From Scatophagus argus (Eukaryota; Chordata; Actinopteri; Scatophagidae): 64,000 nt of DNA. Shown in pieces: positions 1-64,000 of this stretch. The position numbers and the translations under genes were made by a program. The notes under the pieces are model-generated. The model had not been told where the DNA came from, did no database searches, and saw nothing but the letters and a program-made list of their open reading frames with translations. Every line of letters starts with the position of its first letter. The stretch's first letter is position 1. The stretch spans positions 12,374,501 through 12,438,500 of the forward strand of contig NC_058498.1 in the NCBI RefSeq assembly GCF_020382885.2, in the 5' to 3' direction.

Positions 1-3000
1 ACCAATGCGCACATTTAAAGAGCAGTACAGCTGCTGGCTGGCGTGTAATACCCATATCCAATATCAATATCATGTTTTTTCTGTCAGAAAAAAAACACAT
101 CAATTTACTGACAACAAATAAGACACATAATTGATTAACTTATAATAAATCATTAATTAAAACTAAAGCTATTGTCAGATATGTGATATCTCCAAAAATG
201 TAGATGAATAAATAGCACAACAGGAAAGGATGAAAATATGCATTTTCGATTTTGAGGTGAACTTTCCCTTTAGATTTTGATTTAGATAATTGACATCAAG
301 GAAAAACTTTTTTCTTCATAGGTTTATTGAATCAGGATTGGAAATTGAGCAAAGGGAAAAAACATGTTTCTGTGATTGAGTGAGTTTGCAGCAACCTCTG
401 GTTTAACAAAAAAAACAAAACTTAATCAGTCACTACAGTACAAAGTATAGAGTTCTTTAAATAGACATATAAATCGAGAAATGTCTGCACAGGTTTCAAA
501 TGAGGAGTTCACTCTGAGGATTATGTCCTCACAACAAACAGTGATGTCTGTAGCATCTTTATCATTCTTACTTAACTGGAAAACATATATTGTTTCCTTG
601 CGCTCTATCTTCTCCACAATGAACGGACTAATTTCCATTTATATTGCTACTTAATGCTCACAGTGGCTTATTGTGTAGTTAACTCGGGGAGCATCCTGAC
701 ACAGCAGACAGGCCCCTCGTCGGGTCGACACAGCTGATATGTGCACTGAGATGACTCCTGAATGTCAGGAAGAAGAAAGGGTCAAGTAAAAAGTGTGTGT
801 GTGTCAGTGTGTCCTCAAAGGTGGCAGAGGACAGAGAATGGATATTTCAGGACTAGATTTTAATATGTGCATGTTTAATTTACTGGCAGAAGTGATTGGT
901 TGACAACTCTTGAAACAACAGACTGAAAAGCAGCTGGTCATTAAGCACAGCTTATTTATTTTTTTAATTTTAATATGTCAATTTTTGCAGTGAGGCAAGA
1001 ATTATTTATATCATCTTCCCCTTCAGTCGGATGTAATAAACAAACAAAACAAAAGAAAGTTGCACAAGTAACAAACAGTCAGATGTGATCATGTTACCAC
1101 TAAAATGCCTGACATGTTGTTCATTTAAAAGCAGAAAATCATCATCAAACTGAAATCATCTCATTTGAATCTGCTGTCACTTGTCGACTAACATCAGGAA
1201 CTAAATCAAAGTTCTGCTGTTTTTTAATTCTCTCAATTGTCTGTTTACTTTAGCAGCGTTTAGGAGTAAAATAGGTGCCTGACTACTGAGTTCATATGTT
1301 AATAAACTGAATGGCATGCTGTCAATATTTAAATGTGATACTAATTGATCTAACTGATAGCCATGTGCTACTAACTGAATTTATGAGATCAAAACAAATC
1401 GAAAGCTTAATGATGAGGCTCCTTTCAGTTTGTTTTCATGTAAGTTCAGGATAACAGATTACCACAGCATTTGTGTAAAGGACATCAAGTCAGCGTTGAC
1501 ACTTGTTATCAGACTTTTTCACAGTTTCCTGAGCTGACATTTGGCACCAGAAATCAATGAGTAATGAAACATTTTTCTGTTTCCCCAGTTCTTTCTTGAT
1601 TTAATCAAATGTTGCCTTCTCATGTAAGATGCTACAGTAAAAATACCACTCAAATAAACACTTGATGATGTTGGATATACAGTACATTTAATAGAAAAGG
1701 AATATGGTACTCAGTGTTCTTGATCACCGCAACCAAATCTGATCTATCATCTGTTTGTGCTAATGTGTGTGTGTGTGAAATACTGGCTCTCAGTGGTCAG
1801 TGAGACTAGAGGAGCACTAAGTAAATATGGTCCATTTACGGTCCGTGCCATGTGAATACCATGTCAAAACAAGTTTCATGAAACGCTATCATCATTCTTC
1901 AAACTTTGCAGGGGTTAAACAAAAATTACACTGCAAAAATTAAATTTGACATTAAAAAGAGTACATGAAAAGTTTATGAATTCTGTATTATTATTTCTTT
2001 TTTCATGTCTAATACATGCAGTTTATACTGTCACATCACATCAATGCTGTTTTTAAAATCAGAATCAGAATCAGAATTCCTTTATTTATCCCTGAGGGGA
2101 AAAATCTTTAACTAACTTGTCTTTAATAGAGTGGGTTCCTGTGAAATGCTGGCTGAATCTCTCCAAATGCCGAGTTGAATTTTGTTCCAAAAACTAAATC
2201 AAAGTACTACTTAACATTACACTAAGTAAGGAAGTTCTAACAAGATTTACTGCTGACTGTGTTTTTCTTCAACTTAACTTGAAAATTTAGCTGAACTGGA
2301 ACATTGCTCGATCAGATGTTTTATGTTTTGACATGTGAAATGAGACCTCAAACAAAGCTCAAAGCTAATCTGACATTCACACTCAATTTACTGGGACCTT
2401 GACAGAGAATTTGGTGTGCAGAGACAAATCATGTGGTTGCTGTTATTGTCCAAAGTGTAAATCAGTTTGATGATGGCTGCATGCTGGGCTCTAAATCACC
2501 TGCTGTTCCACCTCACTCTGCAGTATCACCTCACAGCGACTGAGAGACACTGAGAAACGCACACAGGAAACAGGATGTCTCCATCATTACACATGCTTTT
2601 CACACAACACTACTGTATAAGATTATATACCTTTATATAAGTTTATATTCTGTGTACCATCACTAAAAAGCATCATGTTGTGGATAATCATCATCTGGTC
2701 ATTATTTACAGGCATGTATCCGACAGAAACTCATTTTGTGTCCTTGCACAGTTTATGGGACTGCAGGCGGGAGCAGCAACCAGGAAGACTAGAGTGAAGG
2801 GCGACTGCGAATTATTTCTGACTGAAGTGCCGCTTCACCACATCTACACAGGCTGTGATTCAGGCTGCTGCGTCATCTATTCCTTTCCTGTATAACCTTA
2901 AAGGCTCTCTCTGTATTGTACTGCTCGCCATTGTTTGTCCAAGATGCTTGCTCTGGGTGATTTATACGTGCCTAAAGGTGGATTCATTCAATAAAAGAAA

Positions 3001-4027
3001 AACAAGTACCTGAAAACAAATCTTGCATTTTCCAGATAAATGGCTTCATCGTGAGTTCAATACAAGCTGTGCAACTTGAATCAAAACCATAACATGAAGC
3101 TGTAGAGGAAGAGGTAGAGGAAGCCCGTTGGTGCTGTGTGAAATTATTATGTTAAAAATGATTGAGTCCATTGACAGGAAATGAATCCACTACTATTTCT
3201 GAGCCAAGATGTCAAACATTGACTTGTTCCAGGTTCAGATTAAGCATCATATTAACAGATCATGAAAATAAAAATGTCTTTGTCGCATTGTCACAAATGA
3301 GCTTTGAGCAGTCTTATCGTTATAAAAGATGGAGTTGAGACCTGCTCAACATCACTCAGCTCTTGGTATGAAATGGCTTTTGTATTTTTTTAGCTAGAGA
3401 AAGGTTCCACCTTTAGCTTAACTTTGCTGCACTTTGGTGAGCAGGCTAAATGCAAATATGAAATTTTCAGAACTTCAGGTATGAGAAATGAAGGTGTTGT
3501 TGCGGGTGTTGCAGCAGTCACATGTTAGTTTGGCCACTGACTCACATTAACTCGCAAGCATTCATTTAAGTTGAGTTTGTTTGGCTGCCTTTGCTAAATA
3601 AAGCAACCTCCTTCTTGTTCCTGCAAAGTGAGAATCTCTGCTTTCTTTGCTATTTAAAAAATTTAACAGATTTGAGAAATTCTACTGATATATATTTCCA
3701 ACTTCCCATTTTCCCCAGACTGCTGTTGTGAGACACGAGAATGGGGATTTTGAACTCCACTACATGTTTGTGGTGATATAATCAGCTGCATTGGCTGTCC
3801 TATCCGAGGCAGTTCGTTTGATGTGACTTTGTTGTGGGATTGCTTGTAAGAGTTCATTTGCTGTTTCATAACGTTTGACTCTAATTTGACAGAATGGTGA
3901 TACTCTTATCTAAAAATATGCAGCTTTCAGTTTAGACATGGAACAAGGACAGTGCAAATAAGGACAAACGCAGACTGTTGCAAGGCTTCTAAGGCCGCAT
4001 TATCATGTTTGATAGAATGCATAATGA
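1..4027. other. intergenic DNA, no recognised gene
   Basis: AT-rich sequence without a recognisable gene. It holds a short LINE-type tail at 2057-2101 and two weak exon candidates, one on the minus strand at about 323-757 and one on the plus strand at about 2680-2993; both are described under findings. Nothing else could be supported. Confidence 0.6.
2057..2101 (-). repeat. LINE 3'-tail-like repeat fragment
   Basis: Three tandem AGAATC-type hexamers run into a stretch reading as ttcctttatttatccctgag. Read on the minus strand this resembles the 3' tail of teleost RTE/Rex-type LINEs, which end in GATTCT repeats after a CCC..GGG..AATAAAG-like motif. Only the tail is visible and no coding part is seen. 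The family name is from memory of fish repeats. Confidence 0.5.
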
Positions 4028-4106
<79 letters not shown>

Positions 4107-4119
4107 GTTATTATTATCA
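4028..4119. repeat. (TTA)n microsatellite
   Basis: About 30 almost uninterrupted TTA units, with small interruptions near the right end. It is a simple trinucleotide repeat in intergenic DNA and likely polymorphic in length. Confidence 0.95.
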
Positions 4120-7100
4120 TAAGTGCTGGTTGATGTAGCATTACCCTTATTAATAGAGCTGTTAATTATTTATATGTACTTTATTATCAGCAAGCAGAGT
4201 AATAGATGTATACATTCATTTCTATACATTTATATAAACAAGTATATAAAAGGCACTACAAACATGAAATCAGCTTTTCATTGTTGCTCCTGTTTGTTCC
4301 TCAGTTCAAAGCCCCCGACTGTTCTCTTACACCCCTTAAGTCCACTGACCACTGGTTCTTTGTTTAGTTGTCAGGATCACTGCTGAGTCCAACATCTTTT
4401 AATTTAGGTAGATAATTGTTTGTTTTACTCCCTCTGTTGCTGTTTCATCTAGTCAGTGCAGGCATGCGGTCAGATGTTTTCAGTCCCTTGTAGCAGGAAT
4501 GTGATGGTCTGCTGCTTTCTTTGTTATACTGAATGTGACACACCAGACATTTTACCTGCTATAAATAAAAATGATGGGTATTCATTTTTGAGTTGTTTAT
4601 TTTTTAAAAGTGAGTGTTTCTAAGTGCTGGTGTATGACAGCATGAAATGATCCAGTCATGCATTGGCCAGTCTGTCTTATCACACTTTGAAATTGCTGGA
4701 TGGTTGCATATCTACAGGTCATGTTGAAAACTGCACTATACTTAATTTTCTTCTCATTAAACCCCAAACCTTTGTTCAGTTTTCAACCCACAGAGCAGTC
4801 CTGTGGGGTAGGAGAAGAGAGGAGGAAGAATTGCTCTAATTGCAAACGGCCAATTAAGAGCCAAATGCTTCGCCCATGAATCTTGAAGTTGAATGGCAAA
4901 GTGTTCTCTTGTGTCCTGTATGTTGGGCTAATGCCTCACCATCTAGTTGGGGTATAGCAAAGGTGAAACATCTCATTAAGTCAATGACACTATTATGTGT
5001 GTGTTAGAATGACATCATAGTCCAAAAGATCCCAAAATATCTCAAACTTCTCTCCAATGTAGTGTCTCAAATTGACCTCGACAAGAGCACAATTATGTGA
5101 CTTTGACAGCTAAGCATTTGTGTGTGTGTGTGTGTGTGTATCCAGGTGTTTAAATGTGATTGCCAGAGACTTTCATCATTCTCAAAGCTGCGTCTCTAAT
5201 ATTTGAAACACCCTGGTGCAGATAGATGAAACCCCTGCCAGGGTAGCCAGGAAGAGTAATTCTTAACTAAAATTAGACAAAGGAGAAGAGGACAGGCTAA
5301 AAATAGGCCTGTCTTTTTTTTTTTTCAAGTAGGGCTATTTCTGTCTCATTTCCTCATACAAATCCCGACAAGTCATTATTTGAAGCCATTATTTCTCCTT
5401 GTTTTGGCAGCTGGGTCGTTGCCCTCGTTATTCAAAGTATCATCCAAGATTCATCTTCTCATCACTCTCTTCACTTCCTCTTTTTGAAATTTTCTCCAGG
5501 GACTGTTAATCTATACCGTAGTTACTAATGCTGAGAAAGCTGTAGTTAAAGGTTGAAACTTAATTTCATGACTTTTCAAGGAGTCTTAATTATGTCTTAA
5601 TCATAAAGTATTATTTTATATTATTTTTTATTAGATAGTGATGATGGAGAGAGACATGAGGGGCAGGGGAGAGAGAGAAGGGGGCACAGGGTCTTGAGCC
5701 CAGGTTCCAGCATATAGACGAGGTGAACTAATGTGGTGCCACCATCTGGTCAACATTAGAATTTGTCCAGTACTTTCAGTTTAACTAAATGCTTGCAGTG
5801 CTGTGTCTAGTGCTAATTAGTAAATGTTAGCATTCTAACAGCGTAAACTAAGATAGTGAACGTGGCCAACATTACACTCACACTAAGGCATTGAGTCCCA
5901 CTGTAGTCTATGTCTTGTTTGTGGGTCCATGATTCTCCTGCCCATGGTGATCACACCAACTAACTACTGGACAAAAGACTCAAATCTGTAAATTTACAAG
6001 CTTTCATGCACAGTAGGGTGTTAAAAATTCTGCCTGGAAAAATTTGACTGCTACTTTATCTATTATCTCTGGAGGCAATTTAACAGTCTGTTCGGCCTCT
6101 GAGCAACCAAATCATTTGGTAGAAGTTAGTTGATGGAAATTAGTAGTTTTAAAAATATTTTGTATGCTCTGTGTTCACTGTGCCACCATGTAGCATAACA
6201 AGTTTCAGTACCTGACAGTTTCTATTTTTAGTAGCAAGACAGAAGGTGTCATAGTGATCCCGGCTCCTCCATGTTGCTGCAGTGTGCCTGGGGGGTGCAG
6301 CTGGCTGGGAGAGATTGGACTCAGCTGGCATTGCTGGAGACTCTTTGGGTGGGAGGTTTGGTTGGGGGAATGGATGCGTGAGACACCAGAGCCAAGGCGG
6401 CTGTGTTTTCCAGCACCAGGGGCCAAGCCTGCTCATCAGCACAGTCTGCCTGTGTGAGACGGCTTGTGCTTATGTGCTCTTGTGTTATACTATGCTTCAG
6501 AAGACCTCAAAACAATACTGTACATGGATTAGGAAGCTGCTCCGCAAGTGGAAACAATACCCTCACTCTTTTTCTAAAATGAAAAATGAGGCTTTGCATA
6601 TGAAAAATCAAGATTAAAAGTCAAAGCAAAAAGCCCAGAAGCTGATTTAAGAGGTGTTCACTGTCTTTATGGAACACTTTTTGTATGCAAATTAAGTCCT
6701 TACAGATAAAAAAAATAATGCTGACAATATCAGGTAGAGAGTAATTTAAAATCTCTGACAGACCTCATGACTGGACAATTTGTTCCAGGCTCTCCTTGTT
6801 CCCACTGTATACAGGAACACAACAAATCAGTGGGGGTTGTTGCCTGTTACTAAAGAGAGCTGTTGGGGGAACATTAACAATTTGCAGTTTAAATGATTGT
6901 CCTGAATATTGTACTTGATTTTATCTTATCTGTGCTTTTAGGGCACTAACATGACAACATACTCTATTTATTTATTTATCTATTTATTGAAAATGTGTTG
7001 TTTTTCAGTGTGTATCTGTCTGCTCACATTTTTATCTGTGTGCAGGTTGCAGATGTACCCTCAGGGGGTTTCTGGAGGCTGGAGGGCAGCTGTAGGACTG

Positions 7101-7689
7101 AGTCCACTGAGCTACGAGAAGATGATTGTCAGTCTGTGTGTTAGACACGACTAGCTGAGGAGTCATTTAAAGCTTAAAGCAGGAATAACAGCGCAATGTA
7201 TCTACTAACTGGAAATAAAGCTAAAAATGAAGGTAAATAGGAAAGAAATCACGTTGATTTTTTTTATGCTCAGGTGATGTCTGCATTTGATCACTAAAGG
7301 CTGGTGGTAACAAAGCAACAGAGCAACACGGGCACCTCGCCAGAGTCCTCTTTCCCACAGCCTTTCAAATAAGTCCAATCTGATCCTCAGCACACTGAGA
7401 AAAATGTCAGGGTCAAATTTCTCTTCAAAAGTTCACAGTCAACAGTCTCCTTGTTGTATTATTTGCTGAGAGTGACAGTTTTTTATGGAGCAGTGAATGA
7501 GTCATTGGTAGGCAACCATACAGAGAGATCAACCAAAACCATGCTGTGAAAACAGCACACAGCTACAGTTTGCTGTTTGTGTTTGATTGTGTGGTACTTT
7601 TATTGTTCCCGAAAACCTGATTTAAAATCTTAAGTATTTCCCCATGAGATTAGATATTTAGTACTAAAAATAAACCAAAAGACTTGGGT
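4120..7689. other. intergenic DNA, no recognised gene
   Basis: No gene recognised. It holds a short (TG)n run near 5118-5139 and a GC-richer patch at about 6240-6470 with overlapping open frames on both strands. Those frames resemble no known family and carry no domain signature. Confidence 0.6.
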
Positions 7690-7930
7690 GGTGAGGAATC
7701 ATTTCCTGGTTGTCTTCATTGTTAAACAACCACCATTGCCGATGAAAAGGTTATGTTTAGTTCCTTTTGTGGTCTTCCTCACTCTCTGACTCTCTTTGGA
7801 AGTTGTAGGCGACAGGCAACCAAAGGCACTTTGACCTTGAATAAAATAATTTCTCTGGGTTTGAAGATTGTTGAAAACATTTGAGATAATGTCAGTACAC
7901 AGCTCCTCAAAACATACCAATTGTCCAGTC
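7690..7930. mobile_element. decayed MITE-like element, partial copy
   Basis: This stretch shares a string of motifs, in order, with 33415-33620: the ccaccattgc..atgaaaa block, a TTAGTT-CTTTT stretch, a tctctgattctct-like block, a TTGAATAAA/TTGAAAAAA stretch and an atttctctgggtt block. The 33.3 kb copy has terminal inverted repeats; here the termini are not visible. It is inferred to be a second, degraded copy of the same non-autonomous family. Confidence 0.5.
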
Positions 7931-8078
7931 AATTGTGGACATTTTAATAAGGAAATGCTTCATATTATAAGCTTAAAGTAAAAATGTCAGTACACAGCTC
8001 CTCAAAACATACCAATTGTCCAGTCAATTGTGGACATTTTAATAAGGAAATGCTTCATATTATAAGCTTAAAAGTAAA
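7888..8078. repeat. 95-bp direct tandem duplication
   Basis: The block 7888-7982 is repeated at 7983-8078 with essentially perfect identity; a single extra A in the second copy is the only clear difference. The duplication starts inside the right part of the MITE-like element and runs into the flank. Near identity suggests a recent slippage or unequal-exchange event. Confidence 0.93.
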
Positions 8079-10009
8079 AATTCCACGATACACAACTACA
8101 CAATATGCTATCAAATTGTAACGCTGCTATTGGAGCATCTGGTTATAGACGTTTATTGTTACGTTTTGTTGTTAGCAATTTTCCTTTGTTGTTCACTTCT
8201 ACTTGGCTATTTCCCAGACAACAGTTTTATAACAGTTACGGAGGGGAAATCAGAATCAGAAATTGATTATTCCTTGATAACCTTTGAGTACCCCAATTGT
8301 GGGTCTACACTTTGAGCACTTTTCAAATTTACTTTTTGCCTCAGATTTTTTCACCCATTCTGGAGCCCCATGTGACCAAGAGCTGAATCTCCTCCAGAAC
8401 TTTCTCTCAGTTTTACTTATGACTTCTCAAAGTAAGTAAATACAGTGAAGAATGGGAGATACAGTGCTCAAAGATCAGTGAGCCACATCTCTATCATATG
8501 TCCCACATATTCTCTATAATAGGCCTCTGTTGGTCATTAACCCCAGGTAATCAGCTGTACCACCCAAGCTGAAAATCCTCCAGCTTACCGCAAACTATTT
8601 TCCAGCTGAAATGTCTTAGTTTGGCTGTAATGGGCTCCTCCTCATTTTATGGCCTCCCATGTTCTTCAGCACATTGCCCTTTTCACACACAATTACCTTC
8701 TCATCTCCATTTCAGGCTCATTAGCAGGACCTGCAGGCTTATGCTTCCCCAAAAGCAGAGACTTCAAGGGATATGACAAGTTCTTCTCCTTCTGGAAGAG
8801 GATTGTTTGGCTCATCTAAACCGTAGAACTGTGAGACCATTGAATTTCAAAATGGGAAGTTAAAATGAGCTGAACTGAGTGCATTTCCTTACGGTAGACC
8901 TTTGTGCCAACAGAAGCGATCACTGAGGGTTTCAAGTTATTATATCAACTCATGGTTTCATATTTTGGCTGCTGATGCTGCATTATAGTAGCACTAAAGG
9001 TTTTTCCTGCAGATTCCTCTATATTTATAAAATGAGATGAGAGCTTTTAGAGGTTTGAAAACAAGCATGTAACCTTTCCAAGGTGTTTATGAGCAAGTAA
9101 TCCTCTGCCCTTTGTCTTTGCGTGTTTCTGTGGATAAAAGAGGTGAGCTGCTTATTGTTAAATGTAAACACGTGTGACAGGGGCTCAATCACATTCATCT
9201 AGACACATTTAAATGTAGATAACCTTCAAAGCAGGGCATAAAACTTTATAGTCAGCAAATCGCTCCAGCCAGTCATTATAGTCACATTACCTCATGGCAA
9301 GGTCATCTCTTTATGTAACTGACCTTTTCATGTCAGTTCTCGTTGGCCCATTTACAAATAAATTGTGTTGTTCTGGCTTCCAAATCTCAGGAACGTTGAT
9401 TACATCTGCACTATGAGGTTTAAGGGGGAGGGGGGAAATGTAATATTAAGTTATATGTGGTATCATTTTCAGAAAATCCCTGGAAGGGTATTCTCAAGGA
9501 AATTTTTAAATCAAAAGTAAATGAGACAGTAAATTTAATATCAAACACTAAATTGGCTGCAGCGACCTGGTGTTCTTTGAAGAAATGTTTAGAAAGTGCA
9601 GAGAGTTTGAAGCGCCCAGGGGGGTCACATTTGGAGCTTTGTCCTGGGGGTTTGGGTGGATATGGTGGGTGCACATAATTTTGAATGCACAACTGGAGCT
9701 GCCAGTACACTAAAACCACTTCTGTAAGCAGACCTTAAATGGAAGTGTATCATAATGTTTACTTACAGAGTGAATGACTTAACTTGGTGAATAACGGTGG
9801 TGTCAGAACTATGGAATGGAGAAGATTAAAATATAATGGCAGAAGATAAAAGGAAAGATGATGATGTGATGCTTTTTACGCTCATCTTGGAAAGTTGTTC
9901 AGGATATGCCACAACATCTGAACAACTGATGTGTTATGGTTTGGCATTGTGTGTTTTCTGTTGTGCTTTTCTCTTTGTGCTCTCTTCCTTTGGCAGAGTC
10001 TGTGGTGGC

Positions 10010-10326
10010 AGGGGTAGTGGCTGACTCCTCCTGTTGGCAGCTTAGACACACCTGAGTTGTATCTGCTCATTCTCTCCTCTACTTAAGCCTGGCCTCCACT
10101 CCTGCTTGCTGCCAGATTATTGCTCGCTCTACCTATGCACGCAGTGCATCAGAGGTTACCCTGGATCCTCCTATAGAGGTTATTTTTCAGTCAGCCAGCA
10201 CCTTGCTTCCACAGCCTGCTTAGTTTTCTGTATTTAGTTTGTGGAGTTTATTAAAAGAACCTTTGTTCCCTCTCACCAGTGAGTAGTCTCTGCTTTGGGG
10301 TCCTTGTATTTAAAGAACCTAACATG
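10010..10326 (+). mobile_element. candidate solo-LTR-like element
   Basis: The block has the feel of teleost LTRs: an upstream 'cacacctgag' stretch, a TATA-like tacttaag, a C/T-rich middle full of CTGC/CCTGC, then an ATTAAA polyadenylation-type signal near 10250 followed by 'ctctgctttggggtcc'. No internal gag/pol sequence and no clear target-site duplication were found, so it would be a solo LTR or another repeat class. Boundaries are approximate. Confidence 0.35.
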
Positions 10327-11849
10327 ATGTACATAAGTGGATCCAAAACGTTTTGTCTTTTGAGCTAGTCTCATGACCCTTCATCACAGATTCTGCCTTA
10401 TTGTGGACATGACCTGTGAGCAGCAAAGAAAGAGTTTTCTGATCATATTCTTTCATTTGAGGCCAAAAAAGAAGTGATCTAGTGTTTCCAAAGTAAAACT
10501 CATATAAATTAGAGGGATGTCAGAAAAGATACAGGTAATGTTTCTTATTCATTGCACTAATCATCTTGGGCTCAATGACATAGAGTGACATAGAGCATAG
10601 CCATCATTGTTAGACTACAACTGAGTAGTTACGATTTTCATTCCATTTTAGGTACCTGGGTATTTGTGAGCAGGTTCCTGTAATTAAATTTCACTTGTTT
10701 TAGACCAACAAACCATTTTAATGCCAAACCAAATGAATAAACTTCAGTATACCTCCACCGCTCCAACCCCCCACCCACCCAGAATTGTATTCATGGCAGT
10801 GTTAATAAGCTGGATGATTTCAACTGTGACTGCACTTTTAGAAAATCACAAAATCTCCAAAACTGCATCAGTTTGTGAACGCAGAAACCAAGTAGAGTGG
10901 AGAAGTAGAGTGGCCCAAAATATATCATTCACACAAATCTGGATAAATAATAAAAACATCAGCCTGGTTACTTCATGCAAAGACAAGAATAGCTTTGTGA
11001 TGCAACATCACAGGAGGGAACTTAACAAAAGCCAACAGTACTTTAGACTTTGCTGCAGTTCAGAGTAGGATGAATTATTTAGTAACACAACTCTTTGGGC
11101 TTCTTGTGTTCTTTCAGCTGAGTTTTGTAAGATGTTGGTGTCATCTACTTGCACATTGATTTAGGGCAGGTTTGATTTTGTACTCAATGCTTTTTATTTG
11201 ATTAAAGCACTGATATTAACAAATATATTGAACTTTGGTTTATATTCTGACCTTTCTCATGTGGCTGCTTATTTATCATTTTCCCTCTTACAGTATCTGA
11301 TGTAATTGTGTCATCTCTGTCTCTAGCTGTGTGTGTGTGAGTGGCCTTGAGGTAAATATGATAAAGCTTAAACTTATGCTACCCTCATTCAGGTTCTTCA
11401 TTCACTATTCTTGCTGTCTGGTACAACTTCTTAACATTTTTTCCTTCACAAAATACTCCTCCAAAGGGATTTATGTAAGTTGCTTGTCTGGAGTAGTCTC
11501 TGTTTGGAGTCCATTTGATTAAATATGAACACATGGCTGACTTGAAACTGGATTCTCTTCCTTTTTTTGTCTCCTCCTGTATTTCTGTCCTTGCATTTGA
11601 AACCAAAATACTCAGCAAAATGTAATCAGATCATCTCTCCAAAGTTGCATTGTTAAAATTATACACGCATGTAACTTTTCAACATAATGTATATACAGTC
11701 CTGGCTGTAGCATGGAAATTGTAATTTCCATTGATGTCAAACAGAATTTTGACCAGACTGAATGGACTTATGTTCTATTGGCAGTCCTACTTTGCTGTTT
11801 ATCTTTCCTTTAGTGCTGTCACCCCTGGCTTAACATAAAAGCATGAGTT

Positions 11850-12026
11850 CTGAGATACGGCCAGTAAGATCTCTGGGTACTTCACGTAAGATCTTGGCCT
11901 TCAACGATGATGTAGTTTTATTCGTTTTGGATCCTTTGGCCTTTCTATGGCCCCCCAGCTGGATCTCATAAACAAATTTGGCTCATTCTTGGGATATAAG
12001 ATAAACTGGATAAAGAGTACTGTAAC
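11850..12026 (+). mobile_element. decayed L1-type reverse-transcriptase fragment
   Basis: Translation across one frameshift gives the signature region of an L1-clade reverse transcriptase. It reads LAFNDDVVLF (the usual Y/F-ADD box, with the Ala of ADD replaced by Asn) and, after a short gap and a frame change, DLINKFGSFLGYKINWIKS. The latter matches the conserved 'GYKINW-KS' motif downstream of the ADD box. Only about 60 codons survive and the element is dead. Confidence 0.7.
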
Positions 12027-12642
12027 AGAGTGGTTTTCATAATGCATTTTAATGCATTCATAAAGCTTTATGACTGCACTCACAAACACACACAATGCTT
12101 CATAATGCACTATATCAATAGTAATAAAGAATTATAGCTATGACAAGTTACAAGTTTACAAGTTTAAGTATGTTATGGATCCTCCTGACTAGTTACAAAA
12201 CAGAGGCTGACTGATGAGGTTTACAACACATTTTGACTGCCTATTCTCACCTGTATGTACCTTAACAATCAATAGTATGAAGGACTTCTCTGCTCTAGCA
12301 GTCTGTGCAATATTATAACTTATGACTTACAAGGTTGTATAACTTAAAAGGTGAATGAATGTATTCAATAATAATCTGTGTTGCATCATGAGTGATTATT
12401 ATGAGGACTCTTACATGCTCCAGCCATACTTTTAGGCGAGGGCTGGACAACCTCTAAGACCTAAACATAAACGTCTGTATTAACAAGCATTTCACCTCTC
12501 TTCTTTAACTGCAGCAGACACATTTCTTCCCTTTCTGATAGTTGTGACACTTCTAGGTTTATGTTTCACTATATGAGCAGAAATGCTGCTTTAAAGTAGT
12601 CTTTTAACTAATAGTAAGGTACAGCATTATTTAGATGAATAT

Positions 12643-12648
12643 TTTATT
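12643..12648 (-). terminator. candidate polyadenylation signal of LRR copy A
   Basis: AATAAA on the minus strand, about 750 bases after the stop of the truncated LRR gene. It lies in a 3' block that is also present downstream of copy B (AATAAA at 17352-17357), so it was probably inherited with the duplication. Confidence 0.45.
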
Positions 12649-12939
12649 GAAGTTACCATAAGGGTATTGTTACATTAATAGTGGAACACGTAACAATTTC
12701 TATGTGAAAAGTATCATTGTTTTGGACACTCAACTTTACTGTTTTGACTTACTCACACCACTCAACAAAAAAATCAAACAAAATAAAATAAAAAGCATCA
12801 CTGTATGCTAGTGGCTCCAAACAACAGATGAATAAAATCAGCAGTTATCTGGTGAACATAGTGAATCATAACACACCTAGTTGCTGCTGGATGTGTAAAG
12901 AGGCAACTATTTTCCAAATCAAGCATTTATAAATTTTAT

Positions 12940-12973
12940 GAATTGGTGACATATATATATATGTCACCAATTC
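12940..12973. repeat. perfect inverted repeat with AT core
   Basis: Two 11-base arms starting GAATTGGTGAC flank a (AT)6 core, giving a 34-base perfect palindrome. It sits in the 3' flank of LRR copy A and is absent from the matching position of copy B, so it arose after the duplication. It could form a cruciform or an RNA hairpin in a 3' UTR. Confidence 0.9.
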
Positions 12974-13204
12974 AAATCAATCAATTCAAATCAGAAATCA
13001 ATGTGTGTTGGGTTGTAGTCCATTTCACAGGTCAGCCACACACACATCTTTGTTTTCTGTTGGGGATGCAACTTCACCAGTCAAAGTTCACCAAATCTCA
13101 ACACCACGTGAGGCCAAGATGCAAATTTCCTTCCCAAATGTTTTTCTTGTTGTTTGTTTGTTTTTTACCACATTGTTTTGAAGTCTGTGTATCTCTACTA
13201 ATGG

Positions 13205-13395
13205 CCTGAGGATGATCTATCTCCTGTAGAAAAAATGGGTGAGTTTGATGAGCTCCACCACCAGCAGTGCAGTGTAGATCATCATCTGAGGTTTGCACCA
13301 CTGAACTTTGTTTGTGCATGGAAGGTGATGACTCCAGAATGGCAGGCTTTGTGGGACAAGTGAAGATCACAGGTGTGGGAGTTGCAGGAATTGTT
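13205..13395 (-). pseudogene. degenerate C-terminal remnant of LRR copy A
   Basis: Downstream of the copy A stop, the minus strand still reads VIFTCPT and further broken pieces. These include a frame-shifted counterpart of copy B's juxtamembrane and membrane segment (SSVVQTSDDDLHCTAGGG aligns at DNA level with codons for QLCKTQMMIYTALLVVE). The Thr-rich stalk is missing entirely: the sequence jumps from PPFTTT to a stop and then to the pre-membrane block. This shows that copy A descends from a full membrane-anchored gene and lost its 3' part by an internal deletion plus frame-disrupting changes. Confidence 0.8.
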
Positions 13396-14727
13396 TTAGG
13401 ATAAAACTGTGGTTGTGAAGGGAGGGGTTGGGCAAATAAGTTGGTCCTCTGTTAATGATCGGATTTCCTGGCCTTTTAGATTTTCCGGATACTCACAGAC
13501 CACAGACGACAAAATCTTGCCAGAGTTTGCTTTCATCCACAGGTGAAGATATATCAGATTGCAGTCACAGTCCCAGGGGTTATCATTGAGGTAAAGTTTA
13601 GTGAGTTTTGTTAAAGGCTGAAAAATATCCCAAGGAAGCACCCGGAGGCCATTGTTAGCTAGCTTGAGTGTGGTCAGTGACTGTAGCTTTTCAAACACAT
13701 CTGCATCCAGTGAATTTATCTTGTTGCTCTGTAGATTCAGCTCTGTGAGCTTCTCAAGGCCTTCAAAGAACTCAGCATGCAAGGTGAAAAAGTGATTTTT
13801 AGACAGATCTAGCTTCTTGAGCTTCTTCAGTGGGTTGAATATTCCTTTAGGAAGAGCACTGAGGTTGTTTTGACTGAGGCTTAACTCAGTCAATTTAGGC
13901 ATTTCTCCAAAGAGCACTGGTGGTAGACTAGTTAATTTGTTATTCTGTAGGGTCAGTGATTTAAGCTGAGGAAAGCCGACAAAAAATTCTTGAGGTAAAC
14001 CAGTCAGAAGATTACTGTCCAGATATAGTTTAGATAGTTTGTCTTTATGTGGAAATAGATTAGGTGATAATTCTGCTATTTTGTTTCCTTGCAAAGCAAT
14101 TTCCTTCAAGTCAGGAAAATTTTGAAAAATTTCTTCAGGAATGGTGGTCAGCTGATTCTCGTAAAGTCGCAGTATCTGCAGTTTGTTTAGGTTCGAGAAC
14201 CAGCTGGAGGATACAGAGGAGAGATTGTTTCTAGCTAAATGGAGGAGTGAAAGGTTCTCAAGATCATCAAAGGTCCCATCTTCAATCGATTCAATCTCGT
14301 TCCCATGTAACTGGAGCTCTTTTACCTTTTTAAGGCCTTCGAATAAGCCTTCTTCTAGACCACGGAGCTTGTTAGACTTAAGTATAATAACCTGCAGGTT
14401 GCTGAGGTTTTTAAAGACTCCCACTGGGATTGATGATAATGGAGTGTTGGAGATCTCAATTTGAATGAGGTCCACCAAACCTTCAAAAGCTCCCGGCTCA
14501 ATAGATGTTGTATTAGTGTTCATGAATTCCACCTTGTTAAGTTGTGGGTTTTCAGCAAAAGCTGCTTTTGGAATTGTTTTAATCTGGCTACTCAGAAAGA
14601 AAACCTGTGTCACACCTGGTGTAAAGACACGGGGTATTTCTGTTGTGGCTGCACTGAAAACATCTTTCAAGCAGTCTGTCTCCTCAAACAGCAAAGACAG
14701 AAAAAGAAAAATGAGTCCTCTTGACAT
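13396..14727 (-). CDS. CPN2-like LRR protein, truncated copy A
   Basis: 443 aa. The N-terminus (MSRGLIFLFLSLLFE) looks like a signal peptide; about 14 leucine-rich repeats follow, then a C-terminal LRR cap (NPWDCDCNLIYLHLWM, with Cys also in VVCEYPE and QLICP). The LRR pattern and the cap match CPN2, whose cap also carries NPW-CDC, a KGQ and a QL-CP. Compared with copy B, 33 bases are deleted just after the signal peptide, removing one N-cap Cys, and the whole mucin stalk and membrane segment are gone. The frame ends TTTVLS-stop where the stalk begins in copy B. The acceptor TTATAG ends just upstream of 14736, and a 5' UTR exon lies at 14937-15000. If expressed it would be a secreted LRR protein; it may equally be a pseudogene in decay. 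The LRR frame itself is intact and about 1% different from copy B. Confidence 0.75.
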   Translation of the reverse strand: MSRGLIFLFLSLLFEETDCLKDVFSAATTEIPRVFTPGVTQVFFLSSQIKTIPKAAFAENPQLNKVEFMNTNTTSIEPGAFEGLVDLIQIEISNTPLSSIPVGVFKNLSNLQVIILKSNKLRGLEEGLFEGLKKVKELQLHGNEIESIEDGTFDDLENLSLLHLARNNLSSVSSSWFSNLNKLQILRLYENQLTTIPEEIFQNFPDLKEIALQGNKIAELSPNLFPHKDKLSKLYLDSNLLTGLPQEFFVGFPQLKSLTLQNNKLTSLPPVLFGEMPKLTELSLSQNNLSALPKGIFNPLKKLKKLDLSKNHFFTLHAEFFEGLEKLTELNLQSNKINSLDADVFEKLQSLTTLKLANNGLRVLPWDIFQPLTKLTKLYLNDNPWDCDCNLIYLHLWMKANSGKILSSVVCEYPENLKGQEIRSLTEDQLICPTPPFTTTVLS

Positions 14728-14936
14728 GTTTTTTCACTATAAAAAGAAAAAGAAATATATAGAAGATATCATTTCAAACAGCAAATACAGTTTAGAAGGT
14801 ATATGACTTTTTGCCTTTCTGGTGATAATATATGAGTGCTCACATATCAGTAGCATCATACAAAGTTTTGCTATGTTAATTTATCCTTAAATCTCTATGC
14901 TGTTAGGTTCAAATGCCAAAGAGATAATTTGCTTAC

Positions 14937-15000
14937 CTTATTATTTCCTGTCCCAGGATGAAGCTGGTTGCTACAGCAGTGAGGAAACGCGAATAAGCTC
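14937..15000 (-). other. 5' UTR exon of copy A (approximate 5' end)
   Basis: The minus strand shows AATAATAAG followed by GTAAGC, a good donor, and the same exon and donor occur before copy B (21529). The acceptor TTTTATAG lies just before the start codon, giving a 200-base intron. The transcription start is not defined; 15000 is an estimate. Confidence 0.6.
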
Positions 15001-15011
15001 AGTCTCACTGG

Positions 15012-15017
15012 TTATCT
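15012..15017 (-). promoter_or_regulatory. GATA-type motif upstream of copy A
   Basis: AGATAA on the minus strand, embedded in ATAAGATAACC and about 75 bases upstream of the exon 1 donor. A second AGATAA, on the plus strand, lies at 15098-15103. The same context occurs before copy B and lrrc15. In mammals GATA1 drives platelet-glycoprotein genes; use here is inference. Confidence 0.4.
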
Positions 15018-15109
15018 TATGTATCGGTGCTGGCCAGCAGCCCTCATGTGCATTGCATGACATGTGAGGCGGGGTGTAACACACTTCTGCAGCCTGAGAT
15101 AAGAGCAAG

Positions 15110-17340
15110 GATGGAAAGCTTTCAGTTAGATATGTTATATTCTTCAACTACTTATGTAAACAACAGATGTTTTTTTAAAAAGTTTAATATTCATCATTCA
15201 TGCACACACTCTAAACATGAACATACTGTAAGGTATGTAAATAATAGGGATTAAAAATCCCATCTATTGACTATTTAGTGATCACAGTAGGATCACCATC
15301 CTGGAAAACAGGTCATGAGATGCTGTTTAAGTAACAAAATCTCAATACTTTTAGATACATTCGTGTTTTTCTTCTTCCTTTTCCTTTCAGTTTATGTATG
15401 ACACAATATGTCAGTGTAAAGCTACTTCCTATTTCTATCACTTAACCTTAACCTTACTTGTGGGTAAATTCCTTTTCAAAAGCATTTAAAATGTTTTTTA
15501 AAAACTTGTTTCCTCCGCTACAGTCCTGAACAATGTCTAGGTACAGGATAAAATCCTAACAGATTCATGATGAATGAAGTTGTACAACCACAAAGTTCAG
15601 TAAATGGACACAATATAGGATTGCTCCCATTAAAATTAGTGCATTTATTAAATGTATAGCGCTTTGCATTGCAAGTGTGGAAACCTTGAGATAAAATGTG
15701 CTATAGTGGAATCTCTTACATCTGTTACCAAAAATACACACTTCATCCCTCTGCATGAAATTTGAAATAGATCATGGAACTCATAAATACAGTGTCATCA
15801 CTTCAAACTTTATTTTATTTTATTTAATTTTTCATTTTTGCCAGGGCTTTTACATGGAGTTTCCCCTTTAACTGCAGTGATTCTATGTGGTTTGTTTGAG
15901 CGACGCAGATTTGTTTGTTTATTTTATCATATTTATATAACTCTCCTAAAAATCAATAGAAAGGTGTAAAGAGAAAAGAAAGAAAAAATAAACTAGACTC
16001 TCTTATCTGTGTCACTTAATCAAGTGAAACACTTGAATCTTTTTCTATCGTCTTTGTGCAGTTTTATTCAATACAAAAGTGCCCTCTGGTGGAACAGATT
16101 AAAATCTCTACATCTCTGCATTTGCTGAGTTTCCTCTTGGCACAGCAAGAGACAAGGAAATGTATTCACATCAACAACAAAAATTAGTAAAAGGCAAAGA
16201 TGAGAACCAAACTATTTGTCCACAGAAGATGAAAACAGGACAGTTTATTACAAGTTCAGTAAGCAAACGTTATCTCATTAATAAAGAAAATATAGTGGCC
16301 TGTGAGAGTACAGACTGGTACTCTTTCAGGTGGAAACATAATCATTATGCATATGCTTTGACCTGAGAGGTTAATAAAAGAAAAATAAAACAACTAAAAT
16401 GTTGGCTGTTAGAAGTTCTCTGACAGGGAACCCTAGTTAGCCATAACATGGGCATCAGATATGAGTAAACACATGAGCTGTTTTAAAGTAGTCAGAATGT
16501 GGATGGTTTAGGGATATACAGGATATACATATAAGGTATGAAAACCCTAAAACTGAAGCTGGTGCTTACATGTGACCTAGAGTTATTGTTCCGTGTCATA
16601 GTCATTATTTGTGCTGTACTGTAAGAGCAGACAACAGGCCATCAGTTCTGTCTAAGATGAATTTTAGTTTTTCTGTTATTATCTCTCTTACACATGCGCA
16701 ATCTCACACACGTGTCCACACAGACTGGGTTAATGAATCTGACCTACTGTTCCTTTCCTGTGCTACTATCTAATTAAGGTATAATTAATTTTTTTAACCT
16801 TTAGTTATTGGGCAGATGACCCTATCAAACATAAATCCCAATCTCAGACAGCTGCTCAATGGTTTCCACTCTGCCCCATAAAAATAAAAAAATAAATAAA
16901 AAACAAATTATATAATAATAAAAAATAAATCTATAATTCGTCACTGCACAAGAAAGAACATTTTAATTTAGTCTGCTCAGTTGTCATCTAAATTGCAGAC
17001 ATATGCATACCATTTCTAGGTTGTGTTAGATAAAGCTTAAGCTTTTCTTGTTTTCCATGACTGAGACAGAAAATTAGGCCTCTTGGATCTCTGTCTCCCC
17101 TTGCTGTAAAAGCATGTCTGTGCCCGCCAAAAGTCGCATTTCTGTCATCACAGAACAGATGTCCAGGAAAACATTGTTTTTAAAATAACTGTACAACCCA
17201 TTATTTTTTATAACAAATTATTAGTTTTTAGAAATACTGTGCACCAGAATGAGACATTTCTACAGCATATGTACAACCTGCTAAATCATGTCATCATCAA
17301 CATAATATTAGTAATATATAACATTACTTTAATTAATATT
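15110..17340. other. spacer between the tandem LRR copies
   Basis: No gene recognised. From about 15250 to 15780 the sequence aligns with 22310-22760 upstream of copy B at roughly 80-85% by eye (shared string ctatttagtgatcacagta), marking the upstream end of the duplicated unit. The rest is AT-rich, with an A/T-simple stretch near 16880-16935. Confidence 0.6.
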
Positions 17341-17351
17341 TTATTCACATT

Positions 17352-17357
17352 TTTATT
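17352..17357 (-). terminator. candidate polyadenylation signal of copy B
   Basis: AATAAA on the minus strand, about 1.35 kb beyond the stop codon, in the block shared with copy A (12643-12648) and close to where homology between the two copies ends. Confidence 0.4.
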
Positions 17358-17539
17358 GAAGTTACCAAAATTAGTATTTTTACATTAATAGTGGAACACA
17401 TAACAACATGTATGTGAAAGGGGTGGTTCATTGTGATAGACCCACAGAGAATTACAACCTGACTTAATTGCTGCTGGATGTTTAAACAGGAAGCTATTTT
17501 CCAATCAAGTTTGTATAAACTTTATAAGATGATAATAAA

Positions 17540-17690
17540 CTATATAGGTAAAAGTATTGGGGCACCTAAACATTACACCAACTAGAACTTTAATGACATC
17601 ACATTCTAAATTCATAGATGGCTTTTGCAGCTATAACAGCTTCCATTTTTTTCACCTCTTTGCTCAGATAGAACAGAAGTGAATGGGAGG
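17540..17690 (+). mobile_element. MITE-like interspersed repeat fragment
   Basis: It starts with 'aaaagtattggggcaccta' followed by 'aactttaatgacatcacatt' and 'tttgcagctataacagcttc'. I recognise this as a widespread teleost non-autonomous DNA element whose end carries a 'caatacttttg'-type terminus. It is internally deleted and lacks its right end. It lies downstream of copy B, possibly within its 3' UTR. Confidence 0.5.
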
Positions 17691-17939
17691 TGGTTCACCA
17701 GTGTTACCTTCATGTTGGTGTGACTGTGCCCTTAAGCTCTGAAAAGCAGAAGGAAACTGCTGATTCAGGTCGTAATTCTCTGTAAAATCACATTGTCACA
17801 TCTTTTTTTCACACTGTCATCTATACATTGTTATTATAAAAACAATCATCATCAACAACAATCATCATAGGCGCCTTAAGTAGATGTACATGTTAGCATT
17901 AATGAGTAAATAGTGGTTCAATATCTTACTTAAGGATGT

Positions 17940-18075
17940 TTTCAATTCAATTCAGTTTATTTATATAGTGGCAATTCATGACAAAAGTTATCTCATTACA
18001 CTTTCCAATTAGAGAGACCAAACTCTTTAATTAAACTTTGTAATACATTGTTTAACCTTCCGCCCAATCTCCCAC
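17940..18075 (-). mobile_element. L2-like LINE 3'-end fragment
   Basis: It begins with attcaattcagtttatttatatag followed by a 'caattcatgacaaaagttatctc' stretch. This is the reverse complement of the 3' end common to teleost L2-like LINEs. Only the untranslated end is present and no reverse-transcriptase codons are seen. Confidence 0.55.
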
Positions 18076-18700
18076 CCACCCATTTGATTTATTCATTGTT
18101 ATTAGTTAGGCCAGGCATGGCAACATAATGATTTATGTTTGTATTTCTGTATACAGAAAAAGGAAAAAAACATCCATCCATCCATCCATTCCTGCTCACC
18201 CCCTGTACTAAATAAAAGGATGAATGGCTCTTGGTTTATGGTGTTTGAATGTGCCCACCACTTAGAGGTTCAATGATCCAGTTCTTCTCCTACTCCAGTC
18301 TCAGCGCAGTCTGTACAGTTTTTCACTGTTGTCGCTATTGTCATGTTTCTGACTAAAGAGCTGCCAATTACAAGAGTTGGTTTCTCAGTGTGGTGTGTCA
18401 CTGAGTGGGGAGAACCTGTTGGAAAGGTAGGGGGTGAACCCTGGGCTTGTTGTTAGGACTATGCCTCCTTCGTACAGTTACCCAGCCTCCACGGTTTCCC
18501 GCCTGCTCGGGAGTTACCAGGGGCCGGCTAAAAGGAGCTACACTAGATCCATCCTCACCGGCTACTGAGGGGAAGTGTTTGATTTGAACAGGTGTTCAAA
18601 GTGACAATGTCAAATTACTCGCCAAGTAATATGGCTGCTAATCTATTGATTCACCATGAATGGCATTGAACAAGTGAACAATGCCGACAGTTATGTTGTT

Positions 18701-21343
18701 TTAAAGTCTGTGAGTCTCTGCCTCTAGTAGAGGCTGGAGGATGACCTCTCTCCTGTAAGAGAAATGGGTAAGTTTGACCCTATGGTATATCTTCTCTCTG
18801 TGCTGCAGCAAGTGGTAAAGAGACAGGGTGAACTTAGCCAGCGCCAGTGTACATGTGATCTCCACGACCAGCAATGCAGTATAGATCATCATCTGAGTTT
18901 TGCACAGCTGAACTTTGTTTCTGCACGGACACAGAAGGGAAGGCGATGACTGCTGAACGGCAGTGTGGATCTGTGGAGCTGTGGGGCAAGTGAAGATCAC
19001 TGGAGTGATTTGTGGAGAAGATGATGTTCTTTGGGTGGTGGCTGGTTGGATAGTTCTGAGAGTCGTGGTTATGGGCCTGACTGTTGTAGGTATAGTTGTG
19101 GTGGTTCTAAGTGCAGATGTTGTCATAGCGGTGGTGGCTGGTGTTGTTGTTGTTGTTAAAGTGGTGGTTGGTGCAGTTGTTGCAATAGTGGTGGTTGGCA
19201 CAGTCGTTGTTAAAGTGGTGGTCGGTGGTGTTGTTGTTAAAGTGGTGGTTGGTGCAATTGTTGTCATAGTGGTGGTTGGCACAGTCGTTATTAAAGTGGT
19301 GGTCGGTGGTGTTGTTGTTAGAGTGGTGGTTGGCACAGTCGTTGTTAAAGTGGTGGTCGGTGGTGTTGTTGTTAAAGTGGTGGTTGGTGCAGTTGTTGTC
19401 ATTAAAGTGGTGGTTGGCACAGTCGTTGTTAAAGTGGTGGTCGGTGGTGTTGTTGTTAAAGTGGTGGTTGGTGCAGTTGTTGTCATTAAAGTGGTGGTTG
19501 GCACAGTTGTTGTTAAAGTGGTGGTCGGTGATGTTGTTGTTAAAGTGGTGGTTGGTGCAGTTGTTGTCATAGTGGTGGTTGGCACAGTTGTTGTTAAAGT
19601 GGTGGTTGGTGCAGTTGTTATCATAGTGGTGGTTGGTGAAGTCGTTGTCATTAAAGTGGTGGTTGGTGAAGTTGTTGTCAAAGTGGTGGTTGTTGGTGTT
19701 GGTGCAGTTGTTGTTAAAGTGGTGGTTGGTGCAGCTGTTGTTATAGTGGTTGTTGGTATTGTCATTGTGGTTGTGGCAAGTGCTGTGGTGGAGACAGTAG
19801 TGGTTGTTCGAGTTGTAGCCAACAAAGTGATTGTTGGTGTTGTGGTACTAGGCTCTGTGGTTGGACGAGCAGTGGTGGGTGTGGTGGTTGGAACAGTGGT
19901 GGTTTGTGTTGTAGTGGTGAGCATGATAGTGGTTGGTTCTGTAGTCGGAAGTGTTGTGGTAGTTGTGGAAGTTATGGTAGAGGTCAGAAGAGTAGTTGTG
20001 AAGGGAGGGGTTGGACAAATAAGTTGGTCCTCTGTCAATGATCGGATTTCCTGGCCTTTTAGATTTTCCGGATACTCACAGACCACAGACGACAAAATCT
20101 TGCCAGAGTTTGCTTTCATCCACAGGTGAAGATATATCAGATTGCAGTCACAGTCCCAGGGGTTATCATTGAGGTAAAGTTTAGTGAGTTTTGTTAAAGG
20201 CTGAAAAATATCCTGAGGAAGCCCCCGGAGGCCATTGTGAGCTAGCTTGAGTGTGGTCAGTGACTGTAGCTTTTCAAACACATCTGCATCCAGTGAATTT
20301 ATCTTGTTGCTCTGTAGATTCAGCTCTGTGAGCTTCTCAAGGCCTTCAAAGAACTCAGCATGCAAGGTGAAAAAGTGATTTTTAGACAGATCTAGCTTCT
20401 TGAGCTTCTTCAGTGGGTTGAATATTCCTTTAGGAAGAGCACTGAGGTTGTTTTGACTGAGGCTTAACTCAGTCAATTTAGGCATTTCTCCAAAGAGCAC
20501 TGGTGGTAGACTAGTTAATTTGTTATTCTGTAGGGTCAGTGATTTAAGCTGAGGAAAGCCGACAAAAAATTCTTGAGGTAAACCAGTCAGAAGATTACTG
20601 TCCAGATATAGTTTAAATAGTTTGTCTTTATGTGGAAATAGATTAGGTGATAATTCTGCTATTTTGTTTCCTTGCAAAGCAATTTCCTTCAAGTTAGGAA
20701 AATTTTGAAAAATTTCTTCAGGAATGGTGGTCAGCTGATTCTCGTAAAGTCGCAGTGTCTGCAGTTTGTTTAGGTTCGAGAACCAGCTGGAGGATACAGA
20801 GGAGAGATTGTTTCTAGCTAAATGGAGGAGTGAAAGGTTCTCAAGATCATCAAAGGTCCCATCTTCAATCGATTCAATCTCGTTCCCATGTAACTGGAGC
20901 TCTTTTACTTTTTTAAGGCCTTCGAATAAGCCTTCTTCTAGACCACGGAGCTTGTTAGACTTAAGTATAATAACCTGCAGGTTGCTGAGGTTTTTAAAGA
21001 CTCCCACTGGGATTGATGATAATGGAGTGTTGGAGATCTCAATTTGAATGAGGTCCACCAAACCTTCAAAAGCTCCCGGCTCAATAGATGTTGTATTAGT
21101 GTTCATGAATTCCACCTTCTTAAGTTGTGGGTTTTCAGCAAAGGCTGCTTTTGGAATTGTTTTAATCTGGCTACTCAGAAAGTAAACCTGTGTCACACCT
21201 GGTCTCAAGACACGGGGTATTTCTGTTACGGTTCCACTGAAAACATCTTTCAAGCAGTCTGTCTCCTTTAGACATTGTTGGTCTTGAGTCAGTGAAGTCT
21301 CAAACAGCAAAGACAGAAAAAGAAAACTGAGTCCTCTCGACAT
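18701..21343 (-). CDS. CPN2-like LRR receptor with mucin stalk (copy B)
   Basis: 880 aa, probably a cell-surface mucin-type LRR protein. In order: signal peptide (about 1-20); N-cap with Cys24 and Cys30; about 14 LRRs (51-393); C-cap 394-443 starting NPWDCDC; a Thr/Pro stalk (about 447-780) built from TTTLTTTxPTTT-like units; Cys786, Cys805, Cys807 and Cys814 before a hydrophobic segment (about 817-846); and a basic tail to 880. The LRR domain matches CPN2 best (an 'AF..NP.L.KV.F.NT' stretch and the C-cap), but CPN2 is a soluble plasma subunit with no stalk or anchor. The layout instead recalls GPIb-alpha: LRR, mucin, juxtamembrane Cys, membrane. The predicted membrane helix carries Glu and Lys, as some assembling receptors do. 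The single coding exon is preceded by a short intron and a 5' UTR exon. It is a tandem paralogue of the 13.4 kb copy. The ligand is unknown. Confidence 0.85.
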   Translation of the reverse strand: MSRGLSFLFLSLLFETSLTQDQQCLKETDCLKDVFSGTVTEIPRVLRPGVTQVYFLSSQIKTIPKAAFAENPQLKKVEFMNTNTTSIEPGAFEGLVDLIQIEISNTPLSSIPVGVFKNLSNLQVIILKSNKLRGLEEGLFEGLKKVKELQLHGNEIESIEDGTFDDLENLSLLHLARNNLSSVSSSWFSNLNKLQTLRLYENQLTTIPEEIFQNFPNLKEIALQGNKIAELSPNLFPHKDKLFKLYLDSNLLTGLPQEFFVGFPQLKSLTLQNNKLTSLPPVLFGEMPKLTELSLSQNNLSALPKGIFNPLKKLKKLDLSKNHFFTLHAEFFEGLEKLTELNLQSNKINSLDADVFEKLQSLTTLKLAHNGLRGLPQDIFQPLTKLTKLYLNDNPWDCDCNLIYLHLWMKANSGKILSSVVCEYPENLKGQEIRSLTEDQLICPTPPFTTTLLTSTITSTTTTTLPTTEPTTIMLTTTTQTTTVPTTTPTTARPTTEPSTTTPTITLLATTRTTTTVSTTALATTTMTIPTTTITTAAPTTTLTTTAPTPTTTTLTTTSPTTTLMTTTSPTTTMITTAPTTTLTTTVPTTTMTTTAPTTTLTTTSPTTTLTTTVPTTTLMTTTAPTTTLTTTPPTTTLTTTVPTTTLMTTTAPTTTLTTTPPTTTLTTTVPTTTLTTTPPTTTLITTVPTTTMTTIAPTTTLTTTPPTTTLTTTVPTTTIATTAPTTTLTTTTTPATTAMTTSALRTTTTIPTTVRPITTTLRTIQPATTQRTSSSPQITPVIFTCPTAPQIHTAVQQSSPSLLCPCRNKVQLCKTQMMIYTALLVVEITCTLALAKFTLSLYHLLQHREKIYHRVKLTHFSYRREVILQPLLEAETHRL
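19080..19990 (-). repeat. coding minisatellite, Thr/Pro mucin stalk
   Basis: Tandem degenerate repeats within copy B. The basic unit is about 24-27 bases and encodes PTTTLTTT-type octa/nonapeptides with one variable residue (A, V, P or S before PTTT). Longer blocks containing TTTLMTTT recur and give a higher-order pattern. It provides dozens of potential O-glycosylation sites. The repeat makes the opposite strand open for 388 codons of Val/Gly-rich nonsense. Confidence 0.95.
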
Positions 21344-21528
21344 GTTTTTTCACTATAAAAAGAAAAAGAAATATATAGAAGATATCATTTCAAATAGCAA
21401 ATACAGTTTAAAAGGTATATGACTTTTTGCCTTTCTGGTGATAATATATGAGTGCTCACATATCAATAGCATCATACAAAGTTTTGCTATGTCAACTTAT
21501 CCTAAGAGATAAGAGATCATTTGCTTAC

Positions 21529-21600
21529 CTTGTTATTTCCTGTCCCAGGATGAAGCCGGTTGCTACAACAGTGAGGAGACACGAATAAGCTCAGTTGGTT
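21529..21600 (-). other. 5' UTR exon of copy B (approximate 5' end)
   Basis: The donor AATAACAAG followed by GTAAGC is shared with copy A. The acceptor TTTTATAG lies just upstream of the ATG at 21343, giving an intron of about 175 bases. The transcription start is estimated. Confidence 0.6.
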
Positions 21601-21604
21601 ATCT
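21599..21604 (-). promoter_or_regulatory. GATA-type motif upstream of copy B
   Basis: AGATAA in ATAAGATAACC, at the same offset from exon 1 as in copy A. A second AGATAA on the plus strand lies at 21690-21695. Both motifs survive in flanks that have otherwise drifted. Confidence 0.4.
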
Positions 21605-21749
21605 TATGTATCAGTGTAGGCCAGCAGCCAGCACCCCTCAAGTGTGTTGCATCACATGTGAGGGGGGTGTAACACACGTCTGCAGCCTGAGATAAGAGCA
21701 AGGATGGAAAGCTTTCAGTGTTGCTACTGGATGGGTATGTTATATTCTT

Positions 21750-22689
21750 CACCTATTATGTAAACAATAGATTTATTTAAGGTTTAATATTCATCATTCA
21801 TGCACACACTATAAACATGAACATAGTGTAATATGTAAACATTTTGTCATTTTGAAAATATCATATCAAAGCAGAAACAAAGTTAGACTTACCCACAATT
21901 TTCTTCTATTTCACTTGTCTCTAGTTCTGCTTTGTTGATTATGTTATGTCTTAACTTATTTTCATGCAAAAAGACTTGCTTTATTATTTGTGACTAAATT
22001 ATTTTTTTCTGATATTTGTAATGACAGGCAAAGCAAGATCTGGAATTTCTGGATTTCAGCCAAAGTTTTCAAACATTATTCTGGCTTCCTTCCATTAGAT
22101 GGCAGTCTTTTTGACTGTATATAATTTACAGTTTTTAATCAATATGAAAGTAGGCATAGGCTAGATAAGTGGCTGAAGTTGTGCTCCATTACTGTGTTTT
22201 TATTTTTCAAAAAAATGCAGATGGCTGTCGATGCAACCCTAAATATTTGTTGTCCACAGTTGACCAATTTCAAACTTACCTCAGTCTGGACTGGATTTGT
22301 TCCTTTAGGATTACAAATCATGTTCACAGACTATTTAGTGATCACAGTACGATTACCATCCTGGATAAACAGGCCACAATATGCTGTTTAAGTAACAAAA
22401 TCTCAGTACTTTTGGATGTGTTAATGTATTTTTATTTTCATTTTTATTTTCTTTCATATAATGTATAATACAATATGTCAGTGTAATGCTACTTCCCTTT
22501 TCTCTCACTTAACCTTTATTTGTGGATAAATTCCTTTTCACAAGTACTTAAAATGTTTTAAGTTTTTTCCTCCTCTACTCTCCTGAACAATGTGTAGGTA
22601 AAGCATAAAATGCTTCATGATGAAGTTGTAAGACCACAAAGTTCAGTAAATGGACACAATATAAGATTGCTCCCATGAAAAGTAGAGCA
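21750..22689. other. spacer between copy B and lrrc15
   Basis: No gene recognised. It includes DNA homologous to 15250-15780 (copy A upstream flank) and about 500 extra bases at about 21830-22310 that copy A's flank lacks, either an insertion here or a deletion there. Confidence 0.6.
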
Positions 22690-22695
22690 TTTATT
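22690..22695 (-). terminator. candidate polyadenylation signal of lrrc15
   Basis: AATAAA on the minus strand, about 550 bases after the lrrc15 stop codon; it would give a moderate 3' UTR. Confidence 0.45.
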
Positions 22696-23245
22696 GAATG
22701 TATAGCATTTTGCATTGTAAGTGTGGAAACCATGAGATGAATTCTGTTACAGTGGAATCAAAGTTGTTTTTTTAATCACCATTTTGCAAAAAAGTACAAT
22801 AGTCTCCTAAATGTATTGTTGTTAGCACAAAAGCCATTGTCAAACTCCAATTATTAGTGATGAAAACAGAAAATAGTTTAAAGAAAATACAGAGCAGTCT
22901 TGATTGCACAATAAGAAATGTGTTTTAGTTACATAGGTTACATTCACCAAACCCTGATTTCCCTCAAAATGGCCAAGTGGGTGCTTTTACAGTTAGTACA
23001 TACAAGGTCTATTCTCTTTTTACAGCATATATGTAAGCAATGTTGGCTGGTAAATTTCATCATTAAAAATTTATATCTAATGAACTAAAAAGTTGTCTGT
23101 TCTAATGGAGCTGAAATGATTATTTCTGTTGCCGTTGATGCTCACAACTCTAGTCTCCACATTTTCCAGGTAAGCCATAGTAATTATTGAGCATTTTCCC
23201 TTAACTTTAAAAGTTCTTGGGTTACTGGGATGTTGGTGATCTAGT

Positions 23246-24958
23246 CTACAGCACGGAATTCTTATTTCTGTGGCCTATGTTTCCTCTGCCTCTCTTTTTC
23301 CTCCTCCAGCAAATACAGCATATGATGACAGTGCTGATGAAGACAGTGGACACCACTGCAATGATGATGAGAATGATCGAAGTGTCATGAGAAAACATTT
23401 CCTTCTCCCTTTGTCCACCACTGGTGACTTCCTCATACTCTGAGGTGGAGGTGGTCTTGACAGCAGGTGAGGAAGTGCTTTGTCTGGTTGAAGGAGTATT
23501 GGGTTTTCTCCTCTTCTCCGTTGAGGTCAATACAGGCTCCTTGGTAGAGCTGAGAGGAATCAAGTTCTCATCTGTCAGCAGAGCAATTACCTCACCATTC
23601 AGACTGAAGGGTGTTTCACAGACCAAAAGAGTTTGATTAGCCTTAGATGGGTGCTGTCGCAACCACTCTCTAAGTGGCAGAATGTCTTTATCACATCTCC
23701 AGGGGTTCTGCTGCAGGAGTACTTCTGTTGCTACAGTGAGGGCATCTAGACTCTTCTGTGACAGGTTGGGAAGAGAGTTATTTCGCAGGTCTATCTGTCC
23801 CAGGTGGCTCACGCCCTGGAGAAAACCCAAAGGGAGGGAGCTGATGGAGTTGTGCTCCAAGGAAATGTTGACCAGATTGGGCAGACCTTGGAAAGTCCCA
23901 GCTTGTAGCGTTGTGAGTAGATTGGTGTGAAGTGATACCTCTCCCAGCTGCACTAACCCTCTAAATGCCATGGGTGATACATAGCTGATCTGGTTGCGAC
24001 TGAGCACCAAGAGACGCAGCTGAGTAAGGTTCTTGAATGTATCATCCTCAACACGGGTCAGTCTATTGTCATACAGCCACAAGTCCTGCAGAGCCATGGG
24101 CCCAAACAGCCCTGGTTCCAGAGTATCCAGCTGGTTTTTATACAGAGAGAGTTGGGAAAGGAGGGGGAGGTTTAAGAAGAGCCCTTGTGGAAGAGATGTT
24201 ATCCTGTTGTTGGAAAGGAACAACTTCTGGAGTTTCACAGTTTTGGAGAACAGGTCATGGTGGAGATGAATGATTCGATTGTCATGAAGGGACAGTTCCT
24301 CCAGGTTTACAAGGTCATCAAAACTGCCAATGGGGAGTTCCTGTAGTGAGTTTTTGTTAAGCCGTAAGATTTTCAGCTTAGAGAGACCCTTGAATGTCTC
24401 TTTAGATAGTTGACTGATATTGTTTGCAGAAAGAAAAAGGTACTGAAGCTCAACAACAGGGTGAAAAGTTTCCACAGGTACAAAAGTGAAAAGGTTCATG
24501 CTGAGGTCAAGAAGTTTCAGATCTTTCAACCCGGAAAACCAATTAGGGCGGAGCACCAGGAGTTTGTTGCTCTTCAGATTCAGAGACTCCAGCTTCTGAA
24601 GATTTTGAAACAAAGTCTCAGGGAGATCTTGCAGTTCATTGCCTGTAAGCCCTAAGGCACCTATATTTGTAGTGGAATCAAATGTGCCAAGACGCACTTC
24701 TCTCAAAACAGTGTCTTTAATCACAAAGATTCCCAGGGCATTAGAGAAATTAGTCAGGTCCTCTGGTTTTAGAAAGTGTATACTGCAATTGGAGAAGTAA
24801 AGGGCGGTAGTAGATGAGGGCACAGCTGTGGGGAAGTCTGAGAGGCCACTGCAGAGGATCTTGGTTCCTTGACATTTGCATCCATCTGGACACGCCCAAA
24901 CCACAGCGGTGAGGGAACAGAGAAGTAGGAGCACATGAAGGGTCAGGCACAGATCCAT
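23246..24958 (-). CDS. leucine-rich repeat-containing protein 15
   Basis: 570 aa type I membrane protein. Signal peptide (1-22) ends before CPDGCKC, the N-terminal LRR cap. About 15 LRRs (50-417) follow, then a C-cap starting NPWRCDKDILPLREWL (418-470), which matches the human LRRC15 cap closely. A Ser/Thr/Pro stalk, one membrane helix (about 527-550, ILIIIAVVSTVFISTVII) and a short basic tail (WRRKKRGRG) complete it. Length is close to human LRRC15 (581 aa). LRRC15 is a cell-surface LRR protein of mesenchymal cells. The frame is open further upstream to 25009, but an acceptor (TTCTAG) ends just before 24966, so the ATG at 24958 at the head of the signal peptide is preferred. A 5' UTR exon with a good donor lies near 26634. 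It sits between the CPN2-like pair and gp5 on the same strand. Confidence 0.9.
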   Translation of the reverse strand: MDLCLTLHVLLLLCSLTAVVWACPDGCKCQGTKILCSGLSDFPTAVPSSTTALYFSNCSIHFLKPEDLTNFSNALGIFVIKDTVLREVRLGTFDSTTNIGALGLTGNELQDLPETLFQNLQKLESLNLKSNKLLVLRPNWFSGLKDLKLLDLSMNLFTFVPVETFHPVVELQYLFLSANNISQLSKETFKGLSKLKILRLNKNSLQELPIGSFDDLVNLEELSLHDNRIIHLHHDLFSKTVKLQKLFLSNNRITSLPQGLFLNLPLLSQLSLYKNQLDTLEPGLFGPMALQDLWLYDNRLTRVEDDTFKNLTQLRLLVLSRNQISYVSPMAFRGLVQLGEVSLHTNLLTTLQAGTFQGLPNLVNISLEHNSISSLPLGFLQGVSHLGQIDLRNNSLPNLSQKSLDALTVATEVLLQQNPWRCDKDILPLREWLRQHPSKANQTLLVCETPFSLNGEVIALLTDENLIPLSSTKEPVLTSTEKRRKPNTPSTRQSTSSPAVKTTSTSEYEEVTSGGQREKEMFSHDTSIILIIIAVVSTVFISTVIICCICWRRKKRGRGNIGHRNKNSVL

Positions 24959-24966
24959 TATTTCCC

Positions 24967-26633
24967 CTAGAACAGTAGAAACATCTATGTTACAGTGAAG
25001 GTTGGTCATGAATCTTGTTTCAGATTTACATGGATTTGTGAAGAGGTCATGGTCATTACATACTTTATACTCTTAAAGGGACAATGTTACATGTCAGTCA
25101 TTTTACAAAAAAATTGAAATTGTTGACTGTGTACATACAATAATAGGGTCTGCTCTTGCACATGATGTACAATAGTTTAATGTACAATAGTTGTTTGCTT
25201 CCAGACCAGTAAAAGAAGAGTCTGTAGTCTGTTTTTTTTCCTTTCATTGAGAGAACAGCCACAGAGGGGATTCTCTGCACTTAAACTTTTACCATAACAG
25301 GGCAGTTATATTGAGGACAACTGTAATTATTAACAGCCGCTGCATGTTGCAGCTTCAGCATTCTTGTAACCAAAAAGGATACATCTGCATAAATTTATCC
25401 AGTGATGTATTGACTGGTGTACCAGCATGCTTGCCTTTTAAGAAAAAACAAACTCTTAACTCTTAAAGACTGTGAGAAAAAGGAATGTTTTCATACATGT
25501 TACTGTGCCATGTTAAACATATGCTTTCTTCTGTATTCTTTATTCCTAACTCTCCCAGTATTCCTACTTCATCAGCACTCCTTACTTTACTACTAACACT
25601 ACTTTATTTCACTTTACTACTATCACTAACTCTCTCCATTAGTAATATTAGATTTAACTTTCCTTTTTGTTTTGTTGTTGTTACATCATTATCACCACTT
25701 CCCCTTTCTTGACTGCTGTGAATGTGAACATTTAACATCAGTTCACATTTAAGTAAAATATGTGTTTCTAGTTGCATATCCATAAAAAAAATAAAGTTCA
25801 GATATCTACTGAGACGTGCATCTGCAGTTGACATGAGCAGTTTTAGTAGACATATGACACATTCAAAGAGCACTGCCTCTTAACACAAAATTATTTGTCA
25901 AGAGGCACATTGTGCAACCTATGTGCCTTTTGTAACTCCTCATGAAGCCAATGATGTTCCTGTTTTTGCAAGATCTGACAGCTAAACCATGTTTCCTCTG
26001 TGGTGTATATTAGAACAACCCAATCCAACCAAAAACCACTGTCTGCTCTTGCCTGGGACAGCCTGGATTTCTGCAGTACAGTGTAATGGCTAAGGCATTT
26101 CCAGTTCACCATTAATTGCTTTGATTTTTCTTTCCCCTTGCCATAGCTGGAGGATCAGCACTTTTTCTGTTATGAAAAGACTGAACAAACAAAGTGGGGA
26201 ACTGTACTGCAAGACACCAGGAGTCGAGCCACAGAAGTTATCTGAAGTTTTATATTAAAGGTTTTTGGTGACCACTCTCTGATATAGTGTTAAGACAAGC
26301 TATCAAAAATAAACCACATTTTCTGACAGAAAAATGTACTTATTCCCAAAACCCTGTGTAAGTCAGTATCCTATAGACAGTATTGTAGATGGATACACAT
26401 ATTAAACAAAATCAAGGACTGATTTAGGTATAGAGAGTTGTATTTTTAAGATAACACTTATTGCTGTTATAACTTGATCATAATCCTTACCTACCTACTT
26501 ACCTTATCTATTTTTGATTCATTTAAGATTTATGCCTGGATAACTGGATAACTGGTTTATTTCACTATGAAATCTTCCAGTCAAACTATCCTTGACAAGT
26601 ATGTTACAAGTAATTAGAATTAAACATTCTTAC
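24967..26633 (-). other. 5' intron of lrrc15
   Basis: The minus-strand donor ACAGG-GTAAGA at 26634/26633 and the acceptor TTCTAG-GGGAAATA at 24967/24966 define an intron of about 1.67 kb. It holds no recognisable gene or repeat. Confidence 0.6.
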
Positions 26634-26670
26634 CCTGTTGTGGCAGACGATCGAGTGAACAGAGACAGCG
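26634..26670 (-). other. 5' UTR exon of lrrc15 (approximate 5' end)
   Basis: Non-coding exon inferred from the donor CCACAACAGG-GTAAGAATG and a TATA-like CATAAAAG at 26686-26693 just upstream. The true start site is unknown. Confidence 0.45.
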
Positions 26671-26681
26671 AGTTGGTGTGG

Positions 26682-26693
26682 TTATCTTTTATG
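26682..26693 (-). promoter_or_regulatory. TATA-like box plus GATA motif of lrrc15
   Basis: On the minus strand CATAAAAG runs directly into AGATAACC. The AGATAACC part is the same string found upstream of LRR copies A and B. Its position about 50 bases above the exon 1 donor fits a core promoter. Confidence 0.4.
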
Positions 26694-28537
26694 TGCGTCC
26701 TCCCTCCCTCCACAGCTTCACAAATTGTCTGATGAAAGTTTCCAGCACTGTACTCTCACACCATCACATTTTCCTGCTCTACGTCATCACTTTGTCAACA
26801 TTGCCCTTCAGTTCCCTTTCGCCAGGCTTTTCTTTTTTGTAAATTTGTGTCCTGAGCTCATGAAATCCACAGGTTTTGTTTCTGAGGTTTCAGTGGAAAT
26901 GTTCAGCATCCCTGCCCCCTCTGTTCCTCTCACACACTCACGCTCACATTTTTTTGCTAAATGTGGTGGTGGGGTGATCATAAAAGGGAAGTCCCTCCCT
27001 CTGGTGAATTGTGTTTATATGAGTTTCTGTGCTTGTCTGAATGCATGTTAGGGAATGCGTGAGCTGTGCAGGACTAACATATGTTTTCAACAATGGTGTA
27101 ACTACATGTTTTCCTTTCAGAAAAAGGAAATATATTTGTGTTGAATATGGCTTACAGTGATGGCTAGAATTTAGTTTGATTACAGACAATGGAGTTTGTA
27201 TCTTGTTTCGTGACATTGTTTTGTGTGTATGTCCCTTTCCTTTGGGTGTGCAAATGTAAGCCTCAGCTGAACATATCTGTGGTATTATGTCTTTGATTTG
27301 CCTGTAAATTGTTTGTGCACTTGGCGGCCTTGGAATTTCACACTGTAATCCAGTGCTATGGGATTAAATACTGCAAAATGATCAAAAACAACTGAACAAC
27401 CTGCAAATGTCTTTTCAGCCTCACTTGTGATGCAGAAATAATGTATTTTCTGTTTACTATGCTTCACACTATCGAGGAAAATAAAACAGTTAATATTGAA
27501 TAACTCTGGATGAAATGATTTGATGAGGTTTTCTCTGCTGTTGCAGAGAGATTCTGTATGTGTACATACACAGCATGTTTATGTATGACACTTTTCAATA
27601 TTAGAATCACAAAAATCATTCAAGTAGTCAAGTAGTATGACACACAACGCCACATTGTCTAGAAAAAGGTCTTTATTTATAAAGAGAGTTTGTTTGAGTT
27701 TGTTTGTCAGTGTGGTTTAGTTTTGGTATGAAAATGTGTCTCATTCTTCAATAAATTAATGAGGAAAAGGATGAGCAGGGAGCGTTCTTCACATTCCTGT
27801 GCTGCCGTTAGTAAATCCATCTGTTCTGTAACATGAAGAACTCCCTCCTCGCCACAGAAAACAGATAGTGAGGGTGGAGTTAATATATAGACTAGTCAGT
27901 TACTGCCGCACACCAAATCCAGGCTTGAAATGAAATGTTTTTGTTATTACTGCAAAGATACTGAAAGATTAATATACAGAGAAATAACTGCTGCAGGACC
28001 TGCCAGGGTCTCATAACAGGCACAGCTTCTCTTCAGCTGACTAAAATATCATGAAGCTTCTCTTTCAGCAAGCCGGAGCAGGTTTTTCTGTGTACATAAA
28101 CACACATTTTGAGTAACTTTGAGTAGCTTTTAATCTTTTCTCTGGCTATGCTGCAACTAGATGGGTAAGAATAACATACTTTAAAAAGTGGTGGTGCTAA
28201 ATTAACACTCATATAGCTAAATTAGGCATGCCAAAATCTTTGAGAAAACTTCCATTTATGTAGAAACCAGTTAGAGACAAAAGAGAAACACATTTCCAGT
28301 GACACTGTTGTGGCTGTCTTGGGCAAAATGATGTCTAACAGTTCATTACTGGACTTGCAGTAAGAGGATTATTGCTCAGCCGGAGTCTGCTAAGACCAGA
28401 GTAGGACATGTGCTGTGGAAATTCCCATTGAACATCAGGTTAAAATAAGGTTATCACAGACAGGTAAAAGTGTCTTTGTCTTTCCAATTGTTTTCTGCTG
28501 TAGGATTTCCTCTCCCTACGCTCACCCTGTCTCTCAC

Positions 28538-28540
<3 letters not shown>

Positions 28541-28597
<57 letters not shown>
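28541..28597. repeat. (TG)n microsatellite
   Basis: Uninterrupted GT dinucleotide run of about 57 bases in intergenic DNA. It produces spurious Val/Cys and His/Thr open frames on the two strands. Confidence 0.97.
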
Positions 28598-28598
<1 letters not shown>

Positions 28599-29212
28599 CA
28601 GAGCCCACTGTTGTGTGAGCTCAGTGTACTGGAAAGGCCTAATCACCTGTTGTCATAGCAATGAACTTGGGAGCTGTTCATCAGTTCACCCTCTTTTGTT
28701 TGCCTTTTATTTTTAAGTCCAATCACTTCTCATGGAATTTATGGCATCCGCGGTCATTTTGTGAAGGTTTAAAATCTTTAAAAGCTTTGTTTTTTTTTAC
28801 CAGCAGTTGAATATTCTCTATTGTTTCACTTCCAAAGAGCAATATTTAATGGTGTTATTAGTCAAGTTTGTAATTATCAATACCGCTGGTTTTCAGTGTG
28901 AGCTTCATTAAAAATCCTCTCCAAAGAGCTCATGTAAAAACACTTGTTTGACAACTTAAAAATAAAAATAAAGAGTTTTCTATGTTGTAAGTCATGTTAT
29001 AAGTGATCCTGAAACACTTCAAAAAAGGGAATCACTATTGGGTACAAAGCGTTCCAGTTTTGTTTCATAATGGAAAGTTGTGAAATTATAGGGTGAGTGT
29101 TTTGCAGAAAGAGCCATCACAAACGTTATTTTGCTCCATGACCTTTTGAAATCTGAAGGATGACTGAGTCTGACCTTCCTGTTTTCAAGACTGTGTGTAA
29201 TTGTCCCAGAGT

Positions 29213-29262
29213 CAGAGATGTGATTCATTCTGGGAATCAGAGATGTGATTCAGTCTGGGAAT
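29213..29262. repeat. 25-bp tandem duplication
   Basis: Two adjacent copies of a 25-base unit starting cagagatgtgattca, with one mismatch between them. Confidence 0.9.
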
Positions 29263-30652
29263 TTACAGTTTTCCCACTTGCCCGTACAGAGAGCATATGA
29301 ATGCAGATAAGAAGCTCACATAAGAAATGAAAGATGTTTACAGAACGAGTCCTCTCAAACACCACTGGTTCACTGGCACAGAGCACTGATATGTGTGGAC
29401 ATCAGCTGACTGTTGCACAGAGGAACACTGCAATGCTGAACAAGGCTACATAAAATAAGGCTGTAAGGTTTCTTTTATGTACTTATGATACTGACTTGAA
29501 AAGACCAAATCTCAACAAACAACTGAGCTCTCTTTACAAAATGCAAGTGTACAAGTGTGGAAAAAGTAAAGAATAAAATTGTAAATAAACTAAAAATAAA
29601 TAAACTACTTGTATTGTGATGCTGATACTGTAGGTCTTGGATTTAATCACTGCAATATGAGGTTTAGCCTTGATCAGAAGCAAACAAATAACAGATGCAG
29701 AAAAATAACCTTATAATTACTGATGGGAGAGGCAGAAAAAACATCATCATGACCTAGTTATTTTTAAATACCTCAGCTGTGTGAAAATAAAGTATTCAAC
29801 AAACAAGCATTGTTTATAGGCCAACACTGAAAGAGAGACATTTTGACCAATTACGCAAAAGCTGTAACTTTTGTGTAATCCGTCAATATATGAAAATAAA
29901 GAAATTCCCTCAAGCTATGTCACAATGATGGTATTCCTGCCTTTTCTGGTGATTACAAGGTTATTTTTCCACATCTGTTATCTGCCTGCATCCTATCAAG
30001 GCCACACCTTACATTGTAGCAATTGGATCCAAGACCTTACGGGATCAGTATCATAATAAAGATGGTTTATGAGTCATACAGTCAGGAATATCTAACTAGA
30101 CAATGTTGTGATGTCTCTTCATGCAGTGTGCAGTTTTCACCACGAGAGAGAAGCAAACCACTCGATTCGCCTGACTTTGATTTATGAAGTGTAACATTGC
30201 ACTCTATGTAAGGTTTGCTTTCGTAAGAGAAAAGCAGATTTATTGATATATTTATTTACCAGTGACAATGCACACTAAACAGAACATGAAAAACTTACAC
30301 ACACACACACATACTGTTGGACATTGGTATGTATAGCATTTATTGTGCAACTTAGGAAAGGAGATAGCAAAGGAAGAAAATGTATACATGTTTAGTTCAA
30401 AACTTAAAACTAAAGCTGACATTCTTGTGAGTTTTTCTATTATTGATCTTCCAAATTTGTTCCTGATTAATTGATTAATTGCTTGGACCATTAACTGCAG
30501 TGAAAAAGAAGTGAAATGAAACACCCATGAACACCCATCACCACCTCCCGGAGCCCAATGAGTCATCTTTATCAGTTTACATCAAATTATATAAAATTAT
30601 GATCAAACAGTTGCAAACAATGTTAAAAAACATACATCAATATAGCTCACAT

Positions 30653-30658
30653 TTTATT
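30653..30658 (-). terminator. candidate polyadenylation signal of gp5
   Basis: AATAAA on the minus strand about 220 bases beyond the gp5 stop; others follow near 30333 and 30240. Confidence 0.45.
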
Positions 30659-30874
30659 TACATACTGTATTATTTACTGTACTGTATTATATAACATAAA
30701 TACTGTATTTTAAAATAATTCTAGCTTTCATTTTATCACAGCATTTTTGGTTCCATATTCCAAGTCTGACTGGCCTAAAGTAACATTTGAAGATAATCTT
30801 TTAGAAACTGCAGCCCCTAGAAAAGGACAGTTTATCTTGGTCTCCTGTGCACCACTGCCTGATAACGTGTTTTG

Positions 30875-33143
30875 TTACCCTGGAATATGTGCACACTCAG
30901 CCTCTAGCTCATTCGTGATCTTCGTGAGGCGATACATTTGATACATGGCAGCAAGAATGAGGAACAAGCCTGTGGTCACAAGAAGAATGTGACAAAACAT
31001 GAGGAACCCGACCAAGGCCGTATTCGAGGGAAGAACCCATACATAGATCCAGCCCTTGTGAAAGCTGTGGTGCACAAACTCGGGTCCCTGTTCAACCACC
31101 AATTTATCATAGAAAGGAACTGACATGTCAGCTGGTAGAGATGAAGTCTGAGTGTTGAGAATAAGCTCCTTGTTATGTAAGCTGGCTCTCTGGGTTTGGA
31201 GAGATGTTGATGGGATTGTGGTATGTAAGACAGATGGTTTCATAGTTGGAATGATGACTTGTTGGGTATCTGCTTGAGTAATGGCTGATGTTGTTGTGGG
31301 TGGTGCGCTTGTTGAAGCAAAGGGTGTTTGTCCACTGGTTAAAATGGAGTGGGATGGTTTTGTTGGCTTATGCAAGCCAGTTTGCATAGGAAAAAGATTT
31401 GCAGCATCGCAAGAGCTGAACTCCTCATCAGACAGAGAGCCAACGGTACGAAGCATTTGGTACATTGGACTATGACACATCACATCATCCCTGTCAAGGA
31501 CCACATGCTCATTATGCTTTATCCATTTTGCAATATGTCTAATACTGCATGTACAGTCCCACGGGTTACCACTCAGAGTAAGGGAACTTAAATTTGAATT
31601 TGACAAGAAAATATCTCCTGGGAGAGTCTTGAGGTTGTTATTCTTCAAGTCAATTGACCGAACCTTTCTTAGGTTCTGAAAGATATTTTCTGGTAGGCTT
31701 TGCAGCTTATTGTCATTAAGGACCAGCATACCCAGTGTAGTTAGTCTGTAAAACAGTTGAGGATGTAAATAAACAAGATTGTTAGATTTCAGTGAGAGCT
31801 TGTTAAGGTTGGGAAGGCAGCAGAAGAGATCTGAAGGCAACTCATGAAGCCAATCATTTAAGTGGAAATTAAGGGTCAGCAATCCAGACATGTTTGCAAA
31901 CAAATTTCCAGGAACAGTGGTGAGGTTAGTGGAATACAAGTAAAATTCTCTCATGTCAGGCATGTAACCCATTAGCTGGTCTGGCAGAGACAATAGTGGG
32001 TTGTTGTAGAGCGTAAGCTTTTTCAGCATGGGCATGTTATAGAAACTCTTTTCGGGGATTGCCTCAAGTTGGTTGGAGGACAAGGTGAGGATCATAAGGT
32101 TCCTCAGAGGCAAGAACACCTGAGGAGGAATGCTGGTAATCTGGTTGTGATGTAGTTTCAGCTCCTCAAGGTTGACAAGTCCATCAAAGATTCCAGCTTC
32201 TAGCACCTGTAGGTCATTATTATAGATCACAAGCTCTTGAAGTTCAGTCAAGGACTGAAAGATGGTAGGCGGAAGCCTCTTTATGAAGTTCCTGCCAAGG
32301 TTCAGAAAGTGGAGTTTGCTCAGTCCATCAAAAACTGTTGAAGAAAGATTTTGCAGTTTGTTCTTGCTCAGATCCAGATCCCTCAACCCAACAAGTCCTT
32401 CGAGCATATCCGGAGCTATGGTCTCCAATTGGTTCCCATCTAAATGCAGCTGTTCCAGTGTGGTCAGTGAACTGAAAACCCCAGGGGGAAGGCTAGAGAG
32501 ATCATTGGATGACAGCTTGACAGACTTGAGCTGCGGAGCAATGTGAAAGGCCCTGGGATGGATAGAGTGTAGATGGCTGCGAGTCAGACTGAAACGCAGC
32601 AGGAGGTCCTTGTTCGCCAAGCTCTGCTCATTTATGACGGTCATGTTTGTGCCATCAAGTTGCAGCATGTATGTGTGGCCAGGCAGCTGCTTTGGTATAT
32701 CTGTGATGGTCGCGCCAACACACTTCACAGCACCTTTAAAATTACACAGGCAGCTGCTGGGGCAGGACATGCTGCAGGTGGGGTGTGGCAGTAGGAAGAG
32801 AATGAGCATCATCCACAAGGTGCCTGCAGTTGAAATAAATATCCATTTTTACACATGAGATTAAATATTTCTCATTAATATCACCCAAAAAGCAATTTAT
32901 AGTAATGATATTTCACTGTTTATTCCAAAAGGCCAACGTTTTTATACTCAGATTTTATCAAAGCATTTAATGCTCATCTAGAATTTACTTTAGGAAATAC
33001 TGTAGTTCTCAAACAATAACAAAGTAGAAACATTTAAGATTTTTTTTTCTCTTAAAGAACACTTGAAAGACTAAATCTGACTTGTAAAAAGCAACAACCA
33101 AAACAAGTCAAATTTTCTACCAACCTCTGTTGTTAGAATCCAT
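30875..33143 (-). CDS. platelet glycoprotein V, two coding exons
   Basis: Membrane LRR protein; in mammals GP5 belongs to the GPIb-IX-V von Willebrand factor receptor of platelets. Exon 1 codes 33125-33143 (MDSNNR plus one base; donor AGAG-GTTGG) and exon 2 codes 30875-32823 (acceptor CTGCAG). Joined length is 655 aa. A signal peptide (MMLILFLLPHPTCS core) leads to the N-cap CPSSCLC, then LRRs to about 425, a C-cap starting NPWDCTCSIRHIAKWI, a Ser/Thr stalk, a membrane helix (about 609-634) and a short tail. GP5-specific support: an irregular LRR pair reading STNLTTVPGNLFANMS then FHLNDWLHELPSDLF aligns with the unusual human GP5 repeat at the same place. It is longer than human GP5 (560 aa), mainly through the stalk. 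A later in-frame ATG at 32812 would also leave a signal peptide. Confidence 0.87.
32824..33124 (-). other. intron 1 of gp5
   Basis: Phase-1 intron of 301 bases between donor AACAGAG-GTTGGT and acceptor AACTGCAG-GCACC. No feature inside. Confidence 0.7.
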
Positions 33144-33307
33144 CATTGGATTGTTTGATGTTTCGATAATGTTGATGCGCTGTGTGCTGCTCTTCTCTCT
33201 GAATCTGTGTTGAAGAGCAGGGCACACTGTCTTTCTACCAAGTAACCCGCCCCCCTCTGCTCAATGCCCACCCCAAACTCATCCTTCATCCTGCCCGCCC
33301 AGTGACC

Positions 33308-33705
33308 TTAAATGTACAATATGTAATTTTTACTGCTTGGGCTCTCTCATTCAAAACAATGAAGCAAAAGATGTAGTTTGATTACATAATGAAGCAGCAC
33401 AGGATCATGGTAGTTGCCATCTTGTTAAACCACCACCACCATTGCAAATGAAAAACTTACTATGCAATTGTTTTTTAGTTTTATTCACTTTTTTCTCTTC
33501 TGATTCTCTCCTGGAAGACAAGTAGAGTGACAAGTGAACAAATGAAACACACTCTTACCTTGAAAAAAAATTCGGATTTCTCTGGGTTCCAACATTGTTG
33601 GAAACAGCTGGTAAGATGTAAATATACACCTAAACAAAATATTTAACAAAGGTCTAGTCATTTTTAAATCTTTTAACGCAGAAATTTTACATATTACATC
33701 TTTAA
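33308..33705. mobile_element. MITE-like element with terminal inverted repeats
   Basis: About 400 bases bounded by imperfect inverted repeats of about 28 bases: the left end ttaaatgtacaatatgtaat matches the reverse complement of the right end (atattacatctttaa). It has no coding capacity. Its interior shares ordered motifs with 7690-7930, so two family members lie in this window. I recognise the 'ctctctcattcaaaacaatgaag' interior as a common percomorph repeat. Confidence 0.65.
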
Positions 33706-33719
33706 CTCTGTAGCTCAAC

Positions 33720-35750
33720 AAAATAAGACAATTGAGGACTGATGTGACGATTTATTTTGTTCTGCTTTTTTCACTGGACAAATTCCTTTAACTTATTTTA
33801 TGGGACATCTTAATGTTAAAATGTTAATGTCTTCTTTGACCTTTTCAATTGCTTTTCACATGGTTTCTTCAGTCTTTAAACCAAATTCAAAACTATTTGA
33901 CATGATGTTTTACTACTATTATATGAGTGACACAGAAGATTTCCTGTCAACTTATCTTGACAGGATGTCCGCCAGTTTGTGGACTGAGCTGAAACAGATA
34001 ACAGCCACTTTTGTGCCCAGTCAGTCGTGGTGTTATGTTGTGCCGGAGGCTGTCATGTGACAGAGCCATAGGACGAATGTGTTAACTTGACAACACACTG
34101 CTAGAAAAAATAAATAAAATAAAATTAGTACAGCTATCACTTTGTTTCAGATCTGAATATATTTGGCAGCACTTCTTCAGTGTGTCATCTCTGAACATGT
34201 ATTTGACACTGAGCCAAAGTCGTCTACTCATGTTTAAGACTCGCTGGCCTCTCACTCAGTTAAAACTGAATACCAGACAGTGATGATTCCAACAGGTTTA
34301 CTGGAGCATTTAGTCATGTTTGTGCAGCAATAATGGATGAATGATGCATGTTGAGTCAGCTTACAACCCCCTTAATTTAGCAGCAAAACAATCATGTAAT
34401 AAAACTATAATATATATATGTATAAAACTAATCATTGCTGATTAGTTTTATACATTTATGTTTTTCTAGTATTTCTTTCATTTCCGTCTCTTTAAAGTTC
34501 CCTGAGAGGGGGGTGAAGAATGAGTGTGCGGTGCTGTAAGCTACTGAACTGTAGTAGTAAAATCGGGATTGAATTAAGCCTGATCCTGTATTCAAAAGAA
34601 AAAAAAAAAGTTAATTGTTCATGACTTCTTCATATGACATATTAATGATCCGACAAGGAACGAGTAACTAATTAATTAAGTGGGAAAATGTAATTATTTC
34701 TGTGTGCCTGTATGTAATGTACCACCACAAAGCAGTCTGTTGCTGTATGGAACTTGTTCTTCATGTATTTCCTTTCATAATTAAAATTTAAGAGGAAAAA
34801 AAATGCACATTCTATTCCTCCTTACATAGAAGAACGTGTTATGAATGTGTCATACTTAGATATTACTGTAAGACTTATGCCGTAATGCCCAGGTTTACGT
34901 ATTTGTACAAGTCATGTGTATGTGGCTATTTCTGTGTGCAAGTGCATCACTGAAATCACTGAAAACATCAGTGCAGAAGACTCAAAAGCAAAAGTCAACA
35001 CTTTCTCAAATGTTGCTGTGAAAGCAGCTCAGACTCACATTCAGTTTGGTTTCCCTGAATCCTTCTGTGTTCATTGTGCTCCACGTAATTCAGATCTTTT
35101 CACAATGGCTGTCTCATTCAGACTAAGCCTGTGACTCAGCTTTGTCACAGACCTCCAAAAGATTGAGTCAAACGCCCTCAATAGACAGTAATTCACCTGA
35201 CACCACAGAAATGCACCACATGCCACATTCCTTCACTTAAATACTGTGCCCACTGTTTAAATTATTTGACAGACAAAGCAAATAAAGAATAAACGTTGTT
35301 TTTTTGGGTGGTCAGGAATATTTTGTCTATTTTTTGTTCTCTTTTTCCTCAAACATCTTTATTCAAAAACATCACAAATTTATTCACTGACTGAGTCATC
35401 TTCAGTCAGTTTCTCTTTTTAGATTTTTTAAAAATCAAAAAACAAAACAAAAAGTACAGATTCACATCATAGTTTTATTTATTTTTGTAAAATGAACAGC
35501 AGAGGCATATGGGATGTTTGTTGGCAGTGGTACAAAAAAAAATTGTTTTTCCCAATTCTGCCACAAGAGAGCGCCATAATCAAGCAAATAAAATCCCTGC
35601 TGAAATAATAAAACGTCTTTGCAATCAAGTACATTTTGTCATATCTGAACCTCAAGTATTTCCAGTGAGTAGCTCATTATTTACAGATTAAATGTGTACA
35701 GCCACACTCTTTACATCTCTCATGAGAGCACCACGGTGCAGTGGAAATGA
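33720..35750. other. intergenic DNA between gp5 and uts2b
   Basis: No gene recognised. It contains a strong short inverted repeat at 34418-34455 and AT-rich simple sequence. Confidence 0.6.
34418..34455. repeat. short hairpin-forming inverted repeat
   Basis: Perfect 17-base arms (34418-34434 and 34439-34455, the left containing tataaaactaatca) separated by a 4-base loop, ttgc. It is AT-rich, so it may simply be a cruciform-prone site; no miRNA-like length or flanking base-pairing is evident. Confidence 0.9.
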
Positions 35751-35754
35751 AACA

Positions 35755-35760
35755 TTTATT
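35755..35760 (-). terminator. candidate polyadenylation signal of uts2b
   Basis: AATAAA on the minus strand about 140 bases after the uts2b stop codon at 35898-35900. Confidence 0.5.
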
Positions 35761-35897
35761 GATGACTTTGATTATGGTACAACTCCATATTGCTGGGATA
35801 AATACAGTGTGATTATATTACTGGTGTTTTGGGTCTTAAGGCTAAGTTGGGCTTTGCAGCAAGATTTCACAGTGCTCCTTCTCCTTTTGCATCGGCG

Positions 35898-36987
35898 TCA
35901 GACACAGTACTTCCAGAAGCAAGCTGCATGCCAAAGGAGATAAAGTCTTCACATCTTAGAATATTAATACAGCAAATTATATGATGAACTACAAATATTA
36001 ATTGTGTGTGATACATATTAATCAAAATCAAGAATTAACTCACGTTCACCCCTCTTCCTAGTTATGGATTTGCCCTCTGCCAAATTGGCTGTGATCTCCC
36101 TCTCCAGCTCCAGGTCCTCCCTGAGAGCCCGCAGCTACAAGCAGAGATCAGAGTGATTAAACACAGCAAGACGCATATGTAGCCTTCAGTATTAATACAC
36201 CATCCGTTCGGGTGGAAGTGTAACAGCTTTTCGTGCAGAGCCTCCCGTCTACCGAGAACTGATTCACATTTCTTTGAGAAATTGTGACAAGACGGCCACA
36301 GTCGATTTATATGCCAACACAGCATTGTTGTAAATCATGACAGCTTTTCTGCCTAATCAACATTTTTTTCCAAAGCTGCTTCAAGGTGAATCTGTAAATA
36401 TCTCCTTACCTCCTCTAATTCAGCTAATTTATTGGCCAGCTCAAGACCTGCAGACAGGAAAACCAGTCATCATCACAGCGAGAATACATGTGTGTTATTT
36501 ATATTAGTTGCCACTATTTTATTTCTATATCTTACCGAGAGGATCATCCTTTTCAACAGGAACCAAGCTCTTGTGTAGTAACAGTGCTAGAATCTTGCTC
36601 TGGGTTTCTGTGTCTTCTTTTGGATTCAAAACATCGTTTCCTATATGCACAAAGTAAATACAAATGCAACTTAAAGTACCAAAAGTATCATAAAACATGA
36701 ACAGAAAATTAGGTTACATCCACCCCATATCATAGTCACACATCTTCTCCTAACTTGTTGCATTTTGGCCCTTAAACCAGCAATGATAACCAATTTAAAG
36801 GAGGCAGAACTTGTATGCAACCTCCTCTGCATTTTGATTGGAAATAGACCTAAATCAGTAAAAGTTTTGCACACTCACCAGGGTTTAATATGCTCCTTCC
36901 CTCTGCATTTAGCGCTCCCTGCAACAGGAACAAACCCAGGAGACCTAAGCAATAGTTCAAAACTGTAACTCTATTCATAGCACTCAT
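35898..36987 (-). CDS. urotensin II-related peptide precursor, five exons
   Basis: Secreted neuropeptide precursor. Coding exons, in transcript order: 36879-36987, 36536-36640, 36410-36447, 36050-36134 and 35898-35923, all with GT/AG borders and matching phases (1, 1, 0, 1). Joined length is 120 aa, close to human UTS2B (119). Residues 1-28 hold a signal peptide (VLNYCLGLLGLFLLQGA core). The middle is an acidic/Leu-rich propeptide (LELANKLAELEE then LRALREDLELEREI). The C-terminus is ITRKR followed by ACFWKYCV and a stop: a dibasic cleavage site and then the invariant cyclic octapeptide of urotensin II-related peptide. The mature peptide is a ligand of urotensin II receptors; in fish it is made by spinal neurons contacting cerebrospinal fluid. 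The last intron falls inside the peptide's first codon. The donor after AAGAGGG (GTGAAC) is chosen over a nearby GTGAGT because only it keeps the KR-A junction. It lies head-to-head with ccdc50, as UTS2B neighbours CCDC50 in human. Confidence 0.95.
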
Positions 36988-37068
36988 TATGGTCCCAAAC
37001 TAATGCCGCACTTTGAGCCCTATCTCAAGCAAGGCAAGCAATCCACTGCCTTGGGTCCATCCCGTCAA

Positions 37069-37077
37069 TATATTTAT
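37069..37077 (-). promoter_or_regulatory. TATA-like box of uts2b
   Basis: ATAAATATA on the minus strand, about 85 bases upstream of the start codon. It predicts a transcription start near 37040 and a short 5' UTR without an extra exon. Confidence 0.5.
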
Positions 37078-37099
37078 CCTCTTAGGGGCCAAGAGGAGG

Positions 37100-39480
37100 G
37101 GCCAGTCAGCCCCTTGAGTACTAAATCAATAGCTAGTCAACGTGGGTTTCATCAATAGGCTACCTTTTCGCATGGACCACGGAGCCTCTGAGTGAAAAAC
37201 GGTGATCTGACGTTGTAGGCGAGGCCAGTAACCCTACATCACTCTGACAGGGGCAAATCAAACAGAGAGAGGAAGTTATCAATCAGCCTGTTGGTTATGA
37301 GAGTCCTGAATCAGATGTTCTTGGCACTTGCAAGTCTTTTTCTTTTACATTAATTGCTTCCTTAAATAAGTACACGGGAGCATGTTGCTCTGTGGAAGGA
37401 GCGGGAAAGTAAATTGATTCAGTCTCTAAGTGCATCATAGCCTGAGATGAGCTCTTGACTCTTGGCTTCGGGACTGATTTGGAGCTGAAGGAACATCCAT
37501 CATTTCCGCCAAGCCAACTACCCAACACCTGTTAAGTCACTGTGGTCTATTTTGTGCATCAAGGAAATCAAATCTCATACCCTCTGCCAGAGGAGCAGCC
37601 ATTGTGCTTGTGCAGTTTTAGGGAAATGAGCTGGATGTCACCTACTGAATTTGGCTGGTGAGGGACTCATAAAAAGGCTGTCTTTCACCTCTTCAGACTT
37701 GACTTAGGAGCCTGGGGTATTGCATCCAAAAATCTTTCATGAATCCATTACTCTAGTCATTCAGCTTTTGAAAACATAGGGGCTTAAGAATGGAGGATGA
37801 AACTAGCAACATGGAACAACCTGAAAGATCAGATCATTCACTATTTTGTAGTTTTAATCCTATAAAAGTAAAAATAAATGTATCGATAAGGTATACAGGG
37901 AAAGTAGATATAATCATAAAGGGAAACAATAACGAGGGAGGCATTCCCTAATTGCTTGTGTCAAATAAATGGCAGCTGCATGCTGCATTGCTTTGAAAAA
38001 GCAGTATAGTTCAGTGGTTTTGCAAAAGGTTGAACTAGTTTTACTAATGTAAGAAATGTGTGTGAGCTGTGAGCCAAAGCCACGCAGTCCTGTTTCTGCT
38101 CCCAGCCAGTCCACTGCATCATCAGTGAACAAGGTCAGGGCCATGTTGACTTCATAAAATGTAACTGAAAAACAATCAGCAAGTTTAATCCAGAATTTAT
38201 TAAGTACACAGTCTTTTAATGCCTATTAATGTTGTTATTGATTGGTCAGTAAATTGACCACTATTACCAGTTCATTATAACTGCCGCATTCAGTCAGTAA
38301 AGAAAATTGTGGTAGGTTAAACGCTCTCAATTTGAGCTGCTGAACACTAGAGGGCGCAGTTAGGCTACCGTCTCATGATTACAATGCCAGCTGCTGACAG
38401 ATCACGTGACAAATGTGTGCATTTGTTCATGTAAATGAAGAACAGCGCGGATAAAAAAGCTTGTAACACACCGAAACTTAAAAAATGCATGTCATCTTCA
38501 TTCAGACAAGCAAGTGTGTATTCAGTCTACTTTGTCTGTTTAGAAATGTGAGCCCGCATATCAGACAGCCTCGAGGCGTTATTATTCATGTGGACCATAG
38601 TTTTGGCTCAAGGAGGTGTGTTCCCTTTAGCTTCGTGCTGAAGCCTCCTTACAGCTGCAGCTGCAGATGTCAACAGTCACTAAACCTTGAAGGTGGTGCG
38701 CCAAGTCGATCAAAGGAAGACAGAGTAACACCGGAAGTATGATAATGTAGTCTTCAAACTTAAATCGAAAGTTAAGCTCACGGCAGGCGATAGATTTCTG
38801 TAATCTTTTTGTGACTATCCTTAGAATTTTCCGTGAGTGTAATAAATGTTATAGCTGCAGTTATTGTGAATTATTATTGTACCTTTTGTTATTTTGGATG
38901 ATATGAATACTGTAAAAGCAATTAATCTTGAGATAATTTTGTCTTTTATCAACTCTTGTTTTAAACAAACACCCCTATTTGCATTTTCCTGTCAACACCC
39001 AGCTAAATGTCAACTAATAACATTCAGTAAAAAAAATAAAGTCAAAAGCCAATGTGCACTTATTTCACATTATATGAGCGTTTTCATGTGACTTGTATAC
39101 AATATGAACATTTGAAATGTAGGGTGTAACATTATGAAATGATTAATTGGACAATTTTGAATGAAGATTTCCTCAATAAGCTCTGACACGAATAAACTAT
39201 TTTCTTTATTCATGATAACATCACACACGCATGGATTATTCATTCACAGTCAATCACATCAAATTAAACCGCACCCACACCGTCCTGCATTTTTTTATTT
39301 TCATTGAAATTCTCAGCAAGTAATGACTACAATTTTTTCTTTCTTTTTTTTTTTTTTACTTTTTATTCTGTCATTTCTTTTGCCATGATTTTTTGAAATT
39401 TTTTAATGTCAGCGAAATTTCCAGGTCTTTTATTTTGAAATTTGTAAGAGGAACATATGTGTTAATGTATTCTTGCTTGG
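37100..39480. other. intergenic DNA between uts2b and ccdc50
   Basis: No gene recognised in the divergent interval. A palindromic E-box, TCACGTGA, lies at 38402-38409. The last 300 bases before ccdc50 become rich in CG dinucleotides. Poly-T runs occur near 39340-39360. Confidence 0.6.
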
Positions 39481-39747
39481 CGAGTTGTAGGAAGGATCGG
39501 GAGGGAGGGACGGTCGTGGAAATCCCGACACACTAGCTTCAGCAGAGTAGCTGCCAAGCAATTACAGCAGCGACGTATCGAGGGAGGGAAGCTACCGAAA
39601 CTAATGAAAAGGGCCGTGCCCAGCACCTGAACCATCAATCGGGTTTACGAGTAAAGGCGATCAATCAGCCTGCGGGTAACCTTCGGAAGAAACGCTGAAG
39701 TGTAATTCAACGTCAACGGGTTTTTTTGACTTATTATCGGTGACAAC
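39480..39747 (+). promoter_or_regulatory. CpG-rich 5' region of ccdc50
   Basis: CG dinucleotides cluster here (cgatcgg..gggacggtcgtgg, cagcgacgtatcgag, gaccatcaatcgggtttacgag) against a CG-poor background, directly upstream of the start codon. There is no TATA box. It fits a housekeeping-type promoter plus 5' UTR; the exact start site is not visible. Confidence 0.5.
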
Positions 39748-42700
39748 ATGGCTGAATGTAACGTTAGCATCGACAAGAATAACCTACCTGGAGTGAAAGA
39801 GGGTAACGTCTATAAGATATTTACCGGCTATATATGAAGCAAGCTAGCTGTTTAGCAGCACACGTTTCCAGCTAGATGGCTCTAGCGAGGCTGTTGTCAA
39901 TCACCTGAACACAGGTGTTTCTCATTGGTTTCACACACTGTTATTATGGTTGTTAGCATAGCTTGCTAGTGGATGCTAGCAGGTTCTGAAGTCAGGTAGC
40001 CAGCACTCATTACTCTTCTGACTCGTCGTGCCAGATTTTGTATCCCTGTCCAAACAAGTTTCCATTCAAGGTTAGAAGGGGAAACCTTTTTTTTTATCCG
40101 AGAGAATAGATGTTGGCACATTGTGCCCCCTTTCACATTCGTTGGTGTCTGGTTTATGGCGAAATGCTTATTGGACAACGGGGTAAATACTGTAATGGAT
40201 GTACACAATCTGGCAGTACACCAACTGTGGCTAACAACAGAGTCAAATAACTTGTAAGCCTTAGAATTGACCACTTAAACGTGTTTACCTGCTGTAAGAT
40301 AGAGCTTTGAGGGCGAAATGCATTTGTTTTTGTGATGAAAGCAACATAGACAGTGAACATAAAGTGTCCACTGGCCTCTTCCTTTTGAATTTCATAGCTG
40401 ATATATCTGGTTATACTTTGTAATAACATTCTTAAATGTTTTGTGACCATGAAGAAAGAACTTTTTTAAAAAAAGAGCCAACACCAAATCCTTTCCATAT
40501 GACTTTTATACACACCTTTAGCTTTGTCTGTTAGTATTGCTGATGTCAAGGTGAAAAGCAGGTGAAGAGTGAGACTTTTACACTGAAACAGGTTTTGGAT
40601 GGGATGCTGTGCTGGTGGAAAGGACCCCGTCCTGTTCGTGTGAAGCAGCTGCTCAGCAGGATGCTTGTTATTCTGGTCAGAGAGAGGGAACGTGCATTCC
40701 CACTACTTGGCTTGCCTGCAGAGGAAAACACTGAGAGAAATGCTGGAAAAGTTTTAACTTCATCTCTCATGTGTTGGGAAAAAATGGGTAAATAATGAGC
40801 TGTCTAGTTTCACTGTGCTTTAACTCACAGATGAGCTGAGTTGGTATTTTCCACTGCACATGAAGCACAGCCTTCATCACCATGGTGTTAAGCTCAAAAT
40901 GATCAAATGATTGTGTGAGAACTTTTGCCGTTGTAATTATTATGTCATTTGTTGCTTGGTGTTGTCAGGAAAACTACCCGGTTTGATACTGCACTTTGCT
41001 AAATGTAAACTGTTAGAAACCTTTTAAGGAACTGCAGCACAAATATAAATTGTTAGAATAGTTAAAACGACCAGTGTGTACTGCTATACCAGCAAGAGTT
41101 AATCTCATGTTTCTTGGCTAAGAAGATTAAGCATATGGTTGAAAAATGGTCTGTGTTAATCAAATCCCATATTGCTTCATGGCAGTGCGGGGGACTTTGA
41201 GGAGGTCTCACCCTCCTCTTCACAGCATCTGTTCAAACCCGACCAGTCATCCAGTCACCCTCCTTCTAATACAACCAGACAGTCTGGCTCGATCATCAGT
41301 TTTGTTTAAGTCCCAGGCGTTTTTGTGCTTATCTGTAATATTGGCAAATCATTTGTTTTCTCAGAGCTAACTTTAATGCATGATAAACATAGTCATAGAC
41401 TGTTGCTTGTTGTTAAGTTTTTTTTATGTGGATGTGGTAATCTTTGTGAGAGCGGATGATGGGCCGTGAGCCCGGCGGTGTGAGGTCATCGAGTTTGGCT
41501 TGGCTTCCGTAATGAAGGCTGGGAGGAGGAGAGCTTAACATACAAGATCAGGGTCAAAAATAAAAAGGGCTAAATATATATGATGTATGATATGAGTAAT
41601 TCTCAACCCATAACAAGAGTAGGTGAAAGAAATACTGTGTAGGTTGAATTATTCTTTAGTTTGGCCTTTACTAAAAATGGCTTCTTTCTAGATGAGATCG
41701 TGACTTAACTTTTATTCTTCTATATTTGATGCATTGATGTGTGCACAAGTTTTTTTTCTACAGCAGAAGAATATTTTTCTGCGACTGGTCACTATGCAGC
41801 AGAACAGACACACAACACACATGCTCCGTTATAAAGTGTTGCCTTAGCTTTGAGTGTGTCCTGAAAGTGTCAGCGTTTGAAGAGTGGGGGTTCCTAAAAA
41901 AAATGGAAGGAAAACTATTTGCCTCATTTCAGAACAGTTCAGATGGATGTGTGGCAACGGTAAAACTACCCTCCTACAGCAGTTTGCAGAATTGTTTCCA
42001 GAATGAAAGTTCACAGCATTTTGGCAGTATCTCTAATCTTGAAACCGTAAATGGAAAGTTTGCTGTGGTTTGGATTTGTTGTGAAGATGTACGTCTGAGA
42101 TGGTAAACGAGCAGTATTGATTTTTCCGTTTAAAAATACTCTCTAAAAAAAAAAAAAATGATGATCGTCTTCTATTATTTAAGCCAAACGTGCAGTCTTA
42201 GTCATCAAACTTAGAGCTGAAAAGAGAAAAGACTGAATAAATGCCGTCAAAATCTCCTCAGTGAATTTAAAGTGGTGACAAGATAATTTGTGGCTGGATA
42301 ATGCGTTTTAACTACATCAATCCATCATTGCTGATCGACATACATTCTTTTTTTTAAGTTGTCTAAATGATTTCTTTACTTATACATTGATTACTTTCAC
42401 ATGTGCGCTGTAACTATCAGCTCATCACATTTTGTTGTCAAGGCTTAAAACGGAAGCTTGTCAATAATAAACTCACTTCTCACTTCTTAAGGCCTGTTCC
42501 ACCTCTAAATAACTTTAGAAAAAAAAAACAAAAAGCTCAAAAGCTGCCCTAACATAATTTCTTCAGGCTGAGGGTGAATTACACTTCCTCATTCTCAATT
42601 TCACTTCACATCTCTGCAGTCAGAAAATAACCAAACCACATGCCAGGTGGTCCAACCCTTAATAAGGCTGAGATAAAAAAAAAATACGGAAGGACAGTTT

Positions 42701-45700
42701 TTTAAAGGTCTTGTATCATGTTAATAAGTTGGCCCCAAGTGCTTAACAGCTCTGGTATCTCGCCCAGCTGTCATCCAGCTCACTAAGCATTGTAGACTGA
42801 GAAAAGTAGTCATGCTTAAATACGTTGAAATCATCAGTTAAATCTCTAAGTTGCATTGATGACACACTCGATCCCCTGCTTGTGCTTTCTAGTTAACCAA
42901 TCAAACTTGGCCAACTGTCCTAGATTGTGGTTCAGTTTCTAAAACATTTTTCTATTTATTGGTGCGTGGAGGCAGATGGGCCGGATGTTAAACATCTGAA
43001 ACCATGAAATTCAGATTGAGATCTAACCTCTCATTTGCTTCAAGTAAAACTGGAGTTTCATTCAACATGGATACAGTAGTTGAAAGTGTAAAAAGTTCTT
43101 TCTAATAGAAGGCTGTATTCTTTAATTTCAGTACTTTTTTTGTTTTCTTTTTTTTTTTCCAGTGTGCCGAGACTTTGCTGTGCTGGAGGACCACAGCCTG
43201 GCTTACAACCTCCAGGAACAAGAAAGTAAGTGGTTTTTTTTTTATTATTATTATTTATTTTTTCCATCCAACCCACATATCTTCACCTTGAGAGATAACT
43301 CCTACTTGTTTTTTTTTTAAAGGGGGGGAAATGTCCTGCTTTTCTACTATCACAATTCTGATTTGGCCAAGAGAAAAGCTTGGCTGTCTTTGAGTCCTGT
43401 TCAAATAAATAGTACCATTCACTTTTCCCAGACAGTCTGCTTAAACACTCAAGTCATTTATCGTTGGAATGCTTTCTAGATTTCGTCACTGTGGACCGTT
43501 TTTTTTTTTGTTGTTGTTGCCAAGTTGCTCTGCTGCATTCCTGTAGTAGGTCACTTCATTCTTGTTTTGCACAAGGCCGACAGGGTAAACTGCAGCGTCA
43601 GTGGCTGCATTCTGATTAAGCCTACTTAAACCCTGCTTCGGCCACGCTGTTCACCGTGTGAATGATGCAGGATGCCACAACAACACTGTATAAGGGCAGG
43701 GCTGCTGGAGACTCCATTGGACTGAAGTGTGTGATTTGGCTGGATCGCACTGAATTTGTGTGTTCTGCAGCTGCAGCACAGAGAAGCCCTTATTGTTGAT
43801 CTGATATTTTTTTTTTTTTTTTTTACATTTTTTTGCATTAAGTGCATACAGATGATTTGTTGAAATGACATGATCTCATGATTTTAAGTAGAAATGCTCT
43901 CAGGAAGGACTGGCCCCTCCTGCTGAATTTGGTTGGAAGGACATTTTCTGCCAAGGGATGCTGACAAACACAGACCCAGACATAACAAGGCCTTCCTTTC
44001 ATCAGACACAAATGACTTATGGTCAGTGGCCACCACATCTCGTCATGTCCTCCACCTGCACTCATTCATAAAGAAATGACAGGAACCAACAGAAAGAGGC
44101 GACTGCTTTTAGAGGAATGCAGGAAATCAGTGGGTTGCAGTTCAAATATCTTTGGTGAACGTTTGTTTTTAAAAGACGGCTCAGTTTACAAATGAAGAAA
44201 CATAGCCTGTTTTACCTCTGCACAGTAGTTTGTTTTTTTGTTTTTGTGGCACCGTCAAAGGGTGCTATCTTTAACAAGAAAGGCCAGATGTCTCCCAGCC
44301 AAACCTGAACTGAAGGTGATTTGTGATTAATTTGTTTTTGGCAGGCCTGTCCTTGTGTTGTCGTCAACCTTTTTCAAAGCCTTAGTGATCCATAACTAAA
44401 GCTCATTTCCATTTGCTCCATTTGTTGCATCACTTACTGATCTTATTTGAGCTGGTAAAATGTTTGTTTCACCTTTGACCCTGGAGGTCAGTGGGGCGAA
44501 TGCTGGCTGACACAGCCTCCTGACAGCTTCCCATTTTTCCCTGGATCCCATCAACAGATGGCCAAACCAAAAAAAAAAAGGCTTTTTATCACATTCACTT
44601 GAAGTTAATGTTGAGTTACAGCTGGCTTTTATTTCCATTCAAACTGTTGAGCATGCAGAACAGTGAAGCTTCCAATTGCTGCATGGAAAACATTTATTTT
44701 ATTTTTGACTGTGTCAGCGCTTGTTGTCTTTGTTTCTGCAATGTGATTTCTCTGTCTCTGTCACACTGATATGTCTGAGGTCCAGATTGTCCAGCTGTCT
44801 CTTCCTAACTGCACTTTTTCTGAATGACGTGAGACCTCTTCAAGGCTGAGTTTGTTCAGTGAATGAACATCACAATGTCCACTCATTTTTTTTTTGTTGT
44901 TGTGTTTTTTTTTTTCAACCTGTTGAAAGATGAATCATTGAAAAATGTGGTAGTGGATAAATGATAGCCGTATCTTGGGCTGTGACATCAGTTGTGCCTC
45001 CACATATTTTTTTGTACGGTGTCATAAACTTCAATAATTGATCAATGCCATCTAAAAAAAAAAAAAAAAAATCAATGTCAACCCCTTGACTTTTTATCAA
45101 GTTACCACAGCTGTGACTCTCAGTTTCCTGTCAGAAAACAGAAACTTTATGGAGCCTGTCACAGGTAAATTGCCAAACGTAATTTGGTTCTTTTCACACG
45201 AAAGCTGGGAACAGATCAATAGCCCATTGAAAGAGAGCTGAGGGAGTGAGTGATGCTCTCCCTGCTCACAAAGTGACGGCGAGTGCGTCAGCAAGCAAGC
45301 TCTGTCATCTGTTATGGCCCACAATGTGCCGTCACGCAACCTTGGAACGCCACCTCAGCTGCGAACATTAATTTCTCAGTGACTAAGAGCACTCTCTGTT
45401 TATGACCAGAACACAGACACGAAGTGTTCTCAACGTTAATCATGTTCTGTGCACAAACAATACCACTGCTTCTCAGAGAGGAAAACATCAACAAAGTATG
45501 GATCTGTAAATAAACTTCCCAGTCCTCTGGCTTCATTGCTGACTGACCTACTCCACGTCTTTAAGTGCTTATCTGTTTGTGTCTACAGTTGAGAGCCACT
45601 TGGCATCCAATGTCAATAAGAGCCGTCTGGTGCAGAAGGACCTGCAGGTGGCCAAGAAGCTGCAGGAGGAGGAGGATCACTGGGCCAAGGTCCAGAACCA

Positions 45701-48700
45701 GAAACGGCATGTTGATCTGTAGGTATCTCTTCCACACAAGCAGTCACACACACGCACTTTACATGTTTTATACACGTGTCTATCAGAACAACATCACCCC
45801 CAGTGCTTTTTTATGTCTACTTCCCTTGATTTCTTTACCATTTTAGGAATAAAGGGAATATAGAACGTAACCTGTACTGTACTATAATAGCTATAGCACC
45901 CTCCTGTTGCTATTCTAGAACACAACATCACCTTCATGACTCAGGAGTCTATTGGATCAGTCAAACTAGCATTCTACTAGTTGGGGAACATTTACCAGGT
46001 TACTATGCAGAGAATCTGAGAGTAGAAGTTGAGAATAGACATTTCACAAGACATTTCACAAGAACACAACAGTAGCGTGAGTGAGAGGAGAAGGGCGAAG
46101 CTGGAGTGCAGGAAATCTGTGTAAGCAGCAAGATATCTGAGTGAAATGCCTGAGCAGAAGCAGAGCAAATCTAAGTGCAAGCAGGGGCTATTTGAGTGCG
46201 AGGGCAGGGTTTTGAGGGAAAGCATTACAAAGTCTGAACATGAAATAAATGAGTCATCCTCTCGGATTGAAAGACCTCGCTTGAATAAAGATGAGGAAGA
46301 AGCTCCATACCCACTGGCCCCTGAACACCTCAACGAGTCAACAGAATAGCTTGCACTAACGTGTGTCGATAGCATCTGTTTTAGATTAGTGTAATTACCT
46401 TATACCTAAGATTTGTCCTTCACCAGTGAGGTGATCCAGCAGTCAACCCACAGACAACTGATCTAATTTATCGTTCAGTGTAGCTTTTAATGTTGTGAAT
46501 TAGTAGGTCAGGCCTTGTTTTCATAACCAGAAATAAGCTTGTAAACGATTCTTCATTCAGTTCATGCTAGAGAGCAATGAATGTGAAGGTTTGGCTTTCT
46601 TGACTAAGTAGTAAAACATGTTTTTTTGATTCCCGAAGGGGGGAGGATTGCTTAGTCCTACAGTCAGTGTAATATCTAATTGATTTTATATTTATGCGCT
46701 CAGTTTGTGATACAGAGCAGCTTTTGCAGTGTGGAGAAGGTTTGTGCTAGTAAAGGCAAGATTTAAATTCATCCACCTTTTTTGAAAAAGACCAGAATAT
46801 GAACCTTCTCAACAGTTTGATATGTCATCTTCACTATCTGCAGCTGCTACTGGCATCATAGACATGTAGGTGAAAACACAAACAGACCCTTCACAGTTCT
46901 TGTGGTCTGTTTGTGGTATCTCCATAGTTTGATGCATAATTATATTTTTTAAGGAGTTTGGGTTGACTGCAGCTGCATATCAAAAGCTATGCAGCTTACA
47001 GTGAAGGCTCCCAAACATAGCTGTTCTGTTGACTCTGCTTCGCTTCATACCAGGAGCTGCAACAGAAGCCCACCCCTCTTCCCTCTGCAGTTTTTCTTCA
47101 AGTAAAATTGCTCACTCACAGCTTAGTGAGATCACTGTTTCAAACCCACACAGTCATAGAAAACTCCAGTAGTAAGATCGTACCCCCAGGGAGAGACCAG
47201 ATGCTCCACCATCTATGCAGGCAGACCATTGCCTCTTCTCATGCTGGGAGCTCACGCTGCCATCCACCCTGACCTTGCCGAAGTCACTGCACATACACCC
47301 ACTCTCAGATATCTAATTAAACATACACACATACACATCCAGGAGAATGCACCACTTGTTTCTTAGTACATATGGGTGAGGGTGCTACAGTCTGTTTTAT
47401 TTGTCAACTTAAGTCTGCCTGAGCTGTCAGATGCTCAGGTCAATTACAGGTGCAGCGCAGTGTAGTTAAGCTGCTGATGTGCCTTTTTAAGTAAAGTGTG
47501 ACACTCATGTTTGTCTACACACAAACAGAGAAATAATCTTTGCATAACAGCCCTCCAGGCAGATGGTGTTGTTGTCAAAATCACGTCGTTTAAAGATGTG
47601 GGTGAGCCAAAGCAAGCTGTTGAGATCAACATCACAACAGGCAAGATATTCGTGCTCCTGCTTGAAGTGTTAAATTAGGACTTCACTGCTGATTGTGTTT
47701 CTCTGGTGACAATATGATTATACCAACTGTTGCGCAGCTCTTGGTTTGTTTATTTGTAACATTTTCATGATTTATAATTGGGAAGTTTGGCAGTATTGGG
47801 GCGTTGACTTTTCTGTGAAAGTCTGTCTGCTTCATTTTCCTTGAAAGACTTAAGTCTGCTATGTTAATCCATTCTGGATGGAGACTGTATCATCATACTC
47901 CTCCTTAGTTGTACAGTATATTTCATGTATGTTTCCTATCCCTCATTCATGTTTAATGTTCTCCAAACCCCTCCCCATATACACACAAACACACATCAAC
48001 CGACGGGGACCTCAGTGAGCGCCAAGATAATGAGATCGCCCAGGAGATTCAGGATCAGCTGGTTCGACAGGCTGAGCAACAGCGACAGCAAGAAGAGAAG
48101 GATGCAGTAAGAAACACACACACTCACACATTTCTGCCTATTCAAGCACAATGCTAGTTACATCCGCCCATCACTGATTTGACTTCTGGTATTGATGTAT
48201 TGTAATGGGTGGGTCATTCCACTTGAATCACCACCTTTTTTGTGCCTCCTCATTGTAATAATGGAGTAACTGCCGTAATGACCTAACCTGTATTTTTCTC
48301 TCGATCATGATCACATTGTTTATGCTCTACAGGAGTAGAGATTCAAATATATTCTGATGGCACAGTATCAGGGTGTTTTTGTAAAAGTTTTTCCCATGAT
48401 ATTGCTGATAATAATTTCAGGTGATTAGCGTTTTCCTGGATCAGTTTTGGTCCATCTACCAGCTACCCAGTGTTTACACAAATCGCCCTAAATGGTAAAT
48501 TGCCAGTAAATCTTTCAAAATATCCCATTTGCCATTATTTCTTGCCTCTTAACTTGAGGGAGTCACTGGTCTCTTTGCTCCGGAGTTGTGTGATGGTATG
48601 CAGTAATTGGCCTGAATGAGAGCACCACACACTTAACTTAAAACATGAGGGAAAGATGTATCTCACCACTATAATCTAATATGTTTGCATGTTTTCTGCT

Positions 48701-51700
48701 GACTGGCAGAAGAAAAAAAACTGCATCTCAAATCAAAGTGACATATTTGTTTCAGAGCGGCCCTAAACTTGAGACTTGTTCATAATAACGTGGAACAATG
48801 TGTTTAATGAAGCTTTCTTTGTTCGTAGGCCATAGCTCGTAAGCTGCAGGAGAAGGAGATGAAAGAGGAAAGGAGGAGACAGAAGCAGCTTGAAGCAAAC
48901 TTTGAGGAGGAGTACTTTGAGGATCGCGGAGGTGGGCAGAGCACCACTGGTTCGTGTTAATGTGTGTGTGTGTGTGTAAACATGACACAGATATGCTGCT
49001 TCTTCTGTAGACTGGGATTTTATTTTTTTTCCCATCTCTGGATGTGTGAGGGTGTGCATTTGACACCGCACAGCATTGGAGATGGCTGCTGATGTGAGTC
49101 AAAGATTTTGGAATGCGTTCATAAGCTCTTAATTAACCTTGAAGCGAGGCTTACATGTTCCTACAGAGACACAACATCTAATTTCACTTCCATTCAAGAA
49201 CAAACACCACTGTAAATGGGTTTAGCACTGCTCCAGTTTCAATATACATCTTAAATGTGCTTTGATATCGGGGTTTAACTCAGATGTTACGCGAATCTCC
49301 AGTTGATGAAAAGTAATCAGATTTATCAGCTGACACCACATGCCCACGTAAACCATCTTTGTCCACAAATCTGTATTTGTTATGCTTGGTGAGCATTACC
49401 AGTGTGACGTATTGGAATCTGTCTTTTCATGTATGATTCATCCCACTGGAGGTCTATTCGGTTTTTACTGACAAAGAAACAGAGGCTCATCCTTCTGTGA
49501 CCTGTTTGTATGTTTGTAAATTCTTGCCCCGTGTCAAGTAACTTGTGCAGATGAGAATGAGAATTGCGGGTTTAACAGTATCGGTTTGTCAACTTGAGAA
49601 GTGTTGCATCTTCCGAAATGTACCGGCTGTCTTTCAGTGATGTGGCTCCGATGCAGTTATAGTTTTTGAGGTGTGACTTTAACTATAAGGGGGAAGTACA
49701 TTTCACACATTTTTATTTAGAGTTCCTTCTCCAGCTCAGCTCTTTAATTGCACAGCTTCCTCAGCCTGCTGAATCTAACCATGCAGATTGACTCTCAGTT
49801 TCCCCTCTCGGGGGGGGGGGGGGGGGGGGTTAGTTAACTGTATAACACAAAAATAATCACTCTGCCTTTTATTTTTATGTTTGCAGCTTTCTTTCTTTCA
49901 TCTTATCTTTCCATTCTCTGCAGTGCAGTAATCCATATTTACTTTCACCGTCAGGGCACTGTTCTGTTGAACCACAGGGATATTGTGGTCACTCCTTTAT
50001 TTTATCTGGATGTGTGCGTAACTTAAACATGGGCCGCAAAATAGGACAGAGGCTCAGTTGTGAACAGAGGGTTGTTGCTATAGAGGCAGGGTTTAGTGCC
50101 TACACTTTGTTGACATAAACACTTAAGAGTGAGTGTCTCCAGCTGTCTGTCTACCTGTCCTGTTGTCTCTGTAAGGATCACCATCTACAGCAGTGCATTA
50201 ACTCTCTCTTAAGATGTGACACATTACAGGTGGTCGGCGTGAGGTGCGGTCCTTGTTGACTGCTCTCTTTATGCTAAAATATTTGAGCCACTATAAGGCT
50301 CACTTTGTTTGCAATACTGTCTTGCGAGTTTCGTAACCACTCACCTGTCATGTCCCTGTTGTCAGTATGTGTGTGTAACTGTGGCAGTGTGAATGTACAC
50401 ACAGCAGAACAAAGATAGAGCACTTTTGTTTACCCTGCAGTTAATGTTGTAAGGGACTGACATCCCAGTGAGTAGCCAGATACATTTTATGCAGGGTAGA
50501 AGACTGTCACTGTGCACAGATGTGTTTAGCTTTGAGACTGCAAAAATTTCTCACCATCTTGTGGATATTCTTCATAGCATTCTTCTTCCCTTTTTAATCT
50601 TCATGTCACATTTTTTTTACAGGCTTCTTTTGCATATGTGCACATAAACACTTTTGTGAAATCATGTTTCTTTTCATCAGGTCTTGTAATTAGCCTTTCC
50701 TCACAGGAAATGAGGTGCTTCTGGCTGTGTTTGTCTTAATTAATTATTAAATTAATCTCTATTAATTAATAATTAATTGCGTAAAGCATGAAAGAAAGTA
50801 AAATGGTGCGGAAGAGAGCAAATACTCAAATTAGCCCAGTCTGAGCAGGTACCATTCTTTCTACCTGCCTCCTTTTTTTTTTCCCAGACGTTCACAAAGA
50901 GCTGTCAATTAGATTTTAAGCTGCCGGTTAGATAACTGAATTCCATTGAGCTGACTCTCAGTATGCAGACCTCTGGTCTCTGCTGTGTGCTTCCTCTATG
51001 TACTTTTCAACTCATTTGTTTTCATTCAAACTTTGGCAGTCAGAGGCCAACTCCCAGCAGGACGGCTTTCTTTGAGAAGAACATGTTGTTCTCATTCTCA
51101 CATTCATTTAATCCCCTTTTTAATTTGTACTGTTTATTATACAGTATTGACAGCACATACTCTTTGGTCACTATGTCACCATCAAAAGTCTGAAGTTTGG
51201 GAGCTTTTCTATTCTTAGGGCTGTTCTGCATTGATATTACATTTTATTTATTTATTCCAGCCACTGTCCTAACCTTATTTTGATTTTTCCCACGGTAATA
51301 ACATCAACTCATTTTGAGTGCAGCTAACACTAGGGTTGACTGAGACTTAACCTGTGTTTACTCGATTAAAGCCTGAAATTGAGATGGGACTGCAAGTGGG
51401 AGTGGCTTCTGGTTTAAGCCCCTCCCACTCTAAGTGTCCATAGAGATTCAAATGGTTGACTGAACAGATAAGGATGATGTTCTACATGCTCATCCCTAAC
51501 TAACACTCTGTGCACTCTTTGCATCTGCTGCATGTCCTTTGACTTTTGACCATCACCCTTGTCACAGGTGTTGTACAACTGAGTGCTTACTAACCATCTT
51601 AGATTATATAATGCCTGTCTGTGTTATTTTTCACGTTTCCATGTTCTCATCAACCATCATCTTCATCATTCTCACCATGCTGGCCACGTCCCACCCTCAC

Positions 51701-54700
51701 TCCATCATCTCTGCCCTGTTCAGCTGCAAGAAGACCCCTTGACCTGGACAAACACACCCGACACAAATCGGCATCCCCAAGTCGATATGATTTATACGCT
51801 CCAGTGAGCTCTCATCGTGACTGCTCCCCAGAATATAGCTCAACAGAGCCCAAAAGGAGCAGGTACCCAAGACAGGACCCTGCTGCCCCCCACAGCCAGT
51901 CCAGATACCCTGAGCACTACTTAGCAGCAGAAGGAGGGTGGAGCAGGCATGCAGATCCATACCCAGAGCACCTGCTGCCCTCCAGAGGCAAACATGGGGA
52001 CAGATACCCAGAAGGGCCAGCAGGGGAGGACACAGAGAGAGTGGTGAGAAGGAAGGAGAGACCAGCCAGACCACCTCCACCACGGAGCCCCATAGAGAGA
52101 GACAAGGCCGGGGGCAGAGAGAGGGACAGGCAACGTGACCGAGACAGAGACCTGGAGTTGGAGAGGGGTATCGGAAAAGACCAAAGAAGAGACAAAGAGC
52201 AGGACCTCATGAGGGTGAGAGCTGGCAGAAGAGATGGGGAAAGATCCAGAGATAGAGTACAGAGTGGGGATAGACAAAGAGAGAGAGACAGGCAGAGACA
52301 AAAAGACAAAGACAAACAACGTACGAGGACCAGGAGCTGGGAGAGGGGTCTCGAAGAGGACCCAGGGCACAGCAGGGAATATCTGAGGGAGGACAGGGCC
52401 TCCTGGGAGGAGGACAGGGATTATGGCGAGAGGGAGAGGAGGGCCATGGGCCGGCATCGGGTCCACTCCGGCCCTGAAGAGGTGTTTGATGAGCTCAGGA
52501 GCGACGATTGGAGAGGGGACCCCAGAGAGTTGTGGGACACCCAACAGGGTGAGAGAGGCAGGAAACGTTATCAAACTCACCCCCGCGAAGAGACAGGTAC
52601 CACCCTGAGCCCCCCTCTGGGCTCTGCGGAGGCGTTTGTGTGGTGTGGTGTTGCTTCTTTTGCTGTGGCAATCTCAGGTGGTGGGTTGATCTAACATTGC
52701 AATCACTAATGAAGACAGAAATTTTTTTCTGATGACTGATGTGATCTCGATAGTTTGAAATGGCTGTATTTGTTGCTGTGGGGATCGCTCGTTCTTGCAT
52801 TGTCTGTCGCCTGCTTGTTGCATTGAGCAAGGAAGTGGATACACTGTGCTGACACTGAAATGTGTTCTCTGTTGTAGAATAGTTTCATGAATTTTGTGTA
52901 ACAGAGTTAAATTTTTGGCATTCACAAAGGGCTTCAGGGCTGGTGTCTAAGGCATTAAACAAAACATGGTGTTAAGTCATTGCCGATGCACTGCAGCCCT
53001 TTGAGGATGCCTTATGGCTTTGATTCAACTACAATTTGTCAATGACTTCATCAGTAAGAAAATTATTTGATCATTAATTTGGTCATTTATCAAGGAAAAA
53101 AACACCAATCAGACAAATCAAGGAATTTGAGGACGTCAGCCTGGGTTCTTAAATGAAGAGAATTTGATAAAGAAAGTGGCCATCAGTTGCAGTCCTCATC
53201 TGTTGTCACTATAATGTGCCACAGGTCGTATCGTGCACAGAGGGAGCGGAGCTGTTGTAGCAGAAACTGAGTATGGACTGAGCGAGGCCACCAAGGGGTT
53301 GACGAAGCTTGATCTCCGTGAGCAGGAGCTGAAAGACATGGAGGTGGCCAGGAGACTGCAAGAGGAGGAAATCAAAGTGAGGAAGGAGACAATAGATGTG
53401 TTAGATTTTGTTTGTTTGTGAATATAAAAGGTGAACAATTTAGTTTAAAATCAAATCAAACCAATCTTCTTTTATTTAACTCTCTTAACTTCTGCTGAGG
53501 TATCTCAGAATTTCCTGTTGTGCATGTTAAAAATGCAGACATTAAAACTTGGTCATAACTACTTTAAGCAAAACCCCAACCTTAAGCACTTAAACTTAGT
53601 ATCACTGAAGGTTACAGAGAGCAAATGCTAACACCAAACTTCTGGATGATGTTTGAATGTCAGGTCAGATACCAAAATAGGCTCATTGTAAAAAGTACAA
53701 TATCAGTTAGTCACACCGTTGGACTAATGATAATAAGATGAAAGGATTTAGTAAAACAATATACAGTAAAACTTGTAGCATCAGCATTGCAGCTGTACTG
53801 TCACCACAGCTTCAGTATCTGGAGTTAATTTCGTATGACAGACGCATTGGAAAACGATCCCATAAAGCCACTCTTAACATCTCTGTTTTAAGTGACTTGA
53901 AGCCTGAGTATCAAACTAACATACAGAAAGGCCTCAATCTCAGCCATTTCCTATGTTATATAATGTTGGAACAATGTGTTCCACTCGGGGGAAATGGTGA
54001 CTTTTTCATTGTTTTCTGGTTTCAGGCAAGTAAGATGCATGTGCGTACGGCCCAAGTGGCGCAAGATGAGGTGAGTGGGGATGAGGTCTGGAAACTTTTC
54101 TTATGGCGTCTGTCCCATTTTTATATCGTTTTTTTCCTAAGCTCAGCCAATTGAATCCTTTTTATTGTCATATAACCCTGAGTGTATGAAGCCGCTTCTA
54201 AACCATCCTTATGGCCCGAGACTGTGTAAAAAGTAATCTACTACTGTACAAGTAACATCAAGGTTGTTTAATGCTGTTTTAGATACATATTAAGTATCTG
54301 GTGTCTGTGTACAGATATGTATTTACATTAACGCCATCAGTGTGTCGCCCACACACTGAATCATGGTGGATTTGGATTGCTTAGAGGTGGGAATGTGAAT
54401 GTGATGTCCCGCCTTTGCAGGAAATCGCCCGACTGATGATGGAACAAGAGAAACGGGAGTACAGGAAGATTCGAGAGCGGGAGCATGAAAGAGAGCGGGA
54501 AAAAGAGAAGGAGCGGGAGAGAGAGAGGTTGGCCATGGAGAAGATGGCAATGGAAAGGAGGCGGCAAGAAGGAGACTACAGGGTAATTTTCTGTAACCAT
54601 ACTCATTTTAAAATGTGTTCTTTGGAGTGAAATGTTTTTGCAGTCTGTGACTTTATTTTAGAAAAAGTGTATTTCCACTGTGGTAATAGAACCATAATTG

Positions 54701-55801
54701 TAGGAACTATAATTGTTGTTGGTTTCCAGCCACATTCTGAGGACGTCGTCCGGCCGAGAACACGAGATGAGTATGAATACCAGAGGCAGAAGAACCACAA
54801 CAAGCCTGCCAGGTACTCGACTGTGCGAGACTGTTTCCAGATATTTCCAGTCAGTCAAGAAGCAGAAACATTAGAAATGTCATAAATTTTTTTTTTCTCT
54901 CTGTTTTTGTATCAGGCCTCCTCAGCCTCGTGCCCATGACTACGAGAATGTGAACTCTGGCTATGGCTACTCGGACCACCCTGTTCCCCCTCGTGCTCCC
55001 ACCAGACCTGAGGCTGCCTACAAAGGTATGAAGTCCATGTGACAGCGTGGCTGTATTTACTTAATACTCTTCTCTGTGTGCATTCAGACAGAATGACTGT
55101 CCTGACTTCTGAAAGTTTAGTAATTAAGAATTTACTAAAGCTAGAAATCTTCAAATAGATTTGCTCAGCTCACACACCATTCATTTTAATGTATCAATAA
55201 CTGACAGTAATATCTCGGTTTGTGAGTTGTGCCTTTCAGATAATGGCATTATTTAGGAGTCTGGTGTTAAAAGGGAAATCCTCATTCTTTTGATGTACTT
55301 AGGATGCAACAAACAATTGTTTTTGCATGTTTGCTTGAAACAAGTTATGTTTCATAAAAATAGCAGATTTATTTTTGCAACACTAATGTCCTCATGACTG
55401 CTTAAGATACGTACATAATCAGCCTATATTTAGTTAATACACCCTTTCATATCAGTTTTAACACGCAGTATTTGGTAGATTTTCCTTGAATAAACACCAG
55501 TCACTCGGGACTTTCTGGGTTTTTATGCCTCTGTACCAGTGGCCAGAGGCAGTATGTGTTCAGGTTGTCTGTACATCCCATTCTCGTAAACACAATATCT
55601 CAAGAACACCTTGAGGGAATTTCTTCAAATTTGGCACAAACAACCATGTAGACTCAAGGATAAACGGTCCTATCTGTCTGAAAAGTGCTGTGCAAAAACA
55701 CAACAAATACAATACAATGTAAACTGCAGTGTGGTCTATCAAGCTGCTGATGGATCGCTCTGTCTCGTCCATCTTTTCCAGGTGCCTATTACAAGCGGTG
55801 A
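39748..55801 (+). CDS. coiled-coil domain-containing protein 50 (Ymer), 12 exons
   Basis: Cytosolic ubiquitin-binding adaptor. Coding exons: 39748-39802, 43163-43225, 45589-45718, 48016-48106, 48829-48931, 51724-52596, 53225-53376, 54026-54070, 54421-54582, 54730-54812, 54916-55025 and 55782-55801. All have GT/AG borders and consistent phases; total 1887 bases, 628 aa. The N-terminus ([12 protein letters not shown] then [21 protein letters not shown]) matches human CCDC50 almost residue for residue. Repeated A-R/K-x-L-Q-E helices follow ([47 protein letters not shown]); in human CCDC50 such MIU motifs bind Lys63-linked ubiquitin chains and damp NF-kB and innate signalling. Exon 9 is a long Arg/Glu helix. 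The C-terminus is Tyr/Pro-rich, ending GAYYKR. The human long form is 482 aa; the excess here lies largely in exon 6. Confidence 0.95.
39803..43162 (+). other. ccdc50 intron 1
   Basis: 3.4 kb intron with no recognisable second gene or clear transposon. Open frames such as 41741-42106 have no family resemblance. A polypyrimidine tract (long T run) precedes the acceptor at 43162. Confidence 0.8.
43226..45588 (+). other. ccdc50 intron 2
   Basis: 2.4 kb intron with many T homopolymers (near 43502, 43807 and 44887) and an A run near 45054. No gene seen. Confidence 0.8.
45719..48015 (+). other. ccdc50 intron 3
   Basis: 2.3 kb intron. It contains a 12-base tandem duplication at 46039-46062 and a purine-rich block at about 46070-46345 with GAGTGC-AGCAG-like short repeats, open on the plus strand for 67 codons. 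That block looks like repeat DNA rather than an exon. The donor is GATCT-GTAGGT; an in-frame TAG lies one base into the intron. Confidence 0.75.
48107..48828 (+). other. ccdc50 intron 4
   Basis: 722-base intron, donor GCA-GTAAGA, acceptor TTCGTAG. Nothing notable inside. Confidence 0.85.
49810..49829 (+). repeat. poly(G) run of 20
   Basis: Twenty consecutive guanines inside ccdc50 intron 5, on the transcribed-RNA sense strand. Such runs can fold as G-quadruplexes in DNA or pre-mRNA and are hard to sequence, so the length is uncertain. Confidence 0.9.
50738..50779. repeat. AT-rich imperfect inverted repeat
   Basis: Arms built from TTAATTAAT/ATTAATTAA elements, with a short spacer reading tctc, can pair over about 17 bases with one bulge. 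Its position within ccdc50 intron 5 suggests no specific function. Confidence 0.6.
51724..52596 (+). other. large cassette exon 6 of ccdc50
   Basis: 873 bases, exactly 291 codons, with phase 1 at both borders, so skipping it preserves the frame and gives a 337-aa short form. Human CCDC50 also has long and short isoforms that differ by its large exon 6. The encoded segment is hydrophilic and probably disordered: Tyr/Ser/Pro-rich at first ([14 protein letters not shown]), then Arg/Asp/Glu-rich strings ([17 protein letters not shown]). Base composition is purine-rich on this strand. Acceptor cctgttcag, donor agacag-gtacca. Confidence 0.85.
52597..54729 (+). other. ccdc50 introns 6 to 9 with exons 7 to 9
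   Basis: Introns 52597-53224, 53377-54025, 54071-54420 and 54583-54729 separate exons 7, 8, 9 and 10. None contains a recognisable gene or transposon. Confidence 0.8.
55026..55781 (+). other. ccdc50 intron 11
   Basis: 756-base intron with a teleost interspersed repeat at about 55540-55665 and otherwise nothing recognisable. Acceptor catcttttccag before the last seven codons. Confidence 0.8.
55540..55665 (+). repeat. teleost interspersed repeat fragment
   Basis: The string around 'aatatctcaagaacacct' plus 'gagggaatttcttcaaattt' and 'ggcacaaacaacca' is a consensus I recognise from many percomorph genomes, where it recurs in thousands of copies. Only part of a unit is present. The class is not certain. 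Confidence 0.6.
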
Positions 55802-58100
55802 CTCAGGCTCTGAACCATGTCCAGACATGCTGTCAGTCCTCCTTCGTCCTTTTTTTTATATATATATATATAATTTATCTTTTTGTTTTCAACCATTCGC
55901 ACTCTGTTGACCAAAAACCTCGGGACAGTCTTACGAGTTGGAAAAGGGATGTTTTTTAATACCCTCTGAATTTGGGCCCAGAGTTAAGGAAGTGGGTCTG
56001 AGTGCCGGAAATCCACTCATCATCATCATCATTTTTTTTTTTTTAATTTGTAAATTGTGATCTCAAATGATTTATTTCTTTAACTGACTCAACATGAAGA
56101 CAAGCCAAAATATCAGCCTTGTAACATAAAGTGTCCTGATTCCTGAGCTGTTGAAATCGAGGAACCGCCTCCTCACCTGCTGTGGTGATCATGTGCCGAC
56201 GTTCGTCCCATCTGTGGACCCTGCCGTCACAAGGGCTCAAGGCCTCCGCTGGATATAAACATGCAATCTCAGATTTCCTCATGACTCCTCATGGGATGTG
56301 CCTGTCTGCTCCAACATGGCTGCTACAGTGTCTTAGATACCAACATGGCAGCTGCTTTGTACACCCATGCCGCAGTTCTGTTCTCTTGTCATGCTGTCCA
56401 ACCAGGCTACACAGGCCCAGTCTGTGTAGCCTGGTGTATTCCGAGAAAACAAACAAAAAAAAAAAGATAAGCCTTTATGAAGACGCCGGTAGTTTTGGCT
56501 CTGACATGTTTACCACCTTGTTCCAGTGCGGAGGAGGTGGAGCTTTGTGATGATCCATGGACATTTAATTAGCTGTAGGCTCTGTCTTTTTCTGCTTGTG
56601 AGGGAGGCACTTTCTAATACCATCATCCTTAAAGTGAAAACAGATGGATAATGTTCTGTGTTAGACTCACTGTTTCTACGTGCATGCTTACTGAAAGTGT
56701 ACAGCCGTGTACATGCATTTCAGCTCTATATCAAATTATGCGGCTCACTGTTTATTGTCAGAAAGTCACATAAAGCTAATAATTTTCTCTTTAATGAATG
56801 AACAAAATGTGTCAACTCATATACTACTGTACAATACGTCACTTTCTCTTTCATATTGGCTTGTCATTTACAAACCAAAACTGGCCCATAAAAGAACCAG
56901 TACCAAAATGAAATGCATGCACATTTGCTTGTCTGTGTTCATGCTTGTGCTTATGGCACAAAGATTGAGATTGAGTATGTCTTTGTTTTATTTAAATGTA
57001 AATATCCCTTTTTCTTAATTTGTGCTTTCAAATCATGTTCCCCATCGTGCAAAATACAAGGCTTTTCTCCCCAGTCTTTTTATCTTGTGTTCCACTAGTC
57101 ATCTTTGTTCAGAAAGGGAGCTGTATATTTTATTTTTATACAACATTTTGTTGGTCTTTCCTCAGATTGTTCCTATAATTTCCATTCCCCTGAGCTTTCC
57201 TGCCTCTACTTCCAGTTTTCTCTTTGTCTCAAACTCAAAGGCAGATAGCACTTCCTGTCTGCAGCAAAAGGCAAATATCTCCACAATGGACATGCATCTG
57301 GATGGAGGGAAATCACAGGACGTAAAATATGCATCATCGCTCAAAGGGACCTATTAGTGTTTTTTCCCTTCCAGGATTACTTTTGTTCATATTGAATAAG
57401 GATGATAAGGACCATTAGGGCTTTTGAGTTTATTGAAATGTTTGTGATGGCCACCGAGTGATTTATTTAATGAATGTTGAGAGCTGCTTTCCAGGTCGTT
57501 ATGTTGTAATAAATGTTACTGAAATTATTAATCACTCTCCAAAAATAATTCCCCACCGTTCGGAGAAAATGATCCCTTTTCTTCACCCAAGTGTGAAATT
57601 TTTGTATTGCTAAGGACAAACATGCAGGTGTTATTGAATTATAAGATGTGCTAATTGCTGTTGACAGAATGAGATTTGTGCCATATGTTTGTCATTTTAT
57701 CAGGGATTTCAAAATGAGAAAAGCTTAAGGGTTGTGGATGTAGCAGAGCTACCACACCCAGTAGGGTGGTACTCGTAATTTATTCTTTGGTGAGAGCACC
57801 ATCTTGTGGACATGTTGAGAATTGAAAGAAAATGTATAAAAAATGATCTGGTCAGTATGCATCTTTGTGTATTTAGATGTTGTGCATCAGACATGACTTT
57901 GGATTCGAGTGCTGTCTACATTGAACATCAAGTGTTTTGTTTTTTATTTTTCTTTGATCCAGGGCTTGTATGCAATGTACCAATCATGATTCAGCACATG
58001 TGTGTTGGCACTTGCTGTAACTGAACTTTTTTAAGTAAAATTACAAGTTGCTTTTACCTATAGCATCACGAAAGGTAATAAACTGTATCAACAATTTCCA
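55802..58100 (+). other. ccdc50 3' UTR
   Basis: Non-coding sequence after the stop at 55799-55801, with polyadenylation-type AATAAA at 57508-57513 and at 58077-58082. It includes a (TA)n run at 55857-55872 and an A/T-rich composition. Open frames here are short and without family signatures. The UTR end is inferred from the signals only. Confidence 0.55.
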
Positions 58101-61100
58101 CTGTTTAGGAATACGACTCATTTGTTAAATGAAACGCATAAGGCCGATCAGGGCGGAAACAGTCAGGAAAACAGTTTCAGGCCTCAAATAACCCTAGGGT
58201 TTCTTTAGGTTTTACCACCTTTTCTATCATTAGAAGGCCGCCTAACCACAAAGATGAAACGTTTTCTACCTGCACTACAGGTTTCAGGTTTCCCACAGAC
58301 AAAAGAACTGCCCACAGCAGCCAATAAAAAGACAATTTACGGGTTGTCTTCAGCTCCAAACTCTCCCCCTGTAGCTACTGACCTGCTGCTGAAATGTTTG
58401 GCCCAGAGGAAAATTCGCATAGCAAAAGTAACAAAAGACATATTTTACATTGTGGCAGAATTTGCTGACACCCAGTTTCATGTAACATTTCTTCTGAATT
58501 TCCCAAAAATGTGTAACTCACCTGTCAGACAATATTCACACATGTGAACTCCAAGTACCAAATGAACGGAACAAAGTTTGAAGAAACCTGAACCTGAAAA
58601 CCTGAAGTATGTGCAGACCTCCAGCTGTTTGACAAAAACCTCCATACACAATGCAAGCATTTGTTGCTTATCTTTATTTTTGTTGGAATAGACACATGAC
58701 CACGCCTGCATATTCACAGAAATCAAACTGATTTGTGCAACACACATACTTTGATCCATTGCTAATTTTATCTTTATCTTGGTCTCTTACTGTCAGTCAT
58801 GTGCTCGGTGTACTCATTGTACAACCATTTCCTTGTGTGTAATGCTTACTGTCAGTGGCGGCTGTCTTTTATTGTCAACATATTTAATAAATCATACCAC
58901 TCTCAAGAAAAGTACAGAGTTACACCCATAATCTGTGAACTGCTAAGTGGAGCTGGTTCACCGACATACCTGACATACTGATGCTTCATCTGCATGTGGT
59001 AACACCACTGCCTCAGTGGGATATGTCACAACCAAAGTAAGATATACCTCCATAGCCATGCAAGTGCCTGCTGCTGTTGTTGGGAGAATGAAGGCTTTAA
59101 TGTCTGGTGAATTTTAAAAATCATCCGCTGAGATTCTCATCAGCTGAAACTGAGAGGATTAGACATGAAGCCCACAAACGTGGCTGACATCTTATCATTT
59201 CCAACAGATAGTCTAGTGACAGTACATCCACATCTACAACAGTGATGCAGTTTTTGGCTTTGTTTTCCAGACAGCAGAGTTCGACAGTGTTTTAGGCTGT
59301 TAGAGGTGAAATAAAGTTCAACTCTGCACCTCAGCCTGAAAGTTGCAGCCAGTCTTTTAAGTGTCTCCATTGAAAACCCCACTGTGGTACCTCCTCTTGA
59401 CCTTGGGTGCATATTACACACACGACCAGAAACAATGACTGAAATTTTTGATCACACAAATTCCCAGGCAAAGTTTCCAGCTGAGCGGGTAACAGAAATA
59501 AAATCTGTAAAATAATCCTGCAAAGAGAACCAACGAGTTATTTTTTTACATTCTAACAATATGGAAATGTGTAGTGGGCCTGCATGTGTGCTCATTCTCT
59601 TCCTGTACTATTGCAAATATAAGGAAATTTTGCTTATGTTCAGACTCAAAGTCATTTGCTATGTCGTCTTATTACAACCCAGATTTAAATTTAGAATTTA
59701 AATTTAGATTTAGCAGATTTACAAAGTGTTCATATGTTATCCTTCATCATCTGTTTCACAAAGTGCTGAACCTCACCCCATCCTTGCCTGTGATCGACTG
59801 GGCCTTTTAGAGGATGCCCCCTTTCATATCCATTCATGATACTATCACCTGTTACCAGTTCACCTGTTCACCTGCGGGATGTTGAAAACTTTCAGCAGTC
59901 CACAACTTTCAGTCTTTTGTTGCTCCTGTCCCTACCGGTCTGAAATTGTTTTGCTGGCATCAGATTCAGAATCAGCATATATTTGTAAAAGCTAAAGAAG
60001 TTAATGAGGTTAAATATACAAATATACATTATACAATATAAATTTATACAGTAGATATGCCTACACTGCACTGAAAGCAGTGTAGGTATAAAAAAGGATT
60101 AGCAAATTATGGCCCTTTATCAGGGCTTGTAATTCGACTCATCTCTGCGTGCTGCAGTAGGCACCAGTCAGGCCCAACAGGTGTTTACACTGAAAACTGA
60201 CAAGATCTCATTGACATGCCATCATAACAACAAGGCTGCCTGTTCACAGTGTTGCATAAGTGCGCAAACAAAACAGACCGATTTGTATTTTCAGGTATAG
60301 CCTAACTCACCTGTCCGGGGCCCACCGTGCCATCCAATCAGTCACAGAGAATGATGACCAAGGTGCTGTGCTCGGCGCAGTGAGTGAAATTAGCTCTGAG
60401 GACTGAATGTTGCTCTGCGTGTCACCTGGCAGGTAAAAAAGGTGAGTGCAGCTGTCTATCAACTGAAGCACGCCGTGTTGAGACACGAAGACACACCCAC
60501 TTATTAGAGAGAGAGGGACTGCCAGGAAAACTCTGCACACAGTAGGTTTCTGTCTATCATGATCTTTATCAAAATGTAAATCATGCTGAGAGAGAACATA
60601 AAAACATGAAAAGCTCCCTCCAAACCCTTTGATATGAAGCAAAAAGCTTCAGTCATTTTAAATTTTTGTTGTCTTAGTTTCTTTTCTCTTTCTCTCTCTC
60701 TCTCTCTCTCAGTCTGCATAATGAAGCCCAGGGCGCATCTTCAGGAAAAACCGGTAGAGGTGGTCAGAGAACTATTTTGTCAGGCTTTAAACTGATCCAA
60801 CCCTCAACGGAGGAAAGCCTTCATCTGTAGTTTCAATGTGACGGACTCATTCACACATTCAAATGGGAAAATCAAAGAATATGCAGCGTAATACTATGCT
60901 TCCTATGCCAGAGTTCAGCCTGTGAGGTATTTAAACATTGCATTTTCGTGTTTAGTTTCTTAAAAGGAGCACTTTGTTGCCACTAAGCCGCTCTTTAAGT
61001 GTCAGCTCACCTATTAATTTGACTCAGACAGGGTTGCATCAGCAGAGCCACACCTTCACCCACAAACTGCCTTTTTCAAAATCAGTAACAACCGCTGATG

Positions 61101-62249
61101 CCGTCGCAGAACAGAGCTCATAGTCCAATATTATTGCTCACTAAGCTCACTGATAACGCAGGGAGCCCTGTGGTACCAAACGTATTTTGTTCAGTTTGTA
61201 TTCATAATCACACTGGTCAAGTCATCTATTCACTATTTTATTTTTTACTAACTCATGGCTCAAAACTTCCCTCATGAACCTGATGGAGTGAGCCTCTGAG
61301 AAGTGTGTCATACTTCACAGGTTGAAATGGGGCTGCAGAGGGTGACGGCTTCTGAACGCTGGCATAAGGACAAAAGCAAACATTCTCATAGTGAGGTGTA
61401 AAAATGAAGCAGGCCGTTTGGCCCGAGGCGCTCTGCTGCTGTGCCTGATGCAGGAATGACATCTGACTGGTTTGTAGCACCACCTAGACCGATCTGTGTA
61501 GGGAGTCACCCTTGTACGCATGCCAAGGTGATCCTCAGGTGCTTTGTTCAAGCTTGCACCAAAGAACAGAGTACTACATAATTTATTTTCGGACCTGACT
61601 CTCCTGGAACAGTTGCAGTAAAACAATGAAAGACTAAATGTAACATTGAGTTTAATTTTGTTTGCAGTAAAAATGTGCAACGTTTCAGACGTCTCAGGGA
61701 CACTTTGGTCGCCTTTCAGTCATCTACACTTGGATCGGCTGTGCGAGTAAAACAGAAGACAAGTCACTGCAGGAAAAGCACAAACTTAAACAATGAAAAG
61801 GATGACTTGGCTGAATTTCATTTAGTTGCTTCAGTTACACGGCCCTGGTGTTGTATGTAGCTGTTCCAATGTCATGGCTTACCAGAACACTTTGTTAACA
61901 GAACATGCAGTACTGTACAGATGTTCTGCTGGCTTTAAAGGCACTCCTTCCTTACCTCCGTCCTTTAGAGGACACTCAGGTGTCCCACTAAACACCTCCC
62001 TCTGTCAGCATTAGTAATGTTTTTTGGAACGTTCCGTGAGCTTCGTGTCATTTCTTTTCTGCCCAAAATGTCTCTAAAAAAACATTGCAGAGTTTTCAAT
62101 ATTTTTGAACAGAAAAGTTTTATCAGCGCCTGTCCCGAGTGGCTGAAATCACCAGCAAGCATCAGAGTTGCATGGATAAATCAGAGAGGAAGAGGCAAAC
62201 TATCTTCAAACAATGGCTACGATTACTTGTGTGACTGACTTGTTAAATG
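58101..62249. other. intergenic DNA downstream of ccdc50
   Basis: No gene recognised. It holds a worn AGATTCAGAATCAGC-type LINE tail near 59960-59985 and a (TC)n microsatellite at 60690-60711. The open frame at 60307-60642 on the minus strand has no recognisable domain. Confidence 0.55.
60690..60711. repeat. (TC)n microsatellite
   Basis: About 22 bases of uninterrupted TC repeat; read on the other strand it gives an artefactual Arg/Glu repeat at the start of a short open frame. Confidence 0.95.
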
Positions 62250-63074
62250 AGTTCTAGACATGAAAGTCTGGATGTGACAAAACCTTTTACAGCTCAACCA
62301 TCATGGAACTGAAATTTTAGTCATAGCTTCTTAAGCTCTGAGAGAGAAACTGGTCACAACATTAAAATCCCCTGGATTTACTGTAAGCCAACGAGCAGGA
62401 AATATTGGCGTGGCCGTTGATTCAGACCTGAACTTTAAATCTCATGAGGGGTTTGTCACCTAATGTGCCGACGTGTAACGATTGCCCTCTCTGAGAGAGT
62501 AATGTACGCCTTTATAGCGAGCAGGCTGGAGTATCATGCTGGTCTACTCGAAAAGCGTTCTTACTTCTCTCTGTCTCTGTTAGCTGCTCCAAAGCGCAGG
62601 ACTAAAGCCTTTTGCTCCTGTGCTCCGAGCCGCAGAAAGAGTCCGCCTGAGGATCTGACAGCATCTGAACCACAAAACTTTCCTGTTAACTTAACAGTAG
62701 TTTTAAGACATTGCTTTATTGCATTCATTTCTTTATTTTATTATTTTAGTTTTTTTTAATCCATCCATCCATCAAATTCACTTGTTTTGCTTTGTTTGTC
62801 TTGAATCTATTTTATCTGACTTTTCTCTATTTCACTAAGTCTATTATTATTACTATGACTACAATCTATTTTATTGAATGTCATCATCATAATGATAGCT
62901 TTGTTTTGTCTTTTAAATTTCATCTAGTTTTTTATTGTAATGTGGTTTTTATTTGTGGTCTAAACTTGCTCGGTCTCACTGTGTCATGTGTGACAGTCAT
63001 CTGTGAAGCACATTCAACTGCACTAACCTGTTTGATAGGTGCTGTACAAATAAAGTTTGATTGATTGATTGATA
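62250..63074 (+). mobile_element. decayed L2-type LINE, 3' end
   Basis: Several broken pieces of the C-terminal part of a teleost non-LTR retrotransposon protein appear in order. GVAVDSDLNFKSHE fits the usual 'GV-FDSDLSF-SH' motif, YAFIASRLEYHAGLL fits 'HAFISSRLDYCNALL', and KRRTKAFCSCAPSRRKSPPEDL fits the 'AF-YAP-LWN-LPEDLR' motif. The 3' end is the classic 'gctgtacaaataaagtttga' followed by (TTGA)n. Stops and frameshifts show it is inactive. The 5' limit is approximate. Confidence 0.8.
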
Positions 63075-64000
63075 GTGCTCTCTGGTGAACTTAATAAGGA
63101 GAAAGATATTCTGCACAGTAAATTAAAAACTATTCACATAAAGTTAAAGCACTTTACACCTCACTCTGCCTTGTACATAGCAGTCACACACTTGTGGGAG
63201 TTCCTTGCAGGAGGTAGGGTGGAAATGTTGTGACACTAATTTCCTTATGACATTATATCAGAGTAAAAGAAAAAGAACTTTTCTGAGCTAAGAACGACAG
63301 TTAGAGTCAAAGCTTTTCTGACAGCAGGTCTGCTCAGGTGTGTTTGGTGGTTACACACTGATCAACTGACTTTTTGTCTGTGCAGCAGTTTAGTATTGCA
63401 AATAAATCCAGAAGAATAGATGCAAATATTATGTAAAACACTATATAACAGCTAATTTTTCTGTAATTCCCAAGTGACTTACTTTAAAATCTGCAGGTCA
63501 ATCTTCTACGTTATTGACTGCACTAAAGTAGCAGATTAACAATGGAGCAGGTGTAAAGAAATGACTGGTGTGAAAACAAGTACAGACACTGGCAGTTGTC
63601 CTGCTCAGAGGAGCCACTAGATGGCATCTTCCTCACACATTTTCCAGTGTAGGATTCATCTTCACCAGCAGTTTGCTGCCATTAGTGGGTGTGGGCAGCT
63701 GTCCTCTCTGAGAAACCAGCTCCTTACATCCTTGCATGCATGCAGACATCAGAAAAAGGCATGTGACTACATTAAAACTACATTAAAATAAAGTGTATGT
63801 CCTGAAGATCATCACTGCAACTTTCACATTCACAGAAAACCTGTATGAGAGTAATAGGATGGGCATTTTGAGTCATTTCCACATTTGGGCATTTGCATAA
63901 AATTATCATTAAAAAAAAAACATAAAGTGAGGATACAGTCTGAAATGAACAGCCAGCCAAGCAAAAATGCAGGTAAGGGTTAGCGATAGCAACACTAGCA
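63075..64000. other. intergenic DNA, no recognised gene
   Basis: No gene, repeat family or strong signal recognised in the last 0.9 kb. Confidence 0.6.

Follow-up and report, generated by a model that had tools for sequence, protein, structure and literature searches.

We consider it reasonably probable that the gene described here, hereafter gene A, is a paralogue of the CPN2 family which encodes a type I membrane mucin with the layout of GPIb-alpha, is not the orthologue of GPIb-alpha, and would act as a tethered receptor, most likely on the thrombocyte. It lies on the minus strand of a 64,000-nucleotide stretch of DNA (the window), which corresponds to C6:12374501-12438500 in a 570.7-Mb genome.

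Reading frame and domain layout of gene A

The frame of gene A is intact, with 880 codons uninterrupted from the ATG, and its parts are as follows (the basis of each assignment in brackets):

18701..21343, minus strand: gene A, 880-aa coding frame starting at ATG (open reading frame list)
21287..21343, minus strand: signal peptide, aa 1-19 (judged by eye)
20165..21223, minus strand: LRR block, aa 41-393, span 353 (Pfam and motif span)
20015..20164, minus strand: LRR C-cap, aa 394-443 (Pfam, below cut-off, and residue reading)
19001..20002, minus strand: Thr/Pro stalk, aa 448-781 (tandem repeats and composition)
18893..19000, minus strand: juxtamembrane region with Cys 786, 805, 807 and 814 (residue reading)
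18836..18892, minus strand: hydrophobic stretch, aa 818-836, containing Glu828 and taken as a putative membrane helix (hydropathy)
18704..18835, minus strand: 44-aa tail, aa 837-880 (residue reading)

Pfam reported LRR_8 (many LRRs) at an E value of 1.3e-72, with LRRCT falling under its cut-off. The original prediction of LRRs followed by about 330 residues of Thr/Pro mucin, four Cys and a membrane segment was borne out, the frame being exactly 18701-21343 and the stalk about 334 residues long. Inspection by eye places a polypyrimidine-AG acceptor immediately 5' of the ATG, with a GTAAGC donor some 185 bp 5' of that codon; the coding region may plausibly form one exon, preceded by an intron in the 5'UTR.

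Repeat units of 27, 54 and 84 bp, each a multiple of three, follow one another in tandem in the stalk, and of the 343 residues from 448 to 790, Thr accounts for 197 and Pro for 42. At an unselected lag of nine codons the stalk showed 107, 81 and 160 differences at codon positions 1, 2 and 3, respectively; the third-position excess in the stalk repeats was dropped as evidence, since the repeat units had been chosen by their amino acids. On the plus strand, opposite the stalk, a Val-rich open frame of 388 aa was also observed (18963-20129 of the window), which most likely just mirrors the stalk repeats.

Genomic neighbourhood

Gene A shares its strand with a tandem copy, gene B, which the original prediction had overlooked, and with two further LRR genes:

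13396..14727, minus strand: gene B, tandem copy of gene A, 443-aa frame without stalk or anchor (open reading frame list)
13173..13377, minus strand: gene B vestige of the juxtamembrane, helix and tail part, frameshifted and partly deleted (comparison with gene A; found again by genome search)
23246..25009, minus strand: LRRC15-like neighbour with a strong anchor (open reading frame list, LRR comparison, helix sum)
30875..32818, minus strand: GP5-like neighbour with an anchor (open reading frame list, LRR comparison, helix sum)

Located, as had been predicted, in the CPN2/LRRC15/GP5 cluster, gene A adjoins the LRRC15-like and GP5-like genes, and the order on this strand is GP5-LRRC15-A/B, which we take to agree with the order at human 3q29. 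Cpn2, Gp5 and Lrrc15 have been described as a sub-cluster of extracellular LRR proteins, arranged in tandem in both the human and the mouse genome (PMC2235866). A probable ccdc50 exon was also noticed on the plus strand (47957-48154 of the window and nearby), where one of the five pieces scanned matched CCDC50_N at E 0.0007, under the curated cut-off.

Family assignment

Gene A most likely belongs to the CPN2 family, as a gene distinct from soluble CPN2. Measured from the N-cap motif to the C-cap motif, its LRR span is 353 residues, the same as in human CPN2 (our own copy of the sequence, CPN2 being absent from the PDB sequences) and in a related gene on C13 described below. The span is 377 in both the LRRC15-like gene of the window and human LRRC15 (9oib), 378 in the GP5-like gene of the window, 379 in human GP5 (likewise our own copy) and 181 in human GPIb-alpha, so that the LRR block of gene A has one repeat fewer than those of LRRC15 and GP5. 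In blastp, gene A scored 258 bits with CPN2, 253 with LRRC15, 223 with the GP5-like and 204 with the LRRC15-like gene of the window, 186 with GP5 and 90 with GPIb-alpha; its identity was 36% to human CPN2, 34% to human LRRC15 and 29% to GP5. Residues of gene A matched by just one of these three human proteins numbered 36 for CPN2, 35 for LRRC15 and 22 for GP5, and phmmer against solved structures returned human LRRC15 as the best relative among the best 60 of 314. The CPN2-like character claimed earlier for the LRRs was thus upheld, CPN2 being the best, narrowly, of the human proteins compared and equal in LRR span; by sequence alone CPN2 and LRRC15 are hardly separable for gene A, and it is the LRR length that separates them.

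Human CPN2 also shares the cluster position of gene A, but continues past the C-cap with roughly 100 residues peculiar to it and has neither stalk nor anchor, the reverse of what is found in gene A; the C-terminus of CPN2 proper is seen instead in the C13 gene. Human LRRC15, nearly as close as CPN2, and its counterpart in the window have the cluster, the LRR family and a single anchor in common with gene A, but carry one LRR more and a strong anchor, and the window gene lacks a long Thr stalk. GP5 (platelet glycoprotein V) resembles gene A in its cluster, in combining LRRs with an anchor and in the polar residue of its helix, and differs by one additional LRR, the want of a long Thr stalk and the low identity.

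The phylogeny of LRR domains which the original prediction had proposed was indecisive once GP1BA was included. Without GP1BA, gene A joined human CPN2 (81/84); with GP1BA, human CPN2 joined GP1BA (89/94) on a very long branch and gene A was left unplaced, its pairing with CPN2 (p 0.10), GP1BA (p 0.109) or GP5 (p 0.136) being in no case rejected. When the C13 gene was included, gene A fell outside the pair formed by the C13 gene and human CPN2 (92/91) and was joined to it at 82/89; the LRRC15 pair received 83/85 and the GP5 pair 56/33, no branch was starred and the branches were long. Three alternative placements again escaped rejection, namely gene A paired solely with the C13 gene (p 0.086), paired solely with human CPN2 (p 0.091), and joined to the LRRC15 pair (p 0.166); by path length in this tree the row nearest to gene A was human LRRC15, not CPN2. 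This tree places gene A beside the CPN2 pair with moderate support, which is not decisive.

Origin of gene A

The DNA of the LRR block matched two places in the genome, namely genes A and B. Its protein matched 31 places at E 1e-20 or better, ranked as gene A, gene B, C13:15693398-15694627 (192.7 bits, 34%) and the LRRC15-like gene of the window (154 bits). The C13 gene (L010) has an open reading frame of 524 aa with the LRR span of 353, no stalk or anchor, and a C-terminus which aligns with our copy of human CPN2; in these features it resembles the usual soluble CPN2. When its 60-kb surroundings were searched by tblastn, a human query of our own found hes1, and the LRRC15-like and GP5-like queries matched nothing but the CPN2-type gene. 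Three exon-like pieces near the C13 gene were scanned, one of which was a cation-transport (P-type) ATPase, presumably of the ATP13A kind from its look by eye. We take hes1 and a P-type ATPase to be human 3q29 neighbours of CPN2, so that an ancestral 3q29 block may survive as two halves, one on C6 and one on C13. Since the same genome holds this separate gene of soluble type, gene A would be an additional paralogue, and the earlier suggestion of a membrane form kept by fish is, if read as replacing soluble CPN2, not supported, the C13 gene having the features of soluble CPN2.

Gene A may be a teleost duplicate of CPN2 from the whole-genome duplication, in which the C-terminus was swapped for a stalk and an anchor, the C13 gene having stayed soluble; we regard this as a serious possibility, short of probable. 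The place of gene A at the CPN2 position of the C6 cluster, together with CPN2, hes1 and a P-type ATPase on C13, speaks for such a history, as does the unrejected pairing of gene A with the C13 gene alone, whereas in the best tree human CPN2 is the partner of the C13 gene and gene A branches outside the two. That same tree, and the membrane anchors of both cluster neighbours, favour instead an old membrane sister of CPN2 which predates the fish/tetrapod split and was lost in mammals, and from some such form soluble CPN2 may derive. We entertain this second history just as tentatively: the tree support is moderate and its branches long, the search was confined to this one vertebrate genome, and the anchor of gene A showed no convincing similarity to the GP5 or LRRC15 anchors in a shuffle test of low power. 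Because both cluster neighbours carry membrane anchors, gene A bears on the origin of soluble CPN2.

Putative membrane anchor

Taken as a GPIb-alpha-type transmembrane helix, residues 818-836 have a mean Kyte-Doolittle value of 1.97 over 19 residues, the top value in the whole protein, with Glu828 at the centre and a Lys just past the segment. When the best 19-mer was summed on a Hessa-type scale, gene A gave +0.9 against -4.1 for the LRRC15-like and -2.1 for the GP5-like neighbour; the human anchors, from our own copies of the sequences, gave -2.6 (GP5) and -3.9 (GP1BA). What stood of the membrane helix proposed earlier is a single hydrophobic segment before the 44-aa tail, but the anchor is weaker than had been described. 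It is plausible that the helix requires a partner chain. A segment which does not cross the membrane would make gene A a secreted LRR mucin, with which the positive Hessa sum, the central Glu828 and the Lys right after the segment are in keeping; we think this unlikely in view of the hydropathy, the position of this lone segment near the C-terminus, the Cys before it and the basic tail after it. Gene A is, on these features, probably membrane-bound.

The local scores of the gene A anchor were equalled by 25.5% (human GP5), 4.5% (GP5-like gene of the window), 0.8% (human GP1BA) and 57% (LRRC15-like gene of the window) of shuffles; these percentages are uncorrected, concern hydrophobic sequence and have low power, the comparison of the window GP5-like gene with human GP5, an expected match, giving 26%. 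Homology of the anchor to those of GP5, LRRC15 and GP1BA was dropped, the shuffle test being weak and the full-tail alignment with GP1BA covering 19 residues. A genome search with the anchor returned, beyond gene A and the gene B remnant, only matches at E 0.26 and 0.64.

Gene A and GPIb-alpha

The GPIb-alpha-like layout noted in the original prediction was recovered: as in GPIb-alpha (human ectodomain 1gwb), an LRR head is followed by a Thr/Pro stalk, Cys close to the membrane, a single putative helix and a short tail. GPIb-alpha differs in having half the LRR length of gene A and a stronger helix and in matching it weakly, and we take its genomic place to be another one. That gene A is not simply gp1ba, as the original prediction implied, is very probable from its LRR span, its place in the cluster and its rank in the search given below.

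The human GPIb-alpha query, our own copy of the sequence and identical to 1gwb over 266 residues, matched 61 places in the genome at E 1e-8 or better (best candidates scored), six of them within the window, in its four LRR genes, with gene A at row 9. The best match was L007, one of two LRR genes which lie as a tandem pair on C19 (L007 and L011, 7.089-7.092 Mb) and which, by eye, we take to be LRG1-like. Among 25 of the 61 loci screened by script, with the proteins of 11 read, none was clearly gp1ba; the names LRG1, LRRTM, OMG and TPBG used for the screened loci are our own assignments by eye. One candidate, L008 (C4:7978916-7979530), was rejected, its best solved relatives being FLRT, with GPIb-alpha not among the best 60 of 252. 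L008 encodes an LRR protein of 470 aa which carries a strong helix towards its end and has a GPIb-like layout, and the genes adjoining it presumably correspond to SART3 and FICD, which they resemble by eye. A search for the gp1ba neighbourhood with our own copy of SLC25A11 gave four carrier matches at 34-45% and did not locate it.

That gene A is the fish gp1ba, an orthologue of GPIb-alpha which gained LRRs and moved, is highly improbable: the identical order of head, stalk, Cys, helix and tail, the unrejected pairing with GP1BA on the tree and the screen described above, in which no other clear gp1ba turned up, are consistent with it, but the LRR span is 353 against 181, GPIb-alpha is the weakest human match of gene A (90 bits), gene A comes only ninth in the GPIb-alpha search, GPIb-alpha is absent from the best 60 of its 314 solved relatives by phmmer, and the gene sits in the GP5/LRRC15 cluster.

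Control region

21344..21743, minus strand: 400 bp before the gene A ATG, with four GATA-type sites, CACCC, an ETS-type motif and a possible 5'UTR intron (motif count, splice sites by eye)

Four GATA-type sites were counted in the 400 bp 5' of the ATG of gene A and likewise of gene B, none before the LRRC15-like gene and one before the GP5-like gene; the mean over the window is 1.0 per 400 bp, and 2.4% of 400-bp segments reach four. Four or more GATA-type sites jointly with CACCC and ETS occurred in 13 of 3180 overlapping 400-bp segments, all at the starts of genes A and B, a motif set which was picked after looking and which, the two genes being copies, gives one lead and not two. Combinations of GATA, CACCC and ETS are typical of megakaryocyte and erythroid genes. 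The GP5-like gene, which is expected in thrombocytes, is without this combination.

Proposed role

The sequence itself shows the architecture, LRR length, neighbours, C13 gene and tandem copy. The working mode that we propose for gene A, which is likened to that of GPIb-alpha, goes further and presumes insertion into the membrane, glycosylation, a partner, a cell type and a ligand. The stalk of about 334 residues would be O-glycosylated and would raise the LRR head, the juxtamembrane Cys could bond a partner chain, and the weak acidic helix would probably be in need of one. The tethered LRR head would be kept at a good distance from the membrane of a blood cell, for which the thrombocyte is the likeliest candidate, and may serve there as an adhesion or sensing receptor.

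A bolder proposal, which we rate as doubtful, is that fish thrombocytes use gene A instead of GPIb-alpha, pairing it with GPIb-beta via the Cys and the acidic helix and capturing cells in flow, with gene B as a soluble head; if so, the GPIb-alpha layout would have arisen on two occasions, each time from another LRR gene. A possible partner exists in fish, since zebrafish thrombocytes express gp1bb, the GPIb-beta gene (PMC4742565), and GP5 was measured in blood cells of rock bream (PMC7084886). One survey gives, for GPIb-alpha, coverage of under half of the protein in all compared vertebrates except placental mammals (PMC4486697), and a cod study employs GP1BA as a thrombocyte marker, the available part of which does not state the gene behind the name (PMC7588623). 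Fish thrombocytes may or may not have a true GPIb-alpha, and a stalked, probably anchored CPN2 relative beside GP5 is a testable candidate. Among the open-literature matches listed (titles and abstract starts), no fish CPN2 in membrane-bound form or in thrombocytes was described, nor was any membrane-anchored relative of CPN2. Genes of this type may already be annotated as CPN2-like.

Tandem copy and probable gene conversion

In comparison with gene A, gene B has an 11-codon deletion near the N-terminus, which takes one Cys with it, and its frame stops just past the C-cap, with the stalk deleted and the anchor remnant broken downstream. The two genes differ at 8 of 1080 bases over codons 76-435 and at 11 of 192 over codons 1-75. 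Outside the coding region, 37 of 477 positions differ in the 5' flank and 67 of 445 farther upstream, the flanks thus diverging by 8-15% while the LRR blocks are nearly the same. Flanks that differ to this extent argue that gene B is not an assembly echo of gene A. Over codons 81-380 we counted one synonymous difference in 205 sites and seven non-synonymous differences in 695, and the contrast between the silent LRR sites (1/205) and the non-coding 5' flank (37/477) gave a Fisher p of 2.9e-5. Since the low divergence reaches silent sites, recent gene conversion is indicated rather than selection alone, and it is most likely this process, which explains the pattern and is not directly seen, that has kept the LRR blocks of the two genes near-identical. 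The product of gene B may be a secreted protein that consists of the LRR part only, or the gene may be in decay.
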